Shown here piece after piece: positions 1 to 47,530 of a DNA stretch of 47,530 nt. Source of the stretch: an uncultured Colwellia sp. (GTDB taxonomy: Bacteria > Pseudomonadota > Gammaproteobacteria > Enterobacterales > Alteromonadaceae); NCBI GenBank assembly GCA_913061365.1, contig CAJXUT010000002.1, forward strand, positions 1-47,530, read 5' to 3'. The translations under genes and the position numbers were made by a program. Each line of letters opens with the position of its first letter. The first letter of the stretch is position 1. The notes beneath the pieces are model-generated. The model had not been told where the DNA came from. It saw only the letters and a list, made by a program, of their open reading frames with translations, and ran no database searches.

Positions 1-1
1 G

Positions 2-2836
2 AATAATATATTAAAAAATAATCATACTTCATCAATTTTAATTGATCAGAAAGGACGTGCTTGGATAGCCAAAAATACAGGAATTAATACCATTATGCCC
101 AATGGTGATTCAAGTATTCATTTTGATGTCGACTTTGCAATAAGTTCTCCTGAATTTAACCAAAATTCATCATTTAAATCTAACAAAGGAGAGTTGTTTT
201 TTGGTAGTCCAGATGGTTTCTATAGCTTATTTCCTGAAAGGTTACTTAATGTAACTCAGAGCATTTCTCAACCCATTTTTACAAACCTTTATGTTGCCAA
301 TAAAAAGATACCTACTAACCCAAATAACAACACCTCTTCAACGGCTAAAAACTATAGTTTATCCAAACAACTAAATTACCTTAAACAGGTTGAATTAGCT
401 TATAAGCAGTCACCTATTAGGTTTGAGTTTGTGTCGCCCAATACAAAGCTACCAACACAATTGCGATATAAATATCGCTTACTTGGTCTAGAAAAAGACT
501 GGATTGATGCGGCAACAGAAGTTGGCACTAATAATAACCGTGCAACATATACTAACCTCAGTCCTGGTGATTACGTTTTTGAAGTGCAAGCCTACGATGC
601 TCATCAACCTGACAATGCTAAAACCAGTCAACTTAACGTACGAATACTCCCCCCGTGGTGGCTATCAACGAGTATGCTTTTCGTATACTCATTAATATTG
701 TTACTAGTATTAATTTATATTCTTCAGCAATACAGAAACAAAAAAAAATACAATGCACAAATAAAAGAAAGTGAAGAACGTTTAAAGTTATCTTTATGGG
801 GTAGCGGTGATGAAATGTGGGATTGGAATATAACCACGGGTAAAATATATCGCTCAAACATATGGGGTATTTTAGAGTTTCCTCAAGATGGCACTCGAAA
901 TAGTAATTCAGATGGAAACAGTTTATCTAAAGAAGAAACGAACGTTCATCAACATGATATAGAACGAGTCAAAGAAACCCTTAATGACCACTTCATTAAT
1001 GAAACAGAACACTTTGAAGCCACTTACCGTGTAAAAGATAAAAACAATAATTGGGTATGGATTTTAGATCGTGGAAAAATTGTTGAACGAGATGAAAATA
1101 ATAATCCAACTCGTATGACCGGAACATTAAAAGATATAAGCCAAATAAAAAAAGCTGAAGAGCGTTTAAAGTTATTCGCACGATGTATTCAAAACATATC
1201 TGATGCTGTTGTTATTTATGATCGTCAATTTGTTGTTGTTGATGTTAATAAGGCTTTTCAGCGCATTACTGGCAAAAGTAAAACTCAAATGGTCGGTTGC
1301 TCATTAAGCTTTAATCAATACCCCATTAGCTTTTCACAAGATATTAAAAAGCATCTGCTTACGAAAGGTAGTTGGTATGGCGAGATAGAAAATTTACGAG
1401 TTGATGGCAGTAAGTATCTAACAGATTTAAATATTGATGTTATTCGTGATGAAGCAGGTGATATATCCCATTTTGTCGGTGTTTTCTCAGATATAACAAC
1501 ACGTAAAGAAACTGAGGCAGAGTTAATAAAACTAGCAAGTTCAGATACATTAACGGGCTTACCCAACCGTGCTTTTTTCCAAGCAAATCAAGCTCGATTA
1601 GTAAAGAAAAACATCAACCATGCTCTGCTCGTATTTGATTTAGATAACTTTAAGAAAATTAATGACTCTATGGGGCATCAAGTAGGTGACAACATACTAT
1701 GTCAAGTAGCTAAGCGCATGCTAAAACTGACCTCTAAAAAGGATACTGTTTATCGATTAGGTGGTGATGAGTTTAGTATCATTATAGAAGATACTAATGA
1801 TATTCATACGATAACTTCTCTTGCCAAAAAGATTTTGCGTACTATTGCCCAACCTTTTAAGCTTAAGAATCAGGAAATAGTTCTCTATAGCAGTATTGGT
1901 ATTGTACTTTTCCCCGAAGATGGGCTTACGGGTCATGAGTTACTAAAAAATGCCGACACAGCTATGTATCATGCAAAAGGCAGTGGCGGTAATAAATATC
2001 AATTTTTCAGTGACTCTATGAACAAAAAGGCAGTAAAACGCCTACAAGTTGAAAACTTAATTCGTCACGGTCTAAAAGAAGATTCTTTTTCAGTTTATTA
2101 TCAGCCTAAGATTGAAATATCTACAGGTAAAATTGCTGGTATGGAGGCATTAGTGCGCTTTGAAACACCAAATAAAGGTGTGATAAGCCCCATCGTATTT
2201 ATTCCTGTTTCAGAAGAAACAGGACAAATTATTGACATTGGAGAAATCGTTTTAAGAAAAGCATGTTATGCGACTAAAAAATGGGTTGATGCTGGATTAT
2301 TCGATGGCCGTGTTGCCGTTAATTTATCAGCGGTACAGTTTACTCAAGCTAACTTAGCAGCGCAGATAGCAAATATATTAAAAGATAGCCAGCTTCCTGC
2401 TAAACATCTTGAACTTGAGATAACTGAAGGCACCGTCATGGACTCACCTCAAGCAGCAATAGATACTATGTTGCAGATAAGAGCTATGGGAATACATTTA
2501 TCGCTCGACGATTTTGGTACTGGTTATTCTTCATTAGCTTATTTAAGAAAATTTCCACTGAACACGTTAAAAATAGACAAAGCTTTTGTTGATGATATAG
2601 AGCAGTCAGAACAAGGGAGAAATATGGTTGCAACAATAGTGACTATCGCTCATAACTTAGGGATGGATGTTGTTGCTGAAGGTGTAGAAACTAACCAACA
2701 GCTTAGTTTTCTTGCTGGTTTACAATGTGAACAACTGCAAGGCTACTTATATAGTAAACCCTTAGCGACTGATCACTTTCAAAACTATTTATTAGCTCAC
2801 CAAATTACTAATAAATCTACCTCATTTAATCGTTAA
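2..2836 (+). CDS. Propeller/Y_Y_Y-PAS-GGDEF-EAL c-di-GMP enzyme, 5' end outside the window
   Basis: The frame is open from base 2, ahead of the first ATG at 95, and these residues read as the end of a sensor beta-propeller repeat, so the gene starts before the window. Domains in order: a last propeller strand, a Y_Y_Y domain (about 420-640), one membrane helix (about 660-735), two PAS/PAC units (about 770-1510), GGDEF (about 1530-2010) and EAL (about 2050-2790). The cyclase motif GGDEF (1760-1774) is intact and the EAL signature (from 2144) reads MEALVRF with DDFGTGYSSL following, so both activities are possible. The inhibitory RxxD site five residues before GGDEF reads SKKD, so product inhibition is probably lost. 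The family senses a periplasmic ligand and makes or breaks cyclic di-GMP in the cytoplasm; the ligand cannot be told from sequence. Confidence 0.93.
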   Translation, partial: NNILKNNHTSSILIDQKGRAWIAKNTGINTIMPNGDSSIHFDVDFAISSPEFNQNSSFKSNKGELFFGSPDGFYSLFPERLLNVTQSISQPIFTNLYVANKKIPTNPNNNTSSTAKNYSLSKQLNYLKQVELAYKQSPIRFEFVSPNTKLPTQLRYKYRLLGLEKDWIDAATEVGTNNNRATYTNLSPGDYVFEVQAYDAHQPDNAKTSQLNVRILPPWWLSTSMLFVYSLILLLVLIYILQQYRNKKKYNAQIKESEERLKLSLWGSGDEMWDWNITTGKIYRSNIWGILEFPQDGTRNSNSDGNSLSKEETNVHQHDIERVKETLNDHFINETEHFEATYRVKDKNNNWVWILDRGKIVERDENNNPTRMTGTLKDISQIKKAEERLKLFARCIQNISDAVVIYDRQFVVVDVNKAFQRITGKSKTQMVGCSLSFNQYPISFSQDIKKHLLTKGSWYGEIENLRVDGSKYLTDLNIDVIRDEAGDISHFVGVFSDITTRKETEAELIKLASSDTLTGLPNRAFFQANQARLVKKNINHALLVFDLDNFKKINDSMGHQVGDNILCQVAKRMLKLTSKKDTVYRLGGDEFSIIIEDTNDIHTITSLAKKILRTIAQPFKLKNQEIVLYSSIGIVLFPEDGLTGHELLKNADTAMYHAKGSGGNKYQFFSDSMNKKAVKRLQVENLIRHGLKEDSFSVYYQPKIEISTGKIAGMEALVRFETPNKGVISPIVFIPVSEETGQIIDIGEIVLRKACYATKKWVDAGLFDGRVAVNLSAVQFTQANLAAQIANILKDSQLPAKHLELEITEGTVMDSPQAAIDTMLQIRAMGIHLSLDDFGTGYSSLAYLRKFPLNTLKIDKAFVDDIEQSEQGRNMVATIVTIAHNLGMDVVAEGVETNQQLSFLAGLQCEQLQGYLYSKPLATDHFQNYLLAHQITNKSTSFNR

Positions 2837-2962
2837 GCTCCCTGTAACGTAAACGTCAAAAAAATAGCACTACCACTTTCAGTAAATTATAACAATTCAA
2901 AAACATCCAATTAATTCTTCAACACGCCCATTTTTACAGGGTTTACGCTGTAACTTTATGTT

Positions 2963-2979
2963 TTGGCACACTTTAAGCA
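2963..2979 (+). promoter_or_regulatory. Possible sigma-54-type -24/-12 element
   Basis: TTGGCAC followed by GCA keeps the GG-N10-GC spacing of a sigma-54 promoter, about 45 bases before the start of the repeat-peptide gene. The -12 half reads AAGC instead of TTGC, so the match is imperfect and may be chance. A 6-bp inverted repeat (TTACAG/CTGTAA, 2934-2953) lies just upstream. No good sigma-70 pair with proper spacing was found here. Confidence 0.2.
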
Positions 2980-3024
2980 TTAATATTCCTGAAATTCAAA
3001 ATCAATAATTATGAGGAAAAGTAC

Positions 3025-3348
3025 ATGCTAAGTTCAATTATTCTATCTGTGGTTATGTCTGTATCTCCCGCTCCTGCAATTGATACTAATAATTTACAAG
3101 AGCAAGAAATTATCCAGCAAGATAGCTTACAACAAGTTAACAAAAGACGTGGAACTCTGCGAATTAACAAAAGACGTGGCACACTGCGCATCAATAAAAG
3201 ACGCGGTACTTTAAGAATCAATGCCCCTGCAGTTGATATTAATGCTTTGGAAGTTCAGGAACTTAGTCCACAAGACAGTCTAAACCAAATTAACAAAAGA
3301 CGTGGCACACTGCGCATCAATAAAAGACGCGGCACTTTACGTATATAA
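3025..3348 (+). CDS. Unrecognised exported-looking peptide with five NKRRGTLRI repeats
   Basis: I do not recognise this 107-residue protein. The start has a good ribosome site (GAGGAAAA, 3012-3019). Residues 1-18 look like a signal peptide: a short hydrophobic core, then a SPAPA end with an A-x-A cleavage pattern. The rest is two parallel modules. Module 1 is an acidic/Gln-rich stretch (19-38) followed by three copies of NKRRGTLRI (39-65). Module 2 is a related stretch (66-89, sharing PA-I/V-D, QE and QDSL-Q/N-Q) followed by two copies (90-107), and the protein ends on the last repeat. The acidic spacer plus basic repeat design recalls precursors of secreted peptides, but no modifying enzyme, protease or exporter is adjacent. 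A second small gene follows 29 bases downstream. Function unknown. Confidence 0.75.
   Translation: MLSSIILSVVMSVSPAPAIDTNNLQEQEIIQQDSLQQVNKRRGTLRINKRRGTLRINKRRGTLRINAPAVDINALEVQELSPQDSLNQINKRRGTLRINKRRGTLRI
3139..3345 (+). repeat. Coding 27-bp repeats in 3+2 arrangement
   Basis: Five in-frame 27-bp units lie at 3139-3165, 3166-3192, 3193-3219, 3292-3318 and 3319-3345. Units 2 and 4 are identical in DNA; units 3 and 5 are close to each other and differ from 1, 2 and 4 at synonymous sites. This pattern suggests that a spacer plus two repeats was duplicated as a block, with one further tandem copy. Every change keeps the peptide NKRRGTLRI, which points to selection on the peptide. Confidence 0.9.
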
Positions 3349-3377
3349 ATTGATGAATACTCAAAAAGAGGCTAATA

Positions 3378-3488
3378 ATGATTAATTTATTAAAGACTTT
3401 ATTTAGAGTCTCTAGGGTAAAGAAAACAAACCCTATTGCTACTCGAATTGAGATTAAAGAGACTTCTGCTAACACTTGGTGGTCTTAG
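3378..3488 (+). CDS. Unrecognised 36-residue protein ending in TWWS
   Basis: This short ORF starts at an ATG six bases after AGAGG (3367-3371), a strong ribosome site, and ends TAG. The product is basic in its first half (LFRVSRVKKTNP) and ends SANTWWS. It has no clear signal peptide, although residues 1-12 could form an amphipathic helix. It lies 29 bases downstream of the repeat-peptide gene on the same strand, so the two are probably co-transcribed. I do not recognise the family. The two Trp codons near the stop could suggest a leader peptide, but the next gene downstream is on the other strand, which argues against that. Confidence 0.55.
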   Translation: MINLLKTLFRVSRVKKTNPIATRIEIKETSANTWWS

Positions 3489-3518
3489 GCGCTTAACGTA
3501 AGTCTAACAATAATATCT

Positions 3519-3568
3519 ACTGCTAATATTAGCAGTTAATATAGAAACATTACTAACAAGGATGTTAG
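3519..3568 (+). terminator. Palindrome plus hairpin after the small-peptide genes
   Basis: A perfect 18-bp palindrome (ACTGCTAATATTAGCAGT, 3519-3536) is followed by a small hairpin, CTAACA-AGGA-TGTTAG (3553-3568), and then a T-rich stretch. It could end the transcript of the two peptide genes, but the stems are AT-rich and the T run is interrupted. Confidence 0.35.
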
Positions 3569-3641
3569 CAATTTTATTAATAGTTTTTACTATTCACTTC
3601 AAATAATAGATGCAAAATATTTCATCTACTTTCTTGTCAAT

Positions 3642-3854
3642 CTAGGCAATAAATATCAACTGTTCTAAACCAAAAAGATGGTTTAGCTTCATTCTTTTCT
3701 TCATGGCAAACATAGGCCATATCAGCGGTCCAAACACAAGCCCAGCAAGAGTCCAGCGCTTACAGCCAAAACCTGTTATCAATGCTTGGCAATAAAAAAA
3801 CACTCCACAAACAGCACTGACACATACTACGAATAACACTAAAAGCAACAACAT
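3642..3854 (-). CDS. Small two-helix membrane protein, unknown function
   Basis: A 70-residue hydrophobic protein: an N-terminal helix (MLLLLVLFVVCVSAVCGVFF), a short linker with two Cys, then GCKRWTLAGLVFGPLIWPMF and a basic tail, as in many small conserved inner-membrane proteins of Alteromonadales. Two ATGs are adjacent, at 3857 and 3854. The upstream GGAA is only two bases from the first and five from the second, so I chose 3854. It is a lone gene converging on the peptide genes. Function not known. Confidence 0.65.
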   Translation of the reverse strand: MLLLLVLFVVCVSAVCGVFFYCQALITGFGCKRWTLAGLVFGPLIWPMFAMKKRMKLNHLFGLEQLIFIA

Positions 3855-3876
3855 CATATTTCCACACGAATAAATA

Positions 3877-3892
3877 ATTTAGTTAACTAAAT
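3877..3892. promoter_or_regulatory. Perfect 16-bp palindrome upstream of the small membrane protein
   Basis: ATTTAGTTAACTAAAT is its own reverse complement and sits 23 bases before the start at 3854. It could be an operator or an AT-rich chance palindrome; no regulator can be named. Confidence 0.25.
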
Positions 3893-3934
3893 CGAATTTT
3901 TAAATTCGGCGCTAATATAATGAAAACTGCTTAT

Positions 3935-3982
3935 TTATTCAACTAAAAATAGCATTATTCTATTTGAACACACATTGAACAT
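3935..3982 (-). CDS. Possible 15-residue upstream ORF
   Basis: The ATG at 3982 is preceded by GAGAGGAGG, the best ribosome-binding match in this region, nine bases away. The ORF is 15 codons and ends TAA at 3935-3937, about 80 bases before the small membrane protein gene on the same strand. The ribosome site lies inside a hairpin (3983-4019). It may be a leader peptide, or the ribosome site may be coincidental. Confidence 0.3.
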   Translation of the reverse strand: MFNVCSNRIMLFLVE

Positions 3983-4019
3983 GGCAAAAAGCCTCCTCTC
4001 ATAGCGGGGATATTTTGCC
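3983..4019 (-). promoter_or_regulatory. Hairpin that would sequester a strong ribosome-binding site
   Basis: Arms GGCAAAA (3983-3989) and TTTTGCC (4013-4019) pair perfectly, and an inner CCTC/GGGG pairing (3992-3995 with 4006-4009) extends the stem. On the minus strand the inner arm is the GAGG of the ribosome site for the ORF at 3935-3982, so the stem would mask it. This could be a translational switch or thermosensor-like leader; it matches no riboswitch class I know. Confidence 0.3.
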
Positions 4020-4081
4020 GTAGAACGGAATATTACTGCATTAAAATTAACCAGTTAGTCTATTTGCCCTACAAACAAAAT

Positions 4082-4113
4082 AAAAAAGCGCTAACTTTAA
4101 AGTTTAGCGCTTT
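4082..4113 (-). terminator. Intrinsic terminator of fadIJ
   Basis: The stem AAAGCGCTAA/TTAGCGCTTT (4085-4094 with 4104-4113) is followed on the minus strand by a run of six T, 33 bases beyond the fadJ stop codon. Confidence 0.8.
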
Positions 4114-4145
4114 ATATTTATTCTGCAAAAATATATTGAAGAGGG

Positions 4146-6356
4146 TTAGTAATAACACTCCCCTTTTTCAGCCATTGAGATTAAAGCATTACAAGGTGTA
4201 TAGCGTTCTCCATGCTGCTGCGATAAATGCGTTAATTGCTCTACTAGTTTTGCAGCACCTATTTTATCAATGTAACGTAATGGACCACCTAAGAACGGAG
4301 GGAAACCAATACCAAAAATAGCGCCAATATCACCATCGCGTGCATTTCTTACAATTCCTTCATCAACACAACGCGCAGCTTCATTTAGCATCATATATAC
4401 ACAACGTTTTGCTATTTCATCAGCAGATAAATGTCCAACAGGATTCACATTGAGTAAAGAGTAAACACTTGCATCAACTTGCTTCCCTTTTTTCTTTAAT
4501 TGATTTAAAAAGCCTTTACTAGCTTCCTTGTTATATAAGTAAAAGCCTTTATTTGATTTCTTACCTAAACGACCATCAGCCAATAAGTTATCAAAAGCTG
4601 CAGGTGCGGCAAAACGCTCACCTAAATCAGCTTGTAATATTGGACCTATTTTCGCTCCTACATCAATGCCTACTTCATCTAGCAGTTGCATAGGGCCAAC
4701 AGGAAAACCAAAATTAACTAACGCTTTATCTAACTTATCAATAGGTTCTCCTGCAAGTAACAAAATCGCAGCTTCGTTCATATACGGAGCTAAAATACGG
4801 TTCACATAAAAACCAGCCTTGTCTTTAACAACAATAGGTGTTTTACCTTGTTTTTTAGCAAAGGCTACGGTTGTCGAAATAGTTTGATCTGAGGTTTTAT
4901 CATGGGGAATGATTTCTACCAATGGCATTTTATCTACAGGTGAAAAGTAATGTAGACCGATCACATTTTCTGGTCGCAACGCTTTTAAAGCAATTTTTCC
5001 AATAGGTAAACTTGAGGTGTTACTAGCAAAAACTGTTGTTAGTTTAGTCTGTTGCTCAACTTCTGCTACCATATTTTGTTTTAATTCTAAATTTTCAAAT
5101 ACTGCTTCTACCACAATATCAACATCTTTAAAGCCAGAGTAATCAACTGTGCCTGTGATCATAGACAACTGCTTCTGCATCTCACTATCGCGAATAAAGC
5201 GACGTTTGACTTTTTTAACTAATAAATCGTAACTATATTTTATCGCATGACTGATCCCCTGATGAGCAATATCTTTAATTCTTACTGGCATTTTTGCCTT
5301 TGTCGCAATAACAAAGGCAATTCCTCCTCCCATGAGACCACCACCGAGTACAGCCGTTTTAGTGATTTTAAGAGGTAATACATCTGCTATCCCCTGCTCT
5401 TTTTTCATTGCTGTAGTTGCAAAAAAAAGATTTCTTAACTGAGCAGAAACATTACTCATTGCAAGTTCTGAAAAATGTTTAGCTTCTATTGAATATCCTT
5501 TTGAAGACGATTGCTCCATACCTACTTTTACACACTCAATAATATTAATTGGTGCTGGATAGTTACCTTTTGTTTTTGCCAACACACCTTTTGTTGCTTG
5601 TTTATAAACAATATTTCGCCCTACTGATGTACCTTCTAGAAACTTATTTATTGCTGACGATTTAAATACTTTATTGTTTTTAAAACTTCCCGTTAATGCC
5701 ATTTTTTCAGCTGTTGCAATTAGAATACTATGAGGTACAACATCATTAACCAAGCCAACCTTTAGTGCTTGCTTTGCTCTAAGTTGTTTACCTGTCAACA
5801 TCATGTCTAGCGCTTTTTGTACGCCTACTAATTTAGGCAGCCGTTGTGTTCCACCACCACCAGGTAATAAACCTAATTGTACTTCAGGTAGACCTAATGC
5901 TGTTTTAGTACTGTCACTACAAATACGTGCATGACATGCCATAGCAAGCTCTAAACCTCCTCCCAAACAAGCTCCATGAATTGCGGCAACAACAGGTATA
6001 TTCAATTGTTCTATTTCAAATAGAATTTTTTGTCCTTGTTGAGAAAGTGCAGCAACCTCTTGAGCAGATTGGCAATCATCTATCATTTTAATATCAGCGC
6101 CAGCGATGAAAGAGTCTTCTTTACCACTGCATAAAACAATTCCGGTAATAGTAGGATCAGATCGTATTTCATCCAGAACATCAGCAGCTTGTTGAGTAAA
6201 CTCAGCTTTCAAAGTGTTCATAGTGTCATTCACAACATCCATCACCAAATGAGCGATGCCGTTGTCTTGTCGAACCAGGTTAAAAGCACTAGTGTCATTG
6301 TGTGCGCTACCTTTAGCAGCCTGTACACTAGATACTTCTTTATTATCAACACTCAT
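4146..6356 (-). CDS. fadJ: Fatty acid oxidation complex alpha subunit FadJ (enoyl-CoA hydratase / 3-hydroxyacyl-CoA dehydrogenase)
   Basis: The bifunctional beta-oxidation enzyme hydrates enoyl-CoA and oxidises 3-hydroxyacyl-CoA with NAD. The N-terminal crotonase domain shows FIAGADIKM, the oxyanion/GGGLEL region (Glu kept) and [16 protein letters not shown]. After a linker comes the Rossmann motif [10 protein letters not shown] (about residue 335), then [14 protein letters not shown] and the C-terminal dehydrogenase helical repeats. I took the ATG at 6356, which overlaps the fadI stop as TAATG, giving 736 residues (E. coli FadJ 714). The frame stays open 16 codons further into fadI, but that extension (MCCRWFRR...) is not family-like. 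Translation is probably coupled to fadI. FadJ rather than FadB is chosen because the thiolase partner is upstream and FadI-like. Confidence 0.93.
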
Positions 6357-7660
6357 TAGTCTGTCTCCACTATCATTGCCGCGCCTAAACCACCTGCAGC
6401 ACAAGCTGTAGCTAATCCAATTCCTCCTCCGCGACGATTCAACTCATTTAAAGTTTGTGTAATTAAACGAGCGCCCGTAGCCGCAAAAGGATGTCCATAA
6501 GCAAGAGAGCCTCCCATTACGTTAAATTTAGTCATATCTATTTCACCTATGGCTTTATCACGCCCTAAATATTCTCTAGCAAACTTATCACTGGCAAACA
6601 TTTTCATATTAGCTAATGCTTGCGCAGCAAAAGCTTCATGCATTTCAATAAGATCTAAGTCTGCTAATTCTAACCCTGCTCGCTTTAAAGCAATTGGCGT
6701 AGCAAAGCTCGGTCCCATCAACATATCTTGCCAGACATCAATTGCAGCAAAGCCATAACTGCGTATATACCCTAGAGGCTGATAACCAAGCTCTTTTGCC
6801 CGGCCTTCACGCATTAATAAGATTGCAGCTCCACCGTCAGTTAATGGTGTACTAGTTGCTGGGGTAACAGTGCCATGTTTCCGATCAAAACAAGGACGAA
6901 GTTTTCCATAGTCTGCTAACGTAGAGTTTTTACGAATACAATTATCTTCTTCTATGAAGTTTTTATATGGCTCACTATGAGTGCTCATCACTTCACCAGC
7001 AAGATTACCATCTGCCCAGTTTTGGGCTGCTAATGTATGAGATCTATGTGCTAATGAGTCTTGCTCTTCTCGAGAAATATTATAAGTTTTAGCCATTTGT
7101 TCAGCCGTTTGCCCCATCGTAATTCCTGTAGAATACTCAGCTACAGCAGGCGCAACAGGAAGTATATCTTTGAAACTTAACTTTCTAATTAAGGCAATTT
7201 TTTGACCTACTGTTTTAGTTTTACTCAAGTCTAATAGCGTACGTGCAAACTTTTTAGAAACACCAATAGGCGCAACCGAAGATGAATCTGCCCCTCCAGC
7301 AATACCAACATCAACAAAACCTGCCATAATTGATTCAGCAATATTGACCGTAGACTGAAAGCTTGTCGCACAAGCACGAGAAACACTATAAGCGTCGGTA
7401 TGGGTATTCATGCCCGTTCCTAAGACTATTTCCCTCGCAATATTTGGTGCCTCAGGCATTTGTATCACCTGACCAAAAACACATTGATCAATAATCGCTG
7501 GATCAACATCATGCTTTTGCAGTAATTCATTTACCACTAATTTACCTAGGTCAACCGCAGGTACACCATGAAAAGCCGTTGCTTGTTTTGCAAATGGGGT
7601 TCTCAGACCGGCAACAACAGCAATTCGCTCACCCGTAGATGTGGTCATTTTTATAGACAT
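6356..7660 (-). CDS. fadI: Acetyl-CoA C-acyltransferase FadI (3-ketoacyl-CoA thiolase)
   Basis: This thiolase cleaves 3-ketoacyl-CoA in the last step of beta-oxidation, in complex with FadJ. At 434 residues it is the size of E. coli FadI (436). The nucleophilic Cys is C97 in [10 protein letters not shown]; the catalytic HEAFAAQ and [16 protein letters not shown] blocks and the C-terminal ACAAGGLG (second Cys) are present. The start at 7660 follows GGAG by ten bases. It is the first gene of the fadIJ pair. The upstream region carries a FadR-like palindrome over the -35 region and a second imperfect copy nearer the start, so repression lifted by long-chain acyl-CoA is expected. Confidence 0.94.
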
Positions 7661-7677
7661 ATTTCTTTTTCTCCAGT

Positions 7678-7694
7678 TAGTGGTCTGAACTTTT
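7678..7694 (-). promoter_or_regulatory. Second, imperfect FadR-like box
   Basis: TAGTGGTCTGAACTTTT shares 13 of 17 positions with the perfect box at 7738-7754, including GGTCTGA. It lies just before the fadI ribosome site, downstream of the predicted transcription start. Confidence 0.35.
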
Positions 7695-7716
7695 ATCTTG
7701 CTGAAGCTCTAAATCA

Positions 7717-7754
7717 AGTATAAAACGGACAAAGCCAAAGAGGTCTGACCTCTT
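7717..7754 (-). promoter_or_regulatory. fadI promoter with FadR-like operator
   Basis: AAGAGGTCTGACCTCTT (7738-7754) is a perfect palindrome around one central base and contains the GGTCnGACC core of FadR operators. On the minus strand a -10 hexamer TATACT lies at 7722-7717. Seventeen bases upstream, the weak -35 hexamer falls inside the palindrome, so a bound repressor would block RNA polymerase. FadR control of fad genes is established in gammaproteobacteria; the assignment here rests on the core motif and position. Confidence 0.6.
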
Positions 7755-7796
7755 AAATAGATTATCGATTCTAACGAACTATAAAAAAATATCAAT

Positions 7797-7826
7797 GTTT
7801 GTTTTAAAAGACTGAATAAAACAAAC
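7797..7826. promoter_or_regulatory. 10-bp inverted repeat between fadI and moxR
   Basis: GTTTGTTTTA and TAAAACAAAC pair perfectly around a 10-base spacer between two divergent genes. PsrA sites have CAAAC...GTTTG in the opposite orientation, so I do not call it PsrA. It may be an operator for either gene or an AT-rich hairpin. Confidence 0.3.
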
Positions 7827-7859
7827 TATAAAAATTGTTACAACTAAGTTAAAGAAGAC

Positions 7860-7889
7860 TTGTTTTCTTTAACATAAACCTTATATAAA
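7860..7889 (+). promoter_or_regulatory. Possible promoter of the moxR-bat cluster
   Basis: TTGTTT (7860-7865) and TATAAA (7884-7889) are separated by 18 bases, a plausible sigma-70 pair. The -10 box abuts the far upstream ATG at 7890, which supports translation starting at 7956 instead. Confidence 0.4.
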
Positions 7890-7955
7890 ATGTTAAAGTG
7901 CGACTCAGCTATACACCTTCTTATTTTAAACAAAATACAAAAAGACAAGACAAAC

Positions 7956-8921
7956 ATGGCAATAGAACATTTCTCCACACTAAAAGAACATTTATCAGAG
8001 CAAATTATTGGTCAACCTGCTTTTGTAGAAAACTTACTTATTGCCTTGTTAGCAAATGGACATTTAATTGTTGAAGGTCCTCCCGGCTTAGCGAAAACCC
8101 GTGCGGTTAATGCATTAGCGGAGGGGTTAGAAGCTGACTTTCACCGAATCCAATTTACGCCTGATTTATTACCCGCTGATTTAACTGGTACTGATATATA
8201 TCGACCTGAAGATGGCTCTTTTGTTTTTCAAGCAGGTCCTTTATTTCAAAACTTAGTTTTAGCTGATGAAATTAACCGAGCTCCTGCCAAAGTGCAGTCT
8301 GCCTTATTAGAAGCGATGGCTGAAGGACAAGTAACTGTTGGTAGAAAAACCTATCAACTTCCTGAACTATTTTTAGTCATGGCAACACAGAACCCGATAG
8401 AACAAGAAGGTACATACCCGCTACCAGAAGCACAATTAGATCGTTTTTTAATGCATTTAGAAATTGATTACCCTGATGCAGCAAGTGAATTAGCAATATT
8501 AAAGTTAAACCGTGGTGAAGCATTAACCGGTACCAATCAAGAAAAGTCAACGTTAAGAGTATTGAGCCAAACAGAAATATTTGATGCAAGAAAACAAGTA
8601 CTAAATATTCATATGGCACCTGCACTTGAAGCCTATATGGTTGATTTAATTATTGCGACTCGCCAACCAGAAAAATATGATGAGAAATTGAAGTCATGGT
8701 TAGCTTATGGAGCAAGCCCTCGTGCAACGATTGCCTTAGACCGATGCGCACGTGCCCGAGCATGGTTACACAATAGAGATTATGTGAGCCCTGAAGATAT
8801 TCAAGCAGTGTTACATAATGTGTTAAGACATCGCATCATTCTTAGCTATCAAGCCGAAGCAGAAGGCATTACTGCGAATCAATTACTAGACCACTTATTA
8901 AACTTAGTTGCCGTTGCTTAG
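7956..8921 (+). CDS. MoxR-family AAA+ ATPase
   Basis: MoxR ATPases act as chaperones with von Willebrand factor A (VWA) partners encoded beside them, as here. Walker A is GPPGLAKT (residues 41-48), Walker B LVLADEINRAP, then ATQNPIEQEGTYPLPEAQLDRF and the sensor-2 region GASPRATIALDRCARAR. I chose the ATG at 7956 (321 residues, usual family length): the frame is open to an ATG at 7890, but that codon overlaps the likely -10 box and lacks a ribosome site. The site before 7956 is also weak. It is the first gene of a six-gene cluster with DUF58, DUF4381 and Bat proteins. Cytoplasmic; the client is not known. Confidence 0.93.
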   Translation: MAIEHFSTLKEHLSEQIIGQPAFVENLLIALLANGHLIVEGPPGLAKTRAVNALAEGLEADFHRIQFTPDLLPADLTGTDIYRPEDGSFVFQAGPLFQNLVLADEINRAPAKVQSALLEAMAEGQVTVGRKTYQLPELFLVMATQNPIEQEGTYPLPEAQLDRFLMHLEIDYPDAASELAILKLNRGEALTGTNQEKSTLRVLSQTEIFDARKQVLNIHMAPALEAYMVDLIIATRQPEKYDEKLKSWLAYGASPRATIALDRCARARAWLHNRDYVSPEDIQAVLHNVLRHRIILSYQAEAEGITANQLLDHLLNLVAVA

Positions 8922-8941
8922 TAACAAAAAAGAAATTATCT

Positions 8942-10015
8942 ATGTGGTTTAAACGAAAAAACGCGAATGATAAACAAGAGACTTCGACAACTGATTGTCA
9001 AGTTCAATTAGCCAGTATTCACAGTAATGGTGTTGAACTTGCCATGCCTGAATTATTACATTATCAGAATAAAACAGCCTTAATTGACTTGTCTTCGAAA
9101 AAAAATATTCGTGGGCAAATGTCTGGTAACTATTTGTCTCGCAATAAAGGGCGAGGAATGGAGTTCGACGAAGTTCGCCATTATCAAACCGGCGATGACA
9201 TTCGAGCAATAGACTGGCGAGTCACAGCCAGAACAGGTAAAACTCACACAAAATTATTTAGAGAAGAGTTAGAGCGCCCAGTGCTTATCGCTACAGATTT
9301 AAGTGCAAGCATGCATTTTGGCAGCCAATTACTTTTTAAATCAGTACAAGCAGCTCATGTTGCGTCGTTAGTCGCTTGGCATGCTAAAAACCGCGGAGAT
9401 CGTCTCGGCGGCATAGTGTTTAATCAACGAGAGCACTTAGAATTAAAACCCAGAAGTCGTAAAGAGGGAGTATTACATTATTTACATGCGTTAACTTCTT
9501 TACACTTATCTCAGCGTACTACTGAGCAACAACCGTCAGTAGATGCAAACTCTACTGATGCAAAGTTTTTTGATGAAAATTGCGCTCGCATAAGACAAAT
9601 AGCAAAGCCTGGCTCTCTGGTTTATCTAATCACTGACGCACAATCAATCAAAGATATTTTAACTACAAATGCTGAAGAGCAAACTACCCTAGCAAACAAT
9701 AGCAGCGCTTTACGACATCTGACACAAATAAGTCAACACTGTGAATTGGTTGTTTGTCTAATTACCGACCCTCTAGAGCAAGCGTTGCCGCAAAGTTCAG
9801 TAAAACTAAATGTTACATTAACCGATGGGAACGATCGGCAACAATTAACCTTGGGTGATGAAAAAACTGCGATGTCATACAAGAAAAAAGCTGAAACTGT
9901 TTTTGAACAATGCTCAACATTACTCACTAAAGCGGGCGCTAGAGTGATTAACTTTAGTGCAGGAGAAACATTAGAGCAACAGGTTAAAAGTGGAGTGTTA
10001 TTTTGCAACCAATAA
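8942..10015 (+). CDS. DUF58 domain protein (VWA-like partner of MoxR)
   Basis: A 357-residue DUF58 protein. The signature GRGMEFDEVRHYQTGDDIRAIDW is followed by the VWA-like strand ending DLSASM, which keeps the DxSxS metal-site pattern. No membrane helix is evident, so it is probably cytosolic or peripheral. It follows moxR by 20 bases and overlaps the next gene by 13. DUF58 proteins almost always travel with MoxR and are thought to be its adaptors or clients; no enzymatic role is established. Confidence 0.9.
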   Translation: MWFKRKNANDKQETSTTDCQVQLASIHSNGVELAMPELLHYQNKTALIDLSSKKNIRGQMSGNYLSRNKGRGMEFDEVRHYQTGDDIRAIDWRVTARTGKTHTKLFREELERPVLIATDLSASMHFGSQLLFKSVQAAHVASLVAWHAKNRGDRLGGIVFNQREHLELKPRSRKEGVLHYLHALTSLHLSQRTTEQQPSVDANSTDAKFFDENCARIRQIAKPGSLVYLITDAQSIKDILTTNAEEQTTLANNSSALRHLTQISQHCELVVCLITDPLEQALPQSSVKLNVTLTDGNDRQQLTLGDEKTAMSYKKKAETVFEQCSTLLTKAGARVINFSAGETLEQQVKSGVLFCNQ

Positions 10016-10563
10016 ATACTAATCCCGTTCAGCAAAATGCTTTACCTACTGACACCTTAGCTTTAAATGATATTCATGTACCTGAGCAAATAAGTAATTA
10101 CCCTATCGCATATGGCTGGTGGATATTAGCCGTATTCGCAGTACTACTGATAATATTTATCATCATTAAGGCTAGAAAAAACAGACAGTATCAACAAGTA
10201 AAAAAACAGGCACTAGCTCAGTTAAAAAGTAATGAAGGTATGAGTAACAATGATCTTATTAGCTTACTAAAATGGGCTGCAATGCATTATTTTTCTCGTG
10301 CTCAACTTGCACAGCTATACGGTGAATCTTTACAGCACTTTTTATTAGAACAGTTACCTGAAAAATATCACACTCAATTTACTCAATTAAGTGAACAAGC
10401 GTTTAAGACACAATACCAAGCCCATGCTCACAATGAAAGTGACACCGATTTTAAGCAAGCTACGCAGCTTTGGCTAAACCAAGCACTTCCACCAAAAAAA
10501 CTAGCAAAATCAACAGAAAACAATCTCCCTCCATTACAGCAACAAAATGAAGGGGCCAATTAA
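10003..10563 (+). CDS. DUF4381 membrane protein of the Bat cluster (TTG start)
   Basis: A 186-residue protein with one membrane helix (YGWWILAVFAVLLIIFIIIK) after a 35-residue N-terminal segment, then a cytoplasmic basic/helical domain with LISLLKWAAMHYFSR and LYGESLQHFL, typical of DUF4381. The start is TTG at 10003, seven bases after GGAG (9992-9995) inside the end of the DUF58 gene; no ATG in frame would keep the domain whole. Its stop overlaps the next start as TAATG. The role in the complex is unknown; it is consistently encoded between DUF58 and BatA. Confidence 0.85.
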   Translation: MQPINTNPVQQNALPTDTLALNDIHVPEQISNYPIAYGWWILAVFAVLLIIFIIIKARKNRQYQQVKKQALAQLKSNEGMSNNDLISLLKWAAMHYFSRAQLAQLYGESLQHFLLEQLPEKYHTQFTQLSEQAFKTQYQAHAHNESDTDFKQATQLWLNQALPPKKLAKSTENNLPPLQQQNEGAN

Positions 10564-11558
10564 TGATATCTTTTGCTTGGCCATGGCTTTTTTTACTATT
10601 ACCACTTCCTTTACTCGTTTATTGGCTTCCACAAAAGCGTAAAAATAGAATCAGTGCAGCGTTAATAATACCGCAATTATTATCAGGAACACCGGTAACG
10701 GTTACCACAAGCGCAAATAAAAAATCACCATTGATCATACTTTCCTTATGCTGGTCGCTCACAGTACTTGCTTTGAGTCAACCTCAATGGCTTGGTGAAA
10801 CTATCGATATTCCAACCGAGGGTAGAGAAATGATGATTGCTGTAGATTTATCTGGCAGCATGCAAATTGAAGATATGCGCTTAAATAATCGCACCGTAAA
10901 CCGTTTAGAGATGTTAAAACAAGTGCTTGGTAACTTTATTGAGCGACGTGTAGGCGATCGTCTTGGTTTAATATTATTTGCTGACGATGCTTACATGCAA
11001 ACGCCCATGACATTTGATAGAAAAACCGTAAAGCAAATGTTAGATGAAAGTGAACTTGGTTTAGTGGGCAGAAAAACTGCTATTGGTGATGCTATCGCAT
11101 TAGCAGTCAAACGTTTTGATGCTAAGCAAAAATCCAATAAGATATTACTACTACTAACTGATGGTCAAAATACCGCTGGGAAAATAACACCTGAACAAGC
11201 CCTCGAACTCGCTATAGCAAAAGATATCACCATATACTCTATAGGAATTGGTGCAGATGTTATGCTGCAGCAGTCACTTTTTGGAACTCGCCGAGTTAAC
11301 CCTTCTAGTGAATTAGATGAGAAAACGCTAACTAAGCTAGCACAACAAACAGGTGGGAAATACTTTAGAGCTAAAGACAGCCAAGGTATGGAATTAATTT
11401 ATGATTTACTAGATCAACTTGAACCAATAGAACAAGAACAACAACAAATGAGACCATTAACCGCTTTATTTTATTGGCCTTTGTCATTAGCATTCTTGTT
11501 AGGCTCAGGTTACTTAGTGCTGGTTAATTTAATTCCCTTTATCCGTCGAACCATTTAG
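10563..11558 (+). CDS. BatA-like VWA membrane protein
   Basis: A 331-residue VWA protein anchored by N-terminal helices (FAWPWLFLLLPLPLLVYWL and one near residues 55-75) and a C-terminal helix before the end. The metal-ion site is complete: DLSGSM at the start of the domain, a conserved Thr in the TPMTFDRKTV region, and TDGQNTAG. VWA domains bind protein partners through a metal ion; Bat proteins have been linked to aerotolerance and envelope stress in other bacteria, though the mechanism is not settled. Translation is coupled to the gene upstream (TAATG). Confidence 0.9.
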   Translation: MISFAWPWLFLLLPLPLLVYWLPQKRKNRISAALIIPQLLSGTPVTVTTSANKKSPLIILSLCWSLTVLALSQPQWLGETIDIPTEGREMMIAVDLSGSMQIEDMRLNNRTVNRLEMLKQVLGNFIERRVGDRLGLILFADDAYMQTPMTFDRKTVKQMLDESELGLVGRKTAIGDAIALAVKRFDAKQKSNKILLLLTDGQNTAGKITPEQALELAIAKDITIYSIGIGADVMLQQSLFGTRRVNPSSELDEKTLTKLAQQTGGKYFRAKDSQGMELIYDLLDQLEPIEQEQQQMRPLTALFYWPLSLAFLLGSGYLVLVNLIPFIRRTI

Positions 11559-11578
11559 GTCTTAGAATTTAGATAATA

Positions 11579-13540
11579 ATGACATCATATAATTTATTTT
11601 TAACCCATTTTCATTTTGTTAGACCTTATTGGTTGCTGGCTATATTTGCACTTTTTTTGGTGCTTTGGTTGTTAAAAAAATATCGTTTTCACCAGTCTCC
11701 TTGGCAACAGTTTTTACCGCCACACCTAAGTGGTGTACTCGTTGAAGGCTCGACAAGTAAAACCGCAGCTACGGCTCAAACATTACCCGAACGTTTTTTC
11801 TTACTTAAACCTTTCTTGATCGGCTTATTAAGTATTATTGCGCTTGCAGGCCCAGCGTGGCAAAAGCTACCTCAACCTGTTTATCAAACAGAGCGCGGTT
11901 CAGTGCTTGTTATGGATATGTCTTATTCTATGTATGCCACCGATTTAAAGCCAAATCGTCTTACTCGCGCACGTTTTAAGGCGATAGATTTACTTGATAA
12001 AATTAACGATGGTGATATCGGGCTTATAGCCTATGCCGGTGATGCTTTCATTATTAGTCCCTTAACTCAAGACAGTAAAAACATAGAACTATTACTCCCC
12101 TCTTTAACTCCAGAAATTATGCCTGTGTTAGGGGCAAACCCTTATGCTGCTTTAATACTTGCACATGAAATGTTATCTAATGCAGGCCATCTTACGGGGG
12201 ATATTTACTGGTTTACCGATGATGTTGATAATGAAGAGATCAGTGATATTTATGACTGGTCAAATAAACATGGGCATACACTCAACATTTTAGGGATAGG
12301 TAGTTCTGATGGTGCTCCTATAAAGTTGCCGTCAGGAGAGTTACTAAAAGATGACCGAGGTGCAATCGTTGTTCCTAAACTTCCCATCCAAAAGCTAAAA
12401 TCACTTGCCTCTCGCGGAAGTGGCAATTATCAATCAATAAGTAATGGTGATCATGATATTAACAACCTTATATTACCATTTGACGCAATGAACAATAGTA
12501 AAAGTAAACAACAAGCTAGCCAACAAACAGGCGATCAATGGCAAGAGCAAGGTGCTTGGCTATTATTGGCAGTACTAGCGCTTTCATTAAGCTATTTCCG
12601 TCGTGGAGGGATTATTTTAGCCTTACCGCTAACTTATCTTCCTTTACTATTTTTATTATCAACGCCTCTAATTAGCCCAACATCTTACGCTAACGAAAAT
12701 GCAGAAAATGCAGCAGACCCATCATTTTTGCAAGAAACGTGGCAAAACCTATGGCAAACAAAAGATCAACAAGCACAACAGCTATATAATCAAGAAGATT
12801 ATCAAGGTGCTGCTCAACAGTTTGACAACTCACAATGGCAAGGTAGTGCGCACTATAAGGCAGGTAATTATCAAAAGGCACTAGATGCATTCACACAAGG
12901 CGAACAAGCCAATAGTGCTGACAGCCTTTATAATCAAGGTAATGCATTAGCAAAAATGCAAAAGTACGACCAAGCAATTCAGTCTTATGAGCAAGCTTTA
13001 AAGAAAAACCCTGACTTACAAGATGCCAAAGATAATATAGAGAAGCTAAAAAAGCAGAAAAAGAAACAAGAACAAGAACAAGAGGAACAATCTGATAAAG
13101 ATCAGTCCAACGAAAATAAATCGAAAGACCAAGAAAGTAAGCAACAAAAACAAGACAAAGACTCACAGCAGTCAAAAGATAAAAGTGACCAAGAACAGGA
13201 ACAGCAGGACTCACAAAGTGCCGATAACGAGCCTCAGTCCAAAGAAGAGCAACAAGAGAAATCTAAAAGTCAAAACGAACAGACTGAAAATAAAGACGAA
13301 TCTGAGCAAAGCCAAAAACAACAAGCAAAACAAGATGAAAAGCCTACTGAACAGAACAAAGAGCAAACACCTGAGCAGATAGCTGCTCAACAACAAGCAA
13401 AAGAAAAATCACAAAAGCATCAGCAACTATTAAATAAAGTGACCGATGATCCATACCTGTTATTACGAAATAAAATGCAACTAGAATATCAAAAACGACG
13501 CCAAGATGGTGCTAGCCAAGGAGTAAATAAAAAGTGGTAA
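11579..13540 (+). CDS. BatB/BatC-type fusion: VWA plus TPR with Gln/Lys-rich tail
   Basis: A 653-residue protein. N-terminal helices and a VWA domain with MDMSYSMYATD come first, a further hydrophobic pair lies near residues 320-365, and then tetratricopeptide repeats (QLYNQEDYQGAAQQF, AHYKAGNYQKALDAF, SLYNQGNALAKMQKYDQAIQSYEQAL). A long Gln/Lys/Glu/Asp-rich low-complexity stretch follows (about 13060-13430), then a conserved ending, TDDPYLLLRNKM, typical of BatC. In Bacteroidetes BatB and BatC are separate; the fused form is common in marine gammaproteobacteria. The TPR part is probably periplasmic. The low-complexity tract is likely a flexible linker and prone to length change. Confidence 0.9.
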   Translation: MTSYNLFLTHFHFVRPYWLLAIFALFLVLWLLKKYRFHQSPWQQFLPPHLSGVLVEGSTSKTAATAQTLPERFFLLKPFLIGLLSIIALAGPAWQKLPQPVYQTERGSVLVMDMSYSMYATDLKPNRLTRARFKAIDLLDKINDGDIGLIAYAGDAFIISPLTQDSKNIELLLPSLTPEIMPVLGANPYAALILAHEMLSNAGHLTGDIYWFTDDVDNEEISDIYDWSNKHGHTLNILGIGSSDGAPIKLPSGELLKDDRGAIVVPKLPIQKLKSLASRGSGNYQSISNGDHDINNLILPFDAMNNSKSKQQASQQTGDQWQEQGAWLLLAVLALSLSYFRRGGIILALPLTYLPLLFLLSTPLISPTSYANENAENAADPSFLQETWQNLWQTKDQQAQQLYNQEDYQGAAQQFDNSQWQGSAHYKAGNYQKALDAFTQGEQANSADSLYNQGNALAKMQKYDQAIQSYEQALKKNPDLQDAKDNIEKLKKQKKKQEQEQEEQSDKDQSNENKSKDQESKQQKQDKDSQQSKDKSDQEQEQQDSQSADNEPQSKEEQQEKSKSQNEQTENKDESEQSQKQQAKQDEKPTEQNKEQTPEQIAAQQQAKEKSQKHQQLLNKVTDDPYLLLRNKMQLEYQKRRQDGASQGVNKKW

Positions 13541-15267
13541 AAATGAGTTTTAAATTATTCACACTTCTGACGCTTTTGACCATCAGCCACATGACGTTTG
13601 CCCTGACAAAAATAACCGCCAGCGTTGACGATAACCCGATGATGAGCAATGAGTCTATTGTTTTAACGGTGATTGCCGATGACAATGTTGAACGTGATAA
13701 CTTGGATACAACCCCGCTATTAAAAGATTTTATCATTGCCAGAACTGAGGTTAGTTCACAAACCAGCATTGTTAATTTTAAAACCAGTAGAACAACTCGC
13801 TGGCAAATAGTGTTGATTCCAAAACAAACGGGAAACATAATTATTCCCGCTTTAAGCGTTGACAATCATTATTCTAAAGCAATTAGCCTGCAAGTTATCG
13901 AACAGAGTAAAGCTGCATCATTTCAAAAACGAGATATTTTTATTACGGCAGAATTATCCGCCAATGATATTTATGTACAACAGTTAGTCACCTTAACAAT
14001 AAAACTGCATATAGGTGTGCAACTGCAACGTGGCAGTTTAACTGAGCCTAGCTTAACTAATGCAACTATTGAACAAATAGGAAAAGATATTGAGAGTGAC
14101 GGAATTGTTAACGGTAAGCGCTATCGTTTAATTGAACGAACTTACGCAATAACACCCGAGCAAAGTGGAGAGCTTACACTCAACACTCCAATGTTTTCAG
14201 GTGATGTTATGGTGCAATCAACACGCCGCTCTGGCTTTTTGAATTTTGGAGAAACAAAGCCAATAAACATTTTAGGAGAGAAGCTTACTCTTAACGTTAG
14301 ACCAATTCCTGATAGCTATCCACTCAACGCTAATAGCAGTTGGCTCCCAAGTGAGCTGTTAACTTTACATGAAGAATGGCAACCTGACAGTAGTATGTTC
14401 AAAGTTGGAGAACCAATTACTCGTACTATTATGTTAACAGCTGCAGGGCTTGATAAATCACAGCTACCTGAAATTACAATGAATGCTCCTAATGGCTTAA
14501 AAATATATCCAGATCAGGCTGAATTGAATTCTAATTTAACGAAAGAGCGTTTAATTAGTCAAAAAAGACAAAACTTTGCACTTGTTGCAAGTCAAGCTGG
14601 AGAATACACTTTACCTAAAATATCTATCTCTTGGTGGAACACTGTCACAAATAAATATCAGCAAGCTGAATTACCAGAACAAGTCATTACAGTATTACCG
14701 AATAAAGACGCTCCGCTACCACCCGTAGCTAACATTCCACTAAATGAGCATAATTTAACAAAAAGTGCAGTCAAAAATAACGGTGAATTACCTCATACAG
14801 CACAAACAATTATTGTTGAAAAAGCAAGCTATTTACAGTGGGTGTTTTTAGCATTATGGATACTTACAGCGTTAGGTTGGTTTGGCCATATCGTATACTT
14901 AAAACGAAAAACATTGCATAATAGCAACAGAGTGATATTCAAACATATTAATAATAATTATTTAACCTTAATGGCTGCTTGTAAACAGAATGATGCAGAA
15001 AAAGCACTCAGTTTAATTTTACCTTGGTTGAATAACATTAACTCTCATGCTGATGGCACTGAAATATCCTCTTTGGCAACTGCAATAGAAATGATAAATG
15101 ATGAAAGCTTTACTTGTGCTATAAACGATATTCAACAACACTTGTATGGTAAAAAAGCAAAAGAGACTAAATGGGTTGGAGAAAGCCTATTAAAAGTAAT
15201 TCAACAAATTAATACATCTGGTATCCCCACTGGGCCCAGTAACAAATTCACCTTAAATCCAAAATAA
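13534..15267 (+). CDS. BatD-like protein
   Basis: A 577-residue exported protein: signal peptide (MSFKLFTLLTLLTISHMTFA), a large beta-rich periplasmic region with TKITASVDDNPMMSNESIVLTV, a membrane helix near residues 435-455 (YLQWVFLALWILTALGWFGH) and a cytoplasmic helical tail. This is BatD architecture. Two starts are possible: GTG at 13534, ten bases after AAGGAG (13518-13523) and overlapping the previous gene, or ATG at 13543 with no well-placed site. I prefer GTG on spacing. It is the last structural gene of the moxR-bat cluster. Confidence 0.87.
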   Translation: MVKMSFKLFTLLTLLTISHMTFALTKITASVDDNPMMSNESIVLTVIADDNVERDNLDTTPLLKDFIIARTEVSSQTSIVNFKTSRTTRWQIVLIPKQTGNIIIPALSVDNHYSKAISLQVIEQSKAASFQKRDIFITAELSANDIYVQQLVTLTIKLHIGVQLQRGSLTEPSLTNATIEQIGKDIESDGIVNGKRYRLIERTYAITPEQSGELTLNTPMFSGDVMVQSTRRSGFLNFGETKPINILGEKLTLNVRPIPDSYPLNANSSWLPSELLTLHEEWQPDSSMFKVGEPITRTIMLTAAGLDKSQLPEITMNAPNGLKIYPDQAELNSNLTKERLISQKRQNFALVASQAGEYTLPKISISWWNTVTNKYQQAELPEQVITVLPNKDAPLPPVANIPLNEHNLTKSAVKNNGELPHTAQTIIVEKASYLQWVFLALWILTALGWFGHIVYLKRKTLHNSNRVIFKHINNNYLTLMAACKQNDAEKALSLILPWLNNINSHADGTEISSLATAIEMINDESFTCAINDIQQHLYGKKAKETKWVGESLLKVIQQINTSGIPTGPSNKFTLNPK

Positions 15268-15277
15268 GTTCAAAAAA

Positions 15278-15868
15278 ATGAAGATATTTGGAAAGAAAAA
15301 ATCTACTGCTCAGGTCTTAACTATTGAACCTTCTAAAAATAGCGGTAGCATGGCAACAAAACAAGTTAGATACGAAGCACTCGTAAAGGCTCTGCATAGT
15401 GACTTATACCGATATGCCTATTGGTTGACGCATGATAAGCAGGTTTCTGAAGACTTGGTACAAGAAACATTTTTAAGAGCATGGCGTGCATTAGACTCAT
15501 TAAAAGATGAAAAAGCTGCAAAGTCATGGTTAATTACCATACTCAGACGAGAAAATGCTAGACGCTTTGAACGTAAACGCTTTGATATGAGTGAATACGA
15601 AGAAGAAACAGTGATGGATACACAATCAACATCTACTGAGCAAGTAATAGAAAACCAATGGTTAAGAGACAAAATAGCGCAACTACCTCCTGAATATTCA
15701 GAACCATTAGTATTACAAGTATTAGGTGGCTACAGCGGTGATGATATAGCAAATATGCTTAATTTAAATAAAAACACTGTGATGACACGCTTATTTAGAG
15801 CACGAAACCAATTAAAAGATGCTTTAGAAAAGGAACCTGAAAAAATGAAGTTTTTCCATGAATTATAA
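15278..15868 (+). CDS. ECF-type RNA polymerase sigma factor
   Basis: A 196-residue sigma-70 family protein with region 2 (LYRYAYWLTHDKQVSEDLVQETFLRAW) and region 4 (LPPEYSEPLVLQVLGGYSGDDIANMLNLNKNTVMTRLFRAR), and no region 1.1 or 3. It starts ten bases after batD and overlaps the next gene by 11. The 24-residue N-terminal extension before MATKQVRYEAL may not be translated; an alternative ATG lies at 15350, and neither start has a strong ribosome site. The DUF3379 gene that follows, with one membrane helix, is the likely cognate anti-sigma factor. The regulon cannot be read from this window. Confidence 0.9.
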   Translation: MKIFGKKKSTAQVLTIEPSKNSGSMATKQVRYEALVKALHSDLYRYAYWLTHDKQVSEDLVQETFLRAWRALDSLKDEKAAKSWLITILRRENARRFERKRFDMSEYEEETVMDTQSTSTEQVIENQWLRDKIAQLPPEYSEPLVLQVLGGYSGDDIANMLNLNKNTVMTRLFRARNQLKDALEKEPEKMKFFHEL

Positions 15869-16628
15869 TCACACGAGTGATAGCGATATGACTGAAAGCA
15901 ATACACCTATAAATAAAATGGACGACTTACAGTTTCGACGTAGTATATACGCTGATCCATCTAGCCTCGATGAAGATATCATAGCGGCACAAGATGCAGA
16001 TCCAGCCAAAAAACAATTGGCACATGATCTTCGTTTATTTGATGAAAAGCTAAAGCAAGCCATGAACGTGCCTGTGCCTGATGATTTATGTGATAAATTA
16101 TTATTACGTCAAACATTAGCAAGTCATCAACAAGAGAAACGTAAATCTCGCGTACATTTAGCCTTAGCCGCTTCAGTGGCTATTATTGCGGGTTTAGTCG
16201 TTAATTATTTACAGTTTTCTAGTACTTATACTAATCTAGGCGATTATGCACTAGCCCATGTTTATCATGAAGACTTTCATAATGATGATAGTAATCGTGT
16301 TAACTTGACTACGTTAAATAATAAAATGACTACCTTTAATGCTAGCTTTACAGATTCACTAGGTGAATTAATTTCAGCTGACTATTGTCGCTTTGATGGT
16401 ATGAAAAGCTTACATTTAGTATTTCAAGGCTTAACAGATACCGTTGCTGTATTTGTAATACCTAAAGAAGATCACTTAACGTTTACAGATAAATTTAGTG
16501 ATAGCAAATTACAAGGTGAGTCTATTGGTTTTAAAGATACTGATATTATTGTTGTTGCTGATAAGAATGAATCTATAGCCTCATGGCAACGTAATATTAA
16601 AGATAAAATTTCTTGGTCGAATAACTAA
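15858..16628 (+). CDS. DUF3379 membrane protein, putative anti-sigma factor
   Basis: A 256-residue protein. It has a cytoplasmic N-terminal region with MDDLQFRRSIYADPSSLDEDI, a helical segment with LRLFDEKLKQAMNVPVPDDLCDKLLLRQ, one membrane helix (HLALAASVAIIAGLVVNYL) and a C-terminal extracytoplasmic domain. This matches DUF3379, usually encoded directly after an ECF sigma factor. The layout (sigma-binding N-terminus, helix, sensor domain) suggests an anti-sigma factor; that role is inferred. The true start may be one of the later ATGs at 15888 or 15918, since the ribosome sites are all weak. Confidence 0.85.
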   Translation: MNYNHTSDSDMTESNTPINKMDDLQFRRSIYADPSSLDEDIIAAQDADPAKKQLAHDLRLFDEKLKQAMNVPVPDDLCDKLLLRQTLASHQQEKRKSRVHLALAASVAIIAGLVVNYLQFSSTYTNLGDYALAHVYHEDFHNDDSNRVNLTTLNNKMTTFNASFTDSLGELISADYCRFDGMKSLHLVFQGLTDTVAVFVIPKEDHLTFTDKFSDSKLQGESIGFKDTDIIVVADKNESIASWQRNIKDKISWSNN

Positions 16629-16635
16629 ATTCACC

Positions 16636-16672
16636 TATCCTTCTCCCGACAATATAAATAGGGAGAAGGATA
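16636..16672. terminator. 12-bp hairpin between convergent genes, no T run
   Basis: TATCCTTCTCCC pairs perfectly with GGGAGAAGGATA around a 13-base loop between the ends of the DUF3379 gene and selO. No T tract follows on either strand, so it may block read-through or shield 3' ends rather than act as a classic terminator. Confidence 0.5.
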
Positions 16673-16691
16673 AAAAGAGAATCAACTACGT

Positions 16692-18269
16692 TTACGTTCC
16701 GCAAAAAGTCTGATAATACTTATCACTATCCTCTGATGTTTCTTGATACTTAGTTGTTGCTGCTATTTCCTTGTATGGCGAGCGTAATACATCCAAGAAC
16801 TCATTAACCTTATTATTAATAACCTCTTTCGTTGAGCTGGTAATAGCACTCGGGTTATGACCAATAATAGTTTCACAAAACTCTAGTATTGCTTCAACAT
16901 GATGGTTTCTCGGGATAACAACAGGATTGTTTTTTTCCATTAAACTCTCAGCCAATGGATAATAAGACTGCTGAATACCACTTTGAGTTGTACTTTTCAG
17001 TGTTTCTTCCTGAGCCAACACAACTAACCACTGCTGATACCAGTCACCTAACGTGTTTGATACTTTCTTCGCTATATTTTCATCACTTAAAGACTTGGTT
17101 AATTGTAAGAAGGTTTTTGTATAGTCTAAATTTTCTGATTGCATTGTAGCTAATAAATTACTAATAAGTGATTTATTAGCTACACCATTGTTAATCCCTA
17201 ATTTCTTACCATACATAGTAAAATATGCATCATCAAATTTGTGACTATATTGATGAATTAGATGCTCAACTTTATTGAGTGCCTGCTGCTCTTGCTCGCT
17301 TTTAGACAGACTTTTATCTGCTATATCGATTAATAACGGCATTAAACAATCAGCCAACCTAGCCATATTCCAATGAGCTATTTTTCCTTGGTTACCAAAA
17401 GCATAACGCCCATATTCATCAATAGAGCTAAACACTTTATTTTCATCATAGACACCTAACATAGCACAAGGGCCAAAATCGATGGTTTCGCCACAAATAG
17501 CGGTATTATCTGTATTCATCACCCCATGAATAAAACCAATGCGTAACCACTCAACAATTAAGTTTATCTGTTTATCAATAGCGCATGATAAAAAGGATAA
17601 TATACCTTGTTCCGATGATAACGGTTCATCGGTATCATTTTCTATCTCAGGAAAATGGCGCTTAATGCTGTAATCCACTAACGCTTTTAGCGAAGTTATA
17701 TCACCTCTAGCGGCAAAATATTGGAAAGTACCAACCCTTATATGACTATCAGCAACTCGTGTAACAACGGCTCCAGATTTTGCTAAGCCCCTATGAATAG
17801 TCTCTCCGGTGATAACCACAGATAAACATCGAGAAGTAGGAACTCCTAGAGCAAACAATGCTTCGCTCATGATATATTCTCGCAAAGCTGGCGCTAAGGC
17901 ACACTTTCCATCACCTCGTCTTGAAAATTTTGTCTGACCAGAACCTTTCAGTTGAATATCTCGGTGCTTATTATTTTTATCTATAACTTCACCAAGTAAA
18001 TGTGCTCTTCCATCACCTAATTGTGGATTAAAGTGCCCAAATTGATGGCCAGAATAAGCTAACGCAATTGATTCAGCACCTTCAGGCAACTTGCTACCAG
18101 AAAAATATTGAGATAGTAAACACTTATCTGACTGTAACTCTTCAGATATAAATAAATCATCAGCTAATGGCTTATTCCATAAAAGTAGTTCTGGTGCAGG
18201 AGATTTTTGCGGTAAACACCGCTGAAAAAATGCCTGCCCTAAATTGATATATGTATTAGAAAATTTCAT
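16692..18269 (-). CDS. selO: Protein adenylyltransferase SelO (YdiU/UPF0061)
   Basis: A pseudokinase-fold enzyme that transfers AMP from ATP to protein Ser, Thr and Tyr. Recognised by ALAYSGHQFGHFNPQLGDGRAHLLGE, then QLKGSGQTKFSRRGDGKCALAPALREYI, MNTDNTAICGETIDFGPCAMLG and the ending FCGT, where eukaryotic relatives carry Sec. The metal-binding DNT and DFGP segments are kept, so activity is likely. It is 525 residues, slightly longer than E. coli YdiU (478). It lies 39 bases downstream of putP on the same strand and is probably co-transcribed. In E. coli the family is linked to oxidative stress through glutaredoxin AMPylation. Confidence 0.93.
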   Translation of the reverse strand: MKFSNTYINLGQAFFQRCLPQKSPAPELLLWNKPLADDLFISEELQSDKCLLSQYFSGSKLPEGAESIALAYSGHQFGHFNPQLGDGRAHLLGEVIDKNNKHRDIQLKGSGQTKFSRRGDGKCALAPALREYIMSEALFALGVPTSRCLSVVITGETIHRGLAKSGAVVTRVADSHIRVGTFQYFAARGDITSLKALVDYSIKRHFPEIENDTDEPLSSEQGILSFLSCAIDKQINLIVEWLRIGFIHGVMNTDNTAICGETIDFGPCAMLGVYDENKVFSSIDEYGRYAFGNQGKIAHWNMARLADCLMPLLIDIADKSLSKSEQEQQALNKVEHLIHQYSHKFDDAYFTMYGKKLGINNGVANKSLISNLLATMQSENLDYTKTFLQLTKSLSDENIAKKVSNTLGDWYQQWLVVLAQEETLKSTTQSGIQQSYYPLAESLMEKNNPVVIPRNHHVEAILEFCETIIGHNPSAITSSTKEVINNKVNEFLDVLRSPYKEIAATTKYQETSEDSDKYYQTFCGT

Positions 18270-18308
18270 TTATTAAGCCTATATTACTTAGAATTCATCA
18301 TCGGTATT

Positions 18309-19796
18309 TTAAGCGTGATGAGTTAACATTTCATCATGTTTGGCTAGAATAGTTTCATCATTTTGCGGATACAAAGTACTAACAACATAAATAACAACAG
18401 AGCATAAAACAAAACCCGGCACTATTTCATACATTAAAGAACTTAATGATTGTCCATCAATCGTTATAGGAATATAAATCCACAGTAATACCGTTGCAGC
18501 ACCGGTTAACATACCTAATAAAGCACCATTCCTAGTCATTTTGCTCCAATATAAACTGCCAATAATAACGGGACCAAAAGCTGCCCCAAAACCAGCCCAT
18601 GCATTACTCACTAAGGAAAGTATTGAACTATCTCGATCATACGCTAGATAAATGGCAACAAAAGCAACCATAGCTACAGAAACACGTCCTACAAGCACTT
18701 GCTGCTTATCACTTGCACTCTTATGCAAAAAGGTTTTATAAAGATCTTCTGTTAACGAACTTGAAGTAACAAGCAATTGCGAAGAAATAGTACTCATTAT
18801 CGCCGCTAGTATTGCTGCTAATAAAAAACCAGCAATGAGCGGACTAAATAGTATTTGCGATAAAACGATGAATATTGTCTCAGGATCAGCTAATATCAAA
18901 TTTGTTTTATCAACATAAGCAATTCCCGCAAAACCTGTAGCCATTGCTCCAATCAGGGCAACTATCATCCAGCTCATGCCTATACGACGAGCCGTTGGCA
19001 TATCTTTCACATTTTTAATTGCCATGAAACGTACAATAATATGTGGCTGCCCAAAATAGCCTAATCCCCATGCCATTGACGATATAATGCCTATCACTGT
19101 TACACCGCTAAAAATGTCTAACAAGCTTGGATTAATCTGATTAATACTGGTGTTAAGTTCAGTCATCCCCCCTACTTCATTAATCGTAACAATAGGCACT
19201 AAAATTAAGGCGATAAACATAATACAACCTTGTACAAAGTCAGTCAGGCTAACGGCTAAGAATCCACCGAACAATGTATAAGCAACCACAACCCCAGCCG
19301 TTACATATAAACCAACTTCGTAATTTAATCCAAAAGAACTTTCAAAAAGCTTTCCTCCTGCCACAATGCCACTTGAGGTATAAAGGGTAAAAAATACAAT
19401 AATAACCACAGAGGAAACAATACGTAACAGTCGAGACTTATCATTAAAGCGATTTTCAAAAAAATCAGGCAAAGTAATAGAGTCATTTGCGACTTCTGTA
19501 TAAGTTCTCAGGCGAGGGGCAACAATAATATAATTTAAAAAGGCACCAATAACTAACCCTATCGCTATCCATAAACTACTCATGCCTGATATATACATAG
19601 CGCCAGGCAATCCCATTAACATCCAGCCACTCATGTCTGAGGCTCCAGCTGAAAGTGCAGCAACACTTGGACTTAAGCTTCGGCCGCCCAACATATAGCC
19701 AGAAACATCACTGGTAGATTTTTTATAGGCATAAAAGCCTATCCCTAACATAACAACAAAATAGACAGCTAAAGAAATTAACGTACCAAGTGCCAA
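18309..19796 (-). CDS. putP: Sodium/proline symporter PutP (TTG start)
   Basis: A 495-residue sodium:solute symporter with about 13 membrane helices, the size of E. coli PutP (502). Diagnostic stretches are YMLGGRSLSPSVAALSAGASDMSGWMLMGLPG (residues 34-65), the cytoplasmic loop RTYTEVANDSITLPDFFENRF, and SSQLLVTSSSLTEDLY for the second sodium site. The start codon is TTG, six bases after AAGGGGA; no ATG fits the N-terminus. No putA proline dehydrogenase gene is in the window, so proline may be taken up for catabolism elsewhere or as an osmolyte. Confidence 0.92.
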   Translation of the reverse strand: MALGTLISLAVYFVVMLGIGFYAYKKSTSDVSGYMLGGRSLSPSVAALSAGASDMSGWMLMGLPGAMYISGMSSLWIAIGLVIGAFLNYIIVAPRLRTYTEVANDSITLPDFFENRFNDKSRLLRIVSSVVIIVFFTLYTSSGIVAGGKLFESSFGLNYEVGLYVTAGVVVAYTLFGGFLAVSLTDFVQGCIMFIALILVPIVTINEVGGMTELNTSINQINPSLLDIFSGVTVIGIISSMAWGLGYFGQPHIIVRFMAIKNVKDMPTARRIGMSWMIVALIGAMATGFAGIAYVDKTNLILADPETIFIVLSQILFSPLIAGFLLAAILAAIMSTISSQLLVTSSSLTEDLYKTFLHKSASDKQQVLVGRVSVAMVAFVAIYLAYDRDSSILSLVSNAWAGFGAAFGPVIIGSLYWSKMTRNGALLGMLTGAATVLLWIYIPITIDGQSLSSLMYEIVPGFVLCSVVIYVVSTLYPQNDETILAKHDEMLTHHA

Positions 19797-19886
19797 GATA
19801 TTCCCCTTTTTAGTAGTATAAATGATGGCTTTAAACCTGCTTATTACGCTAACAAGAACTTAAGCAGAAATATACCTTAGCAATGA

Positions 19887-19926
19887 TTATTCCTCGAAAT
19901 ATTAAAAGATAATCTTCGAGGGAATC
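19887..19926. promoter_or_regulatory. Imperfect inverted repeat upstream of the EAL-HDOD gene
   Basis: CCTCGAA (19892-19898) pairs with TTCGAGG (19915-19921); flanking GATT/AATC extends the stem with one bulge on each side. It sits between divergent putP and the EAL-HDOD gene. Operator or leader hairpin; no regulator can be named. Confidence 0.3.
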
Positions 19927-19994
19927 TTGCATCTTTAACAAGAACAGGTATATTTATTAGTAATTGTTTTTATTATAAAGATATTGCTCAAACT

Positions 19995-21215
19995 ATGTAC
20001 TTTTATGCCGCTAGACAGCCTATTTTAGACGCAAACAAAAATCTCTATGCTTACGAATTACTTTTTCGCGATAGCATCGATAATGTGTTTCCTGAAATTG
20101 ATGGCGATGAAGCAACCAGTAAAATGATTGAAGCAAGCAAGTTCAATATGGGCATTAGTGATTTTACAGGCAGCAAACCTGCTTTTATAAACTTCACGCT
20201 AGAAACCTTAGTCCAAGGTTATCCAGAAATGCTTACAAACGAAGAAGTAGTGGTTGAAATACTAGAAACAATAAAACCCGGTAAAAAGCTATTAAATTTA
20301 TGTAAAGACTTACATGCTAAAGGTTATATTATTGCACTAGATGATTATGAGCACCAAAGTGTTTGGTCTCACTTTTATCCCTATATTAAAATGATTAAAA
20401 TCGATATTCAGCAAACCAGTTTTGAAGAAATTAAGGTCATTATCGAAGCAATTAAAGATTACCCTCATATCGATTTATTAGCAGAAAAAGTAGAAACCCA
20501 CGCAGAATATAATCAATCACTACAGTTTGGTTTCAAATATTTCCAAGGGTTCTTTTTCGCAAAACCTGAAATGGTTAAAGCAAGAAACCTATCGCCATCG
20601 CAACTCGCTATGGCCGAGCTATTGTATGAAACATCTAAACCAGAGTTAGATTTATCAAGCATAACGAGTGTTTTTGAACGGGATGTTTCTTTATCTTATA
20701 AATTATTACGCTATGCAAATTCAGCAATGTTTAGAAGACACACTGAAATATCTACCATCAAACAAGCACTGGTTATGCTTGGCTCAAGTGAATTAAAGCG
20801 CTTTTTAGGTTTAATGTTTGCTATTACGGCAAATCCAGACAAACCAACAGAATTAATTAAAGTAGCAATGACACGCGCTAAATTTTGTGAATTAGTTGCT
20901 AGAGATATGTCATCTCAAGTAGATGATTCAATAGCTTTTCTAACAGGGTTATTATCTATGATAGATGCCATTTTAGATGAAAAATTAGAAGTCGTACTTG
21001 ATAAACTCCCTTTAGCAGATGAAATTAAGGCGCCTCTACTTACGCGAAAAGGTGTCATGGCAGCCATCATAAAATTAGTTGAATTCATTGAGCATGCTCA
21101 ATGGGGGAAAACCAGTTTTATCATAGAAAAACTTCACTTAGACAAAGAGCAAGCAGTTAAGCATTATAATGAAGCTCTTGCATGGGCTGATGAGCAAAGC
21201 CAGTTAACAGGATAA
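19995..21215 (+). CDS. EAL-HDOD signalling protein
   Basis: A 406-residue cytoplasmic protein with an N-terminal EAL-type domain (about 1-200) and a C-terminal HDOD domain (about 205-395, SLSYKLLRYANSAMF and IKQALVMLGSSELKRFLGLM). The EAL signature reads ELL (residues 21-23). The Glu, Asn, DD and KID residues survive, but the catalytic loop DDFGTG is replaced by DDYEHQ, so it probably binds rather than hydrolyses cyclic di-GMP, or acts through HDOD. The layout matches YuxH/CdgJ-type proteins that affect motility in Vibrio. The ribosome site is weak. It is followed 29 bases later by a DUF3365 gene. Confidence 0.9.
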   Translation: MYFYAARQPILDANKNLYAYELLFRDSIDNVFPEIDGDEATSKMIEASKFNMGISDFTGSKPAFINFTLETLVQGYPEMLTNEEVVVEILETIKPGKKLLNLCKDLHAKGYIIALDDYEHQSVWSHFYPYIKMIKIDIQQTSFEEIKVIIEAIKDYPHIDLLAEKVETHAEYNQSLQFGFKYFQGFFFAKPEMVKARNLSPSQLAMAELLYETSKPELDLSSITSVFERDVSLSYKLLRYANSAMFRRHTEISTIKQALVMLGSSELKRFLGLMFAITANPDKPTELIKVAMTRAKFCELVARDMSSQVDDSIAFLTGLLSMIDAILDEKLEVVLDKLPLADEIKAPLLTRKGVMAAIIKLVEFIEHAQWGKTSFIIEKLHLDKEQAVKHYNEALAWADEQSQLTG

Positions 21216-21244
21216 CCACTTTTAATTACATATCAGGAACGAAA

Positions 21245-21826
21245 ATGTACCATAAAAAAAAGAATACCTTACTTTTATCAATAATTAGTCCCGTTTTATT
21301 TTTTTCATCATTTACTTCTTTGGCGCAAACAGCAGATATTCCAGCACTCAAAGCAGAAGCAATAACTATTGTTAAGCAATTTGGCGGTACGTTAAAGCCA
21401 CAATTAAAGAAAGCACTTTCTGAAGGAGGGGTGTTAAAAGCAATTGAAGTCTGCTCAGTAAAAGCTCCTCAAATAGCAAAACAGCTTAGCTCATCGACTC
21501 AATGGCAAGTAAAACGCGTTAGCCTAAAAGCTCGCAATCACCCGAATGCAATCCCCAACGCATGGGAAAAATCAGTACTTGAAGAGTTTAATACCAGACA
21601 ACAGCAAGGTGAAAGCGCTAAAAAAATGGCTAAAGCTGCAGTTGTTAAAGATGAATTTCGCTTTATGAAAGCACAAGGCACTGGGCAACTTTGTTTAACA
21701 TGCCATGGGAGTGAACTTACAGCGGAAACTAAAGCAGCCTTGAAAAAGCATTACCCAAATGATCAGGCAACAAATTATTCACTAGGACAAATTAGAGGCG
21801 CTTTTAGTTTAACTAAACAACTTTAA
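21245..21826 (+). CDS. Periplasmic DUF3365 (Tll0287-like) haem-binding protein
   Basis: A 193-residue exported protein: signal peptide ending SLAQ (residues 1-28), the conserved ECSVKAPQIA-type segment around residues 68-78, the KRVSLKARNHPNA motif and a c-type haem site CLTCH (C150, C153, H154). DUF3365 proteins bind haem in a PAS-like fold and may sense redox state or gas. The ribosome site AGGA is well placed before the ATG. It is probably co-transcribed with the EAL-HDOD gene; whether it passes a signal to that cytoplasmic protein is unknown. Confidence 0.88.
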   Translation: MYHKKKNTLLLSIISPVLFFSSFTSLAQTADIPALKAEAITIVKQFGGTLKPQLKKALSEGGVLKAIEVCSVKAPQIAKQLSSSTQWQVKRVSLKARNHPNAIPNAWEKSVLEEFNTRQQQGESAKKMAKAAVVKDEFRFMKAQGTGQLCLTCHGSELTAETKAALKKHYPNDQATNYSLGQIRGAFSLTKQL

Positions 21827-21851
21827 ATCAAAGCTAAAGAAAAATTAATCT

Positions 21852-21887
21852 ATTATAAATTCCGAGTATTACTTTGGAATTTATAAT
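21852..21887. terminator. 12-bp AT-rich hairpin between convergent genes
   Basis: ATTATAAATTCC pairs perfectly with GGAATTTATAAT around 12 bases, between the DUF3365 gene and the end of galE. There is no strong T tract, but its place between convergent genes suggests a two-way terminator. Confidence 0.5.
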
Positions 21888-21898
21888 ATGTTTATTGA

Positions 21899-22909
21899 TT
21901 AAAACCCTTCAGGATTTTCTGACTGCCAACGCCAAGTATCTGCAATCATTGTATGTAGATTTCGGGTAGCTTGCCAGCCCAGTAATTCACCAGCTAAATC
22001 AGCATTTGCATAAACAGTAGCTAAATCCCCTGCACGTCTTGGTACGATTTTATAAGGGATATTTTGGCCACTAATACCTTTAAAAGTATTGACAATTTCT
22101 AAGACTGAAGTGCCGTTCCCTGTGCCTAAATTAATCGCTTGGCAACCAGATATTTTATCTAAGTTTTGTAGTGCTTTAACATGACCTTGAGCTAAATCAA
22201 CCACATGAATATAGTCACGTACACCAGTCCCATCTACCGTGTCATAATCATCACCAAACACCTGTAATTGTGCTAGTTTACCTACAGCTACTTGCGCAAC
22301 ATAAGGTAATAAATTATTTGGAATACCATTTGGATTTTCACCAATCAAACCTGATTCATGAGCACCAATAGGGTTAAAGTAACGTAAACAAGCAATAGAC
22401 CAGTCACTATCACTTTTAGCTAGGTCAAACAAAATATGTTCAACCATCAACTTGGTTTGCCCATATGGATTGGTTGCCGATGTAGGCATAGTTTCGTTAA
22501 GTGGTGAAACATTATCACCATAGACTGTTGCAGAAGAACTAAAAACGAGTTTTTTAACATTATGTGCGGCCATTACTTTAAGTAAAATAACAGTGCCCGA
22601 AACGTTATTATAATAATAACTTAGCGGTTTTTCATTCGACTCGCCAACAGCCTTATGACCTGCAAAATGAATAACGGCATCAATAGTATGTTCATTAAAC
22701 ACTTTATCCATCGCTTCATAATCACAAACATCCGCTTTAATAAATGTTACTTTTTTACTGGTTATTTTTTCAATTCTATCAAGCACTTTAGTAGAAGAGT
22801 TTGATAAATCGTCAACAATAACAATATCTTGTTCATTTGCTAACGCTTGCAACTCAACAACCGTATGGCTACCAATATAACCTGTACCACCTGTAATTAA
22901 TAAACTCAT
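21899..22909 (-). CDS. galE: UDP-glucose 4-epimerase GalE
   Basis: Interconverts UDP-glucose and UDP-galactose with bound NAD. At 336 residues it is family size (E. coli 338). The Rossmann motif GGTGYIG is at residues 7-13, catalytic Ser at SSSATVYG and the YxxxK pair at Y149/K153 (NPYGQTK), with the substrate loop RYFNPIGAHESGLIGE. Ribosome site GGGAG is seven bases from the ATG. It is the last gene of a minus-strand run cysC-DHH-galE with short gaps, unusual company that may reflect surface polysaccharide synthesis. Confidence 0.95.
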   Translation of the reverse strand: MSLLITGGTGYIGSHTVVELQALANEQDIVIVDDLSNSSTKVLDRIEKITSKKVTFIKADVCDYEAMDKVFNEHTIDAVIHFAGHKAVGESNEKPLSYYYNNVSGTVILLKVMAAHNVKKLVFSSSATVYGDNVSPLNETMPTSATNPYGQTKLMVEHILFDLAKSDSDWSIACLRYFNPIGAHESGLIGENPNGIPNNLLPYVAQVAVGKLAQLQVFGDDYDTVDGTGVRDYIHVVDLAQGHVKALQNLDKISGCQAINLGTGNGTSVLEIVNTFKGISGQNIPYKIVPRRAGDLATVYANADLAGELLGWQATRNLHTMIADTWRWQSENPEGF

Positions 22910-22942
22910 AAATAATCTCCCTCTGAGCTGATAACTTATCTT

Positions 22943-23911
22943 TTATGCGTAATATTCTGACACGCTATTAAAGAAATCGCTAAGCATTTCTTGAGGTAAT
23001 GCATTAATACCTGCTGCTGCCGCCCTTCCTCCACCAGTAGGAAAACGAGCACACAGATCACCTGCTCCTTGTTTATTTTTTAACGGAGCCCTTAAACTTA
23101 CAGTATAGCTACCATCATCATTTTTAGTTATTACCGCATGTGCTTTATTTGGTGATGCATTTGCTAACTCATTGCCAAAAACGCCACTAACTCGTCTAGC
23201 CCAAGGCTCATCAGCTAACTGAACAGCTTTACAATGCTCATTATTAAATAGCACTTCTGCATTTTTAGCTTTATCCATATCTGCTAAGTAAGCATTTTTT
23301 AGTTGGGTAAAAATAGAATTTTTTTCATATATCAGTTCAAAGGGATCTGGGTATTTCAATAGTTGTTGAAATAAATCCGCTGGATGAAAATGTAAATCCT
23401 CTACACTTCTACCATAGCCATTATAATTGATATAAACACCTAACTCACTTAACAATGATTGTTGCTCTAGCGTTAAGTTATTTTGCTTCGCTAAAATTTC
23501 AGCCGAAGCTTGCATATTATCACCAAACGCAGCGGCGACAGCCCAAGTGCAAAACTCTCCATTAAGGTAGTTATTAACTAAAAGGCTGGTACAAGTATTA
23601 GCATCGGTATCAAGTAAACTAACTAATTTTTTTGACTGTGGGATTTCACCCGTTCGATGATGATCAACATAGAATACATTGATTTCTTTTTGCAGGATTT
23701 CTACCAAAGCATCATGATTTTTTTCTAAAGATATATCAAGCACAGTTACAGATTTAGCTTTATTTACATCAACTTGTTTCAGTAAATTGATATCACGTTT
23801 CACACCAGTAATAAGTACAGGATCGTTTGGTTGCTCTATTTTTTGTGACAAGCGAAGTTGCAATAGTGCAATAATGCCATCAGCATCACCGTTAAAAACA
23901 TCAAAATGCAT
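22943..23911 (-). CDS. DHH-family phosphoesterase
   Basis: A 322-residue DHH/DHHA1 protein. It shows FNGDADGI near the N-terminus (metal-binding Asp pair, D9 and D11), YVDHHRTGE (DHH at 83-85), TDANTCTSLL and the C-terminal GGGRAAAAGIN, where most relatives have GGGH. These place it among nucleotide or oligoribonucleotide phosphoesterases. The substrate is not certain: by position after cysC, 3'-phosphoadenosine 5'-phosphate (PAP) is a reasonable guess, since DHH enzymes such as NrnA remove it, but this is inference. Ribosome site GAGG is well placed. Confidence 0.85.
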   Translation of the reverse strand: MHFDVFNGDADGIIALLQLRLSQKIEQPNDPVLITGVKRDINLLKQVDVNKAKSVTVLDISLEKNHDALVEILQKEINVFYVDHHRTGEIPQSKKLVSLLDTDANTCTSLLVNNYLNGEFCTWAVAAAFGDNMQASAEILAKQNNLTLEQQSLLSELGVYINYNGYGRSVEDLHFHPADLFQQLLKYPDPFELIYEKNSIFTQLKNAYLADMDKAKNAEVLFNNEHCKAVQLADEPWARRVSGVFGNELANASPNKAHAVITKNDDGSYTVSLRAPLKNKQGAGDLCARFPTGGGRAAAAGINALPQEMLSDFFNSVSEYYA

Positions 23912-23921
23912 AGTATTGCCT

Positions 23922-24530
23922 CTAATTATCTAATTTAATAAAGCCTTGTTCAGCCAAATAATTTACTATTTGCTGTGCACAACTTTGTATTGACTGCTCT
24001 GCCGTTTTCACATGAATTTCTGGGTTTTGTGGAACATCATAGTTTGAATCAATACCAGTGAAGTCTTTAATCTCGCCTTTACGTGCTTTTTTATATAAAC
24101 CTTTAGGATCACGCTCTTCACAAACACTTATCGGCGTATCAATATATACTTCAATAAATTCACCGGGTGCAAGTTTGTTTCTCGCATTAGCTCTATCTTC
24201 AGTAAAAGGAGAAATAAAAGCGGTAGAAACAATTAAACCTGCATCAAGAAAAAGTTTTGATACTTCACCGATTCGACGGATGTTTTCAACTCTATCTTCA
24301 TCACTAAAGCCTAAATCGCCATTTAGTCCATGTCGCACATTATCACCGTCAAGCAAATAACTATGACATCCTTGTTCAAATAATAAAGCATCTACCGCAT
24401 TAGCGACAGTTGACTTACCTGAGCCACTTAATCCGGTATACCAAAGCAAACAAGATTTTTGTTGTTTAATATCTGCGCGCTGCTCTTTCGTTATATGTTG
24501 TTCATGCCATACGGTATTTTCTGTTTTCAT
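23922..24530 (-). CDS. cysC: Adenylylsulfate kinase CysC
   Basis: Phosphorylates adenosine 5'-phosphosulfate (APS) to 3'-phosphoadenosine 5'-phosphosulfate (PAPS), the step after CysDN. At 202 residues it matches E. coli CysC (201). P-loop GLSGSGKST is at residues 33-41, then LDGDNVRHGLNGDLGFS and FISPFTEDR, IDTPISVCEERDPKGLYKKAR. It is cytoplasmic and follows the SLC13 permease gene by 96 bases on the same strand, in the order cysD-cysN-permease-cysC common in Vibrio and Alteromonadales. Confidence 0.96.
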   Translation of the reverse strand: MKTENTVWHEQHITKEQRADIKQQKSCLLWYTGLSGSGKSTVANAVDALLFEQGCHSYLLDGDNVRHGLNGDLGFSDEDRVENIRRIGEVSKLFLDAGLIVSTAFISPFTEDRANARNKLAPGEFIEVYIDTPISVCEERDPKGLYKKARKGEIKDFTGIDSNYDVPQNPEIHVKTAEQSIQSCAQQIVNYLAEQGFIKLDN

Positions 24531-24626
24531 TATTATTACTCAACTTAAATTTTGATTGAAAATATAACATGAGAGACAAATGAACAGCAGCACTCATGAA
24601 TTTATTATCTTTACAGGTGTTACTTA

Positions 24627-26354
24627 TTAAAAAGGAAACATTAAAGGAATCATCAACAGTACGGTTACGCTGTAAATAATTGATACGGGTAAACCAAATT
24701 TGACAAAATCAGCTAATTTATAATTACCTGCGTTATACACCATAACATTGGTTTGATAGCCATAAGGGCTAATAAATGAGCCACTTGCAGCAAAAGCAAC
24801 AGCCATCACAAAGGGAATAGGATCAACACCTAAACCTAAAGCGATGTTATAAGCAATAGGAAAAATTAATGCTGCAGCAGCGCTGTTAGTTATCAATTCA
24901 GTCATTAACAGGGTTATAACAAAAATAGCAACAAAAGCTAAATAAACTCCACTACCGTCAAGAAGTTCTTTTATAGAGTTAGCAATCATTGCCGCCAAAC
25001 CAGTATTTTCAATGGCTGTTGCTAATGTTAATGCGCCAAGTACTATCATCCAAATTTCTAAAGGAAAACGACGTTTAATTTCATTTACGGTTAAAGCACC
25101 ACTAAAGATAAGTACAGCTACATAGATAAATAAACAACTTAATAAAGAAATAGGTGTTAATACCGAAGTAAATATTGCCGCAATAAATCCCCAAACAGTT
25201 ACTTGATCACGCCATCCACTCAACATATTAATGGCTTGATGGCCTGACAAAATGAAAAAGTTTTTTGATAAGTTTGTTCTACTTGAGAAGTCTTGTCCTA
25301 CAGCTAACACTAAAAAATCACCAGACTGTAAAACAATATCGCCTAGCTTTCCTGACAATGCACAACCTTCACGACGAACAGCCACAACAGCCGCATCAAA
25401 ACGAGCACGAAAACCTGCTTTTTTTAATGTTTTTCCGGTAATGGCAGAGTCTGGTTTAATTAATACTTCTGTTAAATTATCTTTAAGTAGATCATCTTGC
25501 TCAGCAAAAAGCGTTAAACCATCAAACTGTTGTAATGTTAATACTTTTGAAATATCACCACTGAAGATTAACTTATCGCCAGCCTGTACTCTTTCTTCTG
25601 GTGTAACGGGTGTAATTAACCTTTCTTGACGAACTATTTCAACTAAAAATAGCGCATCTAAATTTCTTAAACCATTTTCTTCAATGGTTTTATCCACTAA
25701 TTTAGAGTCACAAGAAACTTCTGCTTCGAGCAAGTAGTCTTGAACTAATAATTGACTTTGTTCAATATTAGGTAATGATCTCGCCCGTAAGATAACTAAC
25801 AGTAAACAAAGAAGTAAAGCAACAATACCAATAGCAGTAAAATCAAAAAAGCTAAATCCAGCAACACCCTGTTTAATAAGCAAGCTGTTAACAATGAGGT
25901 TAGTAGAAGTGCCTACTAGAGTAAGCGTGCCACCTAAAATTGCAGCATAAGATAAGGGAAGTAATAACTTGCCTGGGTTGATTAACTTATTATTTTTAAC
26001 ACTATTAATGAGTGTCGCCACAACGGCTGTATTACTCATGATGGCAGAAGCGAATGCTGTACCAATAAAAAGTCGTAACATAGACTTAATTTTAGAGCCA
26101 TTAAAAACACGTTGACTTAAGCGGCGTAACATACTGGTACGTTCAAAAGAAAATGAACAAAGCACGAGTAAAATTAATGTCACTAGTCCGGGGTTTACCG
26201 CATTGGCAAGAATATCGTCAACACTAACAAAAGATAAGGCTAAACAAATCAGTATTGTTACAGAAAAAACTCTTTCTGGCATTTTGCTGTATTTAACTAA
26301 ACTGATAAATGTAGCTACAAAAACCCCAATCATCAGCCACTGTTCAATTGTCAT
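24627..26354 (-). CDS. SLC13-family permease with two TrkA-C domains, probable sulfate transporter
   Basis: A membrane protein with about a dozen helices split by a cytoplasmic insert holding two TrkA-C (RCK-C) units (about residues 200-370, e.g. ERVQAGDKLIFSGD and LQSGDFLVLAVGQDF). Typical SLC13 signatures are SNTAVVATLINSV, GTSTNLIVNSLL, TNSAAAALIFP and the ending helices with SFISPYGYQTNVMVYN. Its position between cysN and cysC makes sodium-coupled sulfate uptake the likely role. The start is uncertain: I took MTIEQWLM at 26354 by family resemblance; ATGs at 26360 and 26393 are also in frame, and none has a good ribosome site. Confidence 0.87.
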   Translation of the reverse strand: MTIEQWLMIGVFVATFISLVKYSKMPERVFSVTILICLALSFVSVDDILANAVNPGLVTLILLVLCSFSFERTSMLRRLSQRVFNGSKIKSMLRLFIGTAFASAIMSNTAVVATLINSVKNNKLINPGKLLLPLSYAAILGGTLTLVGTSTNLIVNSLLIKQGVAGFSFFDFTAIGIVALLLCLLLVILRARSLPNIEQSQLLVQDYLLEAEVSCDSKLVDKTIEENGLRNLDALFLVEIVRQERLITPVTPEERVQAGDKLIFSGDISKVLTLQQFDGLTLFAEQDDLLKDNLTEVLIKPDSAITGKTLKKAGFRARFDAAVVAVRREGCALSGKLGDIVLQSGDFLVLAVGQDFSSRTNLSKNFFILSGHQAINMLSGWRDQVTVWGFIAAIFTSVLTPISLLSCLFIYVAVLIFSGALTVNEIKRRFPLEIWMIVLGALTLATAIENTGLAAMIANSIKELLDGSGVYLAFVAIFVITLLMTELITNSAAAALIFPIAYNIALGLGVDPIPFVMAVAFAASGSFISPYGYQTNVMVYNAGNYKLADFVKFGLPVSIIYSVTVLLMIPLMFPF

Positions 26355-26439
26355 TATCATGTTAACAGTACTTTTAAAACTTAAACTAAACATATCATCA
26401 TAGCTAATAGCTACCTTTAGGCAGCAATATTTAAACTAA

Positions 26440-26479
26440 CGTAAAGTACTACATATCAAAAAATAATAAGTACTTTACG
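26440..26479 (-). terminator. 11-bp hairpin between cysN and the permease gene
   Basis: CGTAAAGTACT and AGTACTTTACG pair perfectly around 18 bases. No T run follows on the minus strand, so it may cause partial termination or stabilise the cysDN message ahead of the permease and cysC. Confidence 0.4.
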
Positions 26480-26522
26480 CAGATTAATTAAGTGCTATAA
26501 CAACTAGATAAATAATAACTAG

Positions 26523-27923
26523 TTATTTAGTAATATCACGTGCTCCCCAGTGCGGAAAATGCTTACGAACTAATTGGTTAAACTCTAATTCAAAAGCCGA
26601 GTATTCATGAGTATTTTCATCTATAGCATGATTAATCATACCCGCACCAACGGTTACATTACTCAAGCGGTCAATAATGATAAATGCACCTGAACCACGG
26701 TTATCTTGATAGCTATCAAAATGTAGTTCTTCACTCACTTCAAAATCAACAATACCGATATCATTAACCGCTAATTGTGAAGCAGGCTGTTTTTCCATAG
26801 TATTAACATCATACTTGCTTGCGATGTTACTCGCATGACCTGTGGTCATTTTACTACCATGTTTAATGTAATACTCACGACCTGGTTCTAGCTCGTTTTC
26901 ATGCATCCAAACAACAGTTGCATTTAATTCTTTTGATGATGTTGGCACACAACCCTTTTTAACGATAATTTCACCGCGGCTAATATCTATCTCATCTTCT
27001 AAGGTTAACGTTACCGCCATACCTTTATCAGCACGATCTAAGTTTCCATCAAAAGTAACAATTTCTTTAACAATGCTTTCTTTACCTGATGGCAGAGCAA
27101 CAATGGTATCGCCAACTAAAACATGGCCTGAAGCAATAGTGCCTGCAAAACCACGGAAATCCAGATTAGGGCGGTTAACGTACTGTACTTGGAAACGGAG
27201 TTCTGTAAATTCATTTTTCTCTTCAACATCCATGGTGTTTAACAATTTCATCATTGTTGCACCAGGATACCAAGGCATGTTTTCACTTTCTTCTACAACA
27301 TTGTCACCATTTAATGCTGACATTGGAACAAAACGAACATCAGAAAAATCTAAGCTTTCAGTAAACTCACGGTATTCTTTTTTTATGGCTTGATAACGCT
27401 CTTGAGAGTAATCCACCAAGTCCATTTTATTTACCGCAACAACAATATGTTTAATACCGAGCAATGAACAAATAAAAGAATGACGTCGTGTTTGCGTTTG
27501 TACGCCGTAACGTGCGTCAATTAAGATAATTGCGATATCACACGTTGAAGCACCTGTAGCCATATTACGTGTATATTGTTCATGGCCTGGGGTGTCTGCA
27601 ATGATAAATTTACGTTTATCAGTTGAGAAATAACGATAAGCAACATCAATAGTAATGCCCTGCTCACGTTCAGACTGCAACCCATCAACTAATAAAGCTA
27701 AATCAATGGCTTCACCTGTTGTACCTGATTTTTTTGAGTCTTTTTCGATAGCAGCAAGTTGATCTTCAAAGATCATTTTTGAATCATGTAGTAAACGACC
27801 AATTAAGGTACTTTTACCATCATCTACGCTACCACAAGTTAGAAATCTTACTAACTCTTTGTTTTCGTGTTGCTTTAAATAAGCTTGAATGTCGTCTTCA
27901 ATTAATGTTGATTGGTGACTCAT
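26523..27923 (-). CDS. cysN: Sulfate adenylyltransferase subunit 1 CysN (GTPase)
   Basis: The regulatory GTPase of ATP sulfurylase; GTP hydrolysis drives APS formation by CysD. Elongation-factor-like G motifs: GSVDDGKST (residues 31-39), [17 protein letters not shown] and NKMD, then two beta-barrel domains. I took the ATG at 27923, seven bases after GAAGGA, giving 466 residues (E. coli 475). The frame is open nine codons further upstream, without support. It follows cysD by 55 bases. Confidence 0.96.
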
Positions 27924-27978
27924 AAGTGTTCCTTCAAAAATTCTAATCAAATAAAAATGTTATTGGGTAAATAGGAGG

Positions 27979-28878
27979 TTAGAAATAACCTTCCATTTTT
28001 TTCTTTTCCATCGAGCCAGCACTATCATGATCGATAACTCGACCTTGGCGCTCAGATGTTTTTGTTAATAACATTTCTTGAATAATTTCAGGTAAGGTAT
28101 TTGCTTCTGACTCAACCGCACCTGTTAATGGATAACAACCTAAAGTTCTAAAACGAACACTCTTCATTTGAATTTCTTCATCTTCTTCGATAGGCATACG
28201 ATCATCATCTACCATGATCAACGTACCATCGCGTTCTACTACTGGACGCTTTTCAGCTAAGTAAAGTGGCACAATAGGAATGCTTTCTAAATAAATATAT
28301 TGCCAGATATCAAGTTCTGTCCAGTTTGACAATGGGAAAACACGAATGCTTTCTCCTTTATTCACCTTGCCGTTATAGATATTCCATAGCTCAGGACGCT
28401 GACTTTTAGGGTCCCAACGGTGATTGTCATCACGAAAAGAATAAACACGCTCTTTAGCTCGAGATTTCTCTTCATCACGACGAGCACCACCAAATGCAGC
28501 ATCAAAGCCATATTTATTAAGTGCCTGTTTTAAACCTTGGGTTTTCATTACATCAGTATGCTTTGCACTACCATGTGTAAAAGGACCCATGCCCATTTCT
28601 ATGCCTTCTGGGTTTTGATGAACAAGTAATTCAAAGCCATAGTCCTTCGCCATTTGATCACGAAAGGCAATCATTTCTTTAAACTTCCAATTCGTATCAA
28701 CATGTAATAATGGGAAAGGTATTTTACCCGGAGCAAATGCTTTACGCGCAAGATGAAGTAAAACAGCAGAGTCCTTACCGACAGAATAAAGCATTACTGG
28801 ATTATCGAATTCAGCGGCTACTTCGCGAAAGATGTGAATAGATTCAGCTTCTAATTTTTTTAAATGTGTTAAATTCAT
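27979..28878 (-). CDS. cysD: Sulfate adenylyltransferase subunit 2 CysD
   Basis: Catalytic subunit of ATP sulfurylase (sulfate plus ATP to APS). PP-loop SVGKDS is at residues 32-37, with the family stretches [35 protein letters not shown] and [16 protein letters not shown] took the ATG at 28878 (299 residues; E. coli 302), matching the usual MxLTHLKxLE start; the frame extends 15 codons upstream without family resemblance. It is the first gene of the sulfate activation run, with a CysB-like site about 80 bases upstream. Confidence 0.96.
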
Positions 28879-28943
28879 TGCCAATACAAACGTTGATAAA
28901 AATTGATGGTGTAAGAATGCCACATCAATAAATACTTTTCAAT

Positions 28944-28978
28944 ATAACAAACCGTGTTATTATAACAAAAAGGAATAA
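28944..28978 (-). promoter_or_regulatory. CysB-like site and adjacent palindrome upstream of cysD
   Basis: On the minus strand 28978-28960 reads TTATTCCTTTTTGTTATAA, close to the TTATTCC...GTTATA form of CysB sites as I remember them. Directly beside it is ATAACA-N5-TGTTAT (28944-28960), a perfect 6-5-6 palindrome. Position before cysD fits control by the LysR-type regulator CysB. Recognition is from memory of the motif, not a matrix search. Confidence 0.4.
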
Positions 28979-29040
28979 CAAATAAAAACAAATAAAAAAT
29001 ATAGAACCAATTCCTAGTAAGTATTGGTCCAAGAGGAAAT

Positions 29041-29067
29041 AAAAAAGCCAGCAAAATGCTGACTTTT
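29041..29067 (-). terminator. Intrinsic terminator of comEA
   Basis: AAAAGCCAGCA and TGCTGACTTTT (29043-29053 with 29057-29067) pair with one wobble, and a run of T follows on the minus strand, 28 bases after the comEA stop. Confidence 0.75.
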
Positions 29068-29094
29068 AGAAATATAATCTTCACGATATCAATA

Positions 29095-29400
29095 TTATAT
29101 TTTAAGACGCCCCTTGTTATCTGTTAAAACTTTTTCGCCTATCCCTTTTACATTAGTTAATTCACTTACTGATTTAAATTCACCTCGTTGTTTTCGATAA
29201 ATGACTATAGCTTGTGCTTTTTTTTGTCCCACACCTTTAAGGGTAACTAAATCTTCAACTGTAGAGTTATTTAAATGAACATCTTGCTGTACAGAAATCA
29301 CATTGGTTATTTCATTTGGTTCAGCTAAGGAAGCTTTAGTATAAAATAACAAGCTGGCTAAGAATAAACAGAGAAGTGCTTTTGGTGATAAATTTTTCAT
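29095..29400 (-). CDS. ComEA-type helix-hairpin-helix DNA-binding protein
   Basis: A 101-residue exported protein: signal peptide (MKNLSPKALLCLFLASLLF, cleavage near SLAEP), then two helix-hairpin-helix units with LVTLKGVGQKKAQAIVIYRKQRGEF and LTNVKGIGEKVL. This is the short ComEA form that holds incoming DNA in the periplasm during natural transformation. I took the ATG at 29400, with AAGGA six to seven bases upstream; the frame extends 43 codons further without a signal peptide. It is divergent from mfd. No other competence genes are near. Confidence 0.88.
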   Translation of the reverse strand: MKNLSPKALLCLFLASLLFYTKASLAEPNEITNVISVQQDVHLNNSTVEDLVTLKGVGQKKAQAIVIYRKQRGEFKSVSELTNVKGIGEKVLTDNKGRLKI

Positions 29401-29662
29401 ATTAATTCCTTGTAATACATCCATTAATGAATACCAATCCGGATAAACATTCGTACAACTTTCGTTCGAGTCCTTAAACGAAATGGTAGAAAAAGTGTAA
29501 TTAAATAATCCCAAAAACAAATTATCCAATTAACATATTAGGTTTAGAAGTAAAATAAAAGATTGTCAAATCTCCCTTTACAGCAACGAGCCATTGAATT
29601 GGTCTTATTCCTTAATTAGAATAAGCCATCATAAGTTTCAATCTATCAAGTTATTATATTTA

Positions 29663-32600
29663 ATGAGCAAACTAAGCTGTTTACTAACCCCCACTTTAGC
29701 AAAAAACAAAACTACCAATACCTCCACCAAGGTTGACAAAAAAACTTGGCTAAATTTACAAGGTTCCAGTGCTAGTATTGCTTTATATCAAGGTGCTATA
29801 ACAAGTGATGCACCAATATTGCTAGTGACTCATGACACGCCATCGGCAATAAAGTTAGAACAAGAATTACTCAGTTTATCGCAAAGTGAACATAAGCTAA
29901 CTATTTGCTTATTTCCTGATTGGGAAACTTTACCTTATGACACCTTTTCGCCTCACCAAGATATTATTTCTCAACGTTTAGCGACACTTTATCAACTCTC
30001 TCGCATGGAAAGAGGCATCATCATTGTACCTGTTACAACCTTAGTACAAAGGCTCGCTCCAAAACAATACTTAGAAGCCAATAGCCTAATCGTTAATAAG
30101 GGTGATAAAAAAGATTTACATCAATTAAGACAAAACTTAGAAGCTAGTGGCTATCGTTGTGTTGATCAAGTCATGGAACATGGCGAGTTTTCAGCGCGCG
30201 GCGCTATTTTAGATTTATTTCCAATGGGCAGTAAAACACCTTTTCGTTTAGATTTTTTTGATGATGAAATTGATGAGATACGTTTATTTGATCCTGAAAA
30301 CCAACGCTCAAGCGAAAAAGTAGAACACATAAATTTATTACCTGCACACGAATTCCCTACTGATAAGGCTGCGATTAATTTATTTCGTACTCAATATCGA
30401 GAACTGTTTAAAAGTTCTATAGATAAAGAATCAATTTATCACCAAGTGAGTAATAATATTCTCCCTCCGGGTATTGAATATTATTTACCGTTGTTTTTCG
30501 ATAAAACAAACCAAGGCGATGACAATACCAACTCAACTTCAACGCAAAGTACCAGTACACTCTGTGACTATTTAGCACCAAATACCATGCTTGCTATTTC
30601 AGGTGATTTAGATAAGTCGCTGGAACAATACTGGCAAGATATCGATTATCGTTATGAAAATAGACGCTATGATCCTAGCAGACCACTATTGCCCCCAGAG
30701 CAATTATTTTTAAGTTCACATGCGCTTTATGACGCCATAAAACCCTTTGCTCGCATCACCATTGTTGCGCCGAAAGTAGAAACTGAAGAACAAGCACCTG
30801 AAAAGCAAAAAACAAGTGCAATTGTATTTGACGTTAAAGCACTGCCCGATTTAACCATCGACCATAAATTAAAACAACCATTCTCATTAATTAATCAGTT
30901 TATTGAAGATAAAGAAACGCCAAGCAAAATTTTATTTATTGCAGAAAGCCAAGGCCGACGTGAAAGTGTTTTAGAATTACTTGCCAGAGATAATATCAAA
31001 CCAACATTATTTAGTTGTATTGATGATTTTATTGAATCAGATGAAAAGTTAGGCATTAGTGTCAATGCATTGAATCAGGGCTTTACTTTTCAGTCTAAAG
31101 GCACAGCCAAGAAAAATGCGATAGCACTCATAACAGAAGCTGAGCTTTTGGGCGATCATGTTCGCCAATCTAGACGACGTGATAAATCGCAAGATATCAG
31201 CACTGATGCTATATTTAAAAATTTAGCTGAACTCAGTATTGGTCAAGCGGTTGTACATATTGACCATGGTATTGGAAGATATTTAGGCTTACAAACCCTT
31301 GAGACTGGCGGTATTGTGACCGAGTTTCTGATGCTAACTTATGCTAATGATGCCAAATTATATGTACCCGTTGCCTCATTACACCTAATTAGCCGCTATT
31401 CAGGTACTGACAACGAACATGCACCGTTACATAAACTAGGTAGCGATACATGGAGTAAAGCGAAACAAAAAGCCGCTGAGAAAGTGCGTGATGTTGCTGC
31501 TGAATTACTCGATATATACGCCAAACGTGCAAGTAATACAGGTTACAAGTTCAAACGAGATAAAGAAGAATATTTAGCTTTCAGTAACAGTTTTGGTTTT
31601 GAAGAAACCTTCGATCAACAACAAGCTATCAATGCTGTAGTTAGCGATATGCTCTCTACAAAAGCTATGGACAGATTAGTTTGTGGTGACGTTGGTTTTG
31701 GTAAAACCGAAGTAGCAATGCGCGCTGCTTTTGTTGCCGTAAATGACAGCAAACAAGTGGCTATTTTAGTGCCTACTACGTTACTTGCTCAACAGCATTA
31801 TGAAAACTTTCGTGATCGATTTGCTAACTTGCCGGTAGCAATTGAAGTGTTATCACGCTTTAAAACAGCCAAACAACAAAATGAAGTAATAAAGAAAGTT
31901 GAATCTGGACAAATAGACATTCTCATAGGCACACATAAACTACTGCAAAACAGTATCAAATATAAAGATCTCGGTTTATTAGTTGTTGATGAAGAACATC
32001 GATTTGGTGTTAAACAAAAAGAAAAAATTAAAAAGCTACGCAGCAATGTTGATATTTTAACTCTCACGGCAACTCCTATCCCTCGTACCTTAAATATGGC
32101 AATGGGCGGCATGCGAGACTTATCAATTATTGCCACCCCGCCCGCTAAAAGATTAGCTGTAAAAACGTTTGTTCGTCAGCGAGATGATGCCTTAATTCGT
32201 GAAGCTATACTGCGTGAAACACTACGTGGTGGTCAGGTTTACTTCTTACATAACCATGTAGAAACCATAGAAAAAACTGCTGCCGATATACAAGCATTAG
32301 TGCCTGAAGCTCGCATAACAACAGCCCATGGTCAAATGCGTGAACGTGAACTTGAACGTATTATGAGTGATTTTTATCATCAGCGATTCAATGTTATTGT
32401 GTGCACCACTATTATTGAAACAGGTATTGATGTTCCTAGTGCAAATACTATAATCATGGACCGTGCTGATCATCTTGGTTTAGCTCAACTACATCAATTA
32501 CGCGGACGTGTTGGTCGATCGCACCATCAAGCTTATGCTTATTTATTAACACCCCATGAAAAACGCATTACCAAAGACGCTAAAAAACGTCTTGAAGCCA

Positions 32601-33238
32601 TTGCTTCATTGGAAGATTTGGGTGCTGGGTTTACCTTAGCAACTCATGATTTAGAAATTCGTGGCGCAGGTGAATTACTCGGTGAAGACCAATCAGGCTC
32701 AATGAGCCAAGTTGGATTTAGCTTATATATGGAAATGTTAGATCATGCCGTTGATGCATTGAAAGAAGGTAAACAGCTATCCCTTGGTCAAGTAACAGCA
32801 AAACAAACTGAAATAGAATTACGATTAGCCGCACTTATCCCTGAAGATTATATTTTCGATGTCAGTATGCGTTTAAGTTTATATAAACGTATTGCCAGCT
32901 GTAAAAACAAAAACCAATTAGACGATGTACAAGTTGAGTTAATCGACCGCTTTGGTTTACTACCGCAAGCAACCAAAAACTTAATTCATATTGCTAAGTT
33001 ACGCTTAAAGGCACAAAGCATTGGTATAAATAGAATAGAAGCAAGCAATACTGGCGGCTCAATTGAATTTAGTGATAATACTAAAGTTGATCCAATGCAA
33101 TTAATGCGCTTGGTACAAAAACAGCCAACGGTATATAAAATGGTACCACCAAATAAATTCAAATTTGTTAGAGCAAACGAAGGTGAACAGGCCCGTTTTA
33201 GTCTAGTTACAACGATTTTAAATGAGTTACTACCTTAA
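29663..33238 (+). CDS. mfd: Transcription-repair coupling factor Mfd
   Basis: Removes RNA polymerase stalled at DNA damage and recruits UvrA. Domain order is complete: UvrB-like N-terminal module (FPDWETLPYD, DQVMEHGEFSARGAILDLFP), RNA-polymerase-interacting domain (QAVVHIDHGIGRYLGL), RecG-like translocase with Walker A GDVGFGKTE (near residue 675), DEEHRFG, and TATPIPRTLNMA, then QLRGRVGRS and the C-terminal UvrA-masking domain. I took the ATG at 29663 (1191 residues; E. coli 1148). A TTG at 29594 is in frame, but its product lacks family resemblance. Ribosome sites are weak at both. Confidence 0.95.
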   Translation: MSKLSCLLTPTLAKNKTTNTSTKVDKKTWLNLQGSSASIALYQGAITSDAPILLVTHDTPSAIKLEQELLSLSQSEHKLTICLFPDWETLPYDTFSPHQDIISQRLATLYQLSRMERGIIIVPVTTLVQRLAPKQYLEANSLIVNKGDKKDLHQLRQNLEASGYRCVDQVMEHGEFSARGAILDLFPMGSKTPFRLDFFDDEIDEIRLFDPENQRSSEKVEHINLLPAHEFPTDKAAINLFRTQYRELFKSSIDKESIYHQVSNNILPPGIEYYLPLFFDKTNQGDDNTNSTSTQSTSTLCDYLAPNTMLAISGDLDKSLEQYWQDIDYRYENRRYDPSRPLLPPEQLFLSSHALYDAIKPFARITIVAPKVETEEQAPEKQKTSAIVFDVKALPDLTIDHKLKQPFSLINQFIEDKETPSKILFIAESQGRRESVLELLARDNIKPTLFSCIDDFIESDEKLGISVNALNQGFTFQSKGTAKKNAIALITEAELLGDHVRQSRRRDKSQDISTDAIFKNLAELSIGQAVVHIDHGIGRYLGLQTLETGGIVTEFLMLTYANDAKLYVPVASLHLISRYSGTDNEHAPLHKLGSDTWSKAKQKAAEKVRDVAAELLDIYAKRASNTGYKFKRDKEEYLAFSNSFGFEETFDQQQAINAVVSDMLSTKAMDRLVCGDVGFGKTEVAMRAAFVAVNDSKQVAILVPTTLLAQQHYENFRDRFANLPVAIEVLSRFKTAKQQNEVIKKVESGQIDILIGTHKLLQNSIKYKDLGLLVVDEEHRFGVKQKEKIKKLRSNVDILTLTATPIPRTLNMAMGGMRDLSIIATPPAKRLAVKTFVRQRDDALIREAILRETLRGGQVYFLHNHVETIEKTAADIQALVPEARITTAHGQMRERELERIMSDFYHQRFNVIVCTTIIETGIDVPSANTIIMDRADHLGLAQLHQLRGRVGRSHHQAYAYLLTPHEKRITKDAKKRLEAIASLEDLGAGFTLATHDLEIRGAGELLGEDQSGSMSQVGFSLYMEMLDHAVDALKEGKQLSLGQVTAKQTEIELRLAALIPEDYIFDVSMRLSLYKRIASCKNKNQLDDVQVELIDRFGLLPQATKNLIHIAKLRLKAQSIGINRIEASNTGGSIEFSDNTKVDPMQLMRLVQKQPTVYKMVPPNKFKFVRANEGEQARFSLVTTILNELLP

Positions 33239-33260
33239 CAGATTATATGTTGCTACTTCC

Positions 33261-33299
33261 CCTTAAGATGCATAATTGAAGCTGTGCGTCTTAAGGTTT
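33261..33299 (+). terminator. Probable terminator of mfd
   Basis: CCTTAAGATGCA (33261-33272) pairs with TGCGTCTTAAGG (33285-33296), one wobble in 12 pairs, followed by TTT, 22 bases after the mfd stop. Confidence 0.6.
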
Positions 33300-33426
33300 A
33301 CTCATATCCATAAATAGATAGTGAGAGCAATTCTCATAGATAGTTTTAAGCTCATTATTGTTATTTGTGATACTTTAAAGTGACGTATTAATTACAGCTT
33401 TATCAGTAACAAAAAGGCGTAATTAA

Positions 33427-33486
33427 ATGCTCGATATTATAGTTTTACTCATAACAGTTTTAAATATTCTAGAAGTTAAATTATGA
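33427..33486 (+). CDS. Possible 19-residue hydrophobic ORF overlapping the deacetylase start
   Basis: ATG at 33427 is eight bases after AAGGCG and encodes MLDIIVLLITVLNILEVKL; its TGA overlaps the next gene's ATG as ATGA (33483-33486). The overlap suggests translational coupling: ribosomes ending here could restart on the deacetylase gene. The peptide looks like a single membrane helix. It may be a leader peptide or a chance ORF. Confidence 0.35.
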   Translation: MLDIIVLLITVLNILEVKL

Positions 33487-34382
33487 CACCATTAGTATTT
33501 CACCCTATTTATAGCCAACTTGAATTACCCTTTAGGCATCGATTTCCAATAGAAAAATATATAGGAATACGAGATGCACTTGCTGCAAGTGGAGTCCCAA
33601 AAGATTGGTTTAAAACACCAATACCTGTCAATACTAATAAGGTAAAAACTGTTTATGATCCCACTTATATTCACCAGTTAATTAATAATCAATTAGATCC
33701 TAAAGCTATGCGAAGAATAGGCTTTCCGTGGTCACAACAACTAATTGAACGAACGTTAACAGCTGTTGGTGGAACTATACTGGCAGCAGAGTTGGCTTTA
33801 CAGCATGGAAAGTCTATTAATTTAACCGGTGGCTACCATCATGCTTTTGCTAATTTTGGTTCAGGGTTTTGCATGATCAATGATTTATATTTAGCTGCGC
33901 TATCTATGTTACAAAAAGATCATATCAGCAAGGTACTTATTTTTGATACGGATGTGCATCAAGGTGATGGAACAGCAAAATTAGCATCAAATAACCCGAA
34001 TGTATTTACTGTATCAATTCATGGTGAAAAAAACTTTCCACACCGAAAACAGGTGTCAAATTTAGACTTTCCATTATCAAAAGGAACAACAGATAAGCTT
34101 TATTTAGAAACAGTAGATAATGCTTTGAATGAAGCATTTACTCACTTTAATCCTGATGCTGTGATTTATGATGCGGGAGTAGATATTCATTGTAATGACG
34201 ATCTTGGGCATCTTGATATTTCAACTGAAGGTGTTTTAGCCCGTGACAAACTCGTTTTTGATTACTGTGAGCTGAGAGGAATACCAATTGCTGCGGTCAT
34301 TGGTGGTGGTTACCAAAGAGATATTGAAGCGTTAGTGAATGTACACCTACAACTTTTTATTGCTGCAGGTGTTATTACATAG
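33483..34382 (+). CDS. Histone deacetylase family protein
   Basis: A 299-residue class of zinc-dependent deacetylase (arginase/deacetylase fold). The catalytic set is present: the His pair in GGYHHAF, metal ligands in DTDVHQGDGTA, the second Asp in DAGVDIHCNDDLGHL, and the transition-state Tyr in GGGYQRD. Bacterial members act on acetylated small molecules or proteins; the substrate cannot be told. It stands alone between mfd and convergent rnd, with a weak AGAAG site before the ATG and a short overlapping ORF upstream. Confidence 0.93.
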   Translation: MTPLVFHPIYSQLELPFRHRFPIEKYIGIRDALAASGVPKDWFKTPIPVNTNKVKTVYDPTYIHQLINNQLDPKAMRRIGFPWSQQLIERTLTAVGGTILAAELALQHGKSINLTGGYHHAFANFGSGFCMINDLYLAALSMLQKDHISKVLIFDTDVHQGDGTAKLASNNPNVFTVSIHGEKNFPHRKQVSNLDFPLSKGTTDKLYLETVDNALNEAFTHFNPDAVIYDAGVDIHCNDDLGHLDISTEGVLARDKLVFDYCELRGIPIAAVIGGGYQRDIEALVNVHLQLFIAAGVIT

Positions 34383-34418
34383 AATATTTACTATTAACAA
34401 AGGTTAAATTTTAAAATA

Positions 34419-35588
34419 TTAATGTTTAAAATCATTATCTGCAAAAACTTGTAACGCTTCCCCAAATAGTTCATTACGCCAGCCAGTTAAAATATCAACA
34501 TTTGAATTAATGGCCTTTGTAGAGCATTCTAAGGCTATTTCTTTCACATCATTGATATTAAAGTGCCACGTTAGAAATTGGTTTATTTGCTTTTTTGAGG
34601 CTAAGTTTTCAATGGCTAAATCATGCTTTTCTGCAATAGCCACAATGTACGCTTTTACTGTTTTAAAAATTTGTTTATAGCCTGGGTACTCATCTAAACG
34701 CATAACTTTCTTAGGGTAATCATCCGTATTTGTTTGCGATGCAGCTTTGACTATCGATAACATAGATTTACCTTTATGACGAATATCAAGTAACTCGGCA
34801 CCTTTTAGTTGCCTCATGGCATCAATACTTTGTGGGTTGTGCTGAGCAACGGCCATTAGCGTATGATCTTTAGCAACAAAGCCGATAGGTAAATCACGCT
34901 TTTTTGCTTGTTGAAAGCGCCATCGTGTCAAATGCTGTAATGTATTTAGTTGTTGAGGGCTTAATCGACAAGCCAATTTCATTTGACGATATAAATTATC
35001 TTCATCAATAGGCGTAAATTTACGTTCTATGAGCAATTGTGTTTCTTGCTTAGCAAAATCCAACCGACCCGCCGCTTCTATTTCAGCCAATAATTTAGGG
35101 TAAATTTGATACAAATAATCAACATCAGCACTGGCATAATCAAGTTGTTTTTGAGTGAGAGGTCTTTTTGTCCAATCGGTGCGAGACTCTGATTTATCCA
35201 GTTTAACACCCATAAAATGCTCAACCATTGCAGCATAGCCAAGAGATAAACCATGCCCAAGGAATGACATCATAATTTGGCTATCAATTAAGTTTACTGG
35301 TTTGCAGTTTGCACTGGTTAGGAATACTTCTAAGTCTTCCGAACAAGCATGTAGTACTTTGACAATACTTTCATTCGTTAACAGTTGCCAAAAGGGTGAT
35401 AAATCATTAATGGCAATAGGATCAATTAAGGCTAATTGTTTACCATCAAAAATTTGCAGCAAACCTAATTTGGGATATAGAGTGCGAGTGCGAACAAACT
35501 CAGTATCTATCGCGAGAACTTCTGCTTGGCTATATTGCTGACATAGTTCTTGTAAACTGCTTTCATCTTCAATTAATTGATACTGCAT
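34419..35588 (-). CDS. rnd: Ribonuclease D
   Basis: A 3'-5' exoribonuclease that trims tRNA precursors. DEDD motifs: AIDTEFVRTRT (residues about 25-35), HACSEDLEVF and DYASADVDYL with Tyr, followed by two HRDC-type helical domains. I took the ATG at 35588 (389 residues; E. coli 375), seven bases after AAGAG. An ATG two codons upstream overlaps that site too closely, and the TTG at 35603 is unlikely. It is convergent with the deacetylase gene. Confidence 0.94.
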   Translation of the reverse strand: MQYQLIEDESSLQELCQQYSQAEVLAIDTEFVRTRTLYPKLGLLQIFDGKQLALIDPIAINDLSPFWQLLTNESIVKVLHACSEDLEVFLTSANCKPVNLIDSQIMMSFLGHGLSLGYAAMVEHFMGVKLDKSESRTDWTKRPLTQKQLDYASADVDYLYQIYPKLLAEIEAAGRLDFAKQETQLLIERKFTPIDEDNLYRQMKLACRLSPQQLNTLQHLTRWRFQQAKKRDLPIGFVAKDHTLMAVAQHNPQSIDAMRQLKGAELLDIRHKGKSMLSIVKAASQTNTDDYPKKVMRLDEYPGYKQIFKTVKAYIVAIAEKHDLAIENLASKKQINQFLTWHFNINDVKEIALECSTKAINSNVDILTGWRNELFGEALQVFADNDFKH

Positions 35589-35625
35589 ATTCATTCTCTT
35601 CAATCAAAACCTTACCTACAAACAA

Positions 35626-35661
35626 GCCTTTTAACACTCACTAAAACGAGAGTTAAAAGGC
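35626..35661 (-). terminator. Probable terminator of rluB
   Basis: GCCTTTTAACACTC (35626-35639) pairs with GAGAGTTAAAAGGC (35648-35661), one mismatch in 14, and a T-rich stretch follows on the minus strand, 20 bases after the rluB stop. Confidence 0.65.
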
Positions 35662-35680
35662 AGCATGAGTATATGATTTA

Positions 35681-36748
35681 TTATTTTCTGCGACGACGAT
35701 TAGCCTGCTGATTACGTTGTTGATGCTTTTTAACAGAGCGGCGAATACGACGACTTTTTGCATTGTCCATCGCTTTTTCATCAACTTTAACTTTAGATTG
35801 TGTTTCAGGAGTTAAATTAACTAATTTACGATAATAGTTAACATCTTTTAATCCAAGTTCAGTCCAACCACCCAATGGTAATTGACGCTGCATTTCCATG
35901 TCACCGTAACGTACACGTATTAAGCGGCTTACTTGTACATCTTGGCTTTCCCATAAACGACGTACTTCACGATTTCGCCCTTCTGATAACACTACATGAA
36001 ACCAATGATTACGACCTTCACCGCCTCGATAAGTTATTTTTTGAAAACGTGCCATGCCGTCTTCTAATTTAACACCGGTTCGCAACGTTTGTAGCATGGC
36101 TTCATTAAATTCACCAAATACACGAACCGCATATTCACGTTCTACTTTTTGTGATGGATGCATCAAACGGTTAGCCAATTCACCATCAGTAGTAAACAAT
36201 AACATACCCGACGTATTAATATCTAAACGACCAACAGCAACCCAACGACCCGATTCAAGCGGAGGTAAACGATCAAAAACAGTTGCTCTACCTTCGGGAT
36301 CTTTACGTGTACACATTTCACCTTCAGGTTTGTTGTACATCAATACACGACAAAGTTCATCCGCTTGCGCAATTAATTTAACCTGATGACCATCAATACG
36401 TATTTGCTCAGTGCCATCAACTCGATCGCCTAAATAAGCATTATTTCCATCAACACTTACTCGTCCAGAGCTGATCATTGCTTCTATTTCACGACGTGAA
36501 CCTTTACCCGCACGAGCAAGTACTTTCTGTAGCTTTTCAGAATCTTTTACTGTGGCTTTTTGAAAGTCAACTTTTACTGGTTTCTCAACCGGCTTACTTC
36601 CCTTTTTAATGCCTTTTTTATCTTTAGCAGCGCCTTTTTTAGCTACAGATTTTTTACCTGTACCACGACTGCCATATTTGCTATCAGAAGAAGCTTGTTT
36701 GTCTTTAGATGTTTTTTTATCTTTAGGTGCTTTTTTGTCTTGTGACAT
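35681..36748 (-). CDS. rluB: 23S rRNA pseudouridine synthase RluB
   Basis: Converts U2605 of 23S rRNA to pseudouridine. A Lys-rich N-terminal tail of about 65 residues precedes the S4 RNA-binding domain ([20 protein letters not shown]), then the catalytic domain with [27 protein letters not shown] (Asp nucleophile in GRLD) and [13 protein letters not shown]. The C-terminus is strongly basic ([12 protein letters not shown]). At 355 residues it is longer than E. coli RluB (291) because of both tails. It lies after yciO and rnm on the minus strand, a conserved neighbourhood next to trp. Confidence 0.93.
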
Positions 36749-36825
36749 GTTTTTTACTCTGTTACGTCAGTAGCCGTTCCCTAGTAACTAACTTCTGACT
36801 CATTTAGATTTAAATCGTGATGCGA

Positions 36826-37446
36826 TTACTCAAACGGTGAAGGATCGCCCTCACCCACTCGTAAGACTTCAATATCATCATTAGAGAAATCAACCACCGT
36901 GGTAGGATGTTCTCCCAAATAGCCACCATGGATAATTAAATCAACTTGGTGCTCTAACAAATCACGAATTTGTTCCGGATCACACTCAGTTGTACTTTCA
37001 CCTGGCATGATCAAACTAGTAGACATTATAGGCTCTGCTAGTTCAGCCAACAAGGATTGACAAATATTATTGTCAGGTACGCGAATACCGATGGTTTTCT
37101 TTTTAGGATTTAATAGCCGTTTAGGAACATCTTTACTACCCATAAAGATAAAAGTATAAGCACCTGGCGTATTACTTTTTAATAACCGGTAAGCACTATT
37201 GTCTACTCGAGCATATTCTGAAAGTTGTGATAAATCTTGGCAGACCAAAGTAAAGTTATGACTTTTATCTATTTTTCTTATCTGACAAATACGCTCTAAC
37301 GCTTTTTTATCCCCTAAATGACAGCCAAGGGCATAACCTGAATCAGTAGGATAAACAATAACGCCACCTTTATTAATGATCGCAACGGCTTGTTGCATCA
37401 AGCGACCTTGAGGGTTATCTGGGTGTACGTAAAAAAATTGGCTCAT
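36826..37446 (-). CDS. yciO: YciO, Sua5/YrdC-family protein
   Basis: A 206-residue protein, the same length as E. coli YciO, with the YrdC fold: KGGVIVYPTDSGYALGC near the start and IGIRVPDN, IMSTSLIMPGES later. Relatives TsaC/Sua5 make threonylcarbamoyl-AMP for tRNA; YciO is a paralogue whose role is less clear. I took the ATG at 37446, with AAGGA seven bases upstream; the frame extends 22 codons further without support. It follows the PHP exonuclease gene by 47 bases and is probably co-transcribed. Confidence 0.92.
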   Translation of the reverse strand: MSQFFYVHPDNPQGRLMQQAVAIINKGGVIVYPTDSGYALGCHLGDKKALERICQIRKIDKSHNFTLVCQDLSQLSEYARVDNSAYRLLKSNTPGAYTFIFMGSKDVPKRLLNPKKKTIGIRVPDNNICQSLLAELAEPIMSTSLIMPGESTTECDPEQIRDLLEHQVDLIIHGGYLGEHPTTVVDFSNDDIEVLRVGEGDPSPFE

Positions 37447-37493
37447 ACTACTTTCCTTTTGTAATAGTTTTGACAAAAAGTCCAAACTACAAT

Positions 37494-38402
37494 TTACGAC
37501 CATAATGCCCAAACGGGTTTTGCACCATCAGGCAGGGTTAGGTTTCTTCCTAAATCTGACCACTTATTATTAGGATGGTGAAAATCAGATCCCGTAGATG
37601 CATGCAAATCATATTCTAAACAGTAGTTTAACATTGTTTGTCTTTGTTGGGGATTCATTTGCGGTAAAACTATTTCTAAACCATCACCCGAACACTCTTT
37701 AAAATGCACAATTAAGCGTCTTAGCCACTTAGCAGATAAATCATAACGAATGGGATGTGCCATCACAGCACTACCACCGGCAGAGTGAATTGCCTCAATG
37801 GCTTGCTCAATAGAACACCAATTTGGTTTCACATAAGCTTTTTGCGTATTACGACCTTTTTTTCCTAAATATTTATCAAAAGCCTTTTGCATCGTACTTA
37901 CATGTCCCTGCTGAAATAATACTTTAGCGAAATGCGCACGCGTAATTGAACCTTCGCCAGCGAGCTTTTTCGCATCTTCATACGCATTGGGAAAACCACA
38001 TTGTTTCAGCTTTTCGCCAATGGTTATCGCTCTTTGTTCACGGGCTTGTTGTTGTTCAGTGATCAATTGCTGTAGATGAACATTATCTTTATCAAAATTA
38101 TGACCAACAATATGAATTTCAAAACCTTGCCAAGCCGTCGATATTTCAATACCTGATATTAAGGTTATTGGAACATTTTGTTCATTGATATAGCGCTGTG
38201 CTATATCAATTCCAGCCAAGGTATCGTGATCAGTAATCGCTAACACATCAATTTGATAATTAACCGCCCTATCTATCAAGGTTTGTGGCGACAAACTACC
38301 GTCAGAGCAATGGGTGTGACTATGTAAATCGATTCGGCCATGAGAGAAACCATCGCACTTTTCAATAGTTAAAGGGAAATCAGTAGTTGACAGCAACGCC
38401 AT
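37494..38402 (-). CDS. rnm: PHP-domain 5'-3' exoribonuclease RNase AM (YciV)
   Basis: A PHP-fold metal-dependent phosphoesterase. RIDLHSHTHCSDGSLSP (residues 23-39) and ITDHDTLAG give the first metal ligands; HIVGHNF, MAHPIRYD and GSDFHHP supply the others. In E. coli YciV matures the 5' ends of 5S and other rRNAs and removes short oligonucleotides. I took the ATG at 38402 (302 residues; E. coli 293); the frame extends 60 codons upstream into the trp leader on the other strand, without family resemblance. Divergent from trp, as in enterobacteria. Confidence 0.92.
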   Translation of the reverse strand: MALLSTTDFPLTIEKCDGFSHGRIDLHSHTHCSDGSLSPQTLIDRAVNYQIDVLAITDHDTLAGIDIAQRYINEQNVPITLISGIEISTAWQGFEIHIVGHNFDKDNVHLQQLITEQQQAREQRAITIGEKLKQCGFPNAYEDAKKLAGEGSITRAHFAKVLFQQGHVSTMQKAFDKYLGKKGRNTQKAYVKPNWCSIEQAIEAIHSAGGSAVMAHPIRYDLSAKWLRRLIVHFKECSGDGLEIVLPQMNPQQRQTMLNYCLEYDLHASTGSDFHHPNNKWSDLGRNLTLPDGAKPVWALWS

Positions 38403-38499
38403 AATAAGGTCTTCTATAGGGACTTTCTTGCAAGTAGGCTTAAAATTGATAAAAGCACTACAAAATAATATCCGCAAGTTTACTGAGAAGAACAAAATA

Positions 38500-38562
38500 A
38501 TGATACAAACAAAGCAATTTAATTTAATTAACAACCGTTGGTGGTGGCATAACTCTCTATAA
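38500..38562 (+). CDS. trpL: trp operon leader peptide with three consecutive Trp
   Basis: A 20-codon ORF with AGAAG about nine bases upstream of the ATG. Codons 14-16 are TGG TGG TGG in NNRWWWHNS. It is followed by an intrinsic terminator and alternative pairing segments, the classic layout of trp attenuation: a ribosome stalled at the Trp codons for lack of charged tRNA-Trp leaves the antiterminator free to form. It is not homologous in sequence to E. coli TrpL but equivalent in design. Too short for routine gene finders. Confidence 0.85.
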   Translation: MIQTKQFNLINNRWWWHNSL

Positions 38563-38664
38563 TCGGGTTGTGATAATTGCATGTATCTTGTTAAAGCTGA
38601 AATAAAAAGCTAAACAGAACAATAAACAAATTTCAAAAACCCGCTTAAATTAGCGGGTTTTTTT
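38531..38664 (+). promoter_or_regulatory. trp attenuator (segments 1-4) with intrinsic terminator
   Basis: Segment 1, ACAACC (38531-38536, just before the Trp codons), pairs with segment 2 GGTTGT (38566-38571). Segment 2 as CGGGTT (38564-38569) can instead pair with AACCCG (38638-38643) of segment 3. Segments 3 and 4, AAACCCGCT/AGCGGGTTT (38637-38645 with 38652-38660), form the terminator, and the T run reaches 38664. Stalling at the Trp codons would cover segment 1 and favour the 2:3 antiterminator; smooth translation favours termination. Confidence 0.85.
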
Positions 38665-38709
38665 CGTTTTAAACTTTATTTTTATATAAACTAGACAACA
38701 GGATTTACA

Positions 38710-38766
38710 ATGAACAAAACAAGAACATGGTTTCTTTGGTGGCTACAGCCAATTTACGCCGGATGA
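38710..38766 (+). CDS. Second Trp-rich short ORF, between attenuator and trpE
   Basis: An 18-codon ORF encoding MNKTRTWFLWWLQPIYAG, with AGGA six bases before the ATG. Trp is at codons 7, 10 and 11. It ends 34 bases before trpE, beyond the terminator, so transcription has already escaped the attenuator when it is made. The stretch TTCTT right before the Trp pair could pair with AAGAA in the trpE ribosome site (38789-38796), so a stalled ribosome might expose trpE for translation; this is inference. It may instead be a decayed second leader. Confidence 0.6.
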   Translation: MNKTRTWFLWWLQPIYAG

Positions 38767-38800
38767 CACCCTAGAACTTTAAAATTTCAAGAAGAGTACC

Positions 38801-40459
38801 ATGACACAATACAACCCAAATTTGATCAGCGTTTCAACACAGACAGATAACGCAAATTACCAAAGCGATCCATTAAGTGTTTATCAGCTACTTTGCCATG
38901 ACAAAGAAAATAATTTACTGCTTGAATCAGCAGAAATTACGCAAAAGCACTTATTAAAAAGTTTATTACTTACCGATGCGGCAGTAAAAATTGTTTGTAA
39001 TGGCAATACCGTTACCTACACTGCGTTAACGTTAAACGGTCAAGCAGCACTCCAATTTGCTGCAGCGCAACTTGCACCCCATGCGCAATTAACACTGACA
39101 GACGATAAGCAAACCTTAACCGCTGTCTTTGGCAATATTCCTACCGAGCTAGACGAAAAAGCACGCTTAATGGCGATAAACCCTTTTGAAAGTCTACGCT
39201 TATTTAACAGAATTAAAAATCACGACAATCATCACTTTGCTATTTTTCTTGGCGGTGCCTTTGCCTTTGACATGATTTCAATGAGCGAGCCTTTACCTGA
39301 AGTAAATGAAGGCGAGAATACTTGCCCAGACTTTGTTTATTACCTAGCTGAAACTCTAGTAATTATTGATCATGAAGTAAAAAGCACTGAAATTATCGCT
39401 AATATATTTTCTGCTGAGTCGCCAAACGTTCAAGCACAAGTTCATCAACAACTTAACGCACGTGTAAATGATATAAAGCAACAACTATCAACAAGCATAA
39501 CGCCTGAACATATTCCATCACTAGCGGCGGTTAAATCTTCTTCTGCACTGAAAATTAGTCCTACTGAATCACAAAAAGTCTCTGTTGATATAAGTGATGA
39601 AGACTTTTGTAATACGGTTAATCAATTAAAAGAAAATATTCGTGCTGGTGATATTTTTCAAGTTGTTCCTTCTCGTACTTTTTCTTTGCCTTGTATTGAC
39701 AGTATTGCCGCCTATCAAGCATTAAAAATAAGTAATCCTAGTCCTTATATGTTTTACCTTAAAGATAGTGATTTTTGTATGTTTGGCGCATCACCTGAGT
39801 CAGCCATAAAATACCAACAAGATTCACCAGAAGGCAAACGCCAAGTTGAAATTTACCCTATTGCTGGTACTCGCCCACGTGGCTTTAACAAAGACGGTAG
39901 CATTTCTTTAGATTTAGATTCGCGAATAGAACTAGAATTACGACAAGATAAAAAAGAATCAGCTGAACATATTATGTTGGTTGATTTAGCGCGAAACGAT
40001 ATTGCTCGTGTTTGTAAAGCGGGTACTCGCCATGTGGCTGACTTACTCAAGGTTGATAGATACTCCCACGTCATGCATTTGGTTTCTCGTGTGTGTGGAA
40101 CCTTACTTGAAGAACTCGATGCTTTACATGCTTATCAAGCCTGTATGAATATGGGCACATTATCAGGTGCACCTAAAATCAAAGCAACCTCACTTATTAG
40201 AGAAGTAGAAGGTAAACGACGCGGCAGTTATGGCGGCGCTGTGGGTTATTTAACCGGTGAAGGTGAGATGGATACCTGTATTGTCATTCGCTCTGCTTTT
40301 GTTAAAGATCATATTGCTCATGTGCAAGCAGGAGCAGGTGTTGTTTATGACTCTGTTCCTCAAAGTGAAGCAGATGAAACTAGACAAAAGGCACAAGCCG
40401 TTATCAGTGCTGTATTGCTTTCAAATAAAGCGTCAAGTTCAGCACAAGGAGCAAACTAA
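38801..40459 (+). CDS. trpE: Anthranilate synthase component I
   Basis: Makes anthranilate from chorismate and glutamine with TrpG, the first step of Trp synthesis. The feedback-binding motif LLLES is at residues 39-43, and catalytic blocks FQVVPSRTF, GASPESAIKY, PIAGTRPRG, LVDLARNDIAR and GTLSGAPKIKA are present. 552 residues (E. coli 520). Ribosome site AAGAAGAG is four bases from the ATG. First structural gene of trpEGD(CF)BA, under the attenuator at 38531-38664; stop and trpG start overlap as TAATG. Confidence 0.96.
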   Translation: MTQYNPNLISVSTQTDNANYQSDPLSVYQLLCHDKENNLLLESAEITQKHLLKSLLLTDAAVKIVCNGNTVTYTALTLNGQAALQFAAAQLAPHAQLTLTDDKQTLTAVFGNIPTELDEKARLMAINPFESLRLFNRIKNHDNHHFAIFLGGAFAFDMISMSEPLPEVNEGENTCPDFVYYLAETLVIIDHEVKSTEIIANIFSAESPNVQAQVHQQLNARVNDIKQQLSTSITPEHIPSLAAVKSSSALKISPTESQKVSVDISDEDFCNTVNQLKENIRAGDIFQVVPSRTFSLPCIDSIAAYQALKISNPSPYMFYLKDSDFCMFGASPESAIKYQQDSPEGKRQVEIYPIAGTRPRGFNKDGSISLDLDSRIELELRQDKKESAEHIMLVDLARNDIARVCKAGTRHVADLLKVDRYSHVMHLVSRVCGTLLEELDALHAYQACMNMGTLSGAPKIKATSLIREVEGKRRGSYGGAVGYLTGEGEMDTCIVIRSAFVKDHIAHVQAGAGVVYDSVPQSEADETRQKAQAVISAVLLSNKASSSAQGAN

Positions 40460-41118
40460 TGACTAATAGTGTTGAAAGTAACAAACAAAAAACTAAATTA
40501 TTTATGCTCGATAACCTTGATTCATTTACTTATAATCTTGTGGATGAATTTCAATGTTTAGGTTTTGATCCTACTATTTATCGCAACACGCTAAGCGCAG
40601 AATTTATTTTCAATAAGATGCTTGAACATAGCAAAAATAATGATGAAAATATCATTTTAGTACTCTCACCTGGGCCGGGTGATCCAAGCCATGCTGGGTG
40701 CTTAATGGCACTAATAAAGCTGTGCGCAGGAAAAATTCCAATGTTAGGTATTTGCCTAGGTCATCAAGCACTAATCGAGCATTATGGCGGCAGTGTTGAT
40801 CGCGCTGATGAAATTGTTCACGGCAAAGCATCTGCTGTTAATCATAGTGAAAGTGGTCCTTTTGCTGGTATTCAAAATCCATTACCCGTGGCGCGTTATC
40901 ATTCCCTCGTAGGAAAAAACGTGCCCAAAACCTTATCAGTTATTGCTGATTTTAATGATATGCCGATGGCTATTTGTCATGAAGAGGATGCCGTATTAGC
41001 GTATCAATTTCACCCTGAATCTATTTTAACAACTTTTGGCACAACCTTATTGGCACAAAGTTTCGATTATTTACTCGCTTTAAGCGAGCGCTTAAACACC
41101 AAAGCGCAAGGAGCATAA
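40459..41118 (+). CDS. trpG: Anthranilate synthase component II, glutamine amidotransferase
   Basis: Supplies ammonia from glutamine to TrpE. Class I amidotransferase with DNLDSFTYNLVDEF, LSPGPGDPSHAG, the nucleophile C99 in GICLGHQ and the His-Glu pair in FHPES. 219 residues, a separate gene rather than the TrpGD fusion of E. coli. One-base overlap with trpE suggests coupled, equimolar synthesis. Its stop is one base before the trpD start. Confidence 0.95.
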   Translation: MTNSVESNKQKTKLFMLDNLDSFTYNLVDEFQCLGFDPTIYRNTLSAEFIFNKMLEHSKNNDENIILVLSPGPGDPSHAGCLMALIKLCAGKIPMLGICLGHQALIEHYGGSVDRADEIVHGKASAVNHSESGPFAGIQNPLPVARYHSLVGKNVPKTLSVIADFNDMPMAICHEEDAVLAYQFHPESILTTFGTTLLAQSFDYLLALSERLNTKAQGA

Positions 41119-41119
41119 C

Positions 41120-42151
41120 ATGAAAGACATTTTAGCAACCTTAGTTGACGGTCAAGATCTAGAGCAAGCAACAATCACTGCATTTTTTGAACAAATGCTT
41201 AACGGTGAAACTGACCCTATTTTATTAGCCAGTGTGTTAACTGCACTTAAAATGAAAGGTGAAACACCTACTGAAATATCAGGCGCAGCCATTGCAATCA
41301 AAGCTGCAGCAACTGCATTTCCACCACAAAAAAATACCGTTGCTGATTGTGTTGGTACCGGCGGTGATGGTGCAAATACCATTAATATCTCAACGACAGC
41401 TGCCGTTTTATCGGCTGCATGCGGCTTAAAAATAGCAAAACATGGTAACCGCAGTGTGTCTAGTATGTCTGGCTCTGCAGATTTACTTGAAGCCTTTGGT
41501 GTTAATTTAATGATGTCACCTGAAACGGCCAGTAATTGTTTAGATAAGGCAAATTTATGCTTTTTATATGCGCCCGCTTATCATAGTGGTTTTAAACATG
41601 CAGCAGCTGTACGCAAAGCGATGGGTGTACGTACCTTATTCAATATATTAGGCCCGCTAGCTAACCCCGCTTACCCTAACATTATGCTTCTAGGTGTTTA
41701 TACGCCTGAGTTATTAATGCCTATGGCTGAAGCATTACAACTAACCGGTGTTGAACGTGCTTTTGTTGTTTACGGTAGTGGTTTAGATGAAATAGCACTT
41801 CACGGCGAAACGCAAGTAGTTGAAATTAAAGGTGAACAATTAATTGAGCGCACGATCTCACCACAAGATTTTGGTCTAAAAAATTATTCCCTAGAAGATA
41901 TTAAAGGGGGCACACCACAAAAAAATGCTGACATTATAAAGGCTATTTTATCAGGCAATGGTCAAGAAGCACATAATGCAGCGGTTATTATTAACTGTGC
42001 AGCTCTACTTTACTTACATGACAAAGCTAAAGATTTAAAAGCCGCTGCTCAACTTGCTAGTGACGTTTTAAAAAGTGGTAAAGGTTTAACTACGTTAGAG
42101 TTACTGATATCCCTCTCTAATGAAGAAAGTGTTGATGAGGAAAGCAAGTAA
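41120..42151 (+). CDS. trpD: Anthranilate phosphoribosyltransferase
   Basis: Joins anthranilate to PRPP. The glycine-rich PRPP loop GTGGDGANTINIST, KHGNRSVSSMSGSADLLEA and the VRTLFNILGPLANP block are all present; 343 residues, usual for a stand-alone TrpD. AAGGAG precedes the ATG closely, within the end of trpG. Confidence 0.95.
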   Translation: MKDILATLVDGQDLEQATITAFFEQMLNGETDPILLASVLTALKMKGETPTEISGAAIAIKAAATAFPPQKNTVADCVGTGGDGANTINISTTAAVLSAACGLKIAKHGNRSVSSMSGSADLLEAFGVNLMMSPETASNCLDKANLCFLYAPAYHSGFKHAAAVRKAMGVRTLFNILGPLANPAYPNIMLLGVYTPELLMPMAEALQLTGVERAFVVYGSGLDEIALHGETQVVEIKGEQLIERTISPQDFGLKNYSLEDIKGGTPQKNADIIKAILSGNGQEAHNAAVIINCAALLYLHDKAKDLKAAAQLASDVLKSGKGLTTLELLISLSNEESVDEESK

Positions 42152-42152
42152 C

Positions 42153-43568
42153 ATGGCAAACATATTAGAAAAAATAACGGCAAATAGACGTATTGAAATA
42201 GAAGCGCTTAAAAAGGAAAAACCTTTAGCAAGTTTTATTGATGAACTGACTCCGACAAAAAAGGATATGTACGCTGCTCTGAAACGTACTGAAGATAAAC
42301 CTGAGGCTGGATTTATTTTGGAGTGTAAAAAAGCATCTCCTTCAAAAGGCTTAATTCGTCCTGAGTTTGATGTTAAAGCAATTTGCCAAACCTATGATAA
42401 ATATGCAGCGGCTATTTCTGTACTAACTGACGAAAAGTATTTTCAAGGTAATTTTGACTACCTTAAAACTGTTACTGAAACAGTTAACTGTCCGGTATTA
42501 AATAAAGATTTTTTCATTGATAGCTATCAAGTTTATTTAGCCCGCTATTATGGTGCAGACGCAATATTATTAATGCTAAGTGTGTTATCAGATGAAGAAT
42601 ATTTAACACTGGCGAATGTTGCTGAGCAATATAATTTAGCCGTGCTCACCGAAGTATCGACGCTAGATGAATGTGAAAGAGCCATTACATTAAAAGCAAA
42701 AATGATCGGTATTAATAACCGTAACTTACGTGATTTAAGTACTGATATTGCTCGTACTTTTGATCTAGCACCGAGCTTACCTGACGATACCATAATCATT
42801 TCAGAATCGGGTATTTACAGCAACGCTCAAGTACGTGAATTAGCCCCAGCCGTTGATGGTTTCCTCGTTGGTAGTTCATTAATGGCGATGGATAATAATC
42901 GTTATAGCGATATTGATTTAGCCTGCCGTAAACTTATTTTTGGTGATAATAAGGTCTGTGGATTAACAAAACCTGAGTATGCTGCACTTGCAGCAAAATC
43001 TGGTGCGCGCTTTGGTGGCTTGATTTTCGCTGAAAAATCACCTCGTGTTGTCACAAAAAATCAAGCATTAGAAATAGTAAACAGCACACCACATTTAGAT
43101 TATGTTGGCGTATTTGTTAACCATCCAATCGCTGACATTATTGATCTAGTTAGTAGCCTCAAGCTATCGGCAGTGCAATTACATGGCAGCGAAGATGAGT
43201 CTTACGTTTCTATGCTTAAACAACAATTAACAGAAAATAACCTTGAATATTGTGAAACTTGGCAAGCTACGCCAGTACAAACGAATGTACCTAAGTTAAG
43301 TCAACAAGTTGCTCATCATGTACTTGATGGTAAGTCGCCAGGTTCAGGGCAATCATTTGATTGGAATGTATTATCAGCCAGTGACCAAGATTTGTCTCAA
43401 AGCTTTTTAGCCGGTGGCCTTAATAACGACAATATCCAATTAGCCCTTCAGCAATTAACCCAATTAGATTTATTTGGACTCGATCTCAACTCAGGCGTTG
43501 AAACGAGCCCAGGTATAAAATCAAGCGAAAAACTTTCACAAGTTTTTGCGCAAATAAGGAATTATTAG
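42153..43568 (+). CDS. trpCF: Bifunctional indole-3-glycerol phosphate synthase / phosphoribosylanthranilate isomerase
   Basis: One protein carries two barrels: the N-terminal TrpC domain (ILECKKASPSKGLIRPEFD, PVLNKDFFIDSYQVYLARYYGADAILLML, INNRNLRDLSTD, SESGI) and the C-terminal TrpF domain from about residue 260 (KVCGLTKPEYA, GAxFGGLIF, VQLHGSE, FDWN, NSGVETSPGIK). 471 residues (E. coli TrpCF about 453). I took the ATG at 42153, one base after the trpD stop, with GAGGAAAG upstream; the frame runs back to 42120 inside trpD without family resemblance. Confidence 0.95.
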   Translation: MANILEKITANRRIEIEALKKEKPLASFIDELTPTKKDMYAALKRTEDKPEAGFILECKKASPSKGLIRPEFDVKAICQTYDKYAAAISVLTDEKYFQGNFDYLKTVTETVNCPVLNKDFFIDSYQVYLARYYGADAILLMLSVLSDEEYLTLANVAEQYNLAVLTEVSTLDECERAITLKAKMIGINNRNLRDLSTDIARTFDLAPSLPDDTIIISESGIYSNAQVRELAPAVDGFLVGSSLMAMDNNRYSDIDLACRKLIFGDNKVCGLTKPEYAALAAKSGARFGGLIFAEKSPRVVTKNQALEIVNSTPHLDYVGVFVNHPIADIIDLVSSLKLSAVQLHGSEDESYVSMLKQQLTENNLEYCETWQATPVQTNVPKLSQQVAHHVLDGKSPGSGQSFDWNVLSASDQDLSQSFLAGGLNNDNIQLALQQLTQLDLFGLDLNSGVETSPGIKSSEKLSQVFAQIRNY

Positions 43569-43571
43569 AAA

Positions 43572-44819
43572 ATGAGTAATACCAAAAATAACAAAGTGAA
43601 AGAAACATTACCTGCCTATTTTGGCGAATTTGGTGGCATGTTTGTTGGTGAATTATTAGTACCTGCTTTAGAGCAATTAGAGCAAGCTTTCATTGAATCT
43701 CAAACTGATGAAGCATTTCAAACTGAGTTTAATAATTTATTAACCAAATATGCGGGTCGCCCTACTCCTTTAACTTGTTGTAGAAACATAGTTAAAAATC
43801 CGCTAGCTAAAATTTATTTAAAACGTGAAGATTTACTACACGGTGGCGCTCATAAAACCAACCAAGTGTTAGGCCAAGCCTTACTTGCTAAACGCATGGG
43901 AAAAACTGAAATTATTGCTGAAACAGGTGCAGGACAGCATGGCGTAGCAACAGCGATAGCTTGTTCATTGTTGGGCTTAAAATGTAAAGTTTATATGGGC
44001 GCTGTGGACTGTCAGCGTCAACAACCCAATGTTTTTCGTATGAAGTTAATGGGCGCAGAAGTTATCCCGGTAACGGCTGGTTCAGGTACGTTAAAAGATG
44101 CCGTTAATGAAGCATTACGGGATTGGTCTGCTAATTATGAAAATGCTCATTATTTATTAGGTACCGCTGCAGGCCCACATCCATTCCCAACAATTGTACG
44201 TGAATACCAAAAAATGATCGGTGAAGAAGCCAAAGTTCAATTTCTTGATGAAGAAGGACGATTACCTGATTACGTTATCGCTGCTGTAGGCGGTGGCTCT
44301 AATGCTATCGGCATGTTCAATGACTTTATTCAACATGAAGAAGTAAAACTTATTGGTGTTGAAGCTGGCGGTAAAGGCATTGATACTAATCAACATGGCG
44401 CAACCTTAGTTGCTGGCAGCAAGGGTATGCTTCATGGTAATTACACTTACATCATGCAAGATAAATACGGACAAATTGAAGAATCTTATTCGATTTCTGC
44501 AGGACTCGACTACCCAGCGGTAGGTCCTCAACATGCTTTCTTAAAAGAAACCGGTAGAGCTCAATATGTACCAATTAATGATGATGAAGCGTTAGAAGCT
44601 TTTCAAACATTAGCAAAAAATGAAGGGATTATCCCTGCTCTTGAGTCTTCTCATGCGTTAGCACAAGCCCTTAAAATGGCAGAAACAGCAACCACAGAAA
44701 CTATATACCTAGTAAACCTATCAGGTAGAGGCGATAAAGATTTAGCTCACGTTCATGCAGTATTAAACCCTAATGAACAAGATAACAGCACAGGTGTTAA
44801 GCACAGAGGAGAAGCGTAA
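43572..44819 (+). CDS. trpB: Tryptophan synthase beta subunit
   Basis: Condenses indole and serine to Trp using PLP. The PLP lysine is K95 in GGAHKTN, with [20 protein letters not shown] (phosphate-binding loop) and SGRGDKD near the end. 415 residues (E. coli 397); the extra length is at the termini. Three bases after trpCF and one-base TAATG overlap with trpA. Confidence 0.96.
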
Positions 44820-45679
44820 TGGAACAAGCAAGTAACAACCAATCCACACCACAAGCTGGTTACCGTTATCAACAAGCGTTTGCTGAATTAGCTGAGAAAA
44901 ATGAAAAAGCTTTTATTCCTTTTGTTACCATTGGCGATCCTAATGCAGAACAATCATTTGAAGTTATAAAGACTTTAATTGATGCCGGTGCTGATGCACT
45001 AGAGTTAGGTATTCCCTTTTCAGATCCAAGTGCTGACGGTATCACCATTCAAATGGCTGCTTTACGTGCATTAAACTCGGGTATGAATACTGATCTTTGT
45101 ATTGATATACTGGCTAAAGTGCGTGAATATGCACCTAATATCCCTATTGGCTTATTATTGTATGGTAATTTAGTTTTTGCACGAGGCATCGATAACTTTT
45201 ATAAAGATATGGCAGCAGTAGGTGTAGATTCAGTGCTTATTGCTGATTTACCCATTCGTGAAAGCTTCCCCTTTAGAGAAGCTGCATTAAAACATGGCGT
45301 TGCACCTATTTTTATTGCTCCACCAAACGCTAGTGAAGATACTTTACGTGAAGTATCTTCATACAGTCGCGGCTATACCTATGTGTTAAGCCGTGCCGGT
45401 GTTACGGGTGTTGATGTTATTGAAGAAAAGACTCAAGCAGAGTCTCCAGCAAAAAACTTAATTAATAAACTCAAAGAATATCATGCTGCGCCGCCTGTCT
45501 TAGGATTTGGTATTTCAGCACCACAACAAGTTAAAGATGCATTTATTGCGGGAGCTGATGGTGCTATAAGTGGCTCAGCCGTTGTAAAAATTATTGAAAA
45601 CAATTTAGCTGATAATGCAAAAATGATAACTGAGTTGTCTGATTTTATTAATAAAATGAAGGCGGCAACTAAGGCATAA
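44819..45679 (+). CDS. trpA: Tryptophan synthase alpha subunit
   Basis: Cleaves indole-3-glycerol phosphate to indole, passed to TrpB through the inter-subunit tunnel. Catalytic E62 and D73 lie in [41 protein letters not shown] and [10 protein letters not shown] are conserved. 286 residues (E. coli 268). Last gene of the operon, followed by a hairpin at 45704-45738. Confidence 0.96.
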
Positions 45680-45703
45680 ACATTGGCAAAAACTAAGTAA
45701 ACA

Positions 45704-45738
45704 ATTAACTAGCAGCATATCAAGTGCTGTTAGTTAAT
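45704..45738 (+). terminator. Hairpin at the end of the trp operon
   Basis: ATTAACTAGCAGCA pairs with TGCTGTTAGTTAAT (14 pairs, one wobble) around seven bases, 25 bases after trpA. The downstream T content is modest (CTCCTTTCG), so termination may be partial. Confidence 0.6.
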
Positions 45739-45810
45739 CTCCTTTCGCTGTAATAAAATTGTCACATGAAAGAATTAAAGTACTCTCGTAATGAATAGCG
45801 AGATAATTTA

Positions 45811-47530
45811 ATGAAAGAAACAATTCGAACGATAATATCAGATAAACTTATCACAACAGTTTTCCAACCAATTTTTGATATTGAAAATGAAGTGATTGTT
45901 GGTTACGAAGCACTCACCCGTGGCCCTGAAAAAAGCCCTTTATATTCTCCTGATCTACTATTCCAAGCCGCCGAAGAAAATAACTTATTATCAGAGCTTG
46001 ATCTACTTTGTCGTGCAAATGCCATTTCTCAATTTGTTGAGCTAAAGTTAACAGGCAAATTATTTATAAATATTTGCTTAAATGTCATGCTAAATAAAGA
46101 TCACCCTCATGGTGAAACAATTAAATTAGTAGAGCAATCTGGTTTACCACCTCAACAAGTTGTTATTGAAATCAGTGAAAAATCTCCTTTTCCAAATAAC
46201 GATATACTGCTAAAGACATTGAACAAATATCGACAATTTGGTTTTGATATTGCTATTGATGATTTAGGAGCTGGTTATTCCGGCCTTAAACAATGGAGTT
46301 ATCTTCGTCCCGATATTGTCAAAATTGACCGTTATTTTATCGAGCAATGTGATAAAGATGTAATGAAAAGAGAATTTCTCAAAATTCTTTTTGAATTAGG
46401 CCGTATATCTAATGCTCATGTTATTGCAGAAGGCATTGAAACAAAAGAAGAGTTTGAACTACTTCGTGAACTGGGTATGATTTATAGTCAGGGATTCTTC
46501 TTAGCTAAACCGAGTGAATTGCCTGCAACAATCTACCCAAAGCTTAATACCTGTTCATACGCTGAAAAAGAGTCTCGCTTAGGCACTATTGCCACACTTG
46601 TCACATCAGCACTGACAATTAACGCTGATCAAAGTGTTAATGACGCCTACGATGTTTTTACCAAAAGTCCCCACATACATGCAATTCCTGTACTTAAAGG
46701 GGAAAAACCATTAGGTATGATTTATCGTAATGAACTGATGGAGTCCTATTCTGATATTTACGGACGTGCTTTATTTGCGAAAAAGAAAGTCGTCGATGTC
46801 ATGTTCAGTAAAGCTATGATTATTGAGCATACAATGCCTTTAGAACAAGTAAGTGCCTTACTTACAGCAAGAGCAAATTCAGAATTTACACATCCAAGTA
46901 TTATTATTGAAAATGGACATTACCTTGGCGTTGTTTCACCTCGTGATTTACTTAGAAGTATTACTGATTCAAAACTAGAAAAAGCTCGCTATGCTAATCC
47001 TCTTACAGGTTTACCTGGTAATGTTGTTATAGAAAAAGAAATTGATTACATGCTAAGCAAACAAAGTAATTTCCACATCGCTTATTTAGATTTAAATCAC
47101 TTTAAACCCTTTAATGATATTTATGGTTATGCGAAAGGTGATTTATTACTTAAAGCGTTGGCTGATTGCATTATGGTCAATACCAATAATCAACATTGTT
47201 TTGTTGGTCATATCGGTGGTGATGATTTTATAATCATGTTTAAAAGCGATAATGTAGAGGCTATTTGTCAAAAAATACTACATAACTTTGCTAAACAAAG
47301 TTTAGTATTTATAAATAAAGAACATCAAAATCAACAAGGTTATAGTGCACTTGATAGAAGAGGTAATGAGGTATTTCACCCGTTAGTTAGCTTAGCAATA
47401 GGTGTTATTCAGCCTGATGCTGCATGCTATGTTTCATATCACCAAATCGCAGATTTAGCTTCAAAGGCCAAGTCTGAAGCTAAAAAAAATTCAGGGAATA
47501 ATCTGTTTACTGTCTCTTATACACATCTGA
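45811..47530 (+). CDS. EAL-CBS-GGDEF c-di-GMP protein, 3' end missing
   Basis: The frame opens at ATG 45811 and runs off the window. EAL domain (about residues 10-250): YEAL (32-35), FINICLN, VVIEISE, AIDDLGAGYSGL, VKIDR and AEGIET all kept, so phosphodiesterase activity is likely. A pair of CBS motifs (about 260-385) follows, which usually bind adenine nucleotides. Then comes a GGDEF-type domain whose signature reads GGDDF (469-473), with Asp where Glu is usual, so cyclase activity is doubtful. The real gene sequence ends at 47509; the last codons (V-S-Y-T-H-L) are adapter. The ribosome site is weak, and a six-codon ORF (45791-45811) overlaps the start as TAATG. Confidence 0.9.
   Translation, partial: MKETIRTIISDKLITTVFQPIFDIENEVIVGYEALTRGPEKSPLYSPDLLFQAAEENNLLSELDLLCRANAISQFVELKLTGKLFINICLNVMLNKDHPHGETIKLVEQSGLPPQQVVIEISEKSPFPNNDILLKTLNKYRQFGFDIAIDDLGAGYSGLKQWSYLRPDIVKIDRYFIEQCDKDVMKREFLKILFELGRISNAHVIAEGIETKEEFELLRELGMIYSQGFFLAKPSELPATIYPKLNTCSYAEKESRLGTIATLVTSALTINADQSVNDAYDVFTKSPHIHAIPVLKGEKPLGMIYRNELMESYSDIYGRALFAKKKVVDVMFSKAMIIEHTMPLEQVSALLTARANSEFTHPSIIIENGHYLGVVSPRDLLRSITDSKLEKARYANPLTGLPGNVVIEKEIDYMLSKQSNFHIAYLDLNHFKPFNDIYGYAKGDLLLKALADCIMVNTNNQHCFVGHIGGDDFIIMFKSDNVEAICQKILHNFAKQSLVFINKEHQNQQGYSALDRRGNEVFHPLVSLAIGVIQPDAACYVSYHQIADLASKAKSEAKKNSGNNLFTVSYTHL
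47510..47530 (+). other. Nextera adapter read-through, not genomic
   Basis: CTGTCTCTTATACACATCT (47510-47528) is the 19-base transposase mosaic end used in Nextera libraries, and the following GA matches the read-1 adapter side. The natural Tn5 outside and inside ends differ at several bases, so this is untrimmed adapter at a contig end. Confidence 0.95.

Follow-up and report, generated by a model that had tools for sequence, protein, structure and literature searches.

The window, meaning the whole analysed stretch of 47,530 nucleotides from an uncultured Colwellia sp., begins within a sensor gene. This is followed by a short gene encoding five copies of the nonapeptide NKRRGTLRI, by a partner peptide gene and, on the opposite strand, by a gene for a 71-aa protein and by fadJ. 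The features are:

2-2836, plus strand: C-terminal 944 codons of the sensor (Pfam, full-length relative, synteny)
3014-3019, plus strand: AGGAAA, putative ribosome-binding site 5 nt 5′ of the precursor ATG (read directly)
3025-3348, plus strand: precursor gene, 107 aa, five NKRRGTLRI cores (ORF reading, homologues)
3025-3078, plus strand: leader MLSSIILSVVMSVSPAPA of the precursor (similar leaders in homologues)
3079-3138, plus strand: precursor spacer 1, 20 aa
3139-3165, plus strand: core copy 1, NKRRGTLRI
3166-3192, plus strand: core copy 2, NKRRGTLRI
3193-3219, plus strand: core copy 3, NKRRGTLRI
3220-3291, plus strand: precursor spacer 2, 24 aa, related to spacer 1
3292-3318, plus strand: core copy 4, NKRRGTLRI
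3319-3345, plus strand: core copy 5, NKRRGTLRI, stop codon directly after
3378-3488, plus strand: partner peptide gene, 36 aa, MINLLKTLF...IEIKETSANTWWS, ending in NTWWS (homologues, position 3′ of the precursor, alignment)
3642-3857, minus strand: gene for a 71-aa protein containing two hydrophobic segments (..KRWTLAGLVFGPLIWPMF..), located between the partner gene and fadJ
4146-6404, minus strand: fadJ, a syntenic landmark outside the system (synteny)

The precursor ORF starts with ATG and comprises 107 codons. A first-pass annotation had described five exact nonamer copies in two modules and a protein ending on a repeat. Reading of the ORF and of the direct repeats confirmed this, as the spacer-plus-repeat modules form a 122-nt direct repeat (3070-3191 versus 3223-3344) with 75% identity. 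The five copies encode the same peptide with codons varying at silent positions only, and copies 2 and 4 do not differ even in their DNA. The leader MLSSIILSVVMSVSPAPA is likely an export signal, which might be cleaved by signal peptidase after APA; it is hydrophobic, but without any basic residue. Promoter-like sites occurred at about shuffle level (7 versus a shuffle mean of 5.7, sd 2.2), and three terminator-like sites were found versus 0.8 in shuffles (sd 1.0). Against Pfam and NCBIfam the precursor gave sub-threshold matches only, none above a curated cut-off, in agreement with the earlier statement that no such described family was known. The weak Pfam match to DUF6470 reached 14.5 bits, and 24.2 bits in a relative, against a gathering cut-off of 28.9, and the protein is not assigned to this family.

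The precursor was searched for in 61 genomes, of which 27 gave matches at E≤1, many of the weaker ones being judged unrelated on reading. Good matches had leader, spacer and repeats in common and differed in the repeat unit, for example six copies of GHRRGDVRI, six of GDKRGSIRI, or five of SHRRGTLRI with SDNGSSSPT spacers. Because the repeats change, the precursor as query reaches close relatives only, and partner and sensor are better handles. Relatives with the system span the family and three other families of the order. By sequence comparison, a chance origin of the repeat ORF is excluded by these homologues, since the same architecture with other repeat units is found at the same place in many genomes. 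Variable repeat number, a kept spacer and conserved neighbours, which the first-pass annotation had proposed to look for, were all found in relatives. Homologues conserved in the sense strand were present, and frameshifts inside the repeats, named there as evidence against the gene, were seen in none of the genes read. In the precursor of genome G009 (locus L067) the reading frame shifts after the leader and before the repeats, all five of which remain in one frame; fadJ of the same genome carries two in-frame stops, pointing to an assembly error or a decaying locus.

Cores were set by hand in 86 precursor genes and 77 of them were distinct, while copies within one gene stay alike; none was set for G076 and G384, and the core of G159 includes a first residue not in the text. 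An automatic 8-residue core, which gave 79 distinct sequences over 88 genes with L027 and L031 added by hand, was dropped as a measure of diversity, because it had one masked row, straddled core and spacer in a few genes and tolerated only one mismatch. Copy number ranged from 1 to 14, with two or more copies in 72 of 88 genes and single-copy precursors in several genera. The proteins end in [RK][ILVMF] in 74 of 88 cases, the 14 that do not end on the core pattern including some that are cut or masked. The mean charge of the cores is +2.6, and no shared cleavage motif was evident at internal core copies. Between copies, pS was 0.35 and pN 0.018 over the 88 precursor genes, values that are biased low by the automatic cores. 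In the 41 genes with comparable spacers, for which core copies with up to three mismatches were accepted, pS was 0.39 and pN 0.024 in the cores, and pN/pS was 0.061 in cores versus 0.252 in spacers, which bears out the earlier claim that the peptide is held while the DNA drifts. The first-pass idea of a precursor of several identical cationic peptides appears largely right from these sequences: homologues retain leader, spacer and repeats in 1 to 14 copies, and the copies are conserved as peptide. It had overlooked the upstream sensor and the downstream partner.

Named carriers read from 42 partner loci include the following:

Colwellia polaris: core GTKRGTVRI
Cognaticolwellia aestuarii: core GTKRTQVRI
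C. mytili (Cognaticolwellia): core GTRRGQVRI
C. sediminilitoris: core GTRKDQVRI
Colwellia chukchiensis: core GTKRNQVRI
C. hornerae (Colwellia): core GKSHGKVRI
Pseudocolwellia agarivorans: core ARRNVRM
Thalassotalea marina: core GKNRGEGIRV
Thalassomonas sp. RHCl1: core TGRRSVRI, single copy

In three of the 42 loci the precursor was not read (L239 and L240, cut by contig ends, and L246, Colwellia maritima MSW7). A typical Colwellia-type locus was also seen on a contig labelled uncultured Oligoflexia bacterium (L249), probably a binning error or a transfer.

The partner ORF, encoding MINLLKTLFRVSRVKKTNPIATRIEIKETSANTWWS, begins after a 29-nt gap from the precursor stop. Among 395 genomes of the family, partner matches were found in 94 at E≤0.1 and in 82 at E≤1e-3. 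The C-terminal WW is conserved in most lineages; among 20 loci from other genera (L089-L108), three partners lack the WW end. The window partner had no match in NCBIfam, and two relatives' partners had none in Pfam. The presence of the partner follows the charge of the precursor leader: with no K or R in the first nine residues, a partner lies downstream in 83 of 85 precursors, and with K or R there in 0 of 23, counts that include 20 hand-added precursors and ignore relatedness, both states occurring in more than one family. The two exceptions are G313 and G065, the latter at a contig end with its partner match on another contig. The partner may thus help an uncharged leader to be exported or processed. 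In L089, L090 and L091 (genus g82), two different WW-ending partners lie in tandem 3′ of the precursor.

Family loci with the system mostly contain the 71-aa gene, L059, L094 and L105 being exceptions, and 10 system-less loci of the genus lack it. L051 has retained it without sensor and peptide genes, and it is also present in L206 and L208, where no precursor was seen. Its product is possibly an accessory of the system.

The order sensor, precursor, partner, convergent fadJ, fadI, moxR and a DUF58-type gene recurs in L089-L108 where the contig allows, with moxR farther off in L107. Upstream of the sensor, a large ORF on the same strand lies at a distance of 65-320 nt in all 22 loci with DNA there. 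Pfam identified it as an M16 (insulinase-type) peptidase in the three that were run; no signal peptide was obvious on reading, and there was a sub-threshold match to PqqF. M16 genes were located as follows:

L052:6684-9530, minus strand: M16 gene before the sensor
L129:9938-12763, minus strand: M16 gene before the sensor
G000:C226:35-2830: M16 gene of the window genome, at the edge of another contig

The position of the last gene is consistent with an assembly break inside the sensor. The first-pass annotation had stated that no processing gene is adjacent, and this stands in part: where relatives show the complete locus, an M16 peptidase gene precedes the sensor, yet that gene also occurs in system-less relatives. 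As a dedicated processor M16 was set aside, being present in 38 of 39 genomes of the genus whether or not they carry the system. The conserved neighbourhood yielded no dedicated protease or exporter for the peptide, and no RiPP-modifying enzyme was recognised among the ORFs from sensor to fadJ or in the gene before the sensor; genes farther from the locus were compared with window genes only.

Downstream of fadJ, 20 loci of the window's genus (L061 being short) fell into seven with sensor and partner, two with the peptide genes and the sensor elsewhere, and 11 with neither. In the 10 system-less genomes of the genus that were computed, M16 lies 39-205 nt from fadJ, and these empty sites lack sensor, precursor, partner and 71-aa gene. 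The eleventh system-less locus, L051 (G018), retains the 71-aa gene and gave no M16 match. In 18 sensor-less genomes of the genus there was no convincing partner match either.

Sensor and partner were counted in the same 395 family genomes (partner E≤1e-3, sensor E≤1e-60): both were found in 79, the partner only in three, the sensor only in 16 and neither in 297 (Fisher p = 1e-62, which ignores relatedness). The three partner-only loci lie at a contig edge on the sensor side: the window's own genome, G133 (L094) and G315 (base 160 of the contig). Among the 16 sensor-only genomes, ten carry a short precursor with a single core behind the sensor, for example ..IWKPGSVRI or ..ARKPGKIRI, and no partner was seen there. 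An array with a diverged partner is present in G167 and G231, the short ORF of G384 lacks a basic tail, in G155 the contig ends there, and G124 and G182 make up the remaining two. G011 and G015 keep both sensor and peptide genes although these are not linked (in G011 they lie on one contig at a distance of 1.1 Mb), and the M16 gene remains with the sensor. Behind the sensor of G011 there is, by reading, a transposase-like ORF.

Over 394 genomes of the order, the sensor profile gave 37 matches at E≤1e-90, of which 20 were new and examined downstream, seven had already been seen and 10 were left out. A candidate precursor was found behind 17 of these 20 sensors, and none was seen behind the sensors of G064, G163 and G452. 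The family f16 precursor consists of MKTLLLASALGLTLLATSATA, by reading a standard-looking signal peptide, and three VWRKIDI units. Family f20 has RIPVRFE, RVIIRY, HIPIRFE or RIQIRI arrays with a WWA or WWG partner, and in family f7 the arrays consist of units of the ARGTKVDPQSQL or AREGAIDPVNS type, or there are two SIARVRSVDPS units. The basic-hydrophobic end is missing from the f7 precursors and from some of those in g34, g54 and g55. An M16 gene lies before the sensor in all 13 f1 and f20 loci tested and in none of the seven f7 and f16 loci, and by reading, fadJ is not among the genes seen downstream of f16 and f7 sensors. Sensor and precursor therefore stay together outside the shared synteny. 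A class-wide sensor search (274 genomes, E≤1e-80) gave one match, which was already known. In f7, a 523-codon open frame at L200:1240-2809 lies behind a propeller sensor and carries an AREGAIDPVNS-type array (first 250 residues seen); its reverse strand is also open over long stretches.

The frame of the window sensor is open from the contig start and its N-terminal part is cut off by the contig edge. What is left comprises the end of the periplasmic domain, Y_Y_Y, PAS, PAS, GGDEF and EAL, and bases 5-565 gave a match in the sensor comparison. The remainder was not found elsewhere in the assembly at E≤1e-20. The full-length relative L103 has six Reg_prop repeats, Y_Y_Y, two PAS regions, GGDEF and EAL in Pfam, which places it among the Reg_prop/Y_Y_Y sensors, of which the truncated window copy shows only Y_Y_Y. 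GGDEF and EAL both score above the Pfam cut-off, as in c-di-GMP enzymes. The propeller domain, predicted to be periplasmic, is acidic (-2.0 per 100 aa). Compared with the PDB, the periplasmic profile matched 4a2l/4a2m (E 8e-146), 3v9f (E 3e-113) and 3ott (E 1e-68), which are sugar- or glycan-sensing domains; this likeness would also fit a sugar ligand.

Among 79 full sensors the periplasmic part is far more variable than the cytoplasmic part (mean distance 0.63 versus 0.27). Periplasmic distance correlated with peptide distance when GGDEF-EAL distance was given (partial Mantel, r=0.327, p=0.0005), whereas the PAS control did not (r=0.014, p=0.38). Pooled within genera, the values were r=0.228, p=0.0015 for the periplasmic domain and r=0.006, p=0.46 for the PAS control. 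By genus, p was 0.009 in g1, 0.044 in g82, 0.016 in g61, 0.032 in g56 and 0.061 in g32, the largest genus (r=0.15, p=0.06 alone). With PAS also corrected for, p=0.0005 was kept over all sensors; g1 (0.0015) and g61 (about 0.01) kept significance, g82 (0.13) and g56 (0.075) lost it and g32 (about 0.07) was not significant. Partial Mantel tests are known to be lenient with related sequences.

Pairs of sensors were also compared directly. In three of 11 pairs plotted (L141/L143, L134/L147 and L145/L146), the cytoplasmic parts are 92-100% identical and the mid-periplasmic half 25-67%, which suggests exchange or very fast change of sensing domains. In L138/L144 and L142/L146, the periplasmic halves are similar throughout though the cores differ a little. 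When 11 identical-core species pairs were set against pairs of equal cytoplasmic divergence, five ranked at or below 5.3% (one of them against a single comparison pair) and two at 8.3%, while the other four (22-53%) show nothing, so that these matched pairs agree with co-variation in part. Two sister genera have one core in common and receptors that differ as much as mismatched pairs. Two properties of a peptide pheromone are thus found: the core is selected as a peptide, nearly uniform inside one genome while differing from species to species, and its candidate receptor is co-inherited and co-diverges with it, weakly inside g32 alone (p=0.06).

From these sequences, the gene at 3025-3348 probably encodes an exported multi-copy precursor of a species-specific, pheromone-like peptide ligand for a c-di-GMP receptor. 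The precursor would cross the inner membrane by its N-terminal leader, assisted by the 36-aa partner in lineages whose leader lacks basic residues, and general proteases would cut it into short peptides of about one repeat. Such a peptide, short, species-specific, mostly cationic and usually ending in a basic and then a hydrophobic residue, might bind to the neighbouring PAS-PAS-GGDEF-EAL protein at its periplasmic propeller domain, which is acidic and hypervariable, and thereby alter the c-di-GMP-making or -degrading output of that protein. Since almost every species combines a peptide of its own with a receptor domain that co-varies, the most likely role would be recognition of self or density sensing among kin. 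We give about even chances to a wider proposal, a peptide language of Gram-negative marine bacteria in which exported multi-copy precursors release species-specific cationic peptides for hypervariable propeller receptors that set c-di-GMP, peptide and receptor diverging together and perhaps being exchanged by recombination, like Gram-positive pherotypes.

The circuit could instead be intracellular, the precursor being exported and its peptide or the uncut repeat protein reporting to the sensor of the same cell only, for example on the state of the periplasm or of a protease; the repeats would then serve dose or multivalency and carry no message between cells. Such a circuit would suit the finding of no outward exporter next to the genes, the predicted periplasmic location of the sensor domain and the single-copy precursors of several genera. 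It is nevertheless considered unlikely, as on its own it leaves the species-by-species change of the core together with the receptor unexplained. The same co-variation bears on the proposal that species variation is neutral, with slippage homogenising the repeats under a loose need for a basic tail and residual phylogeny producing the covariation with the sensor. Slippage does occur in tandem arrays, some copies share the same DNA sequence and Mantel tests can be lenient, but the copies differ at silent sites (pS 0.39) with the peptide held (pN 0.024), and the PAS control is without residual signal; neutral variation is therefore regarded as improbable.

Two other readings start from the peptide itself, and both appear very improbable. 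A cationic antimicrobial or kin-competition peptide, with the sensor answering envelope damage, would agree with short cationic cores and with their diversification between species. Its fixed place beside one sensor in most carriers and its co-variation with the periplasmic domain of that sensor argue against it, as does the lack of a recognised immunity or export gene between sensor and fadJ. The precursor could also be that of a multi-core RiPP, with the partner as second precursor or recognition peptide. Here the leader, spacer and repeated cores, the conserved C-terminal WW of the partner in most lineages and the M16 peptidase beside the sensor would fit, M16 peptidases also serving PQQ biosynthesis; against it, no modifying enzyme was recognised in the conserved gene order, and the cores read contain no Cys and no fixed modifiable motif.

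The pheromone-like reading would bear on a key messenger, as c-di-GMP decides between swimming and biofilm life. For most c-di-GMP membrane sensors the signals are not known. About a hundred of the examined genomes carry the sensor beside genes that appear to spell its ligand, so that both ligand and receptor could be deduced from the sequence and put to a direct test with short synthetic peptides. If this holds, it would be Gram-negative peptide signalling from parts unrelated to known systems, with natural variation for studying the evolution of ligand-receptor specificity. Titles and abstract starts of open-licence papers yielded no description of the precursor family or of such a system.

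Among known systems, fungal multi-copy pheromone precursors of the yeast alpha-factor type have a signal-type leader, spacers, several identical short peptides and a dedicated membrane receptor, and the peptide sequence is fixed within a species and different between species. The system described here has in common with them the leader-spacer-multicopy layout, the species-specific sequence and, as a candidate, the membrane receptor; no sequence relation is shown, no processing site is known here, and the fungal receptor is a GPCR whereas the one here is a propeller-GGDEF-EAL protein. Agr, Com and RRNPP are peptide quorum sensing systems of Gram-positive bacteria. The likeness to them lies in a species-specific peptide encoded beside a receptor with a hypervariable sensing part and a conserved output part. 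In contrast to them, the system here is Gram-negative with a multi-copy precursor and a predicted c-di-GMP output; no agrB/ComQ-like or ABC exporter gene was recognised nearby, no histidine kinase or RRNPP receptor is present, and with a GGDEF-EAL candidate receptor and fadJ, fadI, moxR and a general M16 peptidase as neighbours it is not placed among them. The Reg_prop/Y_Y_Y sensors of hybrid two-component systems (4a2l, 3v9f, 3ott) have the periplasmic profile in common, but their output is a histidine kinase and their ligand a glycan, whereas here the output is PAS-PAS-GGDEF-EAL and the proposed ligand a peptide. Multi-core RiPP precursors resemble the one here in layout and differ in that a modifying enzyme was not recognised in the conserved neighbourhood here. 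Taken from its sequence, the system would work like a peptide pheromone system, but it is placed in none of the known ones.
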